A DNA stretch of 45,433 nucleotides, taken from contig DYOH01000021.1 in assembly GCA_020720625.1 (NCBI GenBank), positions 1-45,433 on the forward strand. The letters are read 5' to 3'. Below are positions 1 to 45,433 of this stretch, piece by piece. The stretch's first letter is position 1. The number at the start of each line of letters is the position of its first letter. Both the position numbers and the translations under genes were made by a program. The notes under the pieces are model-generated. The model was given only the letters and a program-made list of their open reading frames with translations. It was not told where the DNA came from and made no database searches. Source of the DNA: Acetofilamentum sp. Its GTDB lineage: Bacteria > Bacteroidota > Bacteroidia > Bacteroidales > DYOH01.

Positions 1-204
1 TTTTGATGATACCAAAATAATCAGCCTAAAAATTCCGGAAAGTATTCTTCCTTTTGTACAGCCAAGTTGCTTAATCTTCTTTCCGATAAGAAAAATATAT
101 CTTCATACCTTTAATTATAGAGGTCCTACTATTTAATTCTAAAAACACTCTCTCTTCTCAGTATTTATTAGTAAATTTCAATTATTTTATATTTCATAAT
201 TATC

Positions 205-3200
205 ATGATTTCAAGAATTGTACATTTTTCGATTCAGAATAAATTCATTGTTGCGCTATTTGTCATGGCACTAATTGCCGCAGGAATTTATTCGATGAGG
301 AGTATTCCTATAGATGCAGTGCCCGATATTACAAACAATCAGGTGCAAATAGTAACCTCATCCACTTCACTTGCAGCGCAAGAGGTAGAGCAATTTATAA
401 GCTTTCCGGTAGAAATGGCTATGGCCAATATACCCAATGTTTTAGAAATACGCTCTATTTCAAGATTCGGATTATCCGTAGTCACAGTAGTTTTCAAAGA
501 TTTTGTACCCATTCTCGAAGCAAGGCAATTTGTGCAAGAACAAATTAATGTTGCACGCGAAAATATTCCGCAAGAACTGGGTACTCCTACCATGATGCCT
601 ATTACAACAGGTCTTGGTGAGATATACCAATATACTTTGCAGGTAGATTCTGCCTATCGCGAATTTTACGACCCCATGAAACTACGTACCATCCAGGACT
701 GGATAGTAAAACGACAATTAGCAGGCATTCCGGGTATTATTGAAGTAAGCAGTTTTGGAGGCTATCTTAAACAATACGAAGTATCGCTTTTCCCCGGTAA
801 ACTCAAAGATTTAAATCTAACAATTACCGATGTTTTTAAAGCACTGGAAACCAACAATCAAAATTCGGGAGGCAGCTACATAGAAAAAGGCCCAAACGCC
901 TACTATATTCGCACAGAAGGCATTGTAAAAAATATTGAAGATATTGAAAATATTGTGGTTTCACAAACCGGTAAAACTCCAATACTTATAAAAGATTTGG
1001 CCGAAGTAAAAATGGGTTTTCCACCTCGTTTTGGCGCCATGACCAAAGATGGAAAAGGTGAAACTGTGGGCGGAATTGCGCTCATGCTTAAAGGAGCCAA
1101 CTCGTCTGATGCCATAAAAAATGTTCAAAATAGAATAGCCGAAGTACAAAAAACACTGCCCGAAGGCGTTAAAATAGAACCTTATCTCGACCGTTCCGAT
1201 TTAGTAGGAAAAACCATTGGAACCGTTACGCGCAACCTTGTTGAAGGCGGTTTAATCGTAATTTTTGTACTGATTTTACTTCTTGGAAATTTCAGAGCCG
1301 GACTTATTGTGGCGTCTGTAATTCCACTTTCGTTATTCTTCGCCTTTATAATGATGAATATTTTTGGCGTTTCGGCAAATCTTATGTCATTGGGCGCCAT
1401 TGACTTTGGTATTGTTATAGATGGTGCAGTGGTAATTGTGGAAGCCATTTTACATACAGTGCACGGTAAATATAGTGGTAAAAAAATGACCCAAAAAGAA
1501 ATGGACGAATTAATTAGTGTAAACTCTGCTAGATTAATAAATTCATCGGCATTTGGAGTACTAATCATTTTGGTCGTTTTTATTCCCATAATGACATTGG
1601 TTGGGGTAGAAGGAAAAATGTTCAGACCTATGGCCCAAACTGTTAGCTTTGCCGTATTAGGAGCTTTAATACTATCGTTTACTTATGTTCCAATGATTTC
1701 GGCCTTGTTTCTCAATAAAAATATTGTAGAAAAAAGAACTTTGGCCGATAAAATCATGGACGCACTAAAAAGGAGATACAAACCTACCCTCGAAATTGCG
1801 CTAAACATCCCCAAGGTAGTAATTGCTAGCGCTATAGCGTTACTAATATCTGCTGCTTTGGCTTTTAACTTTATGGGACAAGAATTTATTCCAACACTCG
1901 AAGAAGGCGATTTAGCTATGCAGATGGCCATTAAGCCAGGAAGTTCGCTATCGGAAAGTATTAATGCAACAACAAAAGCAGAGAAAATACTTATGGAAAA
2001 CTTTCCAGAGGTAATACACGTGGTTTCAAAAATTGGAACTGCCGAAGTACCCACAGATCCCATGGCCGTTGAAGATGCCGATATTATGATTGTGCTAAAG
2101 GAAAAAGGTGAATGGACTTCGGCCAAAACAAGAGAAGAGTTGATAGAGAAAATGAAAGAGAAGCTAGATGCAGTAAAGGGTGCCTCTTTTGATTTTACCC
2201 AACCAATACAGCTTAGATTTAATGAATTAATGACCGGAGCTAAATCCGATGTTGCTGTAAAAATTTTTGGCGAAGATATGACAGAACTGGCAGCAAAAGC
2301 AGAAAAGGCGGCCAAAATTATTGAAAAAATACCCGGTGCAGGCGACGTAAAAGTGGAGCAAACCGATGGATTACCGCAAATATTAATTCATTTCGACAGA
2401 GCTAAAATTGCCACTTATGGTTTAAACATAAATGATGTAAATCAGATAGTTAGAGCTGCCTTTGCGGGCGAAAGTGCTGGTATTGTTTACGAGGGCGAAA
2501 AACGATTCGACCTGGTAGTTAGGCTTAACAAAGCCAGCAGGGAGCACATGGAGCTTGCAAGATTATACATTAATACGCCAAACGGACAAATGATTCCGCT
2601 AAACGAATTAGCAACAGTCGAATACAGTAACGGCCCTATGCAAATTTCCAGAGAGCAGGCGCAACGCAGAATTGTGATTGGAATTAACATCAGAAACCGC
2701 GATATAGCCAGTTTTATTGAAGAAGTAGAAACTAAACTAGATGCCGGTTTGAATCTAAAACCTGGCTATACAATAAAATATGGTGGTCAGTTCGAAAACT
2801 TACAGGCTGCAACAAAAAGACTAAAAATTGCTGTGCCAATTGCACTTGCACTCATTTTTATTCTGCTGTACATGGCATTTAACAGCTTTAAATATACGGC
2901 AATCATTTTCATGACAGTACCATTAGCTGCCATTGGCGGTGTAGCAACGCTTCTGATTAGAGGAATGCCGTTTAGTATCTCGGCAGGTGTTGGGTTTATT
3001 GCTTTATTTGGTGTTGCGGTGCTTAATGGTATCGTACTTATAAGCTATTTTAATAGACTAAAAGACGAAGGACAATTTGATTCTTTGCGCGATTTGGTTA
3101 TTGAAGGCGGATTAACCCGTTTGAGACCAGTTGTTCTTACTGCTGCTGTGGCATCGCTCGGATTTTTGCCAATGGCCATATCAACATCGGCAGGTGCCGA

Positions 3201-4500
3201 AGTTCAAAAACCACTGGCAACAGTTGTTATTGGCGGGCTAATAACTTCCACTTTTCTTACTCTAGTGGTATTACCAGTAATTTACTTTATTTTTGAAAAG
3301 AAAAGTTTTCGATTAAATAAACAAATTAGCGCAGTGATTGTACTATTCGGATTATTTTTGTGGCCAAATGTATCGGGAGCTCAAAAATTAAGCCTTAATC
3401 AAGCTATTGACTCAGCTTACAAATACAACGCATCCCTGAACATAAGCAATTTTGAAACCGAATTAGAAAAAATTAACCGAAAAACCGGATTTCTTCCGCA
3501 AAAAACTGGTTTGGCTCTGCAATACGGGCAAATAAACAGTCAGGTAAATGATTTTTCCTTGGAAATTTCGCAAAGCCTCGGGAATCCGCTTGCTTTAGTA
3601 AGTGCCCAAAAACTCAGTAAATCTAAACTTGAGGCCTTAAACGCTAATCATGCTCTTATCAAGAAAGAAGTAAAATGGCAATTACAAATGATTTGGGCCG
3701 AAACTAGCTACATCAAATCTAGAGTAAAAAATATAGAACAGCAAATGAAATTGCTCGATAATTTAAGTCAAAAAGCACAAAAACAATACAACAGTGGCGA
3801 TATTTCACTTCAGGAATATAAATTATTAGAAATTCCCAAAAACAGATTAATGCTTGATTATAAAAATCTTCTGGCACTGCTAAACTCAAAAATTGCCGAA
3901 TTAAAACTTTTAATTGGGAAAGATATTCAAGAATTTGATTTTGAGCCTGACATGGAAAACCTGACGAACGACTCTCTTTCGGCGGGTTTGCATCAGGATT
4001 TTAATTTGTATTACCAAAAAAATAAAGAAATTGCTCTAAGGCAAACAACATTAGCCAAAAGTAACTTATTTCCTGAGCTTTCGGTTGGCTATTTTCAGCA
4101 GTCTATTGATAATCAGAATGGATTTAAGGGTGTAATGGCAGATCTACAAATTCCGCTTACATCTTTACTAGGTAGAAAAGAAATTAGACAAGCAGCTGTG
4201 CAACTAAAAATAAACATTCAAAAACTAGACCTTCAAGCCAGTACCTGGGACTTAAATTATAGTATTATTCAAAATCAATATAACGAACTGATGCAGCTTT
4301 ACAATGCTGAAGGCAAAGAATGGCAAAAACAGGCCGATGAATTAATAGCATTGGTAAATACCGAAATAGAAAACGGTAATCAGAATTACTATTATTTTGT
4401 TCAGATTTACGCTCAAGCCTTGGCTCAGAAAGATAACTTCGACGATTTAATTAAACAAATATTTCAGGCAAAAGCCACTTATCAATATTATGCATTTTAA
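205..4500 (+). CDS. czcA: CzcA-type heavy-metal RND efflux pump fused to a TolC-like outer membrane channel
   Basis: This 1431-residue protein is predicted to export divalent metal ions (Zn, Co or Cd class) from the cytoplasm or periplasm using the proton gradient. Residues 1 to about 1035 form a full RND pump of the HME family. The fourth transmembrane helix carries the CzcA-type signature DFGIVIDGAVVIVE, with acidic residues D400, D406 and E413 placed as in CzcA proteins; CusA-type (Cu/Ag) pumps have a different motif here. After a second signal-like hydrophobic segment (about 1040-1060, ending SGAQ), residues to the end are an outer membrane efflux protein domain rich in long helices. Usual HME pumps are about 1040 residues, so the extra 370 are the fused channel, an arrangement known in Bacteroidota. 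The adaptor gene follows 12 bases downstream. The exact metal is not shown by sequence. Confidence 0.93.
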   Translation: MISRIVHFSIQNKFIVALFVMALIAAGIYSMRSIPIDAVPDITNNQVQIVTSSTSLAAQEVEQFISFPVEMAMANIPNVLEIRSISRFGLSVVTVVFKDFVPILEARQFVQEQINVARENIPQELGTPTMMPITTGLGEIYQYTLQVDSAYREFYDPMKLRTIQDWIVKRQLAGIPGIIEVSSFGGYLKQYEVSLFPGKLKDLNLTITDVFKALETNNQNSGGSYIEKGPNAYYIRTEGIVKNIEDIENIVVSQTGKTPILIKDLAEVKMGFPPRFGAMTKDGKGETVGGIALMLKGANSSDAIKNVQNRIAEVQKTLPEGVKIEPYLDRSDLVGKTIGTVTRNLVEGGLIVIFVLILLLGNFRAGLIVASVIPLSLFFAFIMMNIFGVSANLMSLGAIDFGIVIDGAVVIVEAILHTVHGKYSGKKMTQKEMDELISVNSARLINSSAFGVLIILVVFIPIMTLVGVEGKMFRPMAQTVSFAVLGALILSFTYVPMISALFLNKNIVEKRTLADKIMDALKRRYKPTLEIALNIPKVVIASAIALLISAALAFNFMGQEFIPTLEEGDLAMQMAIKPGSSLSESINATTKAEKILMENFPEVIHVVSKIGTAEVPTDPMAVEDADIMIVLKEKGEWTSAKTREELIEKMKEKLDAVKGASFDFTQPIQLRFNELMTGAKSDVAVKIFGEDMTELAAKAEKAAKIIEKIPGAGDVKVEQTDGLPQILIHFDRAKIATYGLNINDVNQIVRAAFAGESAGIVYEGEKRFDLVVRLNKASREHMELARLYINTPNGQMIPLNELATVEYSNGPMQISREQAQRRIVIGINIRNRDIASFIEEVETKLDAGLNLKPGYTIKYGGQFENLQAATKRLKIAVPIALALIFILLYMAFNSFKYTAIIFMTVPLAAIGGVATLLIRGMPFSISAGVGFIALFGVAVLNGIVLISYFNRLKDEGQFDSLRDLVIEGGLTRLRPVVLTAAVASLGFLPMAISTSAGAEVQKPLATVVIGGLITSTFLTLVVLPVIYFIFEKKSFRLNKQISAVIVLFGLFLWPNVSGAQKLSLNQAIDSAYKYNASLNISNFETELEKINRKTGFLPQKTGLALQYGQINSQVNDFSLEISQSLGNPLALVSAQKLSKSKLEALNANHALIKKEVKWQLQMIWAETSYIKSRVKNIEQQMKLLDNLSQKAQKQYNSGDISLQEYKLLEIPKNRLMLDYKNLLALLNSKIAELKLLIGKDIQEFDFEPDMENLTNDSLSAGLHQDFNLYYQKNKEIALRQTTLAKSNLFPELSVGYFQQSIDNQNGFKGVMADLQIPLTSLLGRKEIRQAAVQLKINIQKLDLQASTWDLNYSIIQNQYNELMQLYNAEGKEWQKQADELIALVNTEIENGNQNYYYFVQIYAQALAQKDNFDDLIKQIFQAKATYQYYAF

Positions 4501-4512
4501 AGAAAAAAAAAT

Positions 4513-5628
4513 ATGAAAAATATAGTATACATATTATTTACGATGATGATTATCATTTCAGCATGTTCGAAAAAAAACGAATCTATAGCAAAAGAAGAAG
4601 GAGAAGAAACAGCCTTACAGACCGATTTTCAAAGTTTCACCGATGAACAAATTAAACTAGCAGGAATAGAAACCGGCCAAATAAAAGAAATTGAAATTGG
4701 CTCATCAATCAGCTGTTCAGGAATCGTAAATGTACAACCAAACGGTATTGCCAGAATTTATGCACCCATAAACGGTAATATGAGCAGTATTCTGGTTCAA
4801 ATGGCCGACAAAGTGCAAAAAGGACAAACCATTGCCATCATCAAACATCAGGGAATCATAAGCCTTCAGGAGGAATTTCTTAAAGCTAAGGCAAATTTAC
4901 ACCTGCAAACGCAATTATTTGAACGCGATAAAAAGCTTCTGGCCGAAAATGCCAGTTCGGCCAAACAAAACGAAATGATACAAAAGGATTATTCCGATGC
5001 GCTTATCATCTACAACAGCCTAAAAAACCAAATTGAACTTATAGGCATTAATCATAACGAACTAACCGAAACGACCATGAGTGCGCAAATTCTTATCAAA
5101 TCTCCTGTTTCGGGCTATATAAGTTCAATAATGACTGGCATTGGCACCTACATATCTGCCGATGAAATGATTGCAGAAATTATTGATGAATCGAAAAAAA
5201 ATATTGAATTGGAAATATTTTCGAATAACCGCAGTTTTATCGAAATTGGCCAAAAAGTGCTTATCAAACCATTAGGCGATAAAAACATTATTGAAACAAA
5301 AATCGACATTATAGGCAAAAGCCTCAATACCGAAAAACAAACCCTTACCGCCATTTCTAATTTAAATGTCGCTTACCCCAATCTAATTCCGGGGGCTGCA
5401 GTAAATGCAGAAATTATTGCTAAAGCTAAACCCGTATATGCACTTCCAACCGAAGCCATTGCAGATATTGAAGGAGCCTATTATGTATTTAGTCGCCAAA
5501 ACAACAATTTTAGCAGGCACCAGGTTAATATAGGCATAAAAAATGACCAATATACTGAAATACTGAATTATAATGAATTACTGCAAAAAGAAATAGTTAT
5601 AAAAGGAGTATATTATCTTACAGAATAA
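4513..5628 (+). CDS. Efflux RND periplasmic adaptor (membrane fusion lipoprotein)
   Basis: This 371-residue protein is the CusB/CzcB-like adaptor that should bridge the pump and the outer membrane channel encoded just upstream. It begins with a lipoprotein signal ending in ISAC, with C18 as the probable lipidated residue. A lipoyl-like half (GNMSSILVQMADKVQKGQ, about 95-115), a helical hairpin (about 120-180), the second lipoyl half (ILIKSPVSGYISSI) and a beta-barrel domain follow in the order usual for the family. Length is normal. It lies 12 bases after the pump gene and before a terminator, so the two form a two-gene operon that lacks a separate TolC gene because that domain is fused to the pump. 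No metal-binding N-terminal Met/His motif is obvious. Confidence 0.9.
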   Translation: MKNIVYILFTMMIIISACSKKNESIAKEEGEETALQTDFQSFTDEQIKLAGIETGQIKEIEIGSSISCSGIVNVQPNGIARIYAPINGNMSSILVQMADKVQKGQTIAIIKHQGIISLQEEFLKAKANLHLQTQLFERDKKLLAENASSAKQNEMIQKDYSDALIIYNSLKNQIELIGINHNELTETTMSAQILIKSPVSGYISSIMTGIGTYISADEMIAEIIDESKKNIELEIFSNNRSFIEIGQKVLIKPLGDKNIIETKIDIIGKSLNTEKQTLTAISNLNVAYPNLIPGAAVNAEIIAKAKPVYALPTEAIADIEGAYYVFSRQNNNFSRHQVNIGIKNDQYTEILNYNELLQKEIVIKGVYYLTE

Positions 5629-5652
5629 TGGCATAATGTAACATTTTTGCAT

Positions 5653-5688
5653 GAGCACTCGTATAAGGTACAAGTGCTCATCTTTTTT
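5653..5688 (+). terminator. Rho-independent terminator of the metal efflux operon
   Basis: GAGCACTCGT at 5653-5662 pairs with ACAAGTGCTC at 5670-5679 with one mismatch near the loop, and is followed by a run of six T. It lies 25 bases after the adaptor stop codon. Confidence 0.75.
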
Positions 5689-5764
5689 ATGCTTTTCGTA
5701 AGTCAATACGGAATATTATACAATTTTGACCAAATTTTACACAAGATTTCTTTTCAATAAGTAA

Positions 5765-5772
5765 TACATTTG
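5765..5772 (+). promoter_or_regulatory. Bacteroidota -7 promoter element before the subtilisin remnant
   Basis: TACATTTG matches the Bacteroidota primary sigma factor -7 consensus TAnnTTTG and lies 24 bases before the ATG of the broken subtilisin gene. No convincing -33 TTG is at the usual spacing, so this is a partial match only. Confidence 0.45.
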
Positions 5773-5796
5773 GTTACTTAATCAAATTTTATACCT

Positions 5797-6250
5797 ATGA
5801 AAAGATTTTTATTAGTTATTTCCGCCGTTGGCCTTATGTTTACTGCTTGTCAGCAAGAGGAAGCAGTAATGCCGACACCAAACACTACAAGCGCAATTAC
5901 CATTCCGGGTAAATACGTAGTAGTTTTGAACGACGACAATTTTAAAGCGATGGACAACAGGGCTATCAGGAAAGAGTTGATGTTGTAAAAAAAGAAGCTC
6001 AAAAAATGGTTTCAGAATTAGAAATTTCTGCTCGTTCTCAAATTACGGTAACCCACCTGTAGATTTTTGTATGCCGGGTGTGAATGTATATTCTACATAC
6101 AAAGCAGGTGGTTTTGCTACACTTAGCGGAACTTCAATGGCTTCTCCACACATGTGCGGAGTGCTTCTAATGACAAACGGAAACCCAACAACAAGTGGTT
6201 ATGTAAATGGCGATCCTGATAACATTACAGATCCGATTGGACATTTATAA
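5797..6250 (+). pseudogene. Remnant of a secreted S8 (subtilisin) peptidase lipoprotein
   Basis: The first 60 codons encode a lipoprotein signal (MFTAC, C18) and the start of an I9 inhibitor-type propeptide (IPGKYVVVLNDDNF). Reading then breaks near 5955: adding one base to the G run restores [16 protein letters not shown] in the next frame. That frame continues to about 6050, where it jumps to the C-terminal end of a subtilase containing the catalytic serine motif [11 protein letters not shown] and a stop at 6248-6250. The regions holding the catalytic Asp and His, roughly 200 or more codons in an intact enzyme, are absent. What remains cannot be an active protease. The promoter box and the terminator on either side are still recognisable. 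The family assignment is firm; the original length is inferred. Confidence 0.88.
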
Positions 6251-6278
6251 AAAATAAACAACACTTTTTTTAAAGCTT

Positions 6279-6308
6279 GAAGGCCCGGATTTCTCTGGGT
6301 CTTCTTTT
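6279..6308 (+). terminator. Rho-independent terminator after the subtilisin remnant
   Basis: GAAGGCCCGG (6279-6288) pairs fully with CTGGGTCTTC (6295-6304), allowing two G-T pairs, around a six-base loop and is followed by TTTT. It is oriented for the plus strand and lies 29 bases after the pseudogene stop. Confidence 0.7.
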
Positions 6309-6331
6309 AGATTTTACTTTAATTTGATGCC

Positions 6332-9300
6332 TTATATTTCTAATCCAATAATTAAAACATCGTCTACCTGATTTAACGACCCTTTCCAAGTGTAAAACTC
6401 GTTTTCTATGGCCTGATATTTTGATTGCGCATCAAGTTGATTACACTGCATCAAAAACTGATAAAATTGATTGCTCTTGTATCGCATTTTGGTTTTCTCG
6501 CCTATCTGATCTTGGAAACCATCAGAAAACATATAAATCCAATCTCCTTGGTTTACCGATATTTTTTGTTCGGTAAAGGGTACTTCTTTGCGGTAATTTC
6601 CAATAGGCTGTTTATCCCCACGAAAATGCTCAAATTCGCCAGATTTATTCCTTATTATCAAAAGGCTACTATTGGCTCCGGCAAATATCAACTCTTTCTG
6701 GGTCCTTTCGTACAATATCATGGAAAGATCCATCCCATTGTTTTGTTCGTAGGTTTGATTAGCATTTTCGAAAACCTGTTTAACACGCCAACGCAATTCT
6801 TCGAGCATTCTGGATGGTGAATTGGCCTCCCGATTTTGCCAGATTTCGCTTAAAAATGCCATACCCAACATACTCATAAAACCACCCGGCACACCGTGCC
6901 CTGTGCAATCGGCAGCAACTACCAATAACTTGTTATCCGATTCTTTTATCCAATAAAAATCACCGCTAACAATGTCTTTGGGCTTGTATAAAATAAAGGA
7001 TTGATTAAAATATTGGAAAAAATGTTTTTCTTTGGGCAACATAGCAGATTGAATGGTAAGGGCATAAGTAATACTATCGGTAATTTGCCTGTTACGGCTG
7101 GCAATACTTAGATTTGCATCTTCCAAAGCTATATTTTTATCCAAAATAAGGGTATTTGCCTCTTTCAGATTTTCTGCAACAGTTCGTAATTCTTCTTTTT
7201 GCTGATTAATTTCGTGGGTTCTTTCTAAAATTATCATCTCGAGTCTTATTTTGTCTAATTTCAGTTTATAAGTATACAAGCGAACAATTAAAACCACAAT
7301 GCCAATAAGAATAATCAAATATAGAAAATAAGCCCAATAACTCTGATACCAAGCTTTATCAATGATAAAATGCAATTCGGCCTTTTCAGAAATTTGCTCA
7401 TAAGGATTTTTGCATTCCACATAAAAGCTAAATTTACCAGGAGGTAAATTTGTATACTCTTTTTGTGTCTGATTTGTCCAATCGGACCAATTTTCGTCAA
7501 AACCATCTAGTTTATAACGATATAACAACAAGTCTCTATCTTGAAAATAGAGAGAACCAAACTGAAAAAACAATGATTTTGGGTCGGCTTCGATGGCATA
7601 ATTATTATTCAATATGCCAGGAGCGTCATATAAGATTGAGTCGTTCATTCTAAAGCCGGCAATTACCGACTTGAAAGGAACTTTTTTTACACTTTTTTCC
7701 GTTTCATCGTAAAAGAAAACTCCTTCGGAAGTGTTAAAAGCCACCTTTTTATTTATAAACGAATAACTCTCAGCATATACATTTTTTAGTTTAAAAAAAG
7801 GAGTGTCGGCAATATGCCAATCGTTTTGCTTATCTAAATACAAAAATCCCTTGTAATATTGCTCGTTTTTCAAACTCTGAAACCAAATTTCGCCACCCTG
7901 AGCCTGAATAAATAAATCGGTTTCCATATCGGCTATGGTACTTTCAAATTCAGGGTGTTTCACCATTGAATCCAATGTCTCATCATAAACATAAATACCT
8001 TTCATGGTACCAAATACAAGATCTGATTTTTGATTTGTGCTCACTTTGAAAACATAATTGTTTTCGTTTTGCGGGAAACCTTTTAAAGTATCGTAGGTTG
8101 CTATTTCCAAAATAGTATCTGTATCCCAATCAATTCTGAGCCTATCTACACCTTTTCCAGGCTGGGATATCCATATTTGGTTTTTATGATCGCTCTGAAA
8201 AAAACGCACCGACTCCTCATAACCGGGAACTGATTTTATAAGTTGCCAATCGTTATGCTTTTTTTCTAAAAGCATAATTCCGGAGGCATAAGTTCCAACA
8301 TAGAGTTTTTCGGCCAAACTATCGTAATGAATAACTCCCCACATATTGTCTTTTAAATTTGTATAAGACAAATCGTTTTTAAGTGACAAAACGCCATTTC
8401 GATATGCAATAATTAGTTCATTATGCAATGGGGTAAAATTCCAGACTTGACGGCTAATTTGCATAAAACGCTCCAATGCTCCATTTTTATAGGTAAATAA
8501 GCCGCTAGAACCGCCAATAAATAGCTGATTATTAAATAAAGTTGAAGTATATGCAGCGCCTTCGAGCCCATCGTTAGTATTTAACTCTCTCCAAGGCGAT
8601 GCCGGAAATAAAATAGAAAAGCTTCTGCCGTTTATCGACCAAAGATTGCCCTGATTATCTTCAAACAAATCGATAATCATATTGTCGGATAAGCCATTCT
8701 TTTGATTGATAACCTGAAATGAGTTAAAATCTTCGTCTGTCAAAACAAGGCCTCCCTTGGTGGTACCTATAACTATCTTATTGTTAAGCAACGGAATATA
8801 CCTATACAGGAAATTATTTTGTAAAAATATCAATAGAGAATCACCCATAAGTATCTGATTACTAAACCCATTAGTTCTATTATAATCAAATATACCGTCA
8901 ATAGCGGTAGCAATTATCCATTTATCAGCCTTTTGAACAATGGACATAATCATTTTATTGCTATAAAAAGAGCCACCGGATAAGATTTTTAATGCATTAT
9001 TCTCCAAAACTTTTAATCCCTGCTCCGACTCCCTCACATATAACTTATTATCTATCAAAAAACTGCGGTCGTATCGGGTATTGGTCTTAATAGTTCCAAA
9101 ACTATCCTGTGCATTTTCTTTCACATAAATAGCTTTTGAAGTTCTGAAAATCATCTTTTGCGGGGTAACAAAAAACTCCCATACATCTTCGAATGTACTT
9201 AAATCACTTGGTACCAAATGCTTTAATGATTTATACTCAATTGCTCCGGAGTTTTTGGTGGCTAAATATCCAAAATCGCCTTGTCCGCCAACATAGATTG

Positions 9301-9565
9301 TATCATTGTAGGCTCTATATAGAAACCTGACAGACTGCTGATTAGGCATTTCAATTAATTTCCAGTCAAACCCGTTAAAAAAAAGAATTCCACTGGTATT
9401 TGCAATGTAAATAAAGCCTTTAGCATCCTGGGCAATTGACCAGTTCTGCGTACTTGCAATAGTATTTGTGGCCACATCGCCCCAAATAAAAGGATAACCT
9501 TGTGCGAAAAGCGGATTTTTCTCTAAAAGCAAGAAAAATACTAAAATAATTAAATATTTTTTCAT
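6332..9565 (-). CDS. Reg_prop/Y_Y_Y sensor with cytoplasmic SpoIIE (PP2C) phosphatase domain
   Basis: This 1077-residue membrane protein probably senses a periplasmic signal and controls a serine/threonine phosphatase inside the cell. It has a signal peptide (to about 21), a long region of two-component-regulator-type propeller repeats (about 30-640, for example GDFGYLATKNSG and DLFEDNQGNLWSI), a Y_Y_Y domain (about 668-728, YRYKLDGFDENWSDW), one membrane helix (about 743-765), a coiled coil (about 770-830) and a SpoIIE domain to the end. The phosphatase keeps the metal-binding motifs SGDFYW (near 866), DCTGHGVPGG (near 886) and FSDGFQDQIG. In the related hybrid two-component sensors of Bacteroidota the output is a histidine kinase; here it is a PP2C phosphatase. 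It is a lone gene with no kinase or anti-anti-sigma partner beside it, so its substrate is unknown. Confidence 0.92.
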   Translation of the reverse strand: MKKYLIILVFFLLLEKNPLFAQGYPFIWGDVATNTIASTQNWSIAQDAKGFIYIANTSGILFFNGFDWKLIEMPNQQSVRFLYRAYNDTIYVGGQGDFGYLATKNSGAIEYKSLKHLVPSDLSTFEDVWEFFVTPQKMIFRTSKAIYVKENAQDSFGTIKTNTRYDRSFLIDNKLYVRESEQGLKVLENNALKILSGGSFYSNKMIMSIVQKADKWIIATAIDGIFDYNRTNGFSNQILMGDSLLIFLQNNFLYRYIPLLNNKIVIGTTKGGLVLTDEDFNSFQVINQKNGLSDNMIIDLFEDNQGNLWSINGRSFSILFPASPWRELNTNDGLEGAAYTSTLFNNQLFIGGSSGLFTYKNGALERFMQISRQVWNFTPLHNELIIAYRNGVLSLKNDLSYTNLKDNMWGVIHYDSLAEKLYVGTYASGIMLLEKKHNDWQLIKSVPGYEESVRFFQSDHKNQIWISQPGKGVDRLRIDWDTDTILEIATYDTLKGFPQNENNYVFKVSTNQKSDLVFGTMKGIYVYDETLDSMVKHPEFESTIADMETDLFIQAQGGEIWFQSLKNEQYYKGFLYLDKQNDWHIADTPFFKLKNVYAESYSFINKKVAFNTSEGVFFYDETEKSVKKVPFKSVIAGFRMNDSILYDAPGILNNNYAIEADPKSLFFQFGSLYFQDRDLLLYRYKLDGFDENWSDWTNQTQKEYTNLPPGKFSFYVECKNPYEQISEKAELHFIIDKAWYQSYWAYFLYLIILIGIVVLIVRLYTYKLKLDKIRLEMIILERTHEINQQKEELRTVAENLKEANTLILDKNIALEDANLSIASRNRQITDSITYALTIQSAMLPKEKHFFQYFNQSFILYKPKDIVSGDFYWIKESDNKLLVVAADCTGHGVPGGFMSMLGMAFLSEIWQNREANSPSRMLEELRWRVKQVFENANQTYEQNNGMDLSMILYERTQKELIFAGANSSLLIIRNKSGEFEHFRGDKQPIGNYRKEVPFTEQKISVNQGDWIYMFSDGFQDQIGEKTKMRYKSNQFYQFLMQCNQLDAQSKYQAIENEFYTWKGSLNQVDDVLIIGLEI

Positions 9566-9764
9566 GGAAAAAACCTATATTAATATCAACATAAAATCTT
9601 AATTATCAATCCAAAACATTAAATTTAATGTCTTTTTCCTATTTAGCAAAATTATGCCTTGTTAAAACACAGAGATTACAATAACTGCACCAATAGCCCC
9701 AAAGCCATATTTACAGATTAATTATTTTTAAAGAAAAATAATTCTGTGCCGCCTGATTTTTTTT

Positions 9765-9772
9765 TACCTTTG
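9765..9772 (+). promoter_or_regulatory. Bacteroidota -7 promoter element for purB
   Basis: TACCTTTG matches TAnnTTTG and lies 18 bases before the ATG at 9791. Because it would sit inside the coding region if the in-frame upstream ATG at 9746 were used, it supports the downstream start for purB. Confidence 0.55.
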
Positions 9773-9790
9773 CTTCACAATTTTTTATCT

Positions 9791-11134
9791 ATGACTTTAA
9801 ACGAACTAACAGCCATTTCGCCGGTTGATGGAAGATACAGGAGTAAAACAGCGCTTTTAGCTCCTTTCTTCTCCGAAATGGGATTAATTAAATATCGATT
9901 GCTGGTAGAAATTGAGTATTTTATCGCATTGGTAAATATACCCTTACCACAATTGTCCGATTTTGATAAAAAGCAATTTACCAAATTAAGAATTATCTAT
10001 ACAGAATTTTGCGAACAAGATGCTTTAGAAATCAAGAAATTCGAAAAGACAAGCAATCATGATGTTAAAGCGGTGGAATATTTCCTAAAGAAGCGTTTTG
10101 ACGATTTACATTTATCGGCTTACAAAGAGTTTATTCATTTTGGACTTACATCGCAAGACATCAATAACACTGCGGTGCCCTACTCGCTCAGCGATGCTCT
10201 TCAAAAAATATATATGCCTGAATTAGAAAATATAATAAAAAATTTATATTTACTTGCCGAGGAAAACGAAGATTTGCCCATGCTAGCACGCACGCACGGC
10301 CAGCCGGCTTCCCCTACCCGTTTGGGAAAAGAAATTAGCGTTTTTATCGAAAGACTTCAAAAGCAGATTGGCTTATTTGGATTAATACCTTTTTCGGCCA
10401 AATTTGGAGGTGCTACAGGTAATTTCAATGCCCATGTAGTTAGTTATCCGGAAATCAATTGGATTGAATTTGCCAATAGTTTTGTAAATCATGTATTGGG
10501 TTTGGAGCGCTCTCAAAACACAACACAAATTGAACATTACGACAATTTGGCTGCCATGTTTGATAATTTGAAGCGAATAAACAACATTTTGATTGATTTT
10601 AGTCGCGATATATGGCAATACATTGCTATGGACTATTTTAAACAAAAAATTACCAAAGGCGAGGTTGGCTCTTCGGCCATGCCGCATAAAGTAAACCCAA
10701 TTGATTTTGAAAATGCAGAAGGAAATTTGGGTATGGCAAACGCTATTTATGAACATCTTTCGGCAAAATTGCCAATCTCCAGACTTCAGAGAGATTTAAC
10801 AGACTCTACAGTACTCCGTAATATTGGTGTGCCTTTGGCCCACTCAGTAATTGCTTTTCAATCATTGCAAAAAGGAATCAACAAGCTTATCGTAAATCAT
10901 GCAAAGATAGAAGCCGATTTAGAGCAAAATTGGGCAGTAGTGGCCGAAGCCATTCAAACCATTTTGCGTCGTGAAGCCTATCCGCAACCTTACGAAGCCC
11001 TTAAAGAACTTACACGCACCAATAACATTATTGATAAACAAGCTATACATCAATTCATTGACCAATTAGCTGTGGCAGAAAATATCAAACTGGAATTGAA
11101 AAAAATTACGCCATTTAACTATACGGGAATATAA
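9791..11134 (+). CDS. purB: Adenylosuccinate lyase
   Basis: PurB splits adenylosuccinate to AMP and fumarate, and SAICAR to AICAR and fumarate, in purine synthesis. The 447-residue product begins MTLNELTAISPVDGRYRSKT, closely like the Escherichia coli type of PurB, and has the fumarase/lyase superfamily signature GSSAMPHKVNPIDFENAEGN. THGQPASPTRLGKE supplies the conserved active-site histidine region. A longer frame opens at 9746 but its extra 15 residues are unlike the family and overlap the promoter box, so 9791 is chosen. The gene starts a run of seven same-strand genes ending with recA. Length is normal (about 450). Confidence 0.96.
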   Translation: MTLNELTAISPVDGRYRSKTALLAPFFSEMGLIKYRLLVEIEYFIALVNIPLPQLSDFDKKQFTKLRIIYTEFCEQDALEIKKFEKTSNHDVKAVEYFLKKRFDDLHLSAYKEFIHFGLTSQDINNTAVPYSLSDALQKIYMPELENIIKNLYLLAEENEDLPMLARTHGQPASPTRLGKEISVFIERLQKQIGLFGLIPFSAKFGGATGNFNAHVVSYPEINWIEFANSFVNHVLGLERSQNTTQIEHYDNLAAMFDNLKRINNILIDFSRDIWQYIAMDYFKQKITKGEVGSSAMPHKVNPIDFENAEGNLGMANAIYEHLSAKLPISRLQRDLTDSTVLRNIGVPLAHSVIAFQSLQKGINKLIVNHAKIEADLEQNWAVVAEAIQTILRREAYPQPYEALKELTRTNNIIDKQAIHQFIDQLAVAENIKLELKKITPFNYTGI

Positions 11135-11138
11135 AATC

Positions 11139-12959
11139 ATGAAAGGACTCAAGAAATTACTTGTATATATTATTCCATATTGGAAAGATGCAGTACTAAA
11201 TTTATTTTTCAATCTATCTGCCATTGCTTTTTCGATTTTCTCCGTTACGATGGCAATTCCATTTCTGGGAATTCTCTTTAATAACCAGGAAATTGTTACA
11301 CAAAAACCCGAGTTTCATCTTAGTTATGAATCGTTTGAGCAATCTTTAAACTATTATCTAAGTCAAATAATAATTGAAAGCGACAAAGCTAGTGCCTTAC
11401 TAAGTATAAGTTTACTGGTAGTTTCCATGACATTTTTCAAAACCCTGTTTACATATTTAGCAAATTATATTACGGCAAAGCTCCGAAATGGTGTGGTAAG
11501 AGACATAAGAAATAAACTTTACGACAAAATATTAATACTTCCTCTCTCCTATTTTTCTGATGAAAAAAAAGGCGATATTATGTCGCGAATGACAAACGAT
11601 GTAAACGAAGTAGAAGCTTCCATTATTCGGTCCTTAAATACATTATTTAAAGACCCTTTAAGTATCATTTTTTACTTAGTTACATTGCTATTTATGAGTG
11701 TAAAACTTACCTTATTTGTATTTATACTTTTACCATTTACAGGCGGAATTATCAGCAGAATAGCTTCTAAGCTCAAACAAAAATCGGCCGAAGCGCAAGC
11801 CCGAATGGGTGGCTTATTATCTCAAATAGAAGAAACCCTTGGTGGTTTAAGAATTATTAAAGCCTTTAATTCTGAAAAAAGAATGACTCAGAAATTTTAT
11901 AAAGATAACAACACCTACACTAGAATAATGATTAAAATGTGGAGGCGAAAAGATTTAGCCAGTCCATTAAGCGAATTTCTGGGTACAGTAGTTATTGTTA
12001 CCATTATGTGGTACGGTGGTTCTCTTATTTTAGAAGGAAATAGCCATTTATCATCTCAATCTTTTTTAGGTTACTTAATGATTTTTTATCTGATAATAAA
12101 TCCAACAAAAGCATTTACAGCAGCTTTTTATGATGTTCAGAAAGGAATGGCATCCATGGATAGAATCAATCAGATACTTGAAGCAAACCAAACAATTACA
12201 GAAAAAGAAAATCCAATAGAAAATGTGGTTTTTGAAAAGCAAGTAGAATATAAAAACCTATCCTTCTCATACGAAAAAGATAAAGTTTTACAAAATATCA
12301 ATTTAAAAATTGATAAAGGCAAAATGATTGCCCTGGTAGGACAATCAGGAAGTGGTAAATCAACACTAGTTGATTTATTACCAAGATTTTACGACTATAT
12401 TGAAGGCGAAATATTAATCGATGGAGTTAACATCAAAGAATTCAGTCTAAAAAAACTAAGAAACTTATTTGGTATTGTAAACCAAGAATCTATACTTTTT
12501 AATGATAGCATTTATAACAATATATGTTTTGGAGTGGATTCCACTACCGAAGAAGATGTAGTAAGGGCTGCCAAAATAGCCAATGCCCACGATTTTATTA
12601 TTGCCACCCCAAATGCATATCAAACAAATATCGGCGATAGAGGTAATAAGTTGTCGGGCGGGCAAAAACAAAGAATTAGCATTGCACGCGCCATTCTAAA
12701 AAATCCCCCCATATTAATACTCGACGAAGCCACATCGGCACTCGATACCGAATCGGAAAAACTAGTGCAGGATGCATTGGCAAATTTAATGCAAAACAGA
12801 ACTTCTATTGTAATTGCTCACAGACTCTCAACAGTAAAAGATGCCGACGAAATATGTGTTTTACACGAAGGAAAAATAGTAGAAAGAGGTAAGCACGAAG
12901 AATTATTAGCATTAGACGGTACTTATGCAAAATTACATAAACTCCAAATGTTTGAATAA
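11139..12959 (+). CDS. MsbA-like ABC transporter, fused permease and ATPase
   Basis: This 606-residue half-transporter is predicted to be an inner-membrane homodimeric exporter for lipid or another hydrophobic substrate. The first 340 residues are a six-helix type 1 exporter membrane domain. The nucleotide-binding domain has Walker A GQSGSGKST, signature LSGGQKQ, Walker B ILILDEATSALD and the switch histidine in AHRLS. It starts four bases after the purB stop and is followed after one base by the mannosyltransferase gene, so it is probably cotranscribed. Family resemblance is to MsbA and related lipid flippases; the substrate cannot be told from sequence. Confidence 0.92.
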   Translation: MKGLKKLLVYIIPYWKDAVLNLFFNLSAIAFSIFSVTMAIPFLGILFNNQEIVTQKPEFHLSYESFEQSLNYYLSQIIIESDKASALLSISLLVVSMTFFKTLFTYLANYITAKLRNGVVRDIRNKLYDKILILPLSYFSDEKKGDIMSRMTNDVNEVEASIIRSLNTLFKDPLSIIFYLVTLLFMSVKLTLFVFILLPFTGGIISRIASKLKQKSAEAQARMGGLLSQIEETLGGLRIIKAFNSEKRMTQKFYKDNNTYTRIMIKMWRRKDLASPLSEFLGTVVIVTIMWYGGSLILEGNSHLSSQSFLGYLMIFYLIINPTKAFTAAFYDVQKGMASMDRINQILEANQTITEKENPIENVVFEKQVEYKNLSFSYEKDKVLQNINLKIDKGKMIALVGQSGSGKSTLVDLLPRFYDYIEGEILIDGVNIKEFSLKKLRNLFGIVNQESILFNDSIYNNICFGVDSTTEEDVVRAAKIANAHDFIIATPNAYQTNIGDRGNKLSGGQKQRISIARAILKNPPILILDEATSALDTESEKLVQDALANLMQNRTSIVIAHRLSTVKDADEICVLHEGKIVERGKHEELLALDGTYAKLHKLQMFE

Positions 12960-12960
12960 A

Positions 12961-13701
12961 ATGACAGAAAATCTGGTTATTATACCAACCTATAATGAAA
13001 AGGAAAACATTGAAAAAATGATTCAAAAAGTTTTTTCATTGCCAGTAGGATTTGATTTACTGATAGTTGACGATAATTCGCCCGACGGAACTGCTCAAAT
13101 TGTAAAAAAACTTCAGCCAAATTTTCCTAATCAATTGCATCTGCTGCAGAGAGAAGGCAAACTTGGACTAGGAACCGCCTATATTGCTGGCTTTAAGTGG
13201 GCTTTACAACATAATTATGCCCGAATGTTCGAGATGGATGCTGATTTTCAGCACAATCCGGATGATTTAGTGAAATTATATCAGGCCAGCGCAGATGGGG
13301 CAGAACTTGTTATTGGCTCAAGGTATATTACCGGTGTAAACGTTGTTAACTGGCCTATTCAAAGGGTTTTAATGTCTTATTATGCTTCTGCTTATGTAAG
13401 AATGGTTACTCGTATGCCGGTTAGAGATGCCACTGCCGGTTTTAAATGCTACTCAAGAAAGGTGCTCGAAGCTATAAATTTCGATAAAATAAAAATGAAA
13501 GGTTATGGTTTTCAAATTGAGATGAAATTTACCTCATGGAAATTAGGGTTTTCTATAAAAGAAGTTCCTATCATTTTTATGCCCCGCGAAGGCGGAAATT
13601 CTAAAATGAGCGGCGGTATTTTCAACGAAGCATTTTGGGGCGTTATTGGCCTTAAATGGAAGAGCATTTTTACTAATTTCAAAAAAATGCATCAACATTA
13701 A
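12961..13701 (+). CDS. Polyprenol monophosphomannose synthase (DPM1-like GT2 glycosyltransferase)
   Basis: This 246-residue enzyme is predicted to transfer mannose (or a related sugar) from a nucleotide sugar to polyprenyl phosphate, making a lipid-linked sugar donor at the inner membrane. It has the GT2 motifs VIIPTYNEKENI, DDNSPDGT, the metal-binding DxD within EMDADFQHNP, and GSRYITG, all typical of the DPM1 branch. There is no C-terminal membrane domain. The ATG at 12961 lies one base after the ABC transporter stop; an in-frame upstream ATG at 12925 would overlap that gene by 35 bases and adds residues before the conserved start, so it is rejected. The sugar specificity is inferred from the family. 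Confidence 0.9.
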   Translation: MTENLVIIPTYNEKENIEKMIQKVFSLPVGFDLLIVDDNSPDGTAQIVKKLQPNFPNQLHLLQREGKLGLGTAYIAGFKWALQHNYARMFEMDADFQHNPDDLVKLYQASADGAELVIGSRYITGVNVVNWPIQRVLMSYYASAYVRMVTRMPVRDATAGFKCYSRKVLEAINFDKIKMKGYGFQIEMKFTSWKLGFSIKEVPIIFMPREGGNSKMSGGIFNEAFWGVIGLKWKSIFTNFKKMHQH

Positions 13702-13728
13702 ATAAGTATTCATCCGTTTAACAAAAAC

Positions 13729-14466
13729 ATGACAAAACTAAGTGTTAATATCAATAAAATAGCCACCATAAGAAATGCCAGAGGTGGAAATATCCCTAAT
13801 GTATTGCATGCAGCATTAGATTGTGAAGAATTTGGGGCACAAGGTATTACAGTACATCCTCGTCCCGACGAGCGCCATATTAGATACCAGGATGTATACG
13901 ATATTCGGCCTAAAATAACCACAGAATTTAATATAGAAGGTTATCCGAGCGAGGAATTTATGAAACTAGTACTCGATGTAATACCACATCAGGTAACACT
14001 TGTTCCCGACCCCCCGCATGTACTTACATCTAATGCCGGCTGGGATACAATTAAGAACAAGAGCTTTTTAAAGGATGTTATTGCCAGATTTAACGCAGAA
14101 GGAATAAGGACATCAATTTTTGTGGATACGAATTTAGCCAATATCGAAAATGCATTAGATACTGGCGCAAAACGATTGGAACTCTACACCGAACCTTATG
14201 CTGCGCAATTTGATGACAATGCCGAAAAAGCAATATCACCTTTTTTGAAAGCTGCCATCAGAGCAAAGGAACTTGGACTGGAATTAAATGCCGGACACGA
14301 TTTAAATTTAGATAATTTAAGCTATTTCATCGAAAAAATCCCTTTTATAAGCGAAGTTTCTATTGGACATGCGCTCATATCCGATGCATTATATTTCGGT
14401 TTGGCCAATACTATTCAAATGTATTTAGCCAAAATTCAGGTAGGACAAGAAAATGCATTAAAATAA
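13729..14466 (+). CDS. pdxJ: Pyridoxine 5'-phosphate synthase
   Basis: PdxJ condenses 1-deoxyxylulose 5-phosphate with 3-amino-2-oxopropyl phosphate to form pyridoxine 5'-phosphate in the DXP-dependent vitamin B6 pathway. The 245-residue product is a complete TIM barrel of the family, with N-terminal [17 protein letters not shown], the active-site HPRPDERHI, and the phosphate-binding segment [17 protein letters not shown] near the end. It starts 27 bases after the mannosyltransferase gene. Downstream enzymes of the run include a PLP-independent set, so cotranscription is positional and not clearly functional. Confidence 0.96.
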
Positions 14467-14478
14467 AACTTACTAATA

Positions 14479-15288
14479 ATGGATTTGTATTATCAGAAAA
14501 TTGGAAAAGGAAAACCGTTTATCATTCTGCATGGCCTCTATGGAATGTCGGACAATTGGCTCTCTATAGGAAAACAATTGGCCGAACACTTCGAAGTATA
14601 TTTAATCGACCAAAGAAATCATGGCAATTCTCCAAAATCAGATAAATTTGGCTATCCGGAATTAGTAAGCGATTTAGAACAGTTTTTCGAAAAACACGGA
14701 ATAGAAAAGGCTAGCATTTTAGGACACTCCATGGGCGGAAAAACGGCCATGTTTTTTGCGGCTGCTCATCCGGAAATGATTAGCAGGCTTATTGTAGCAG
14801 ATATTTCGCCACGTTCGTATGCAGCTATAGCAAATAAAGCACCACAATTAGAAATACACAAAAAAATAATCTCGGCCATGCGTTCTGTTGATTTTGCCAA
14901 AGCCAATTCGCGACAAGATGTGGCAGATCAAATGAGTACCATTATTGCCGAAAAAAGAATTGTGCAATTTCTATTAAAAAACCTTGGCAAAGGAACCCAA
15001 AATGCGCTAAAATGGAATTTATACGTGGAAGGTATTGAACAAAACCTGCACAGGGTGTTAGAAGGTTTTGAAGAAAACATGGAACTCTCCGGTAAATCGT
15101 TTACAAATTTTCCTGTTCTGTTCCTAAAAGGAGAACTCTCCGATTACATTAAAGCCGATGACGAAGCATACATCCGCAAGGTATTTCCTTATGCAGATAT
15201 TGTTACCATCTTTGATGCAGGCCACTGGTTGCATGCCGAACAGCCTCACACATTTTATAATGCACTAATTGATTTTATATTTAACTAA
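14479..15288 (+). CDS. Alpha/beta hydrolase (YbfF-like esterase family)
   Basis: This 269-residue cytoplasmic enzyme is a serine hydrolase of the alpha/beta fold. The nucleophile elbow is GHSMGGK, the oxyanion-forming stretch is HGLYGMSDNW, and the C-terminal histidine lies in GHWLHAEQP. The overall form resembles small esterases such as YbfF. It begins 12 bases after pdxJ. No signal peptide is present and the physiological substrate is not evident. Confidence 0.88.
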   Translation: MDLYYQKIGKGKPFIILHGLYGMSDNWLSIGKQLAEHFEVYLIDQRNHGNSPKSDKFGYPELVSDLEQFFEKHGIEKASILGHSMGGKTAMFFAAAHPEMISRLIVADISPRSYAAIANKAPQLEIHKKIISAMRSVDFAKANSRQDVADQMSTIIAEKRIVQFLLKNLGKGTQNALKWNLYVEGIEQNLHRVLEGFEENMELSGKSFTNFPVLFLKGELSDYIKADDEAYIRKVFPYADIVTIFDAGHWLHAEQPHTFYNALIDFIFN

Positions 15289-15332
15289 ATTATGCTATAT
15301 TTAGGCGCTTAACCCAAATTTTAGAAACAAAA

Positions 15333-15797
15333 ATGACATATTTAAAAGAAGGAGAAAAGGCACCGGCTATACAGGCCGAAATTGGCGGCAAAGAATTTAC
15401 ACTTACATCTTTAAAAGGAAAAAAAATTGTACTATACTTTTATCCCAAAGATGATACTTCGGGATGTACTGCCGAAGCATGCAATTTAAAAGAATCTTAT
15501 ACTGATTTTCAAGCAAAAGGATTTGAAGTTATCGGTGTAAGTCCGGATAACGCTGCATCTCACGAAAAATTCACAAAGAAATACGAACTCCCGTTTCCGC
15601 TTATCGCCGACCCTGAACTAAAAATTATTAAGGACTATGGAGTTTGGGGCGAAAAAAGCATGTATGGTAAAAAATATATGGGTTTGCTGCGTACAACCTT
15701 TATCATAGACGAAAACGGAAATATCGAAAAAATAATAGAAAAAGTAAAAACCAAAGAACATAGTAAACAGATATTTAAAGAACTGAAATTGAATTAA
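15333..15797 (+). CDS. bcp: Thioredoxin-dependent thiol peroxidase (BCP/PrxQ)
   Basis: This 154-residue peroxiredoxin reduces hydrogen peroxide and organic peroxides with electrons from thioredoxin. The peroxidatic cysteine C45 and resolving cysteine C50 sit in [11 protein letters not shown], the spacing of four residues typical of the PrxQ/BCP subfamily with an intramolecular disulfide. FYPKD precedes the site as usual. It lies 44 bases after the hydrolase gene and 7 bases before recA, so an oxidative-stress enzyme and the recombinase are probably cotranscribed. Confidence 0.95.
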
Positions 15798-15804
15798 AGA
15801 TTAT

Positions 15805-16830
15805 ATGGCAAAGAAAGAAGAAACAAACGAGAGACTCGAAAAACTGAAAGCCCTTCAGTTAACTCTTGATAAAATTGATAAGAACTACGGCAAAGGAACT
15901 ATTATGAAACTAGGCGACAAACCGGTAGAAAATATTCCGGTAATTTCGTCGGGTTCTATAGCCCTTGATGAGGCTCTTGGCGTAGGCGGATATCCACGTG
16001 GTAGAATTATCGAAATCTACGGCCCCGAATCCTCAGGAAAGACAACCTTAGCCATTCATGCCATAGCAGAATCTCAAAAACAAGGTGGAATTGCAGCAAT
16101 AATAGATGCTGAGCATGCTTTTGACCCCGGCTACGCCAAAAGGTTGGGAGTTGATGTTGAAAATCTATATATTTCACAGCCCGACAACGGCGAACAAGCA
16201 TTAGAAATTGCCGACCATCTGATTCGCTCCGGCGCTGTAGATATTGTTGTAATAGACTCTGTGGCTGCACTTACTCCCAAAGCCGAAATAGAAGGCGAAA
16301 TGGGTGATTCAAAAATGGGTTTACAAGCAAGGTTAATGTCTCAGGCTTTAAGAAAACTTACTGCAAATATAAATAAAACGCATGTAACTGTAGTATTTAT
16401 TAACCAATTACGCGATAAAATCGGAGTTATGTTCGGAAACCCCGAAACAACAACAGGTGGTAACGCACTTAAATTCTACGCATCTGTTCGATTGGATATT
16501 CGAAAAATTGGGCAGCTAAAAGATGGTGAAGAAGCAAATGGAAACCGGGTGAGAGTAAAAGTGGTAAAAAACAAAGTAGCACCACCTTTCCGTAAGGCTG
16601 AATTTGATGTAATGTTTGGAGAAGGAATATCAAAAATTGGCGAAATTATAGATCTAGGCTCAGAAATGGAAATCATCAAGAAAAGTGGGTCATGGTATAG
16701 TTATGGAGAAACCCGCTTAGGTCAAGGACGCGATGCAGTTAAGCAACTTATGATGGATAATCCGGAATTAGCGCTCGAATTGGAAACCAAAATCAGAGCA
16801 GCACTTAGAAAAGCAAACGGAGGAGAATAA
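15805..16830 (+). CDS. recA: Recombinase RecA
   Basis: RecA forms filaments on single-stranded DNA, carries out strand exchange and stimulates LexA-type autocleavage. The 341-residue product contains Walker [10 protein letters not shown] (about 72-80), the catalytic region [18 protein letters not shown], Walker [13 protein letters not shown], the L2-loop region [20 protein letters not shown] and the C-terminal domain, and ends in a short tail. Length matches the family (about 340-350). It is the last gene of the plus-strand run and is followed by a strong terminator. No obvious LexA box was recognised upstream; its nearest promoter could lie before bcp. Confidence 0.98.
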
Positions 16831-16847
16831 AATTCTATTTAAAAAGC

Positions 16848-16880
16848 AGGCTGTTTATTGTAAATTAAACAGCCTTCTTT
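16848..16880. terminator. Bidirectional terminator between recA and hemE
   Basis: AGGCTGTTTA (16848-16857) pairs perfectly with TAAACAGCCT (16866-16875) around an eight-base loop. On the plus strand it is followed by TCTTTTATT and on the minus strand by a TTTTT run, so it can stop both convergent transcripts. Confidence 0.85.
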
Positions 16881-16893
16881 TATTATCGTTCAC

Positions 16894-17919
16894 TTATCTC
16901 CACTGTTTATTTTTTACCCATTGGGTTATAAAACAGGCATTTTCGTAAGGAGATTCGGGCAAAAATCCATGACCGAAATTGAAAACCCACTTTTGATTCT
17001 TTTTGCCAAATTGCAGATACTTTTGCAACTCAATTTCGATTTCATTTTGTGGGGAGAACACAAATCTTGGATCTAAATTACCTTGTAATCCTACATCCTG
17101 ATGCACAAATTTGCGGGCCAATTCTAATGGTGTTTGCCAATCAATGCTCACAAAATCACATATATCGGGCGTTATACTCATTATGCCAGTGCCAAATCCT
17201 TTTGGAAAAAAAATAAATGGTATATTACTCTCGCGAACTTTCGAAGCAATCATCTTTACCGAAGGCATAAACAATTCTTCGTATAATTCGTTAGAAATCA
17301 ATCCGGAATTTGTTTCAAAAAGCTGAAAAACTTCAACTCCGTGCTTAATTTGCTCCTCTACATAAACTAATGTAAGCTCGTTTACGGCTGCTATTAGTTT
17401 CTTGGTTTCGGTTTTGTGGGTAAAGAAAAACTGCACAGCATCTTTAAAGTCCGAACGACTACCCAAACCTTGTATCATAAAACTTAAAACAGTTAAAGGT
17501 GCCCCACAAAAACCAATTAATGGAATATTTGCCGGACGAGTAAGCATAATTTGGTCTATAACTTTGTAAATATACTCAAGCTTTTCAGGTTGCGGATTTA
17601 ATTTACTCAACGGATTAGCCATATTTTTAATAGGCGTATCGAAAACCGGGCCATTATCAGTAAATTCCAATCCCATGCCCAAAGCATGAGGAATTACCAG
17701 GATATCAGAAAACAAAATGGCTGCATCAACACCAAGATCGAAAACAGGCAATAATGTAACTTTTGCAGCTAACTCAGGATCTTGCATCATTTGCCAAAAA
17801 GTATATTTCTCTTTCAGGGCATTGTAATTAGGCAAAACCCTTCCGGCTTGTCGCATAAACCAAACCGGAGGACGAACGGTATCCTTTTTATGCAGCGTAT
17901 CTAAAAAAATAGAATTCAT
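16894..17919 (-). CDS. hemE: Uroporphyrinogen decarboxylase
   Basis: HemE removes four carboxyl groups from uroporphyrinogen III to give coproporphyrinogen III. The 341-residue product has the N-terminal signature RPPVWFMRQAGRVLPNY with the conserved arginines that bind substrate, ILFSDILVIPHALGMGL containing the key Asp region, GFCGAPLTVLSFMI and the C-terminal FNFGHGFLPESP. It is the final gene of the hem block, starting 19 bases after hemL, and ends against the bidirectional terminator shared with recA. Confidence 0.97.
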   Translation of the reverse strand: MNSIFLDTLHKKDTVRPPVWFMRQAGRVLPNYNALKEKYTFWQMMQDPELAAKVTLLPVFDLGVDAAILFSDILVIPHALGMGLEFTDNGPVFDTPIKNMANPLSKLNPQPEKLEYIYKVIDQIMLTRPANIPLIGFCGAPLTVLSFMIQGLGSRSDFKDAVQFFFTHKTETKKLIAAVNELTLVYVEEQIKHGVEVFQLFETNSGLISNELYEELFMPSVKMIASKVRESNIPFIFFPKGFGTGIMSITPDICDFVSIDWQTPLELARKFVHQDVGLQGNLDPRFVFSPQNEIEIELQKYLQFGKKNQKWVFNFGHGFLPESPYENACFITQWVKNKQWR

Positions 17920-17938
17920 TAAAATTTAATTATAAGAT

Positions 17939-19237
17939 TTATGAAACCAACTCCTTTAAAGCTTCAAAATTAGCTTCCAATGCCTTATCAATATGATGTT
18001 GTGAATGAGCATTAGAGATAAAAGAAGCTTCGAACTGCGAAGGAGCGAGATAAATGCCACTTTCGAGGGATTTTCGAAAATAACGGGCATACATATCGGT
18101 ATCACTTTGTGTGGCATCGTCGAAAGACTCCACTTTCTCGACACCAAAAAAAAGGGTAAGCATAGATTCCACCTGATTTACACAAGCAATTAGACCCAAT
18201 GCTTCGATATTTTTGCGCATTCCTTCGGCCAATTGCTTGCCCAAATTGCTAATTTTGGCATAAATTTTCTGATTATCGTTGAGCATGCGTAATCCAACCA
18301 AACCAGCTGCCATTGCCAATGGATTACCAGATAATGTTCCGGCTTGGTAAACAGGGCCATTGGGTGAAAGCATTTCCATAATTTGGCGTTTTCCACCATA
18401 AGCACCAACGGGCAAGCCACCACCGATAATTTTACCTAATGTGGTTAGATCGGGAGTAATGCCAAAATATTGCTGCGCTCCCCCGGGAGCGAGCCTAAAC
18501 CCGGTAATCACCTCGTCAAAGATTAGTAAAGTGCCAAATTTTTCGGTAATTGAGCGCAAAAAGCCCAAGAATCCATCTTTGGGAGCCACAACGCCCATGT
18601 TTCCAGCAACAGGTTCCACAATTACCGCAGCAATTTTTTCGCCCATCTTTTCAAAAATCTGTTCAACTGATTCTTTATTGTTAAACTTGGCAATGAGTGT
18701 ATTTTTTGCTATACTTTCGGGTACACCGGGGCTATTGGGTTCTCCTAAGGTAAGAGCGCCACTTCCGGCCTTAATGAGAAAACTATCAGCATGTCCATGA
18801 TAATTACCTTCGAACTTAAGAATAAACTCTCTTTTTGTGTAGGCTCTGGCCAATCTAATTGCGCTCATTGTGGCTTCAGTTCCCGAATTAACCATTCGAA
18901 CCAATTGCATTGCAGGCATCATAAGTTGAATTTGCTTTGCCATTTCGGTTTCGAGCAGAGTGGGCGCGCCATAGCTTGTACCCATTTCTGCGGCACTTTT
19001 AATTGCAGCCAAAATATCTTCCTGAGCGTGTCCCAAAATCATAGGCCCCCAGGAAGCAACAAAATCCAAATATTCGTTATTGTCAATATCGAAAACTTTT
19101 GCACCTTTTGCTCGGGCGATAAAAATAGGTTCAGTACCAACGCTTTTAAAAGCCCTTACCGGAGAATTTACGCCTCCGGGTATATATTGAATAGCTTCTG
19201 CAAAAGCCTTTTTGCTATTATTGGTGGTCATAATCAT
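17939..19237 (-). CDS. hemL: Glutamate-1-semialdehyde 2,1-aminomutase
   Basis: HemL is a PLP enzyme that converts glutamate-1-semialdehyde to 5-aminolevulinate, the second step of the C5 pathway. The 432-residue product has YIPGGVNSPVRAF near its start, LLIFDEVITGFR, and TLGKIIGGGLPVGAYGG with the PLP-binding lysine. The ATG at 19237 overlaps the hemB stop by one base (TGATG), which suggests translational coupling; a second ATG two codons later is an equally acceptable start. Length is typical (about 430). Confidence 0.97.
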   Translation of the reverse strand: MIMTTNNSKKAFAEAIQYIPGGVNSPVRAFKSVGTEPIFIARAKGAKVFDIDNNEYLDFVASWGPMILGHAQEDILAAIKSAAEMGTSYGAPTLLETEMAKQIQLMMPAMQLVRMVNSGTEATMSAIRLARAYTKREFILKFEGNYHGHADSFLIKAGSGALTLGEPNSPGVPESIAKNTLIAKFNNKESVEQIFEKMGEKIAAVIVEPVAGNMGVVAPKDGFLGFLRSITEKFGTLLIFDEVITGFRLAPGGAQQYFGITPDLTTLGKIIGGGLPVGAYGGKRQIMEMLSPNGPVYQAGTLSGNPLAMAAGLVGLRMLNDNQKIYAKISNLGKQLAEGMRKNIEALGLIACVNQVESMLTLFFGVEKVESFDDATQSDTDMYARYFRKSLESGIYLAPSQFEASFISNAHSQHHIDKALEANFEALKELVS

Positions 19238-20211
19238 CAGGATTTTAATAGTTTTGCAAATTCTTTGGCGTGATATGTAAGAATAATATCGCTTCCGGCA
19301 CGTTTAATAGATGTGAGAATTTCTTTTATCATTCTGGGTTCATCAATCCAGCCATTTTGAGCGGCAGCTTTAACCATGGCGTATTCGCCCGAAACATTGT
19401 AAGCTGCAATAGGCATGTTAAAAGTATCTTTTGCACGCCGAATAATATCGAGATAACTAAGTGCCGGTTTTACCATTACAATATCAGCCCCCTCGTATAT
19501 ATCTAATTCTATCTCGCGCATGGCTTCGTTAGAATTTGCCGGATTCATCTGATAAGAGTTTCTATCGCCAAATTTAGGAGCACTGTCGGCAGCATCTCTG
19601 AAGGGTCCATAAAATGCCGAAGCGTATTTTGCAGAATAGGCCATAATGGGCAACATGGTATAGCCATTTTCGTCTAAAGCCTCACGAATTTTCATCACCC
19701 GGCCGTCCATCATATCGCTTGGTGCAATCATATCTACACCCGATTGAGCAAATGTTATCGACTGAGCAACTAAACTACTAAATGTCAAATCATTATCTAC
19801 ATCATTATCCAAAATTACACCACAATGCCCGTGGGTTGTATACTCGCAATTGCAAACATCGGCAATAACGTACATTCCCGGAATAGCCTTTTTAATCGCC
19901 CTAATGGCTTTGGGAATGATGGCATCGTGCTCGGCCGCTATCATACCGGTATCGTCTTTGTGATCCGGAACTCCAAATAAAATTATTGCATTAACTCCTA
20001 AATCGTATAGTTCGATGCATTCTTCAACCAACATATCAATTGATAATTGGCTAATTCCGGGCATAGAATGAATAGGACTATTTTTTTTTGTGCCTTCGCA
20101 CACAAATAATGGCATTATCAAATCGTTGGTAGTTACCAATGTTTCAGAAACCATATTGCGCAAAACGGGGTTCTTGCGCAATCTTCTGAGTCGTGTTACA
20201 GGAAAATTCAT
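19237..20211 (-). CDS. hemB: Delta-aminolevulinic acid dehydratase (porphobilinogen synthase)
   Basis: HemB condenses two 5-aminolevulinate molecules to porphobilinogen. The 324-residue product has DVCNCEYTTHGHCG, whose three cysteines are the active-site zinc ligands of the Zn-dependent class, and GADIVMVKPALSYLD with the Schiff-base lysine near residue 245. The conserved FGDRNSYQMNP is also present. It lies eight bases after hemD and overlaps hemL by one base. Confidence 0.97.
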   Translation of the reverse strand: MNFPVTRLRRLRKNPVLRNMVSETLVTTNDLIMPLFVCEGTKKNSPIHSMPGISQLSIDMLVEECIELYDLGVNAIILFGVPDHKDDTGMIAAEHDAIIPKAIRAIKKAIPGMYVIADVCNCEYTTHGHCGVILDNDVDNDLTFSSLVAQSITFAQSGVDMIAPSDMMDGRVMKIREALDENGYTMLPIMAYSAKYASAFYGPFRDAADSAPKFGDRNSYQMNPANSNEAMREIELDIYEGADIVMVKPALSYLDIIRRAKDTFNMPIAAYNVSGEYAMVKAAAQNGWIDEPRMIKEILTSIKRAGSDIILTYHAKEFAKLLKS

Positions 20212-20218
20212 CGTATTT

Positions 20219-20995
20219 TTATTTTTTTAAATATTTGTAAATGCTTTCGGCAAGGTCTTCGAAGGTAGATTTAGGAGATTCAAGTGTAATGGGAAATCCT
20301 CTAAGGCTAATGAAACGGGATGTAGTTTTTCCGATGCTTGCAATTCTAAGGTTTTCTTTGTTATTGATATATTTTCCAAAATGTTGTAAAAAATTATCGA
20401 AACCAGATGGGCTTGTAAAAACAATGATTGAATAATCATCATTTTCGATTAATTCTTTAAACTCAGAATAAACCGATTTTACATAGGATGTGCGGTACAC
20501 ATCTATTCTTTTAACCCTTGATGTAATTTCTTTAATTTTAAGCATTAAGGAGTCGGGAGCCAAATTTCCTAAAACCAGCAAAACACTCTCCACGTTGGAT
20601 ATAACTTCCTGTTTATCAACTTCATGCATAAAATCTACAGATGTGCTTCCGGGATTTATAAAATCAACAGAATAGCCGTTTTCTTGCAGCACAAGAGCTG
20701 TAGGATTTCCAATGGCAGCAATTTTGTTTGAAGATAAATCGGGAAATTGATTTTTATATGATTTATATAATTCCAAAAAAGCCTTTACTCCGTTACGAGA
20801 TGTAAAGACCAACCAGGTAAAAACAGAGAGGTCGTCGAAATAGACTTTCATCTGTTGGTTCAATTCGATTGGTTCAATGTGTATTAATGGGAAATTAACC
20901 ACTTTTAAACGATTATCTTCAAGGAGCTTACCCAATCTTCCGGCTTGATCCGATTCTTGTGTAGTGATTACAATTTTAGGTTCTTTTTTTTTCAT
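20219..20995 (-). CDS. hemD: Uroporphyrinogen-III synthase
   Basis: HemD closes and inverts ring D of hydroxymethylbilane to form uroporphyrinogen III. The sequence of this family is poorly conserved, but the 258-residue product shows its usual landmarks: VFTSRNGVKAFLELY in the first half and IIVFTSPSGFDNFLQHFG followed by IASIGKTTS in the second, and it lies between hemC and hemB. It is a free-standing protein, not fused to HemC or to a methyltransferase as in some bacteria. The start is the ATG 29 bases after the hemC stop. Confidence 0.92.
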   Translation of the reverse strand: MKKKEPKIVITTQESDQAGRLGKLLEDNRLKVVNFPLIHIEPIELNQQMKVYFDDLSVFTWLVFTSRNGVKAFLELYKSYKNQFPDLSSNKIAAIGNPTALVLQENGYSVDFINPGSTSVDFMHEVDKQEVISNVESVLLVLGNLAPDSLMLKIKEITSRVKRIDVYRTSYVKSVYSEFKELIENDDYSIIVFTSPSGFDNFLQHFGKYINNKENLRIASIGKTTSRFISLRGFPITLESPKSTFEDLAESIYKYLKK

Positions 20996-21024
20996 CTAGG
21001 CCCGATTTGAAATTTTAGCGGTCT

Positions 21025-21945
21025 CTACAGCCTAATTCCGGCAAGTATTTCTGCTGCTCCATCTTGAAGCAGTCTTTTAGCCAAATCCCCGGCTAATTTT
21101 TCTGCATCTTCGATTCTTCCGCGAATACTATTCTTAATGAACTGTTTTCCATCAACATCGGCAACCATACCAAACATCTCAAAATCAACACCTTTCAGAT
21201 TTGTATAGCATGCTACCGGCAATTGACAACCGCCCTCTAAGATAGCTAAAAATTTCCTTTCGGCCAACCCTGCAATCCAAGATTCTTGATGATTTATTTT
21301 TTCTATTAGTTTTTGAGTCTCCAGATCACTCTCTCTTATCTCAACGCCAATAATACCTTGGCTTACGGCGGGGATAAATAAATCGTGGGGCAAAACTTCG
21401 GCAATATATTTATCGAGACCAAGCCGCTGAAGCCCTGCCGCAGCCATAATTGTTGCGTCGCAGTAGTTTTCTTCCAGTTTTTTTAAACGTGTATTAACAT
21501 TTCCTCTTATATCTATTACGCTAATTCCTGGAATTAAATTCAGAATTTGCGCTTTTCGCCTAACGCTTGATGTGGCAACTACATGTGATGCATTTAATTG
21601 GCTCCAGTTTTTTAATTTTAGACTAACCAATGCATCGCGAAATTCAGCTCTTTGGAGAACTGCGCCTAATTTTAGGCCTTCGGGCAATTCTGTAGGCAAA
21701 TCTTTTAAACTATGCACGGCCAGGTCTATTTCACCCTTTACAAGTGCCTCTTCAATTTCTTTTGTAAATAAACCCTTATCTCCAATTTTAGAAAGCGCCT
21801 GATCCAAAATTTTATCGCCTTTGGTTTTTATTATTTCCAACTGAAAATCAATATGTTTATATACGTCCTGAAGTTCATCTCTTACTTTATAGGCCTGATA
21901 TAAAGCCAATTGACTTCCTCTTGTTCCTATTTTAACTGTTTTCAT
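21025..21945 (-). CDS. hemC: Hydroxymethylbilane synthase (porphobilinogen deaminase)
   Basis: HemC polymerises four porphobilinogen molecules into hydroxymethylbilane. The 306-residue product starts KIGTRGSQLALYQA and contains DLPTELPEGL, the arginine-rich ATSSVRRKAQIL and DIRGNVNTRL, and the cysteine that carries the dipyrromethane cofactor in LEGGCQLPVACY. Its ATG overlaps the hemA stop by four bases (ATGA), suggesting coupled translation. Confidence 0.97.
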   Translation of the reverse strand: MKTVKIGTRGSQLALYQAYKVRDELQDVYKHIDFQLEIIKTKGDKILDQALSKIGDKGLFTKEIEEALVKGEIDLAVHSLKDLPTELPEGLKLGAVLQRAEFRDALVSLKLKNWSQLNASHVVATSSVRRKAQILNLIPGISVIDIRGNVNTRLKKLEENYCDATIMAAAGLQRLGLDKYIAEVLPHDLFIPAVSQGIIGVEIRESDLETQKLIEKINHQESWIAGLAERKFLAILEGGCQLPVACYTNLKGVDFEMFGMVADVDGKQFIKNSIRGRIEDAEKLAGDLAKRLLQDGAAEILAGIRL

Positions 21946-23195
21946 TTGGAAAAATCGAATAATTGATTTGCTAACTTAACAAGCTGCTTATTGTCGGCAT
22001 CTTGGGTTAGGTCGCGCATATTTTTAATTAATAAACGAGCAAATTTCTCGGTAATGTGTTTGGCATATTCGGCCACAATACTAGAATCGTTGATAGATTT
22101 AATGCGAATGAAGCCTTTGAGTTCTGTTTCGTTAATTTGGTGAAAATCTTGCTTAATTTTTTGAATCATGGGCACTATATCCTGTAGCAGCATCCACTCC
22201 ATGTATTCGTCTATCATCTTATTGATTAGTTTCATAGCGCAACCTATAGCAGACTGTCTTTTTTTATTGGTACTTTCTACTATCGCCTGCAAATCATCAA
22301 TTGAATAAAGCTGCACTCCTTCAATATCATTGGCATCGACGGGCAAATTGCGTGGTACTGATAAATCGATATAGATTTGTTTTTCGTGCCTGTTTAGCGC
22401 AGCATTTTTTATTTCTTCAACCGAAATCAATGCTTGCTGAGCATCGGTGGCCACAAAAATAATATCTATAGATGCTAAAGTTTGGTGTATCTGACCTAAA
22501 GCCAGTGCCATTCCATTAAATCTTTGTGCAAGTTCTTCTGCTTTTGATACAGTGCGGTTGGCTACAAACAAATTTTGAATACTGCGCTTATGCAAATTGG
22601 TAAGTACCAATTCTCCCGTTTTTCCGGCACCAACCATCAATATTTTTGCCGATTTTATGTTTGGGAACTCTCTAATAGCAACATCTACAGCAGCAGAACT
22701 TGCAGAACCGCTACCTTCGTTTATTTTTGTTTGCGTTCTTACCTTCTTGCCGGTTTCAAATGCTTTTAGAAACAAGCGAGTAAGGTATTTGTCGGGCGTT
22801 TTTAGTTCTTCTGCCAGGTAAAAGGCATCCTTAACCTGCCCCATAATCTGGTCTTCGCCTATAATTAAAGAATCTATTCCGGAAACTACTTTGTATAGGT
22901 GCTTTACTACTTCCTGGTCTTTGTAGAAATAGAAATACTCTTGCATTTCCGGAGCATAGGCTTTTAATTTAGTAAGAATTCTGATTATTTCTGAAAATTC
23001 ATTTTCCCCTTTCATATTGGGGCATGAGAAATATATTTCGGTTCTGTTGCATGTAGTTAATATAACTAACCCGGCTTCGCTAAAACTACTAAGTAATTCA
23101 TTAGAAAATATTTGTACTTCATTGGCAGAAAAAGCAAATTTTTCTCTAATTTGAACCGGGGCTAATTTAAAACTTGTACCTACCAATCCTATCAT
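21942..23195 (-). CDS. hemA: Glutamyl-tRNA reductase
   Basis: HemA reduces glutamyl-tRNA(Glu) to glutamate-1-semialdehyde with NADPH and is the committed and usually regulated step of tetrapyrrole synthesis. The 417-residue product has the catalytic cysteine in TTCNRTEIYF, GEDQIMGQVKDAF, the NADPH-binding MVGAGKTGELV and the C-terminal dimerisation helix. It is the first gene of the hem block, with a candidate -7 box about 20 bases upstream giving a very short leader; no riboswitch-sized leader is present. Confidence 0.97.
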   Translation of the reverse strand: MIGLVGTSFKLAPVQIREKFAFSANEVQIFSNELLSSFSEAGLVILTTCNRTEIYFSCPNMKGENEFSEIIRILTKLKAYAPEMQEYFYFYKDQEVVKHLYKVVSGIDSLIIGEDQIMGQVKDAFYLAEELKTPDKYLTRLFLKAFETGKKVRTQTKINEGSGSASSAAVDVAIREFPNIKSAKILMVGAGKTGELVLTNLHKRSIQNLFVANRTVSKAEELAQRFNGMALALGQIHQTLASIDIIFVATDAQQALISVEEIKNAALNRHEKQIYIDLSVPRNLPVDANDIEGVQLYSIDDLQAIVESTNKKRQSAIGCAMKLINKMIDEYMEWMLLQDIVPMIQKIKQDFHQINETELKGFIRIKSINDSSIVAEYAKHITEKFARLLIKNMRDLTQDADNKQLVKLANQLFDFSK

Positions 23196-23216
23196 GGCAA
23201 TTGCTTAAATTTTGAG

Positions 23217-23224
23217 CAAATATA
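23217..23224 (-). promoter_or_regulatory. Bacteroidota -7 promoter element for the hem operon
   Basis: Read on the minus strand the bases are TATATTTG, a full match to TAnnTTTG, placed 21 bases before the hemA ATG. The -33 element is not clear. Confidence 0.5.
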
Positions 23225-23370
23225 ATATTTTTCGCTAGATAATTTGAGAAAATTTTATCTGAATCTCTTAGTTAGCGGCTTTTTTACAGCGATTTGTATC
23301 ATACAACACTATTAAACAAGCACTTAATTTCTTGTTTTTGCAACATAAGAATAGGCACATCATGCTAAAA

Positions 23371-23393
23371 AACTATAATATAATGATATAGTT
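23371..23393. repeat. Short AT-rich inverted repeat upstream of the ECF sigma gene
   Basis: AACTATA (23371-23377) and TATAGTT (23387-23393) form a seven-base inverted repeat about 80 bases before the sigma factor start, within the 277-base divergent spacer between hemA and the sigma gene. It could be an operator or chance in AT-rich DNA. Nothing else was recognised in this spacer apart from the hemA promoter box. Confidence 0.25.
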
Positions 23394-23472
23394 ATATTTT
23401 TTTATGATAATTAGTGTTGAATGCAAATTTTAAAAAAAACTATGATATTTATACAACTTTTGTTTTAAATAA

Positions 23473-24063
23473 ATGTCTTATTGGTATATGAAAAAAAATC
23501 TTTTAGAAAATAAAGATGCAATTAGCGATGAGGAGCTAATTCGTAAATGCCTCGAAAATAATGAAAAGTATTGCGAAATGATATATTATAGATACCGGAA
23601 ACAAATGTTTCAGAGCGCTTACCGAATCTTAAGAGACGAGAATATTGCATTGGATGCAGTGCAGGATAGCTTTATAAAGGCGTTTGAACATCTCAAAGAG
23701 TATAAAGCTGACTCTGAATTTGCTTTTTGGCTAAAAAGAATTACCATAAATACAAGTTTAAATATTTTAAAGAAGGAAAAACGGTTTATCGGTTTTCTAA
23801 ATGAAGAAGCTGAATTATCGGACATGGAAGAAAATGAGCTTGATATTGACACAAACTTACTACAAATAGATGCCATTAAAAAAGCAATAGAAAAATTACC
23901 TAAAGGGTACAGCCTGATATTTCAGCTTAAACTTTTTGAAGGATTAGAGCATAGCGAAATAGCAGATTATCTGCAAATTTCGGAAAGTACATCAAAAACG
24001 CAATATCGAAAGGCCAAGCAAAAAATTGTAGAAATATTAAAATCAGAAAAAAACAATGGATAA
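23473..24063 (+). CDS. ECF-type RNA polymerase sigma factor
   Basis: This 196-residue protein is an extracytoplasmic function sigma factor. Region 2 is visible in RYRKQMFQSAYRILRDENIA and LDAVQDSFIKAFEHL, followed by a region 2.4-like FAFWLKRITINTSLNILKKEK; region 4 is visible in IEKLPKGYSLIFQLKLFEG and HSEIADYLQISESTSKTQYR, the helix-turn-helix that would read the -35 element. ATG at 23473 gives a slightly long N-terminus; ATG at 23488 is a possible alternative. The next gene overlaps it by eight bases and encodes a membrane protein that fits an anti-sigma factor. It probably directs its own operon. Confidence 0.93.
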   Translation: MSYWYMKKNLLENKDAISDEELIRKCLENNEKYCEMIYYRYRKQMFQSAYRILRDENIALDAVQDSFIKAFEHLKEYKADSEFAFWLKRITINTSLNILKKEKRFIGFLNEEAELSDMEENELDIDTNLLQIDAIKKAIEKLPKGYSLIFQLKLFEGLEHSEIADYLQISESTSKTQYRKAKQKIVEILKSEKNNG

Positions 24064-24592
24064 TTTAGAGAAGTATATTTTAGAAAACAGACAGGCATTC
24101 GATGGTGAAATGCCTGAAAACAAGCAATGGGAAAGCATCCGCATAGAAATTTTAAAACGAAAAAGAACAAGCCTAACTCCCTGGTTAAGAGCAGTTGCCG
24201 CAATATTTATACTTGGTCTGGCTTTTTTCATTCAAAAACAAAATAATCCGATTAAAAAAATAATTCATAATAATGAAAACAGAGATATTTTATTGCAAGT
24301 TAATAAGCACTATCATAACGAATCGAGTATTCTTTTGGAACAGGTAAAACATGTAACGGCAAGGGATACCTTGTTACAAACGGAAATTTTAAAAGACTAT
24401 ACGCAGATAGACATCTTAATTGAATCTACCATGAAAGACCTTAATGATGGCGCTGATAACCAAGAAGTTATTAAAACACTCATTGAATATTACGAACTAA
24501 AACTCTTTATTTTAAAAGACATTCTCATGCAACTAGATACAACTCAAAATGATTTAAACCAAAATAATTATGAAAACAAAATTATTCTTTAG
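24056..24592 (+). CDS. Probable anti-sigma factor, single-pass membrane protein
   Basis: This 178-residue protein has an N-terminal cytoplasmic part of about 40 residues, one membrane helix (about 45-61, AVAAIFILGLAFFIQ) and a C-terminal domain outside the membrane that is predicted to be largely helical. The gene overlaps the ECF sigma gene by eight bases, the common arrangement of sigma and anti-sigma pairs. I do not recognise a zinc-binding ZAS motif (no HxxxCxxC), so the assignment rests on position and topology. It overlaps the next gene by 23 bases. Confidence 0.65.
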   Translation: MDNLEKYILENRQAFDGEMPENKQWESIRIEILKRKRTSLTPWLRAVAAIFILGLAFFIQKQNNPIKKIIHNNENRDILLQVNKHYHNESSILLEQVKHVTARDTLLQTEILKDYTQIDILIESTMKDLNDGADNQEVIKTLIEYYELKLFILKDILMQLDTTQNDLNQNNYENKIIL

Positions 24593-25661
24593 CATACTAA
24601 TTTTTAATATCTTAGTATACAATCTCACAAATGCACAAACTTTTCAGGCTCAACAAAACATCGGAAAAGCATTTATGGTTGAACCGGGGTCGAATTTTAT
24701 TATCGAAAACAAATATGGCGATATTACGGTAGAAACGCACACCGGAAATGAATTACGGATTGATGTAGTAATTCTTGTTAAATCTGATGATTCTTTGCAA
24801 ACAAAAAAAATGCTCGATTACGTGCATATCAACATGACAAAAAATGGTGCTTTTATTAAAGCTGAAACCCAAATTACGCAAACCAATGCCATTATCGATT
24901 TATTCAAAATTCTGGAAGCAAGTATGCCATCTAGCAATATTAAAGTGGATTACACGATTAATATGCCTACTTTTGTAAATATAAATATATCAAATAATTA
25001 TGGCGACGTTTATCTTGGGAATATTAGTTCTCAAGTAAGTATTCAATTAAAAAATGGTAGTTTATATTTTGGGAAAATTTTGGGAAACAACAATACAATT
25101 TCTGTTACTAATGGAAAAGTGCAGGGCGATGAAATTAAAAAAGCAAGTTTGAACATGCAGTTTTGCCCGATGGTAAAAATTACATCGGCCAATGAGCTAA
25201 AAATTGAATCAATCTCTTCGCAATTTAATATTTCGGATGTAAATACGCTAAATATAAATTCGCGCCGCGACAAATGGTTTGTAGAAAATAATATGGAATT
25301 ATTTGGCAACAGCTTTATGAGTGATTTTCAGATAGATTTACTAAAAAATAGGATTAGTTTGATATCAAATTATGGAATTTTAGAAATTAAAAATCTAAAA
25401 AACACCTTTAATTTGATTAACTTGAATACGAACTACACTAAAATAGATGTATTTGTTCCAATGGGGAGTGATTTTGCATTTGATTTTACCGGAGAAAATG
25501 CTGAATTACTTAATCCTTTCGATGAAAAACAGCTTACAAGAAGCGTTTTGGATCAAAGCAAAAAAATTATTCAAATAAAAGGAAATATAGGCAGCACCGA
25601 GAGTAAATCCATTGTAAAAATTAAAGCCAAAAACGCCGCTGTAAATTTGTATTACAATTAA
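24570..25661 (+). CDS. Exported beta-rich protein, DUF4097-like
   Basis: This 363-residue protein has a signal peptide (about 1-22, ending NAQ) and a mature part made of repeated short strands, such as NKYGDITVETHTGNE, NNYGDVYLGN, NGSLYFGKI and NYGILEIKN. The recurring N-Y-G-x-(V/I) pattern fits the DUF4097/DUF2807-type beta-helix proteins often encoded next to ECF sigma factors in Bacteroidota. It is probably periplasmic or surface located. It overlaps the anti-sigma gene by 23 bases, so its translation is likely coupled. The function is unknown. Confidence 0.7.
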   Translation: MKTKLFFSILIFNILVYNLTNAQTFQAQQNIGKAFMVEPGSNFIIENKYGDITVETHTGNELRIDVVILVKSDDSLQTKKMLDYVHINMTKNGAFIKAETQITQTNAIIDLFKILEASMPSSNIKVDYTINMPTFVNINISNNYGDVYLGNISSQVSIQLKNGSLYFGKILGNNNTISVTNGKVQGDEIKKASLNMQFCPMVKITSANELKIESISSQFNISDVNTLNINSRRDKWFVENNMELFGNSFMSDFQIDLLKNRISLISNYGILEIKNLKNTFNLINLNTNYTKIDVFVPMGSDFAFDFTGENAELLNPFDEKQLTRSVLDQSKKIIQIKGNIGSTESKSIVKIKAKNAAVNLYYN

Positions 25662-25703
25662 TTACAAATAAATTATTTATCACTAATTATAAATCAACAG
25701 ATT

Positions 25704-26414
25704 ATGAAAAAGAATCAATTATTAATTTTGCTTTTTGCATCAATAATGCTCATTAGCAATACAATAAACGCGCAGATTATCGAGGAAAATTCTGAAGTGC
25801 AGCCCGAGTATAACCAAGAAATGAACACCCTTTTTGTAAAGCCCGAAAAAACTCAGGATGACATAAAAACTATTTTTGGCCCAGTGAATTCTCATGGATT
25901 TTATATTGGTATAGAGTCGATGTTTATTGATTACAACGAATGGTTATCAAGCGGAATTAATGTAAAAATGGATTGGGTACTGAATCATGTATTTTCCATG
26001 GGTATTCAGGGTGGCTTTTTAGAAAGTCCGCGTGAATTTAATACCTATCTGCAATCCAATGCCAGCATTGAGAGTGGTTTTGGAGGTATAAACTTTGAAT
26101 TTACGCCTGCACCAAAATGGCCTGTTCATCTTAGTATTCCACTAAATTTGGGTTTTGGTTCGATGTATCTCATGGGAACCGACGAAACTGCCGGCAGGTA
26201 TTGGGACGACCACGATTATTTTACTGTTCTTGCCTCTGACTTTTTCGTTTACGTTCAACCTGCCATTCAACTGGAATTTAACATGTTAAAGCATCTTCGT
26301 CTTGGTTTTGGTGTTAGCTATTTTCAAACCAATGCCATTGCCATTGATGGTATAAGTAAATATGCCTTAAATGGGCCAAGTGGCATATTTTCACTAAAAA
26401 TCGGAAAATTTTAA
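25704..26414 (+). CDS. Exported protein, probable outer membrane beta-barrel
   Basis: I do not recognise a named family. The 236-residue product has a signal peptide (about 1-23, ending NAQ), a short acidic segment, and then alternating amphipathic strands (GFYIGIESMFIDY, FSMGIQGGFLES, LRLGFGVSYFQT, GIFSLKIGKF) ending in phenylalanine, which is typical of small outer membrane barrels. It follows the DUF4097-like gene after 42 bases in the ECF operon. Confidence 0.6.
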   Translation: MKKNQLLILLFASIMLISNTINAQIIEENSEVQPEYNQEMNTLFVKPEKTQDDIKTIFGPVNSHGFYIGIESMFIDYNEWLSSGINVKMDWVLNHVFSMGIQGGFLESPREFNTYLQSNASIESGFGGINFEFTPAPKWPVHLSIPLNLGFGSMYLMGTDETAGRYWDDHDYFTVLASDFFVYVQPAIQLEFNMLKHLRLGFGVSYFQTNAIAIDGISKYALNGPSGIFSLKIGKF

Positions 26415-26458
26415 TAATTTTGTCTTCCTTTTGAAGATAAATGAATTAAAATTTTCAC

Positions 26459-26980
26459 ATGAGAAAAACCGGTACTTTTAAAAAAATAACCATTGCTTTA
26501 ATTTTGATGGTTTTCGGATTACAATCTAAAGCTCAATCTCAATCTCAGGCAAATATTGGACTTTATTTCGGCTACAGAGGTGGCATAGCATACATTAATC
26601 CTACTTCCACAGGCAAATCAATGGAGTTACTGCTAACTTTTGAACATGCAGGCTTGGGTGTGGCAGTAAATAAGCTTTACACCCTTTCATTTATAAGTTC
26701 TGAGCCGCAATTAAAGCTCCTGTTTGGTTTTGGCGGATTCACAAGGCTTAGCACCGATGCCCACTATTTGTTTGATAACGAAAACGTTTATTGGGATAAG
26801 CGATTTTGGGGAATTGGTGCCAACGGTATAATTGGTTTAGATTATGCTTTTACCAATGATAAACTTCATTTGGGTTTAAGCCTAAGGCCAGCTATCGAAT
26901 TTGGTGTGGGCGATTATCGCCATTGGCCGGGCACCGGGTATCTTTATATAAGTTTCCCTATTTCTGAATTAAAGTTCTAG
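26459..26980 (+). CDS. Exported protein, probable small outer membrane beta-barrel
   Basis: The family is not recognised. The 173-residue product has a positively charged N-terminus, a hydrophobic signal segment ending SKAQ, a short SQSQ stretch and amphipathic strands (NIGLYFGYRGGIAYI, LKLLFGFGGFTRL, KLHLGLSLRPAIEFGV), and it ends in phenylalanine. It is the last gene of the ECF operon, 44 bases after the previous one, and is closed by a strong terminator. Confidence 0.6.
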   Translation: MRKTGTFKKITIALILMVFGLQSKAQSQSQANIGLYFGYRGGIAYINPTSTGKSMELLLTFEHAGLGVAVNKLYTLSFISSEPQLKLLFGFGGFTRLSTDAHYLFDNENVYWDKRFWGIGANGIIGLDYAFTNDKLHLGLSLRPAIEFGVGDYRHWPGTGYLYISFPISELKF

Positions 26981-27015
26981 CATGTTAAGTGCACAATTTA
27001 TCATATTTCTTTGCA

Positions 27016-27050
27016 ATGAAAACGGCCCATTTGCCGTTTTCATTTTTTTT
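27016..27050 (+). terminator. Rho-independent terminator of the ECF operon
   Basis: ATGAAAACGGC (27016-27026) and GCCGTTTTCAT (27033-27043) form a perfect 11-base stem with a six-base loop, followed by a run of eight T. It overlaps the last bases of the convergent minus-strand gene. Confidence 0.9.
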
Positions 27051-27660
27051 AGTTCAAATTTTCTATTCTGGGCAAAGATAACTTAAACCTGATGGCGATA
27101 ATTCTAATGGATATTACAAACAATATGGTAATAATTACCTTAAGATTTATTGAATTGAGATAATTATCGAGAATTAAGAATAGAAAACCGCCTAATATAC
27201 AGGCAGTAGCATATATTTCCTTCCGAAAAATAAGCGGAACTTCGTTGCTAAAAGTATCGCGCAATACACCGCCAAATACAGCCGAAATTGTGCCCATCAT
27301 TATAGCAATTATAGGATGTACACCAAAAGTAAGCGCTTTCTGCAACCCTATGATGGTAAAAACACCTATTCCGATTGTATCGAACAAAAACATAGTTTTA
27401 CGCAAAGGCGCAATATATTTTTTTAGTAAAAATGTAGTTAAAACTCCCGTAATAATTATGTATAAATAATTGAGATTCTGCACCCAGGCCAGCGGATAAG
27501 CACCAAGTAAAACATCGCGTATGGTTCCACCGCCTACCGCAGTTAAGAAACCGGCAAAAACAGCACCAAAAAAATCGAATCGCTTTTCGGCAGCCGCCAA
27601 TGTGCCGCTAATGGCGAAAACAAAAGTTCCAACCAAATCAAACCAGGATAATAAATTCAT
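27049..27660 (-). CDS. TRIC/UPF0126 family membrane protein (YicG-like)
   Basis: This 203-residue inner membrane protein has about seven hydrophobic helices in two internal repeats, each containing a glycine-rich motif: FLTAVGGGTIRDVLLG and GTISAVFGGVLRDTF. This is the bacterial family annotated as UPF0126, glycine transporter domain or trimeric intracellular cation channel. Bacterial members studied as TRIC homologues conduct potassium, while others have been called amino-acid transporters, so the substrate here is open. It is a single gene with its own context. Confidence 0.88.
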   Translation of the reverse strand: MNLLSWFDLVGTFVFAISGTLAAAEKRFDFFGAVFAGFLTAVGGGTIRDVLLGAYPLAWVQNLNYLYIIITGVLTTFLLKKYIAPLRKTMFLFDTIGIGVFTIIGLQKALTFGVHPIIAIMMGTISAVFGGVLRDTFSNEVPLIFRKEIYATACILGGFLFLILDNYLNSINLKVIITILFVISIRIIAIRFKLSLPRIENLN

Positions 27661-27679
27661 TTGTTAGATAAAATATCAA

Positions 27680-27714
27680 TAAAAATAGTCAGCTACAAAA
27701 TTGTAACTGACTAT
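27680..27714 (-). terminator. Terminator after the universal stress protein gene
   Basis: ATAGTCAG (27685-27692) pairs with CTGACTAT (27707-27714), and TACAA with TTGTA inside, giving a tight hairpin. On the minus strand it is followed by a run of five T. It lies 20 bases after the stop of the stress-protein gene. Confidence 0.75.
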
Positions 27715-27734
27715 GAATAAATTTTAAAAAATAA

Positions 27735-28643
27735 TTATAAAACGCCAAAAGGATCAACAAAGTAGTTAAAAACAGTATCACTATTATTGTCCCAGGGTAA
27801 AACACTCAACACCGGAATATCAGAGCTATGCAATAATTCCTTGGCAATATTGCCAATGTAATAATTCACTTTGGTTTGCTTTTGTTGCGTAAGAATAATA
27901 ATAAGTTCAGCCTTTTGCTCATCAGCATATTCAATAATCATTTCAGAAATGGCCTTATTGCTTTGTTTAACCATTTTCTCCGTTGACTTTAATCCCGCAG
28001 AATCCATAATTTCTTTAGCCTGATGTAGTTTTGTGAGAGCCTTAACTTCGAGTGCTGCACTATTTTTGCTCAAAACAGTGTACAAATCAATTCTCGCGTC
28101 AAACAATTTGCCGTATTCTACAGCTGCCGAAAGTTGATCGTTTATTTCTTTGGTAACATCCAATGGTACAACAAAATTCATTTCGCCTTTTGCAACAGAC
28201 TGCAATTTTACAGAACCTCGGATAGATAAAACCGGAAATTTTGATTCGTTAATTAAATGCAAGGTATTGGAGCCAATAAACATTTTTCCGAGACCAGGCT
28301 TTTCATTTTTGCCAACCATAATAAATTCGGGCTTGACTTCATCTGCGACTTTCAAAATTTGTTCGTAAGCCTTGCCAATTTCCACCCGAAAATCAAATTT
28401 TACTGAATTATATTTTTGTACTAAAGAATCGCTTAGTTTTTTTAATTCTTGTTTGGCGGCTTCTTTGATTTCGTTTTGCTTTTCGGCATTTAAAATTTTG
28501 GATAACCAGCTACTCTCTTCTACTACATGAAGCAGCATTATGGATGAACTGTCTTTATCAGCAAAATATGCAGCGTAATCTATTGCGGGTAAAGCCTGTG
28601 CACTAAAATCAACAGGCATTAAAATTACTTTATTCGTTTTCAT
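27735..28643 (-). CDS. Universal stress protein with two UspA domains
   Basis: This 302-residue cytoplasmic protein has two tandem UspA domains. The first begins KVILMPVDFSAQALPAIDYA and ends with the nucleotide-binding pattern GLGKMFIGSNT followed by FPVLSI. The second has a weaker site, YYIGNIAKELL followed by IPVLSVLP, and lacks the full glycine pattern, so probably only the first domain binds ATP. An in-frame upstream ATG at 28697 would add 18 lysine-rich residues outside the domain; 28643 gives the family start. Tandem Usp proteins of this size are common in Bacteroidota. Confidence 0.9.
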   Translation of the reverse strand: MKTNKVILMPVDFSAQALPAIDYAAYFADKDSSSIMLLHVVEESSWLSKILNAEKQNEIKEAAKQELKKLSDSLVQKYNSVKFDFRVEIGKAYEQILKVADEVKPEFIMVGKNEKPGLGKMFIGSNTLHLINESKFPVLSIRGSVKLQSVAKGEMNFVVPLDVTKEINDQLSAAVEYGKLFDARIDLYTVLSKNSAALEVKALTKLHQAKEIMDSAGLKSTEKMVKQSNKAISEMIIEYADEQKAELIIILTQQKQTKVNYYIGNIAKELLHSSDIPVLSVLPWDNNSDTVFNYFVDPFGVL

Positions 28644-28820
28644 TCGACAATTTTTTTTTTGTTTTCGATTTTTTTTTAGCGCTCTCAAAATCAGCAAATC
28701 AGGCTTTACAAAAAGGCTTCCAGCAAATTCGCAGTTTCAAGGTTTTTCATTGGCTAAATTATAAATTTTTTGAGCTTTTCGCAATAAAATGTTTTTTCCT
28801 TTTCTTTGCCCATTTTCTTT

Positions 28821-30235
28821 CTACTTTCGTAATTCAGATTCTAAAAACTCTCTTGTACCTTTCCTACTTGGCCTTGTGCCATTATAGCTAAGAATATTTC
28901 CATCTTTTCCGATAACCACATAAGTAGGTACTCCGGTAAGTTTGTATTTTTGAGCAATAATACTCCTGCTTAATTCGCCCCCCCCAAAGATGCACTCCTT
29001 CGATGTTAAACTTTAATGTAGCCTCAAGCGATTTTTCCTGCTTTTCGTCTAAAGAAACATATACAAAAACAATTTCTTTACCTTCTAAATATTTTTTTAT
29101 TTCTCTGGCAGGTTCCACTTCGCTATGCATGGTTGACACCAGTTTGTCCAAAAATCTAAATAAACAATTTTTCCGCAAAAATCCGATAAGTTAATCATTT
29201 TTCCATCTTTATCGGGCAAGGAGAATTCTGGCGACGGATTACCGCGCTGAAGATAAGCATATTCGTCTTTTATCTGTTTTAGATGTTTCTTAAATCTGTT
29301 TTTTTGCAGTCGATGCCATAAAATCATTGTATGCCAATTCGATATTAGCAAAATCGGTTCTATCGAGAAAATTCGTCAAGAAATCTACAGCCCAATATTC
29401 AAAAATATGCGGAGAAAAATATTTTTTTGCAGCAAAGTACATGTCATTTAAAAAACTCATCAAAAGCATGTTCTCATTGAACAATGAGTCATAATAGAAT
29501 TCCCTGAACTCTGATGATATAAAGGAAACCGAATTTTTTGAAACAAAAAAATTCTGCTCTTCCATATTTACAGGATGCGACAACGCAAAAAAAGTATCTT
29601 CAACTGATACAATTTCCTGAGCTTGATTGTAATACTTATGAAAAAAAGGATAGTTAATTAAGCGCGATACCAATTCTGCCTTATAAGTCTCAATTTGCAT
29701 GGCAGAAAATGCATTATCCAAATTATTAGCAAGATAATAGGAGTTTAAAAAAAACTCAAAATCGACCATCAGAGAGTCGATTCTTTTTTTTATAATCTAT
29801 CGGATTAAGCTCTTTTACAGCAAGATAAGCATTAATCATACCTTTTTCACCCACATTATAACGTAAATATTTTGCCAGCAAAAAATTATTTTTTTCCGCC
29901 CCCCTTCCCGAAAACTTTAGGGTTTCGTAAAAGTTACTACCGTCTGCTTCAATCACCAGCGAATCGCCCGGATAAAGCAGTATATCAAAAGTGTAGTTTA
30001 CAGAGAACTCAGCAAACACAGTATCTGTAAGGTTTAATTCAAAAACAAACTCATTATTTACATCCAAAGGTGCATTTAATTTTTCTTCAAAAGAGTAAGA
30101 AATAATGTAAATACTCAATTTTGCGGTACTGTCTTTTGCATTTAAAATCCTGCAGCTTAAAAATGTAGATTTCTGTGCATGAACAGAATAAATAAATAAA
30201 ACTGAAGTCAAAATGTTTAAAAGTATTTTTTTCAT
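28821..30235 (-). pseudogene. Exported thioredoxin-fold (TlpA/AhpC-like) protein disrupted by four frame lesions
   Basis: Reading the minus strand, the gene starts with a signal peptide (MKKILLNILTSVLF, ending HAQ), an N-terminal beta-rich domain and a helical middle part, then a thioredoxin-like domain with FWTNWCQPC and VFVYVSLDEKQEKS. The frame changes four times: one extra base in an A run of eight (29784-29791), one extra in an A run of seven (29299-29305), one missing base near 29119-29122, and one extra in a G run of eight (28978-28985). Correcting all four gives 1413 bases, exactly 470 codons plus the TAG at 28821-28823, ending TYVVIGKDGNILSYNG and a normal C-terminal helix. The whole length remains recognisable, so decay is recent. 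Confidence 0.88.
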
Positions 30236-30244
30236 GTTAATGAT

Positions 30245-30375
30245 GAGTCTAGTCTAAAAACCCTGCCAGCGTTGATTTTTATAAAATGCTGTAACTGTAC
30301 TAAACAGTTTATAAGTCAATTAAGAAAACGCTGGCAGGGGTATAATCATTTTTTCAATCTTTTTAGACTGAACTC
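30245..30375. repeat. Nested inverted-repeat element, 131 bases
   Basis: The outer arms AGTCTAAAAA (30251-30260) and TTTTTAGACT (30360-30369) extend outward with GAGT and ACTC. Directly inside the left arm is CCCTGCCAGCGTT (30261-30273), which pairs perfectly with AACGCTGGCAGGG (30327-30339). A small central hairpin, AACTGT (30293-30298) with ACAGTT (30304-30309), lies in the middle. The arrangement resembles extragenic palindromes of the REP or MITE kind. It has no coding capacity. No second copy was seen in this window. Confidence 0.7.
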
Positions 30376-30413
30376 AATGATGTTTAAAAAATCAAAGTAA
30401 CAAAATTTTAGTC

Positions 30414-30421
30414 TAATTTTG
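30414..30421 (+). promoter_or_regulatory. Bacteroidota -7 promoter element
   Basis: TAATTTTG matches TAnnTTTG and lies 30 bases before the ATG of the small lipoprotein gene at 30452, just outside the inverted-repeat element. No clear -33 TTG was found. Confidence 0.4.
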
Positions 30422-30451
30422 TATATAATTAAATATTAAAATATAACTATA

Positions 30452-30979
30452 ATGAAATTTTCTCTTATTATATCAGCAATTTTCGCATCAATCATTTTTT
30501 CGTCGTGCGAAAAAATAAATGAACTTCTCACCTTCAATATAGAAGATGAAGTTACTTTTACAATTGAAAATCAATTTGGTATAAATTTACCCTTCGAAAT
30601 TCCGCTACCGAATATTAAAACAAATGCCACACGCGAATTTGAGAACCAAAATACCAAAGCAGATTTGGTAAAAAATGTTTCGTTAGAAGAATTAAAACTC
30701 ACCATAATTTCGCCCACCAATAAAACATTTAGTTTTATAAAATCCATACGCCTATTCGTAGCTGCCGAAAATATTGATGAGGCAGAAATTGCTTATGAAT
30801 ACGAGATTTCGAGCAATGCGCAAACCATAAACCTTAGCCCCACAGGGGTAAAACTCGACGAATATCTGAAAGCAGGAAGTTATAGCCTAAGAACAGAAGT
30901 AACATTAAGAGAAACACTTACAGAAGATATTCAAATAAAAGTAAATCTAAACTTTAAAGTTACGGCTGATCCGCTTTGA
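30452..30979 (+). CDS. Hypothetical lipoprotein
   Basis: I do not recognise this 175-residue protein. It has a lipoprotein signal ending FSSC, with C19 probably lipidated, followed by a strand-rich mature part (EVTFTIENQFGINLPFEIPL, LKLTIISPTNKTF, INLSPTGVKLDEYLKAGSYS) that looks like one or two immunoglobulin-like beta domains. It would be anchored in an outer or inner membrane leaflet facing the periplasm or surface. The SpoIIE gene follows after 72 bases; a link between them is only positional. Confidence 0.75.
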   Translation: MKFSLIISAIFASIIFSSCEKINELLTFNIEDEVTFTIENQFGINLPFEIPLPNIKTNATREFENQNTKADLVKNVSLEELKLTIISPTNKTFSFIKSIRLFVAAENIDEAEIAYEYEISSNAQTINLSPTGVKLDEYLKAGSYSLRTEVTLRETLTEDIQIKVNLNFKVTADPL

Positions 30980-31051
30980 TTTTAACAAAAAAAATGCACA
31001 CTTATATAAATAAATTCATATTTTTAGAAAAAATTCGCTAAGCAAAAAAAT

Positions 31052-32938
31052 ATGAATTCTTCCAGTTTTTTCACCAAATACCTTGCAAGTGGTATTGAAG
31101 GAAATATACAGGAGCCCGATGTAAGAAAAGCAGTCATAATCAATGTATTTGCCGTTTTCGGACTCCTAACCATGTCTACATTTTCTATTGTAGGTTTATT
31201 GGGGCATCGATACGTATATGCAGCTACCATGTTATTATTTTTTTTACTACTTGCCGGAAATGTAATTTATTTAAGAATAAAAAAAGACACCCTACTGCCC
31301 GGGCACTTTTTAGTAAACCTGATGCTTTTAATGGAAATAGCATTACTAACCAAATTAGGCACCGGCGAAACCGGAATTTTATGGTTTTATTTATTTCCCG
31401 TGCTTTCTTTCTTTGTTCTTGGCAGAAGCATAGGCTCAATTTACGTTGGCACACTTACACTTATTACAATAATCTATTTTAAGATTTCTCCGGAAGGATT
31501 TAATCAATATAATTCAAACACCCAATTTCGATTTATTTTCAGTTTTATTGTAACTGCCGGAATGACATTAGTTTTTGAAATCATCAGAGCCAAAACATAT
31601 CAGGCATTAGTAAAAACAAACGAACAAAAAACTTATTATCTCATACAAACAGAACAACAAAAAGAAGAAATAATTGTTCAATCGGAAAAACTGAAAGACT
31701 CGAACAAAGAACTTGAAAAACTTTCCATTGTTGCCAGCGAAACCACCAATGCGATAAAAATTATAAAACCCAACGGAATTATTGAGTGGGTAAATAAAGG
31801 ATTTTCGAAACTCTATGGATTCACTTTTAACGAATTAAAAGACAGAGACCTACTGGATATACATAAAATTGACAATACCATCAACATAGATTTGTTTATC
31901 AAAAAGTGTTTAACTCATGGCGAACATTGTAATTACGAAACACTTACAGAACGAAAAGATGGCAAAAAAGTTTGGGTACACAGTACACTAAGTCCAATTT
32001 ACAACGAAAAAGACGAGATTGTTAAAATTATTGCCATAGATTCTGATATTTCGGCACTTAAAGATGCAGAAACGGCCATAAAGCAGCAAAGTGAAGAAAT
32101 TAGGGCACAAAAAGAAGCCTTGACTGAACAAAATAAGAAAATTGAGATACAGCACGAAATGATTAAAGGCTCTATTCGATATGCAAAAAAAATTCAGGCC
32201 ACTATTCTCCCAAGTGCCAAATCTTTGGATAAATTTTACGAATGGGCCATCATCTACCGTCCAAAACATATAGTTTCGGGAGACTTTTATTGGTTTACCA
32301 GTATCGAATCGCCCCTAAACGAACAATTAATCAGCTATGTAGCCATCGTAGATTGCACGGGGCATGGCGTGCCGGGTGCTTTTATGTCGCTAATAGGAAG
32401 TAGATTACTAAACGAAATTGTTAACGAAAGAAAAATTTTAGAACCTAAAGATATTTTAACCAAATTGAATACCGAGGTGCAAAAAGCACTCCGTCAGTCG
32501 GAAACCGACAATAACGATGGAATGGATGTAGCCATTATTCGTTTTGAAAAAGCCGAAAACGATTGCATCAATGTTGCTTATGCAGGTGCCAAAAGAAATT
32601 TGGTTTATTATGAACCTAAAATTCCAAATCTACAACTTATGGAAGGCGACAGAAAGGGAATTGGAGGCAAATCTAATAGAATGGACTTTCAGTTTAATCA
32701 AATAAGCAAATGCCTGCAAAAAGAAACCGTTTTTTATGCCTATACCGATGGTCTTATAGACCAGAATAATGCAGAAAGAAAACGTTTTGGTACCACCAAA
32801 CTTTTCCATATTCTGGATGAAAACAAATGCAAATCGTTGAACAATCAGAAATTGATACTTGAAAACCAATTCGATTTATTCAAAGAAGCCGAGGACCAAA
32901 GAGACGATATCACATTTATGTTCTTAAAGCTAAAATAA
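31052..32938 (+). CDS. Membrane-bound PAS-SpoIIE (PP2C) phosphatase
   Basis: This 628-residue protein has an integral membrane domain of several helices (about 25-185), a coiled coil (about 190-228), a PAS domain (about 228-340, ending VKIIAIDSDISALKDAE), a second coiled coil (about 340-375), the linker SIRYAKKIQATILPS and a SpoIIE phosphatase domain. The phosphatase keeps SGDFYW, DCTGHGVPGAFMS, NDNNDGMDVAI-like and YTDGLIDQ motifs, so metal-dependent serine/threonine phosphatase activity is expected. It likely passes a membrane or small-ligand signal to an unknown phosphoprotein. It shares the linker and phosphatase type with the propeller sensor at 6332-9565 but not the sensing part. No partner kinase or STAS protein is adjacent. 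Confidence 0.92.
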   Translation: MNSSSFFTKYLASGIEGNIQEPDVRKAVIINVFAVFGLLTMSTFSIVGLLGHRYVYAATMLLFFLLLAGNVIYLRIKKDTLLPGHFLVNLMLLMEIALLTKLGTGETGILWFYLFPVLSFFVLGRSIGSIYVGTLTLITIIYFKISPEGFNQYNSNTQFRFIFSFIVTAGMTLVFEIIRAKTYQALVKTNEQKTYYLIQTEQQKEEIIVQSEKLKDSNKELEKLSIVASETTNAIKIIKPNGIIEWVNKGFSKLYGFTFNELKDRDLLDIHKIDNTINIDLFIKKCLTHGEHCNYETLTERKDGKKVWVHSTLSPIYNEKDEIVKIIAIDSDISALKDAETAIKQQSEEIRAQKEALTEQNKKIEIQHEMIKGSIRYAKKIQATILPSAKSLDKFYEWAIIYRPKHIVSGDFYWFTSIESPLNEQLISYVAIVDCTGHGVPGAFMSLIGSRLLNEIVNERKILEPKDILTKLNTEVQKALRQSETDNNDGMDVAIIRFEKAENDCINVAYAGAKRNLVYYEPKIPNLQLMEGDRKGIGGKSNRMDFQFNQISKCLQKETVFYAYTDGLIDQNNAERKRFGTTKLFHILDENKCKSLNNQKLILENQFDLFKEAEDQRDDITFMFLKLK

Positions 32939-33013
32939 GTTGCTTTTATCTCAGTTTATTAAAGCGCCAGAGATGCTTTGATGCGATGAATTGCTCAAGC
33001 TATGATATTGTAT

Positions 33014-33625
33014 TTATCGAAATTTTTGTTTTTGTGATATCATCTCCAGTGCATTAAATACTCTGGCTGCCCTGGTTTCATCATCTTTAGCCTCATTTAT
33101 CCAATTAATATATTCTCCACGGTACGTGTAGGTCAAGGAGTTGAAAAAAATTGCCAATTGATTGTCCTTTTCAAATGCTGCAGACAGCTCAACAGGCAAA
33201 ACAAGTTTTTCGGGTTTCTTTCGGCTTAAATCGGGCATTTCTCCTTGGCGAAATCGCATCACCGAGTAATCTTGATCCAGCGAAATTAGAGATACAGATC
33301 GATATCCTATTTGATATATCTGGTCCCAGCCAAAATCGGGTGTTAAGTCGGTTTTTACTTTCCGGTCTTTTTTCGGAAATGCAATCCAGAAAACTGTTTC
33401 AGAATCAATTAAAGCCATCACCGAAACTAAGTTTTTTTGTAATTCGGCTTGATTCTGAACAAAAAGTAATACCCAATCTAAACTATCGTCGGCTGTAAAC
33501 TCAAAATCATCAAAAAGATTGTTTATTAACACATTATAATTCCCGGGAGCATTCAAAACCAAATGTTTTTTTCCCTTTTTGATGAGCAATTTTTTCTTTA
33601 TGTCTTCCATGATTTTATACCCCAA
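33014..33625 (-). CDS. DUF3052 domain fused to a YdeI/OmpD-associated (OmdA) domain
   Basis: The first 115 residues resemble the DUF3052 family: KKGKKHLVLNAPGNY, then LDWVLLFVQNQAEL and WIAFPKKDRKVKTDLT. From about residue 135 (VLPVELSAAFEKDNQLAIFFNSLTYTYRGEYINWI) the sequence matches the YdeI/OmdA type, ending in the characteristic DDETRAARVFNALEMI. Each is usually met as a small separate cytoplasmic protein. The role of both is poorly known; YdeI has been linked to envelope stress and antimicrobial resistance in enterobacteria. ATG at 33610 is an alternative start five codons in. Assignment is from remembered family patterns. Confidence 0.75.
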   Translation of the reverse strand: MGYKIMEDIKKKLLIKKGKKHLVLNAPGNYNVLINNLFDDFEFTADDSLDWVLLFVQNQAELQKNLVSVMALIDSETVFWIAFPKKDRKVKTDLTPDFGWDQIYQIGYRSVSLISLDQDYSVMRFRQGEMPDLSRKKPEKLVLPVELSAAFEKDNQLAIFFNSLTYTYRGEYINWINEAKDDETRAARVFNALEMISQKQKFR

Positions 33626-33645
33626 AATTTTTTATAATTAAATAG

Positions 33646-33685
33646 AAAAACTTTGTCAGAAATACTATCTTCCGACAAAGTTTTT
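33646..33685 (-). terminator. Terminator after the S9 peptidase gene
   Basis: AAAAACTTTGTC (33646-33657) and GACAAAGTTTTT (33674-33685) form a perfect 12-base stem. Read on the minus strand it lies 22 bases after the S9 peptidase stop, and the T run belongs to the 3' arm followed by CTATTT. It could act in both directions. Confidence 0.75.
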
Positions 33686-33707
33686 TTGATACTCTTACTA
33701 ATGAATA

Positions 33708-35798
33708 CTATTTCAAATATTTGTTGAGCCAGGAGAAAAACTCACGTTGCCACATAATTCCGTTCTGCGGACGGAGCACAAAATGGTTTTCTTCGGGAAA
33801 ATAAAGCAATCTGGCATCAACCCCCATTAATCTTGCAGCAGTATATGCTTCCATTGCTTGCGTTTCGGGCACTCTAAAATCTTTTCCTCCTTGAACGATT
33901 AAAATTGGAGTATCCCAATTTTTGACAAATTTGTGTGGCGATGAAGCATAACTATTTTTTTCTGTAGGCGCCCAATAAGAACCACCCAAATCCCAGTTTA
34001 CAAAAAATAGTTCTTCGGTTGAGCCAAACATGCTTTCAAAATTAAATATCCCATCGTGCGCAATAAAAGCTTTAAATCTTTTCTGATGATTTCCTGCTAA
34101 CCAAAAAATACTTAACCCACCATAGCTAGCTCCTACAGCGCCTAATCGATTCACATCCACATAAGGCTCCTTAGCCACAGCATCAATAGCGCTCAAATAA
34201 TCCTGCATATTCTGTCCACCATAATCTTTACTAATCTGGTCGTTCCATTCTTGTCCAAAGGTAGGCAAACCACGTCTGTTAGGTGCCACAATAATATAAT
34301 CATTGGCAGCCATCATCTGAAAATTCCAACGGTACGAAAAAAACTGACTAACTGCCGATTGCGGGCCACCCTGGCAATATAGTAATGTAGGATATTTTCT
34401 ATTTGGATCAAAATTTGGCGGATAGATAACCCAAGTAAGCATTTGCTCTCCATCGGTTGTTTCAATCCAACGTTTCTCAACGGAACCAAGCTTTATTTTT
34501 TCTAAAATAGAATGATTAAGTTTCGAAATCTTGGTCTGAGTGCCATCCAGTAAATTTACCTGATATAATTCCGATGGTTCCGACATAGACATACGCGATG
34601 CAATCACAAAATTATCGGCCAATTCGAATGCAGTATAATCATGGTCGCCAACAGTAATTTGTGTAATAAGCGAATCTCTCAAGTTTAAACTGTACAACTG
34701 ATAGGTGGCATTTATACCACTTATAAAATAAATTTTCTGTCCGTCGGCACTCCAGGCAAAGGATGATGAGCTTTGGTCGAATTTATAAGAATAATCGGTA
34801 GTTTTATCTCCGGCAAAATTATAGACTAAAATTCTGTTTTTGTCAGCTTCAAAACCATCTCTTTCCATACTCTCCCAAACAATTTGGGTACCATCGGGCG
34901 AGAAAACAGGGCTTCGGTCGTATCCCATCATTCCTTCGCTCAAATTTTTAGTTTTGGCAGCTTCAATATCATAGAGAAAAATATCGGTATTAGTGCTTAA
35001 TGCCCCTTTTGCGCCTTCCACTTTTTTGCAACTATAGGCTACAAATTTTCCGCACGGACTCCAGTTAATTTCTTCTATTCCGCCATTCGGTTTTGTAGGA
35101 GCATCAAAAATTTCGCCTTCCATAATATCTATTGGCTTTGATACTTTTGAATTGCGCAGGCTGTAATTGGCCACAAAAATATGCGAACTAAATTCATCTT
35201 CCCATGCGTCCCAATGCCTAAGCATTAAATCGTTGTAAACAATGCCAGATGTTAGCGGCAAATCAGGATGCAAATCGGCAGTATTTTGTCGGGTTTTTAC
35301 TTCTTGGGTAAATAGTATTTTATCTAATGCAGGCGAATACGCAAAATTTGTAATCGACTCTTTTTCTGTGGTTATCGGAGAAATATTCTGCCCATTTTCT
35401 CCCATTTCCCAAATTTGCATAACGCCGTATACCGGAGCCAAAAAGGCCATTTTTTTTCCATCGGGACGCCAAACCACGCCATATTCTCCAAAATGATTAT
35501 CAGTTAACTGCTTTACATTTCCGTTACTGAGATTAAGTAAATATAGCTCCGATTTACTCTTATTTTGCTCTATACTGTATTCACTTTGAGCATAAACCAA
35601 AAATTTGCCATCAGGAGAAAGACTAAAATCACCTAAACGCATTAAACTCCAAAGAATTTCGGGAGTAAGCACTCCTTTTGAAAAATCGGGATTGTTGGTT
35701 TTAAAAACTTCGGATTCTTTTTCTGTTTTCTGGGGCGATTTACAGGAATATAAACCTGCCAATAATAGATAAACCCCCAAGATTAAATATTTTTTCAT
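33708..35798 (-). CDS. S9 family (prolyl oligopeptidase-like) peptidase lipoprotein
   Basis: This 696-residue enzyme has a lipoprotein signal ending LYSC (C19), a beta-propeller made of WD40-like/TolB repeats (for example LSPDGKFLVYAQSE, WRPDGKKMAFLAP, FSPDGTQIVWES) and a C-terminal alpha/beta hydrolase domain. The catalytic triad is visible as serine in GASYGG (near 557), aspartate in GGKDFRVPE (near 638) and histidine in EENHFVLRP (near 670). Family members remove dipeptides or cut short oligopeptides in the periplasm or on the surface. It lies 76 bases downstream of the radical SAM gene on the same strand, so a shared transcript is possible but not shown. Confidence 0.93.
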   Translation of the reverse strand: MKKYLILGVYLLLAGLYSCKSPQKTEKESEVFKTNNPDFSKGVLTPEILWSLMRLGDFSLSPDGKFLVYAQSEYSIEQNKSKSELYLLNLSNGNVKQLTDNHFGEYGVVWRPDGKKMAFLAPVYGVMQIWEMGENGQNISPITTEKESITNFAYSPALDKILFTQEVKTRQNTADLHPDLPLTSGIVYNDLMLRHWDAWEDEFSSHIFVANYSLRNSKVSKPIDIMEGEIFDAPTKPNGGIEEINWSPCGKFVAYSCKKVEGAKGALSTNTDIFLYDIEAAKTKNLSEGMMGYDRSPVFSPDGTQIVWESMERDGFEADKNRILVYNFAGDKTTDYSYKFDQSSSSFAWSADGQKIYFISGINATYQLYSLNLRDSLITQITVGDHDYTAFELADNFVIASRMSMSEPSELYQVNLLDGTQTKISKLNHSILEKIKLGSVEKRWIETTDGEQMLTWVIYPPNFDPNRKYPTLLYCQGGPQSAVSQFFSYRWNFQMMAANDYIIVAPNRRGLPTFGQEWNDQISKDYGGQNMQDYLSAIDAVAKEPYVDVNRLGAVGASYGGLSIFWLAGNHQKRFKAFIAHDGIFNFESMFGSTEELFFVNWDLGGSYWAPTEKNSYASSPHKFVKNWDTPILIVQGGKDFRVPETQAMEAYTAARLMGVDARLLYFPEENHFVLRPQNGIMWQREFFSWLNKYLK

Positions 35799-35874
35799 GG
35801 ATATAAAATTTAATTCGATGTATCGAAGGTAAGCTAAAAATAAGATAATTCAAAAACAAATCGATGGTAAGCGC

Positions 35875-36963
35875 TTATTCTTTGTCAGAAATTTGGCTTA
35901 AATCATTCACGTAGCAAAATTTAGGTTTTTCTGATGGTAATTCCCATAAATGTATAGAGCCACCCTGACAATATTTTGAGTACTCGCAATTTGCACAAAT
36001 GGTTTTTTTTATCCATTCTCTTTGTCTGAATTTATGAAAACCCTTATCCCAAAGTTGACCAAAATTATCGTTGAGAATATTTCCTTCGTAGAATGAATTA
36101 TGATTATTGGTGCAACCTGTGATTGTGCCATCGCTTAGAATTGATGCAATGCTTATTCCTGCTCTGCAAAAAAAAGGCTGATTGCGCAGTTTCATATCTT
36201 CTTCGAAGGGAAGATAGCCTTCGCAACTCAGATTTAAATCAAGTCCTTTGGTTTTGAATGTTTTTTTGTTTTGGGCAATCCATGTGAGTAATTCTTGTGT
36301 TTGACTAAAAGATAATTGGATCTCTGCATTATTTTGGGCACGACCACTAGGAAAAATTCTAAACAAACGCCACGAATTAATTCCTTTACTTAACAATAAG
36401 TTAGCTATCTGACTCAATTCGTTTAAATTCTTTGGGTAAACACAAGTAACTGCATCCTTGAATTTAATCTGAGATTTACCTAAAGCATCTAGGGCAATCA
36501 ATACCTTACGGAATGCAGAAGAACTATTTCGCAAAAAATTATGTGCATGCTCAAGTCCGTCTACACTAAGGGTAAGACTATAAATACCAGCATCTTCAAG
36601 TGCTTTCATACGGGTTATGTCGAGCAACATACCATTGGTTACAGTGCCCCACCGCATATTTTTTTGTTTAATATAAGCTCCGATTTTATCCAAATCTTTA
36701 TGCAATAGCGGCTCGCCTCCGGTAATTACAAAACTAAGTGATGTTCCATAATTTTGGTGCATGTAATCTATTATCCGAAACCAGCTTTCGGTAGTAAGTT
36801 CGGCTTTATTCACCGTAGATTTGCAATCCGATCCGCAATGCAGACAGTTTAAATTGCATCTCTGGGTTAGTTCCAGAAAAAGGTATTGTAAACGGTGCTC
36901 CGAAATTTCTAATTCCTTATAATATTGATAAATATTTGCCTGAATTTTCCGAAGAAACGACAT
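35875..36963 (-). CDS. Radical SAM/SPASM enzyme of the rSAM/lipoprotein system
   Basis: This 362-residue protein has the radical SAM cluster motif in TQRCNLNCLHCGSDC (C36, C40, C43), the GGEPLLHKD motif that binds SAM, and a C-terminal SPASM region with cysteines in FFCRAGISIASILSDGTITG, at C in TGCTNNH and in CANCEYSKYCQGGS, which would bind one or two auxiliary iron-sulfur clusters. SPASM enzymes commonly modify peptides or proteins. The ATG overlaps the stop of the small lipoprotein gene by one base (TAATG). This pairing matches the described but uncharacterised Bacteroidota rSAM/lipoprotein families (TIGR04133 with TIGR04134, from memory). The reaction is unknown; modification of the partner lipoprotein is an inference. 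Confidence 0.88.
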   Translation of the reverse strand: MSFLRKIQANIYQYYKELEISEHRLQYLFLELTQRCNLNCLHCGSDCKSTVNKAELTTESWFRIIDYMHQNYGTSLSFVITGGEPLLHKDLDKIGAYIKQKNMRWGTVTNGMLLDITRMKALEDAGIYSLTLSVDGLEHAHNFLRNSSSAFRKVLIALDALGKSQIKFKDAVTCVYPKNLNELSQIANLLLSKGINSWRLFRIFPSGRAQNNAEIQLSFSQTQELLTWIAQNKKTFKTKGLDLNLSCEGYLPFEEDMKLRNQPFFCRAGISIASILSDGTITGCTNNHNSFYEGNILNDNFGQLWDKGFHKFRQREWIKKTICANCEYSKYCQGGSIHLWELPSEKPKFCYVNDLSQISDKE

Positions 36964-37325
36964 TATTCAACTCTTAGTTCTAATGTAACGTCGATAGTAT
37001 CAGTTTTTTCAAAAGGAACTTCAGTTTTAATAAACTCGCCGCCATTATCGGAACCATCAACATCTTCAATCACTATTTTTTCAACTATTTCATTTTCGAA
37101 AAGGCCAAAATATGCAATCCCATTTTCATTGGTATAATTTGAAAGGCTATCGGTACCAGGGTTTACAATGCTTACTTTTAATCCTTTAATTGGATTGCCA
37201 CCATCATCTTTTGCACGAATTAAGCTATTATACATTTCATCAACAGGTACACCATAGCAAGCCGCTAATACAACAGCCATTGTTCCGGTACTTAAAAAAA
37301 CGAGTAATTTTTTTAAACGTTTCAT
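36963..37325 (-). CDS. Small lipoprotein partner of the radical SAM enzyme
   Basis: This 120-residue protein starts with a lipoprotein signal ending VVLAAC, with C23 as the lipidated residue, directly followed by YGVPVDEMYN. The mature part looks like one small immunoglobulin- or transthyretin-like beta domain (AKDDGGNPIKGLKVSIVNPG, NYTNENGIAYFGLF), rich in Asp, Asn and Gly, with no other cysteine. It overlaps the radical SAM start by one base, so the two are probably made in step. The CYGxP start beside a radical SAM/SPASM gene fits the TIGR04134-type partner lipoprotein (from memory). Its function and the presence of any modification are unknown. Confidence 0.82.
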   Translation of the reverse strand: MKRLKKLLVFLSTGTMAVVLAACYGVPVDEMYNSLIRAKDDGGNPIKGLKVSIVNPGTDSLSNYTNENGIAYFGLFENEIVEKIVIEDVDGSDNGGEFIKTEVPFEKTDTIDVTLELRVE

Positions 37326-37438
37326 TGGTCTATATTTTTAGATTAAACACTACTTATTAAAATAATAGACAAAATCCATAACCACAAAACTGATGTGTCC
37401 ATAATGCAAATTACGAAAAAAAACAAATCATTGCTACA

Positions 37439-38827
37439 TTATTTATTTAGAATTTTTCCGGGTTGAGATATTATTTTGCCGTCGGGCAAAGTGGTTTGCA
37501 TTTCAGTATTAATATCTATCTGGTTAACAGATGTTATGATAGAGCCATTTTGCGAAGTAATGGAATATCCTTTTCTGAGCAAATTCTCAGGATTTTGCAA
37601 TTCTACTTTCTTTTCTAAAAATTGTAATTCCTTTTTAGCATTTGACATAAGCAAAAAGAATAAATCTTTAAACTTAGATTGCACTAAATTAAGATTTTGA
37701 AGCTTGCTTTTAGTTAATGAAAGGCATTCCTTAGCCAAAGATTTTTCAATCTGCCTAACTTCTATCTTTTGTTGCATTAAAAAATCGGAAACCTTATTTT
37801 TTAAACGATTTTCAACTTTCAAAAGGCCATTTTTTTCAATAGAAAGTCTATCATAAGTTCTTCTAAATAGCATTGAATCGTATTTGGCTAAATCCAATCG
37901 GGCAAGATGCATTTTAGACTTAATCAAGCTAATTAACTGTTCCTGATATTGAAATACCACTGCTTCGGCATCATTAAATCTATCGATTATGAATTGGGCA
38001 ACCGCTGTTGGTGTTTTCAGGCGGGTATGCGCTACTAAATCAACCACACTCTCGTCTCTTTCGTGCCCAATTCCAGTGATTACCGGAAGTGGAAAATAGC
38101 AAATATTAAGTGCAAGATTATAATCGTCGAAACAACTCAAATCGGATTTAGCGCCTCCACCGCGAATCAAAATTACAGCATCAAACTCCTCTTTCCGATC
38201 GTAGATTTCTTCTACTACCCCAATAATAGATTCCGGACAACCTTGACCCTGCAAGAGAGCAGGAAAAAGACATACAGAAATATTAAACTGCTCAATAACA
38301 TTGGCCATTTGTTTCATAAAATCTTCGTAACCAGCTGCAGTTGCAGATGAAATAACAGCCAACTTTTTGGGCAAATAAGATAAAAATTGTTCTTTATTCA
38401 AATCAAATGCACCAGCGTCTTTTAAAGATTGAATGGTTTGCTGTCTTTGGCGGGCCAAATCGCCCATGGTGTAAGTTGGATCTATATCAGAGATAATTAG
38501 ACTAAAACCATATTGCTCATGAAAATTGGGGGTAACTTTTAGTAAAACTTTTATGCCTTCGGCAAACTCCATTCCTGTAGATTGCTCAAAATAAGTGCGT
38601 AATAAATTAAACTGATAAGCCCAAATAACAGCTTTGGATTTGGCCATCAATTTTTGGGTTTTATCCGATTTTTCGGCTAATTCCAAATAGCAATGCCCCG
38701 ATTTGTGAATATTCATGCTAAAAAGTTCTGCCACAAGCCAAACTGGCTGCGGAAAATAATCAATTATAGCATTTTTTATCAGTTCATTTAGTTCGGAGAG
38801 AGTAATAAATGATTGTTTTCCGGACAT
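37439..38827 (-). CDS. xseA: Exodeoxyribonuclease VII large subunit
   Basis: XseA, with the small subunit XseB, degrades single-stranded DNA from both ends. The 462-residue product has an N-terminal OB-fold (PVWLVAELFSMNIHKSGHCY), the catalytic domain with VISSATAAGYEDFM, LIRGGGAKSDLSCFDDYNLA and GIGHERDESVVDLVAHTRLK, TPTAVAQF, and a long coiled coil. Its ATG overlaps the subtilase stop by one base (TAATG). The small subunit gene xseB, often next to xseA, is not found in the 113 bases downstream, so it must be elsewhere in the genome. Confidence 0.96.
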   Translation of the reverse strand: MSGKQSFITLSELNELIKNAIIDYFPQPVWLVAELFSMNIHKSGHCYLELAEKSDKTQKLMAKSKAVIWAYQFNLLRTYFEQSTGMEFAEGIKVLLKVTPNFHEQYGFSLIISDIDPTYTMGDLARQRQQTIQSLKDAGAFDLNKEQFLSYLPKKLAVISSATAAGYEDFMKQMANVIEQFNISVCLFPALLQGQGCPESIIGVVEEIYDRKEEFDAVILIRGGGAKSDLSCFDDYNLALNICYFPLPVITGIGHERDESVVDLVAHTRLKTPTAVAQFIIDRFNDAEAVVFQYQEQLISLIKSKMHLARLDLAKYDSMLFRRTYDRLSIEKNGLLKVENRLKNKVSDFLMQQKIEVRQIEKSLAKECLSLTKSKLQNLNLVQSKFKDLFFLLMSNAKKELQFLEKKVELQNPENLLRKGYSITSQNGSIITSVNQIDINTEMQTTLPDGKIISQPGKILNK

Positions 38828-40512
38828 TATTGCTTCAGCATTTTAAGTTTATATGCCTGTTCTCCTGCCTGAATCCGTAAGAAGTACATTCCGTTAGGCA
38901 CATTATTCAAACCGCTAAAATCAAGCTTATTATCGTTATCAATGGTTAAATTCCTGGTTTCTAATACTCTACCATTAAGATTTATTACATCAATTTGCAC
39001 GGTTTTTTGTATAGGAACCTTGCTAAATTTTATTTCAAAATTACCCGTTGAAGGGTTAGGAAAAACAAGAATTTCGCGATTTTGCTCCAAATTTTCAATC
39101 TTTGTAGGGTACAGATAGGCCATATAAAAATCAGGAATTCCGTATCCAAGCAAAGAGTCGGGCTTAGTAGACTGACTAGCGTTGTTTTGCATGGCACTAA
39201 TTAGCTCCATGTTAGAAAGTTCAGGGCGCGCTTGCCATAAGCTCGCTGCCATTCCAGCAATAATTGGTCCAGAAAAAGATGTTCCGCTACTTGTAGAAAC
39301 CTCTCCTGTAGTAGAAATTACAGTAGAATTGAGTCCCTGAGCAGCCACATTGGGCTTTATGCGGCCATCGGGGGTTGGTCCCATTGAGCTAAAATAGGCA
39401 TAATATCCATAACGGTCTGTTGCTCCAACAGTTAAAACGCTATCAGCATCGGCCGGAGCTGTAATATACTTCCAGGCGTCGTTTCCTTCGTTTCCGGCGC
39501 TAACCACCACTAATATTCCCTTTTGGGCAGCAATATCGGCACCAATGGTCGAAGGCGCAAAATCTCCGTTCATATCGGCATAAGTATGGCTCATGGCGGT
39601 ATCATCAAAATTACTATACCCTAAAGAGCTATGAATAATATCTGCACCGAGACTATCGGCATGCTCTGCCCCTGCTACCCAGTTAAATTCTTCGATAATA
39701 TTCTCAGAACCGGCATCTTCTGTTCTGATGAGTATAAAATCGGCTTTAGGTGCAGTGCCTACAAACTTTCCGGGCAAATTTGATGCAATGGTTGATAAAA
39801 CCTTCATTCCGTGGGAGTCGGCATCCCAACTTGTAGAATCCATATCTACAAAATCTTTGGAACTTAAAATTTGTTTATTTGTCCATAAGCTATCGAATGC
39901 TTTTAGCTGGTTGACTTTATAAAATCCTGCATCCATTATTGCCATCAGAACACCTTTGCCATTAAACCCCTCGTTGTGAAGCTTGTTTCCGTTGAGCATT
40001 TCTATTTGATTTAGCCCATATCCATAATCGTAGATGTTATTTGCAGAATTTTTCATTTCTACAAATTTATATGTGGGTTCTGTAGACTCCTCTAATTTTT
40101 TCTCAACAATTTGGTTCTCCGTTTGGGGTTTGGTTTTAAGAAAATCAACTACAAAATCAAACTTTTTTACTTCGTTCACCAAATTTGCATCCTTTGAATA
40201 CACCAATATGCCGTTGAGCCATTTACTCGCATAATAAACTTGCAGTCCAAGGGCTTTTACACTATCAATATAATTTTGATTAACAGGCAAATCAAACTCA
40301 TCTACCGGAATATTATATTTTATTCGTCTATTAATTGCTTTAGGGCTCAAAAACTCCGAAGGCCTTTCGATGCTGTAGGAGCTATTTAACTTATCGCGAA
40401 AAGCCACCCAGTATTTGTCGGGAGCAACTTTTGTTTGAGCCAAAACCAATTTTGCAGAAAAAAAGAAAATCAGCAGAAAAAAACTGGCAAAAATATGGAG
40501 TCTATACTTCAT
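38827..40512 (-). CDS. Secreted subtilisin-like (S8) serine protease with T9SS sorting domain
   Basis: This 561-residue protease has a signal peptide (about 1-26, ending LAQ), a propeptide-like N-terminal region, and an S8 catalytic domain with Asp in AIMDAGFY (near 191), His in DSHGMKVLSTIASN (near 233), the oxyanion Asn in VVSAGNEGND and Ser in GTSFSGPIIAGMAA (near 412). The final 80 residues, starting at VFPNPSTGNFEIKF and ending LRIQAGEQAYKLKMLKQ, are a type A T9SS C-terminal sorting domain, so it should be exported across the outer membrane by the type IX system. It lies two bases after the MORN-repeat gene and overlaps xseA by one base. Confidence 0.94.
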   Translation of the reverse strand: MKYRLHIFASFFLLIFFFSAKLVLAQTKVAPDKYWVAFRDKLNSSYSIERPSEFLSPKAINRRIKYNIPVDEFDLPVNQNYIDSVKALGLQVYYASKWLNGILVYSKDANLVNEVKKFDFVVDFLKTKPQTENQIVEKKLEESTEPTYKFVEMKNSANNIYDYGYGLNQIEMLNGNKLHNEGFNGKGVLMAIMDAGFYKVNQLKAFDSLWTNKQILSSKDFVDMDSTSWDADSHGMKVLSTIASNLPGKFVGTAPKADFILIRTEDAGSENIIEEFNWVAGAEHADSLGADIIHSSLGYSNFDDTAMSHTYADMNGDFAPSTIGADIAAQKGILVVVSAGNEGNDAWKYITAPADADSVLTVGATDRYGYYAYFSSMGPTPDGRIKPNVAAQGLNSTVISTTGEVSTSSGTSFSGPIIAGMAASLWQARPELSNMELISAMQNNASQSTKPDSLLGYGIPDFYMAYLYPTKIENLEQNREILVFPNPSTGNFEIKFSKVPIQKTVQIDVINLNGRVLETRNLTIDNDNKLDFSGLNNVPNGMYFLRIQAGEQAYKLKMLKQ

Positions 40513-40514
40513 GA

Positions 40515-41936
40515 CTATTTGTTTTTATTGATAAATTCAAGAGGATTGTTCAGATAATTCATTGGATCTTCGGAAGCCGGAAGCGGTTCGTCGAGATATC
40601 TTAATTCTTTGGTTTCTATTTCCTGCGGACTTTTTGCTTCCAGTTCAAGTATTTTCTTTTTCAAACTTTCCATGCTACTATTTAACTTACGAATTTCTTC
40701 CACGCTTTTATTCTGTTTCTTAGCACTTTCGTACAATATGGTTTGCGAATTTAATTCATTTGTTAATTTATCGAGCTCAACTTCGATGGGCAATTTCCCC
40801 ATTGAGTAAACCAGCGTACTTAAAAGCTTTCCGCTTTGGTCGAAAAATTGCCAGGTGCCATCTCTCAAACCATTGTTGTAAGAGCCTTTCATATCGTAGG
40901 CATTATTATCATGATACATAATAAAAGGTCCTTGCTTCTGGTTGTTTAGAAATTTTGTTTCCAATCTTTTATTTCCGTTCGGATAGAATTGTCGCCATAT
41001 ACCATTTTTCTTACCAATTTCCCAATCAAGTTCTTCGAGTAATGTTCCATCCAGGTAAAAAACTTTTGCTCTACCATTCTCAAGCCCCATTCTAAAAGAG
41101 ATTTGAGCAGCAATTGTTTTATCCTGGTAAAAATATGTCCAGATAGAGTCTTTATTAATGCCCCAATAATATCCTGTTGCCAACAACGATGTGTCTTCAT
41201 TAAAAAGTGATGCTTCGGCAAATCCATTCTCGTAATAGAATAAATAGGCCATGCGTGCGCCATTTTCATGATACCTATAATATTCACCAATCGGTTTTCC
41301 GTTATTAAAAACCACATGATAAGCCATATTCCCATTGGGAAAAAACTTAATCCAATGCCCTGTTTTTAAGCCATTTGCGTCTATTAGATTAATATTTTTT
41401 AATTCATCGGCAGGAATTTTTGAAAAATCAATGGCCGCCTGATTAGTGCCTTGTAATTGAACAAGCTGTTCTTCGGCAAAAGATTTCTTTAAGTAAAGCA
41501 TGTATTGATTTGTAGTATCTCCAAAAATTATTGCTACTTGCTCGCAGTAAAACAAACCTTGCTTTTGGTCTCCAGCCAGCATAAGAGAATCGGCCACAAA
41601 AGAACTTTTTGTTCGAATATTTGCTAAATCGGATTCGAAATCGAGCCAACATTTTTTTTGTTTATCTCTATTTATTGCCCTGTTAACTGCATTTAAAGAG
41701 GCTGTGAGATAAATAAACTGAGCATTTTGCTGAAATTGGATAAAATTTACCTTTGCCTGAAAATAATATGGGTAAGCCGCTGATTTTTCTTTTTTAGCAA
41801 TTTCATCGGCCTTTTCAACGGCCTTTTGATATTGATTTTTCTCCAGAAGTTTATCTAAAGCTTCATATTTTTGGCATTGTCCAAAAACAAGAGCAGAACC
41901 AAGTAAAAAAACTATAAGAACCAGGATATATCTCAT
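40515..41936 (-). CDS. Exported MORN-variant repeat protein
   Basis: This 473-residue protein has a signal peptide (about 1-19, ending VFGQ), an N-terminal helical region of TPR character (about 20-170), then eight or so MORN-variant repeats of the YwqK type (GHWIKFFPNGNMAYHVVFNNG, GEYYRYHENGARMAYLFYYE, GIWRQFYPNGNKRLETKFLN, GTWQFFDQSGKLLSTLVYSM, each here shown in part) and a C-terminal charged coiled coil. Annotation pipelines often call this repeat an antitoxin domain, but a signal peptide makes that name misleading. It is the first gene of the operon with the T9SS subtilase and xseA. Its role is unknown. Confidence 0.82.
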   Translation of the reverse strand: MRYILVLIVFLLGSALVFGQCQKYEALDKLLEKNQYQKAVEKADEIAKKEKSAAYPYYFQAKVNFIQFQQNAQFIYLTASLNAVNRAINRDKQKKCWLDFESDLANIRTKSSFVADSLMLAGDQKQGLFYCEQVAIIFGDTTNQYMLYLKKSFAEEQLVQLQGTNQAAIDFSKIPADELKNINLIDANGLKTGHWIKFFPNGNMAYHVVFNNGKPIGEYYRYHENGARMAYLFYYENGFAEASLFNEDTSLLATGYYWGINKDSIWTYFYQDKTIAAQISFRMGLENGRAKVFYLDGTLLEELDWEIGKKNGIWRQFYPNGNKRLETKFLNNQKQGPFIMYHDNNAYDMKGSYNNGLRDGTWQFFDQSGKLLSTLVYSMGKLPIEVELDKLTNELNSQTILYESAKKQNKSVEEIRKLNSSMESLKKKILELEAKSPQEIETKELRYLDEPLPASEDPMNYLNNPLEFINKNK

Positions 41937-42010
41937 AAAATAAAAATTGAACTTACACTTAAAACTATCGAAATAGCAGAATATTGTAAATAATATTGGC
42001 CTAAAATTAC

Positions 42011-42045
42011 AAAAAAAAAGCAGTATAGATGTTTTATACTGCTTT
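42011..42045 (-). terminator. Terminator after rng
   Basis: AAAGCAGTATA (42017-42027) and TATACTGCTTT (42035-42045) form a perfect 11-base stem with a seven-base loop. On the minus strand it is followed by an unbroken T run of about nine, a very strong signal placed directly after the rng stop. Confidence 0.9.
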
Positions 42046-42050
42046 CTTTT

Positions 42051-43601
42051 TTAAATTTCTAATTCTTCGCCATCCTCGTCAAAAAATTTGTAATCGAGAA
42101 TGGAGTAAGCCCAATCGCTAATAATATAAATTCTTTTTTTGTAGTGCCACATCCATTTTCTTCTGATAGAAATAAATCCTTTGGTGAGATATGCATGAAG
42201 ATATGGATGAACTTTTAAGATAATCTTGTTTACATTCAGATTTTCCTGAATATAAGTAAGATTATTCTCAATTTCTTTAGAAAGCAAAATACTGGGCGAT
42301 ATTTTGCCTGTACCTTTACATGTAGGACAGCTTTCGCTCGTTTCGATATTCAACTCTGGTCTGACTCTTTGACGGGTAATTTGCATTAACCCAAACTTAC
42401 TCAAAGGCAAAATGTTATGCTTGGTTCTATCCACAGCCATCACCTTCTTTACATGCTCAAAAAGCGCAATTTTGTTTTCGGTGTTGTGCATATCGATAAA
42501 ATCGACAACAATAATGCCCCCCATGTCCCTCAACCTTAGTTGACGTGCAATTTCTTCTGCGGCAGCAATGTTTACTTCCAAGGCATTGGTTTCCTGATCG
42601 TGAGAATTTTTAGTTCTGTTTCCGCTGTTCACATCAATCACATGCAGCGCTTCGGTGTGTTCGATAATCAGATAAGCACCATTTTTAAATGTAACGGTTT
42701 TACCAAAAAGAGTTTTAATCTGCTTGGTAATACCAAATTGCTCAAAAATAGGAGCTCTTCCCTGATATAGTTTTACAATTTTTTGTAGTTCCGGAGAGAT
42801 TGCCACAATATAGTCTCTTATTTCGTGGTATACAGCCTCTTGACTAACATAAATACTGGAAAAAGAATTATTGAGCACATCTCTAAGCATGGCCGAGGCT
42901 CTGTCGAGTTCGCCTAGTACCAAACGGGGTGGCTTTGCATTAGATAAATTTTTGGCCACGTGTTCCCATTTTTCAACCAGCTCTCTGAGTTCAGAATCCA
43001 GGGCAGCAACTCGTCTGTTTTTAGCCACTGTTCGAACAATAACACCATAATTTGCAGGCTTAATGCTTTGTATAAGACTTCTTAGTCTTTCCCTTTCCTC
43101 TTTACCTTTAATTTTCTGCGAAACAGAAACTTTATCTGAAAAAGGAAGCAACACCAGATTTCTACCTGCAATAGAAATTTCAGAACTAATTCTAGGGCCT
43201 TTAGTTGAAATAGGTTCTTTAGCAACTTGCACAAGCACAGATTGCCCTTCTTTTAAAACATCTTGGATTTTTCCTTTCTTGTCGATATCAGGAAAAATTT
43301 TGGCGTTGTCTAAAGATATAGCATCTAAGCTAGTTGCAATAGCACGAGAAACATAATCACTTAACGAACGAAACTGGGGACCTAAATCCAAATAATGCAA
43401 GAATGCGTCTTTTTCGTATCCAACATCCACGAAAGCGGCATTTAATCCGCTCATAATTTTACGCACCTTTCCCAAATAGATATCTCCAACTGAAAAACGA
43501 CTATTCGTCTTCTCTTTACTAAGCTCAACAAGTTGTTTATCTTCGAGCAAAGCAAAGGTTATTTCAGAGGGAGAAACATCAATTACCAGTTCGTTATTCA
43601 C
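42051..43601 (-). CDS. rng: Ribonuclease G/E family endoribonuclease
   Basis: This 516-residue enzyme cuts single-stranded RNA in rRNA maturation and mRNA decay. It has an S1 domain (about 35-125), the DNase I-like catalytic domain with metal-binding aspartates in VIDVNSGNRTKN and MGGIIVVDFIDM, and the zinc-link CPTCKGTGK that joins the dimer. It lacks the long C-terminal scaffold of RNase E, so it is of the RNase G type. The start codon is GTG: an in-frame TAA lies four codons upstream, and the family's normal N-terminus (NNELVIDVSPSEITFALLED) begins here. A perfect AAGGAGG precedes it at 43606-43612, unusual in this window. Confidence 0.95.
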   Translation of the reverse strand: MNNELVIDVSPSEITFALLEDKQLVELSKEKTNSRFSVGDIYLGKVRKIMSGLNAAFVDVGYEKDAFLHYLDLGPQFRSLSDYVSRAIATSLDAISLDNAKIFPDIDKKGKIQDVLKEGQSVLVQVAKEPISTKGPRISSEISIAGRNLVLLPFSDKVSVSQKIKGKEERERLRSLIQSIKPANYGVIVRTVAKNRRVAALDSELRELVEKWEHVAKNLSNAKPPRLVLGELDRASAMLRDVLNNSFSSIYVSQEAVYHEIRDYIVAISPELQKIVKLYQGRAPIFEQFGITKQIKTLFGKTVTFKNGAYLIIEHTEALHVIDVNSGNRTKNSHDQETNALEVNIAAAEEIARQLRLRDMGGIIVVDFIDMHNTENKIALFEHVKKVMAVDRTKHNILPLSKFGLMQITRQRVRPELNIETSESCPTCKGTGKISPSILLSKEIENNLTYIQENLNVNKIILKVHPYLHAYLTKGFISIRRKWMWHYKKRIYIISDWAYSILDYKFFDEDGEELEI

Positions 43602-43612
43602 ATAACCTCCTT
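43599..43612 (-). promoter_or_regulatory. rng: Strong Shine-Dalgarno and overlapping AUG-stop at the rng start
   Basis: On the minus strand the bases read AAGGAGGTTATGTG. AAGGAGG is a full match to the anti-Shine-Dalgarno sequence, four bases before the GTG start. An ATG overlapping the GTG by one base is followed at once by TGA, giving a one-codon frame that overlaps the rng start. Confidence 0.7.
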
Positions 43613-43651
43613 ATAGATAAAAGATTATTACTAGAGTTAAAGTAGCAAACC

Positions 43652-43677
43652 AAAAAGAGCCACGAAGGCCCTTTTTT
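43652..43677 (-). terminator. Hairpin terminator between the COX24-type gene and rng
   Basis: On the minus strand AAAAAGGGCC pairs with GGCTCTTTTT, with one G-T pair, around a five-base loop. It lies 14 bases after the small gene's stop and before the rng leader. It may end the HU transcript or act as a partial terminator ahead of rng. Confidence 0.6.
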
Positions 43678-43690
43678 GGTATAAGTTACT

Positions 43691-43783
43691 TTATTTCTTT
43701 TTCTTGTGTCTGTTTTTTCTCAGACGCTTCTTTCTCTTGTGAGTTGCCATTTTATGGCGTTTTCTTTTTTTACCACTCGGCAT
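43691..43783 (-). CDS. AURKAIP1/COX24-domain small basic protein (bS22/mS38-like)
   Basis: This 30-residue, almost wholly basic protein starts MPSGKKRKRHKMATHKRKKR and ends in a run of lysines. The KMxxHKRKKRLRKxR core is that of the COX24/AURKAIP1 C-terminal domain, found in mitochondrial ribosomal protein mS38 and in the tiny bacterial ribosomal protein bS22. It is therefore probably a ribosome-bound peptide. It has an excellent ribosome-binding site (AGGAGG, eight bases before ATG) and starts 16 bases after the HU stop, so it is cotranscribed with HU. The same small gene is common beside HU in Bacteroidota, by my recollection. Direct ribosomal binding is inferred. Confidence 0.88.
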   Translation of the reverse strand: MPSGKKRKRHKMATHKRKKRLRKNRHKKKK

Positions 43784-43791
43784 TTTTTAAT

Positions 43792-43797
43792 CCTCCT
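43792..43797 (-). promoter_or_regulatory. Strong Shine-Dalgarno of the COX24-type gene
   Basis: AGGAGG on the minus strand lies eight bases before the ATG at 43783, an ideal spacing. Most other starts in this window have no such sequence, so it fixes this very short gene as real. Confidence 0.8.
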
Positions 43798-43799
43798 AA

Positions 43800-44087
43800 T
43801 TAGTTCTTAACTTGGTCTTTTACCTTAATAACAAATGTTTTGGCAGGTTTAAAAGCCGGAATAAAATGCTCGGGAATCACAATTGTGGTATTCTTCGAAA
43901 TGTTACGAGCCGTTTTTTGCGCTCTTTTCTTCACAATAAAGCTACCAAAACCTCTTAAATATACATTCTCATTGTTTGTTAATGAGGCTTTTACTGCATC
44001 CATGAATGCTTCTACTGTTTTCTGCACGGTTATTTTCTCTATACCTGTGCTTTTTGAAATTTCGTTTACGATATCTGCTTTTGTCAT
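43800..44087 (-). CDS. HU/IHF family DNA-binding protein
   Basis: This 95-residue protein bends and packs DNA as a dimer. It starts MTKADIVNEISKSTGIEK, has the family signature GFGSFIVKKRAQKTARN and the DNA-inserting arm region with IPEHFIPAFKPAKTF, which is an HU/IHF-like arm carrying Pro at the tip. It lies upstream of the COX24-type gene and rng on the same strand and diverges from mutY. HU or IHF cannot be separated with certainty from sequence. Confidence 0.96.
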   Translation of the reverse strand: MTKADIVNEISKSTGIEKITVQKTVEAFMDAVKASLTNNENVYLRGFGSFIVKKRAQKTARNISKNTTIVIPEHFIPAFKPAKTFVIKVKDQVKN

Positions 44088-44135
44088 CGCTTAAAAACGT
44101 TTAGTTATCAATTAATTACAATTCAATTCGGATTG

Positions 44136-44143
44136 CAAAGATA
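44136..44143 (-). promoter_or_regulatory. Bacteroidota -7 promoter element for the HU gene
   Basis: The minus strand reads TATCTTTG, a full match to TAnnTTTG, 48 bases before the HU ATG. A matching -33 TTG was not clear. The rest of the HU-mutY spacer is AT-rich and holds nothing else I recognise. Confidence 0.5.
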
Positions 44144-44268
44144 ATAGAATTATTGAACTTTGAAAAATTATTCTAAAATAATTTCACTGAAATTGACTGA
44201 TTTTTTTTTATTTAGAATTTCTTTCGCTTTTTTTGTGCTTTTATTATTACTTAATAGCTTGCCAACAA

Positions 44269-45324
44269 ATGAGTTCGAATAATACTTTCTCATTAGAATT
44301 AATCAACTGGTATTCAATAAATAAACGTGATTTACCTTGGCGAAACACGAATAATGCTTATTTTATATGGCTTTCGGAGATTATTCTCCAGCAAACACGT
44401 GTAGAGCAAGGACTACAATACTATCTGAGATTTATTGAACGATTTCCTACAATTAAGCAACTTGCCGATGCATCAGAAGATGAAGTTTTAAAACTTTGGG
44501 AAGGCTTAGGATATTATTCACGGGCCAGAAACTTGCATTTTGCTGCCAACCAAATTGTAGAGCTTAATAATGGTGTTTTCCCGTCTGATTTTGATAATAT
44601 TCTAAAGCTTAAAGGGGTTGGAAAATACACTGCTTCGGCGATTGCTTCTTTTGCCTTTGCGTTGCCTTATCCAACCATAGATGGAAATGTTTATAGGGTG
44701 CTTTCGCGATTATTTACAGAATCAACTCCCATAAATTCGAGTTCAGCTCCAAAAATTTTTGAAACCTTGGTAATGGTATATTTTAATAAACAAAAACCTG
44801 CCGAATTTAATCAAGCAATGATGGAATTTGGGGCACTTATTTGTACTCCTGCAAATCCGAAATGCCCGGATTGCCCGCTTAGAAACTATTGCATGGCTTT
44901 CGAAACCAAATCCGTGTCAAATTTTCCAGTAAAAGTTAAAGCCGCAAAAAGTCTGGAATTATTCTTTTATTTTTTGGTTATTAATCAAAATGAGCTTTTT
45001 TTTATTGAGCAGCGAAAGAATAATGGTATATGGAAAAAACTTTACCAGTTTCCGCTCATTGAAAAAGATATTGCTTTAAATTTGAATGAAATTGAACTCG
45101 AAATTGCGCATTTTTTTAAGTCTAATCGTTTCAAAATTAATAAAATACATCCGAGCTTTGTACATTTACTTACACACAGAAAACTAAATATCACGATTAT
45201 TGAAATTGGCTCAAACGATAAATCGCTAATAGATAAGTATTTGATGGGTGATAAAAATACATTAACATCTTTATCTTTTCCCATAGCTTTGCGAAATTAT
45301 ATCGACAGAGTAATTCTGAAATAA
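44269..45324 (+). CDS. mutY: A/G-specific adenine glycosylase
   Basis: MutY removes adenine mispaired with 8-oxoguanine. With the start at 44269 the 351-residue product keeps the Escherichia coli numbering of key residues: catalytic Glu37 (SEIILQQTRV), Asp138 (TIDGNVYRV) and the iron-sulfur cluster cysteines C192, C199, C202 and C208 in CTPANPKCPDCPLRNYC. The helix-hairpin-helix is GVGKYTASAIASF. The C-terminal NUDIX-like domain that reads 8-oxoguanine is present from about 225. A TTG-started extension to 44233 is possible but unlike the family. The 109 bases after the stop hold no gene I can recognise. Confidence 0.96.
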   Translation: MSSNNTFSLELINWYSINKRDLPWRNTNNAYFIWLSEIILQQTRVEQGLQYYLRFIERFPTIKQLADASEDEVLKLWEGLGYYSRARNLHFAANQIVELNNGVFPSDFDNILKLKGVGKYTASAIASFAFALPYPTIDGNVYRVLSRLFTESTPINSSSAPKIFETLVMVYFNKQKPAEFNQAMMEFGALICTPANPKCPDCPLRNYCMAFETKSVSNFPVKVKAAKSLELFFYFLVINQNELFFIEQRKNNGIWKKLYQFPLIEKDIALNLNEIELEIAHFFKSNRFKINKIHPSFVHLLTHRKLNITIIEIGSNDKSLIDKYLMGDKNTLTSLSFPIALRNYIDRVILK

Positions 45325-45433
45325 TAGGGTTTGTATATTTTAAAATTGTATTTATAAATCAATGTCGTTTAGTTAGGCTCTGCTGAAAAATATATAATTA
45401 TTATTAAATCAATATTATAAATCAAATATTTGA

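Follow-up and report, generated by a model that had tools for sequence, protein, structure and literature searches.

Results

Gene Pair and Its Features

The window, that is, the whole stretch of 45,433 nucleotides analyzed here (Acetofilamentum sp., GenBank assembly GCA_020720625.1, contig DYOH01000021.1, positions 1 to 45,433), carries on its minus strand the gene of a small lipoprotein and, directly downstream, the gene of a radical SAM/SPASM enzyme. The features of the two genes are given below, with the basis of each in parentheses.

36963..37325, minus strand: lipoprotein precursor gene, putative substrate, 120 aa (ORF, HMM, alignment)
37260..37325, minus strand: signal peptide, residues 1-22, with the lipobox residues L-A-A before C23 (sequence, lipobox pattern)
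37245..37259, minus strand: C23-Y24-G25-V26-P27, X-Y-G-x-P motif, proposed modification site (sequence, motif counts)
37038..37064, minus strand: conserved loop D88-x-D90-G-x-x-N94-G-G of the beta domain (30-row alignment)
36961..36965, minus strand: TAATG stop/start overlap (sequence)
35875..36963, minus strand: radical SAM/SPASM enzyme gene, predicted splicease, 362 aa (ORF, HMM, tree, AlphaFold2)
36835..36858, minus strand: CX3CX2C radical SAM cluster motif (C36, C40, C43), in CNLNCLHCGS (alignment)
36223..36225, minus strand: C247 in a CEG motif, family-specific extra cysteine (72 of 73 rows)
35914..36168, minus strand: SPASM cysteines C266, C284, C323, C326, C332 and C350 (each in 73 of 73 rows)

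The stop codon TAA of the lipoprotein gene (36965-36963) and the start codon ATG of the enzyme gene (36963-36961) have one base in common, and the coordinates thus confirm the TAATG overlap described in the original prediction. Being adjacent and on the same strand, the two genes form a TIGR04133/TIGR04134 pair in the wide sense. The one-base overlap is not general: with the distance measured up to where the enzyme match begins, lipoprotein and enzyme overlap by tens of bases at one extreme and are several hundred bases apart at the other. A heme synthesis gene cluster was also read by eye in the window, about 12.7 kb from the pair.

The N-terminus of the lipoprotein reads MKRLKK...LAAC, followed by YGVPVDEMYN. 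It contains the signal peptide of a bacterial lipoprotein with the lipobox LAAC at residues 20-23, a sequence pattern from which lipidation is predicted, and the predicted lipidation cysteine C23 is itself the X of the X-Tyr-Gly motif. In the AlphaFold2 model (mean pLDDT 92.2) a helix runs up to Y24, and after a short loop come beta strands from residue 31 to 114, in agreement with the single beta domain proposed earlier. The best match among solved folds was the N-terminal extension domain of a SusC transporter (9hfj), followed at lower ranks by CnaB- and transthyretin-like sandwiches; a sequence search of the PDB with the lipoprotein gave chance-level matches only (best E 0.24). D88 and D90 are invariant in the 30-row lipoprotein alignment, and N94 and G96 are nearly so. 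Since the lipoprotein alignment A3 had partly been selected for CYG.P, its invariant Y, G and P are no independent evidence; no cysteine is kept in it except the lipidation cysteine.

The enzyme combines the CX3CX2C motif with a Pfam Radical_SAM score of 77.5 bits (gathering score 29.5), which places it in the radical SAM superfamily, and it also exceeds the gathering score of Pfam SPASM (29.3 versus 21.5 bits). The cluster motif was found as predicted; a SPASM domain is indicated by the model score, but the SPASM cysteine set departs from the usual one. The usual seven-cysteine pattern includes CX2CX5CX3C. The window enzyme has CX2CX5C (C323, C326, C332) without the fourth cysteine of CX3C, and where this cysteine would stand, at position 336, all 73 aligned rows have G, A or S; the additional C247 is a possible replacement ligand. 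The AlphaFold2 model of the enzyme has a mean pLDDT of 94.8, and its nearest solved folds are SkfB, BlsE, PqqE and SuiB. By reading, the enzyme has no signal peptide, and modification of its substrate should therefore precede export, so that the protein modification before export put forward earlier as a likelihood is upheld as a prediction.

Family Membership

TIGR04133 (rSAM_w_lipo) was the best NCBIfam model for the enzyme, with 351.2 bits (350.9 bits in a six-frame search), and TIGR04134 (lipo_with_rSAM) was the sole NCBIfam model reported for the lipoprotein, with 19.7 bits (E 6.6e-4). The HMM check thus returned for both proteins the very models that had been named in the original prediction, but the two curated cut-offs, 425 and 39.8 bits, were both missed. 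Both models are NCBIfam 'hypoth_equivalog' models whose names carry no reaction, and the TIGR04133/TIGR04134 pair resembles the window pair in its two-gene layout and in the XYG-x-P motif.

When the window enzyme was compared with other loci by tblastn, 11 loci in 11 genomes (L068-L078) scored 399-474 bits, the other TIGR04133 loci of the same search reached at most 288 bits, and loci from other phyla (L149-L153) lay in between with 312-392 bits. In a 74-row tree the window enzyme and L068-L078 form one clade with a support of 100/100. Because both cut-offs were missed and the clade is separate, the window pair is a sister subfamily and not a formal member of the TIGR04133/TIGR04134 equivalogs. 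A second pair in the same genome, on contig C34, exceeds both cut-offs with 493.7 and 80.5 bits. The TIGR04133 cut-off was passed in 3 of the 395 genomes of a phylum sample, including the window's own genome, and in 86 of the 393 genomes of an order sample, in which 95 genomes had an enzyme match at E ≤ 1e-70.

Pairing Across Genomes

When 12 enzymes were used to scan a species genome collection, at least 580 of 592 stretches contained relatives; a scan of genome contigs with a single protein as the query gave no matches. The best 80 of these relatives were mostly from Bacteroidota, but also from Fibrobacteres, Spirochaetes, Deltaproteobacteria and Myxococcota, and from Anaeromyxobacter oryzae. 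Together with the loci from the window genome and from the phylum and order searches they made up 166 enzyme loci. Some of these were fetched twice from two collections (e.g., L145 and L072), and cluster counts are therefore reported as well. The outgroup loci L079 and L080, which scored 241-247 bits and for which no partner was seen, and the duplicates L001, L002 and L006 were dropped before counting. Neighbors of at least 60 aa within 4 kb were counted; in many loci the flanks are shorter than this, and some have only about 1.5 kb on each side.

The lipoprotein family was by far the commonest neighbor and was present within 4 kb of the enzyme in 139 of the 166 loci. Its copies lie upstream of the enzyme in 157 cases and downstream in eight, and all 165 are on the enzyme's strand. 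The second commonest neighbor family occurs in 17 loci, in eight of them on the enzyme's strand, and no second recurrent same-strand neighbor of at least 60 aa was found within 4 kb in the 166 loci. The S9 peptidase and XseA genes next to the pair were considered as parts of the system and rejected, as they stand beside the enzyme in one of the 166 loci, which is the window itself.

Co-occurrence in the order sample pointed in the same direction, with the enzyme (E ≤ 1e-70) present in 54 of the 57 genomes that have a TIGR04134 lipoprotein (E ≤ 1e-8), and the pairing claimed in the original prediction is borne out by both comparisons. The other 41 enzyme-bearing genomes had no TIGR04134 match at E ≤ 1e-8, a model that also misses the window's own lipoprotein. 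Among the Bacteroidales, Parabacteroides distasonis (L137) and Phocaeicola massiliensis are examples of species with the pair, and a plasmid of Treponema saccharophilum carries another one (L136). The enzyme and the lipoprotein are a two-gene unit that is present in several bacterial phyla.

A Tyr-Gly Motif in the Partner Proteins

For the motif analysis, 1200 residue-pair patterns were tested without prior choice in the ORF immediately upstream of the enzyme. An early motif listing that had been selected for Y[GASN].P was left out of the counts and replaced by lipobox-only and motif-free listings. Among all patterns, YG showed the largest excess, being present in 146 of 157 upstream ORFs and in 65 of 74 clusters versus 54 of 242 background clusters; YG.P was found in 131 of the 157 ORFs and in 55 of 74 clusters versus 2 of 242, with a background that was not length-matched and with clusters most of which are distant members of one family and not independent. 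Several of the 11 upstream ORFs that have no YG look like spurious ORFs or cut contigs. Of 103 lipoproteins at distances above 2 kb in these loci, two contained YG.P.

When the partners are placed side by side, the position of the cysteine shifts and Tyr-Gly is constant. Among the 145 YG.P lipoproteins near the enzyme, the distance from the lipid cysteine to the tyrosine is 1 in 65 and between 2 and 75 in the remaining 80, and 41 of the 145 have two to four YG. The original prediction had stressed the sequence CYGVP right after the lipid site; of this, the Tyr-Gly matters, but its place after the lipid cysteine does not. The variable distance and the repeats would be expected if the motif is the target of an enzyme, but not if it is a sorting signal. 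Within the window clade, 11 of 12 loci have a CYG or KYG partner, and at the twelfth (L076) the sequence stops 207 bases upstream of the enzyme. The residue X before YG is free, with 12 residues seen, whereas Gly is fixed: in 177 YG.P sites, X was C in 69, E in 41, M in 26, K in 9, A in 9, V in 7 and L in 6, in addition to others. The residue after YG (+2) is likewise variable, with 14 residues seen, and is Gly in four of the 177 sites.

The motif is not confined to one type of protein. The 159 distinct YG.P neighbors fall into seven homology groups, with 150 in the main one and a singleton (in L190) that may be a spurious ORF. Several partners have the motif without the usual domain. They include a 118-residue peptide with three VEC[IV]YGPPPG repeats and no lipobox (L083), a lipoprotein with three KYG sites (L084), coiled-coil-like lipoproteins (L058, L061, L116) and lipoproteins of 85 residues (L062, L117). 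To these L122 adds a tandem series of six proteins that differ in type, short lipoproteins among them; each has a single site, and the first has no lipobox. Since the partners of L150, L151, L187, L198, L224 and L081 have XYG without Pro, the core motif is X-Tyr-Gly. No XYG partner was seen at loci L147, L154, L195 and L090, nor at L076, L105, L121, L155, L192, L212 and L112, which have little upstream sequence or broken contigs. What the partners have in common is X-Tyr-Gly(-x-Pro), not a fixed cysteine or the beta domain. Tyr-Gly is thus very probably the target site of the enzyme, as far as can be judged from sequence comparison.

Three genomes (G618, G695 and G757) have a TIGR04134 lipoprotein, and searches with the model and a 73-row profile found no enzyme in them, all matches being distant radical SAM proteins of at most 74 bits. 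As the assemblies are 94, 95, and 75% complete, respectively, this absence is not certain. The lipoprotein of G695 has AGNGSPYA in place of the EYGSPYA of its relatives, and in that of G757 the YG site is deleted, while AQYGAIE is kept in G618 despite the missing enzyme. In two of the three enzyme-less genomes, a small sample, Tyr-Gly was therefore lost and the domain was kept. YG was also lost in L237, a paralogue in the enzyme-bearing genome G521; lipoprotein copies on other contigs of enzyme-bearing genomes kept it at 11 of 12 loci (L236, L238-L247).

Relationship to PlpX-Type Spliceases

TIGR04103, which we take to be the PlpX family, scored 110.8 bits with the window enzyme and its cut-off of 725 was missed. 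The models for AhbD (135 bits), NirJ2 (117.5), NirJ (114.5), TIGR04053 (112.9) and TIGR04347 (111.9) all scored above it. As matches on plasmids, the window enzyme had, besides three TIGR04133-like records, PlpX-like enzymes of Agathobacter, Aureibacter and Nostoc and one Rhizobium protein. The Nostoc enzyme passes the TIGR04103 cut-off (853.1 versus 725 bits); its Nif11-type precursor ends in ALYGLPPELF, which contains YG-x-P, and is followed by the gene of a 71-residue protein. XYG peptides were also found near the related enzymes of Agathobacter, Aureibacter, Azospirillum, L007, L012, L014 and L125, that is, with Nostoc, in 8 of 11 PlpX-like rows. No XYG peptide was seen among the neighbors read for the PlpX-like rows L016, L126 and L144, nor, except for very short doubtful ORFs (L008, L011), among those of the five sister (Y) rows.

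In the 74-row tree, our family, the PlpX-like rows and the five sister rows join with a support of 99/97, and the NirJ2/AhbD-like rows, two of which were identified, lie outside together with the other rows. A reduced tree without the distant rows does not fix the root; midpoint rooting joins the NirJ2/AhbD-like with the PlpX-like rows, and the support for the PlpX-like and sister group is just 84/40. The family profile scored 425 against the PlpX-like group and 215 against the NirJ2/AhbD-like group, a comparison in which the PlpX-like profile is favored by its greater diversity. The cluster motif contains HCGS in 43 of 45 family rows and in 11 of 11 PlpX-like rows, versus 0 of 5 sister rows, which have HCAS, and 0 of 13 others. 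Judged by the plasmid matches and the 74-row tree, PlpX-type spliceases appear to be among the enzyme's nearest relatives outside its own family.

According to published work, the target of a PlpX-type splicease is X-Tyr-Gly with a free X and a fixed Gly (PMC10533398). MYG and LYG occur as natural sites, and GYG is accepted when engineered (PMC10533398, PMC11002830). The accepted tags include PLFPIRPGYGLPI (PMC10533398, PMC11002830) and ...PIRPGYGLPI, again with YG-x-P (PMC10533398), and many placements of XYG in FtsZ are reported not to be accepted (PMC10533398, PMC11002830). Splicing is described there as removing C8H9NO (135.0757 Da) from the site (PMC10533398); a review names the PlpX family IPR026482 (PMC11002830). 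The X-Tyr-Gly of such substrates is present in the window as C23-Y24-G25, and among the upstream ORFs at the frequency given above.

The window family and the PlpX/TIGR04103 plus PlpY system are therefore alike in XYG with a free X as the target, a probable one in the window family, in the radical SAM/SPASM architecture and in HCGS. Unlike the Plp system, the window family has no recurrent PlpY-like (RRE) gene among neighbors of at least 60 aa and no Nif11 leader, its putative substrate is an exported lipoprotein with a signal peptide, and its SPASM cysteine set is altered, with the fourth cysteine absent and C247 extra. A further related enzyme is the TIGR03913 'GDL motif' maturase, with which the window enzyme scored 99.5 bits (cut-off 591.75); the DUF1843 peptides of that system have PYG near the N-terminus but, in contrast to the window lipoprotein, are short and carry no export signal. 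The heme enzymes AhbD and NirJ2 are also radical SAM/SPASM proteins with similar profile scores, but they belong to another clade of the 74-row tree and act on tetrapyrroles.

Discussion

The original prediction had named no reaction for the pair, and the motif now points to one. We consider it likely that the enzyme is a stand-alone splicease that excises tyramine from lipoprotein precursors before export. The two genes would then encode a substrate, the lipoprotein, and its maturase, the radical SAM enzyme, which would remove tyramine at the X-Tyr-Gly of the precursor; the presence of the motif in partners without common homology suggests that a piece of the tyrosine is cut from the protein backbone. 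The precursor would subsequently be exported, lipidated and anchored, so that a reactive ketoamide would sit at the membrane anchor or close to it; at the window site C23-Y24-G25 the lipidated cysteine would be the X. Two papers describe spliceotide products as inhibitors of proteases (PMC11117315, PMC10373908), and a lipoprotein with a ketoamide could therefore trap a protease or bind another nucleophile covalently, which would be a likely use of the group. No recurrent neighbor in the 166 loci points to a particular target of the product.

Another tyrosine-centered radical reaction at X-Tyr-Gly, such as a three-residue cyclophane, a Tyr ether or C-C crosslink, an epimerization or a C-alpha/C-beta cleavage, is a credible though rather unlikely alternative, as the motif evidence bears on the site rather than on the reaction, models of SPASM enzymes with many different reactions give similar scores with the window enzyme, and its nearest solved folds are SkfB, BlsE, PqqE and SuiB. 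A three-residue cyclophane (triceptide) requires the third ring residue to have a beta carbon. This carbon is present in the window (Val26), but the cyclophane is impossible at the four of the 177 sites where +2 is Gly, and a Tyr cyclophane to +2 is accordingly disfavored. The variability of the +2 position further argues against such reactions, and the fixed Gly after Tyr with a free X matches the published XYG rule (PMC10533398). A thioether of the sacti- or ranthipeptide type, formed via the cysteine beside the tyrosine, would fit the window lipoprotein and the 65 of 145 lipoproteins in which Cys immediately precedes Tyr; however, lipidation is predicted at this very cysteine, just 69 of 177 sites have Cys as X and no other cysteine is kept in A3, which makes this reading extremely improbable.

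It is also very unlikely that CYG is mere lipobox context or a sorting signal and that the enzyme acts elsewhere, for example on a tetrapyrrole. AhbD and NirJ-type models do score 114-135 bits with the enzyme and the heme synthesis cluster lies about 12.7 kb off, but the 14 commonest neighbor families within 4 kb include no heme gene, and the 74-row tree parts the family from the NirJ2/AhbD-like rows. Moreover, the motif also stands 2-75 residues from the cysteine, in repeats and in proteins that have no lipobox, namely that of L083 and the first one of L122, whereas distant lipoproteins mostly do not have it (present in 2 of 103). The near-constant association of the two genes, as well as the conservation of the beta domain beyond the motif, would suit a lipoprotein that serves as a partner, be it a sensor or a chaperone of the modified product, with the real substrate elsewhere. 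This is highly improbable, given that the XYG motif stays where the domain is missing (L083, L084) and that, without the enzyme, the domain stays but Tyr-Gly is lost in two of three genomes.

In the literature covered, which is partial, no paper naming the TIGR04133/TIGR04134 pair was found, and an earlier description is possible. The families themselves are already catalogued; what is proposed here is that they may splice lipoproteins. If tyramine excision is the reaction, an orphan but widespread family pair gains a definite prediction, namely that a named dipeptide loses 135.08 Da, by a tyrosine-excision chemistry so far known from another enzyme family. Radical backbone splicing would then belong not only to natural-product chemistry but also to the maturation of envelope lipoproteins, including those of Bacteroidales, and enzymes that seemingly need no RiPP leader or helper protein could be useful for installing ketoamides in proteins. 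Extended to the whole unassigned family (TIGR04133 and the sister clade), which ranges over Bacteroidota, Spirochaetes, Fibrobacteres, Myxococcota and others, the proposal becomes a tentative one, slightly on the doubtful side: the family would edit the backbone of exported lipoproteins, and in 65 of 145 partners the lipidated cysteine itself would be spliced. Should this be true, the membrane anchor would be a lipidated alpha-keto-beta-amino acid, the cell envelope would carry a genetically encoded electrophile, and Lgt and LspA would face an edited lipobox cysteine.

Putative substrates of the radical SAM/SPASM enzyme

The genome from which the window comes holds a second lipoprotein/enzyme pair, and this pair exceeds both family cut-offs (TIGR04133 and TIGR04134).

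G000:C34:55596-57084, second pair (L001, L082)

The site in its lipoprotein is MEYGTP, located six residues past the predicted lipidation cysteine.

Proteins with multiple sites, or in tandem, lie at other loci.

L007:3003-3647, plus strand, 214-residue protein behind a PlpX-like radical SAM enzyme
L083:2037-2393, minus strand, peptide of 118 residues that lacks a lipobox and follows the enzyme
L122:4176-6315, minus strand, six tandem exported proteins or lipoproteins preceding one enzyme

KYGYP[CG] is present in six repeats in the 214-residue protein. The 118-residue peptide carries three VEC[IV]YGPPPG repeats, similar to a multi-core RiPP precursor. The six tandem proteins are of several types, each with one XYG site.

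In some putative substrates, at L012 and L140 (DUF1843-type peptides) and at L073, YG is replaced by YA (LYAAGI, MYAASI, CYASQ), suggesting either that these sites have decayed or that the requirement for glycine is relaxed.

Relatives also lie on contigs other than that of the enzyme.

L242-L246, long relatives of 254-306 amino acids without a lipobox

These proteins display AQYG immediately past the signal peptide and are possible substrates in trans.

Other genes in the window

Reading of the sequence alone points to two further features.

205-4500, plus strand, 1431-residue RND efflux pump
16894-23195, minus strand, clustered early heme synthesis genes

The pump seems to be fused with a TolC-like outer membrane factor, and the clustered genes look like hemE, hemL, hemB, hemD, hemC and hemA.
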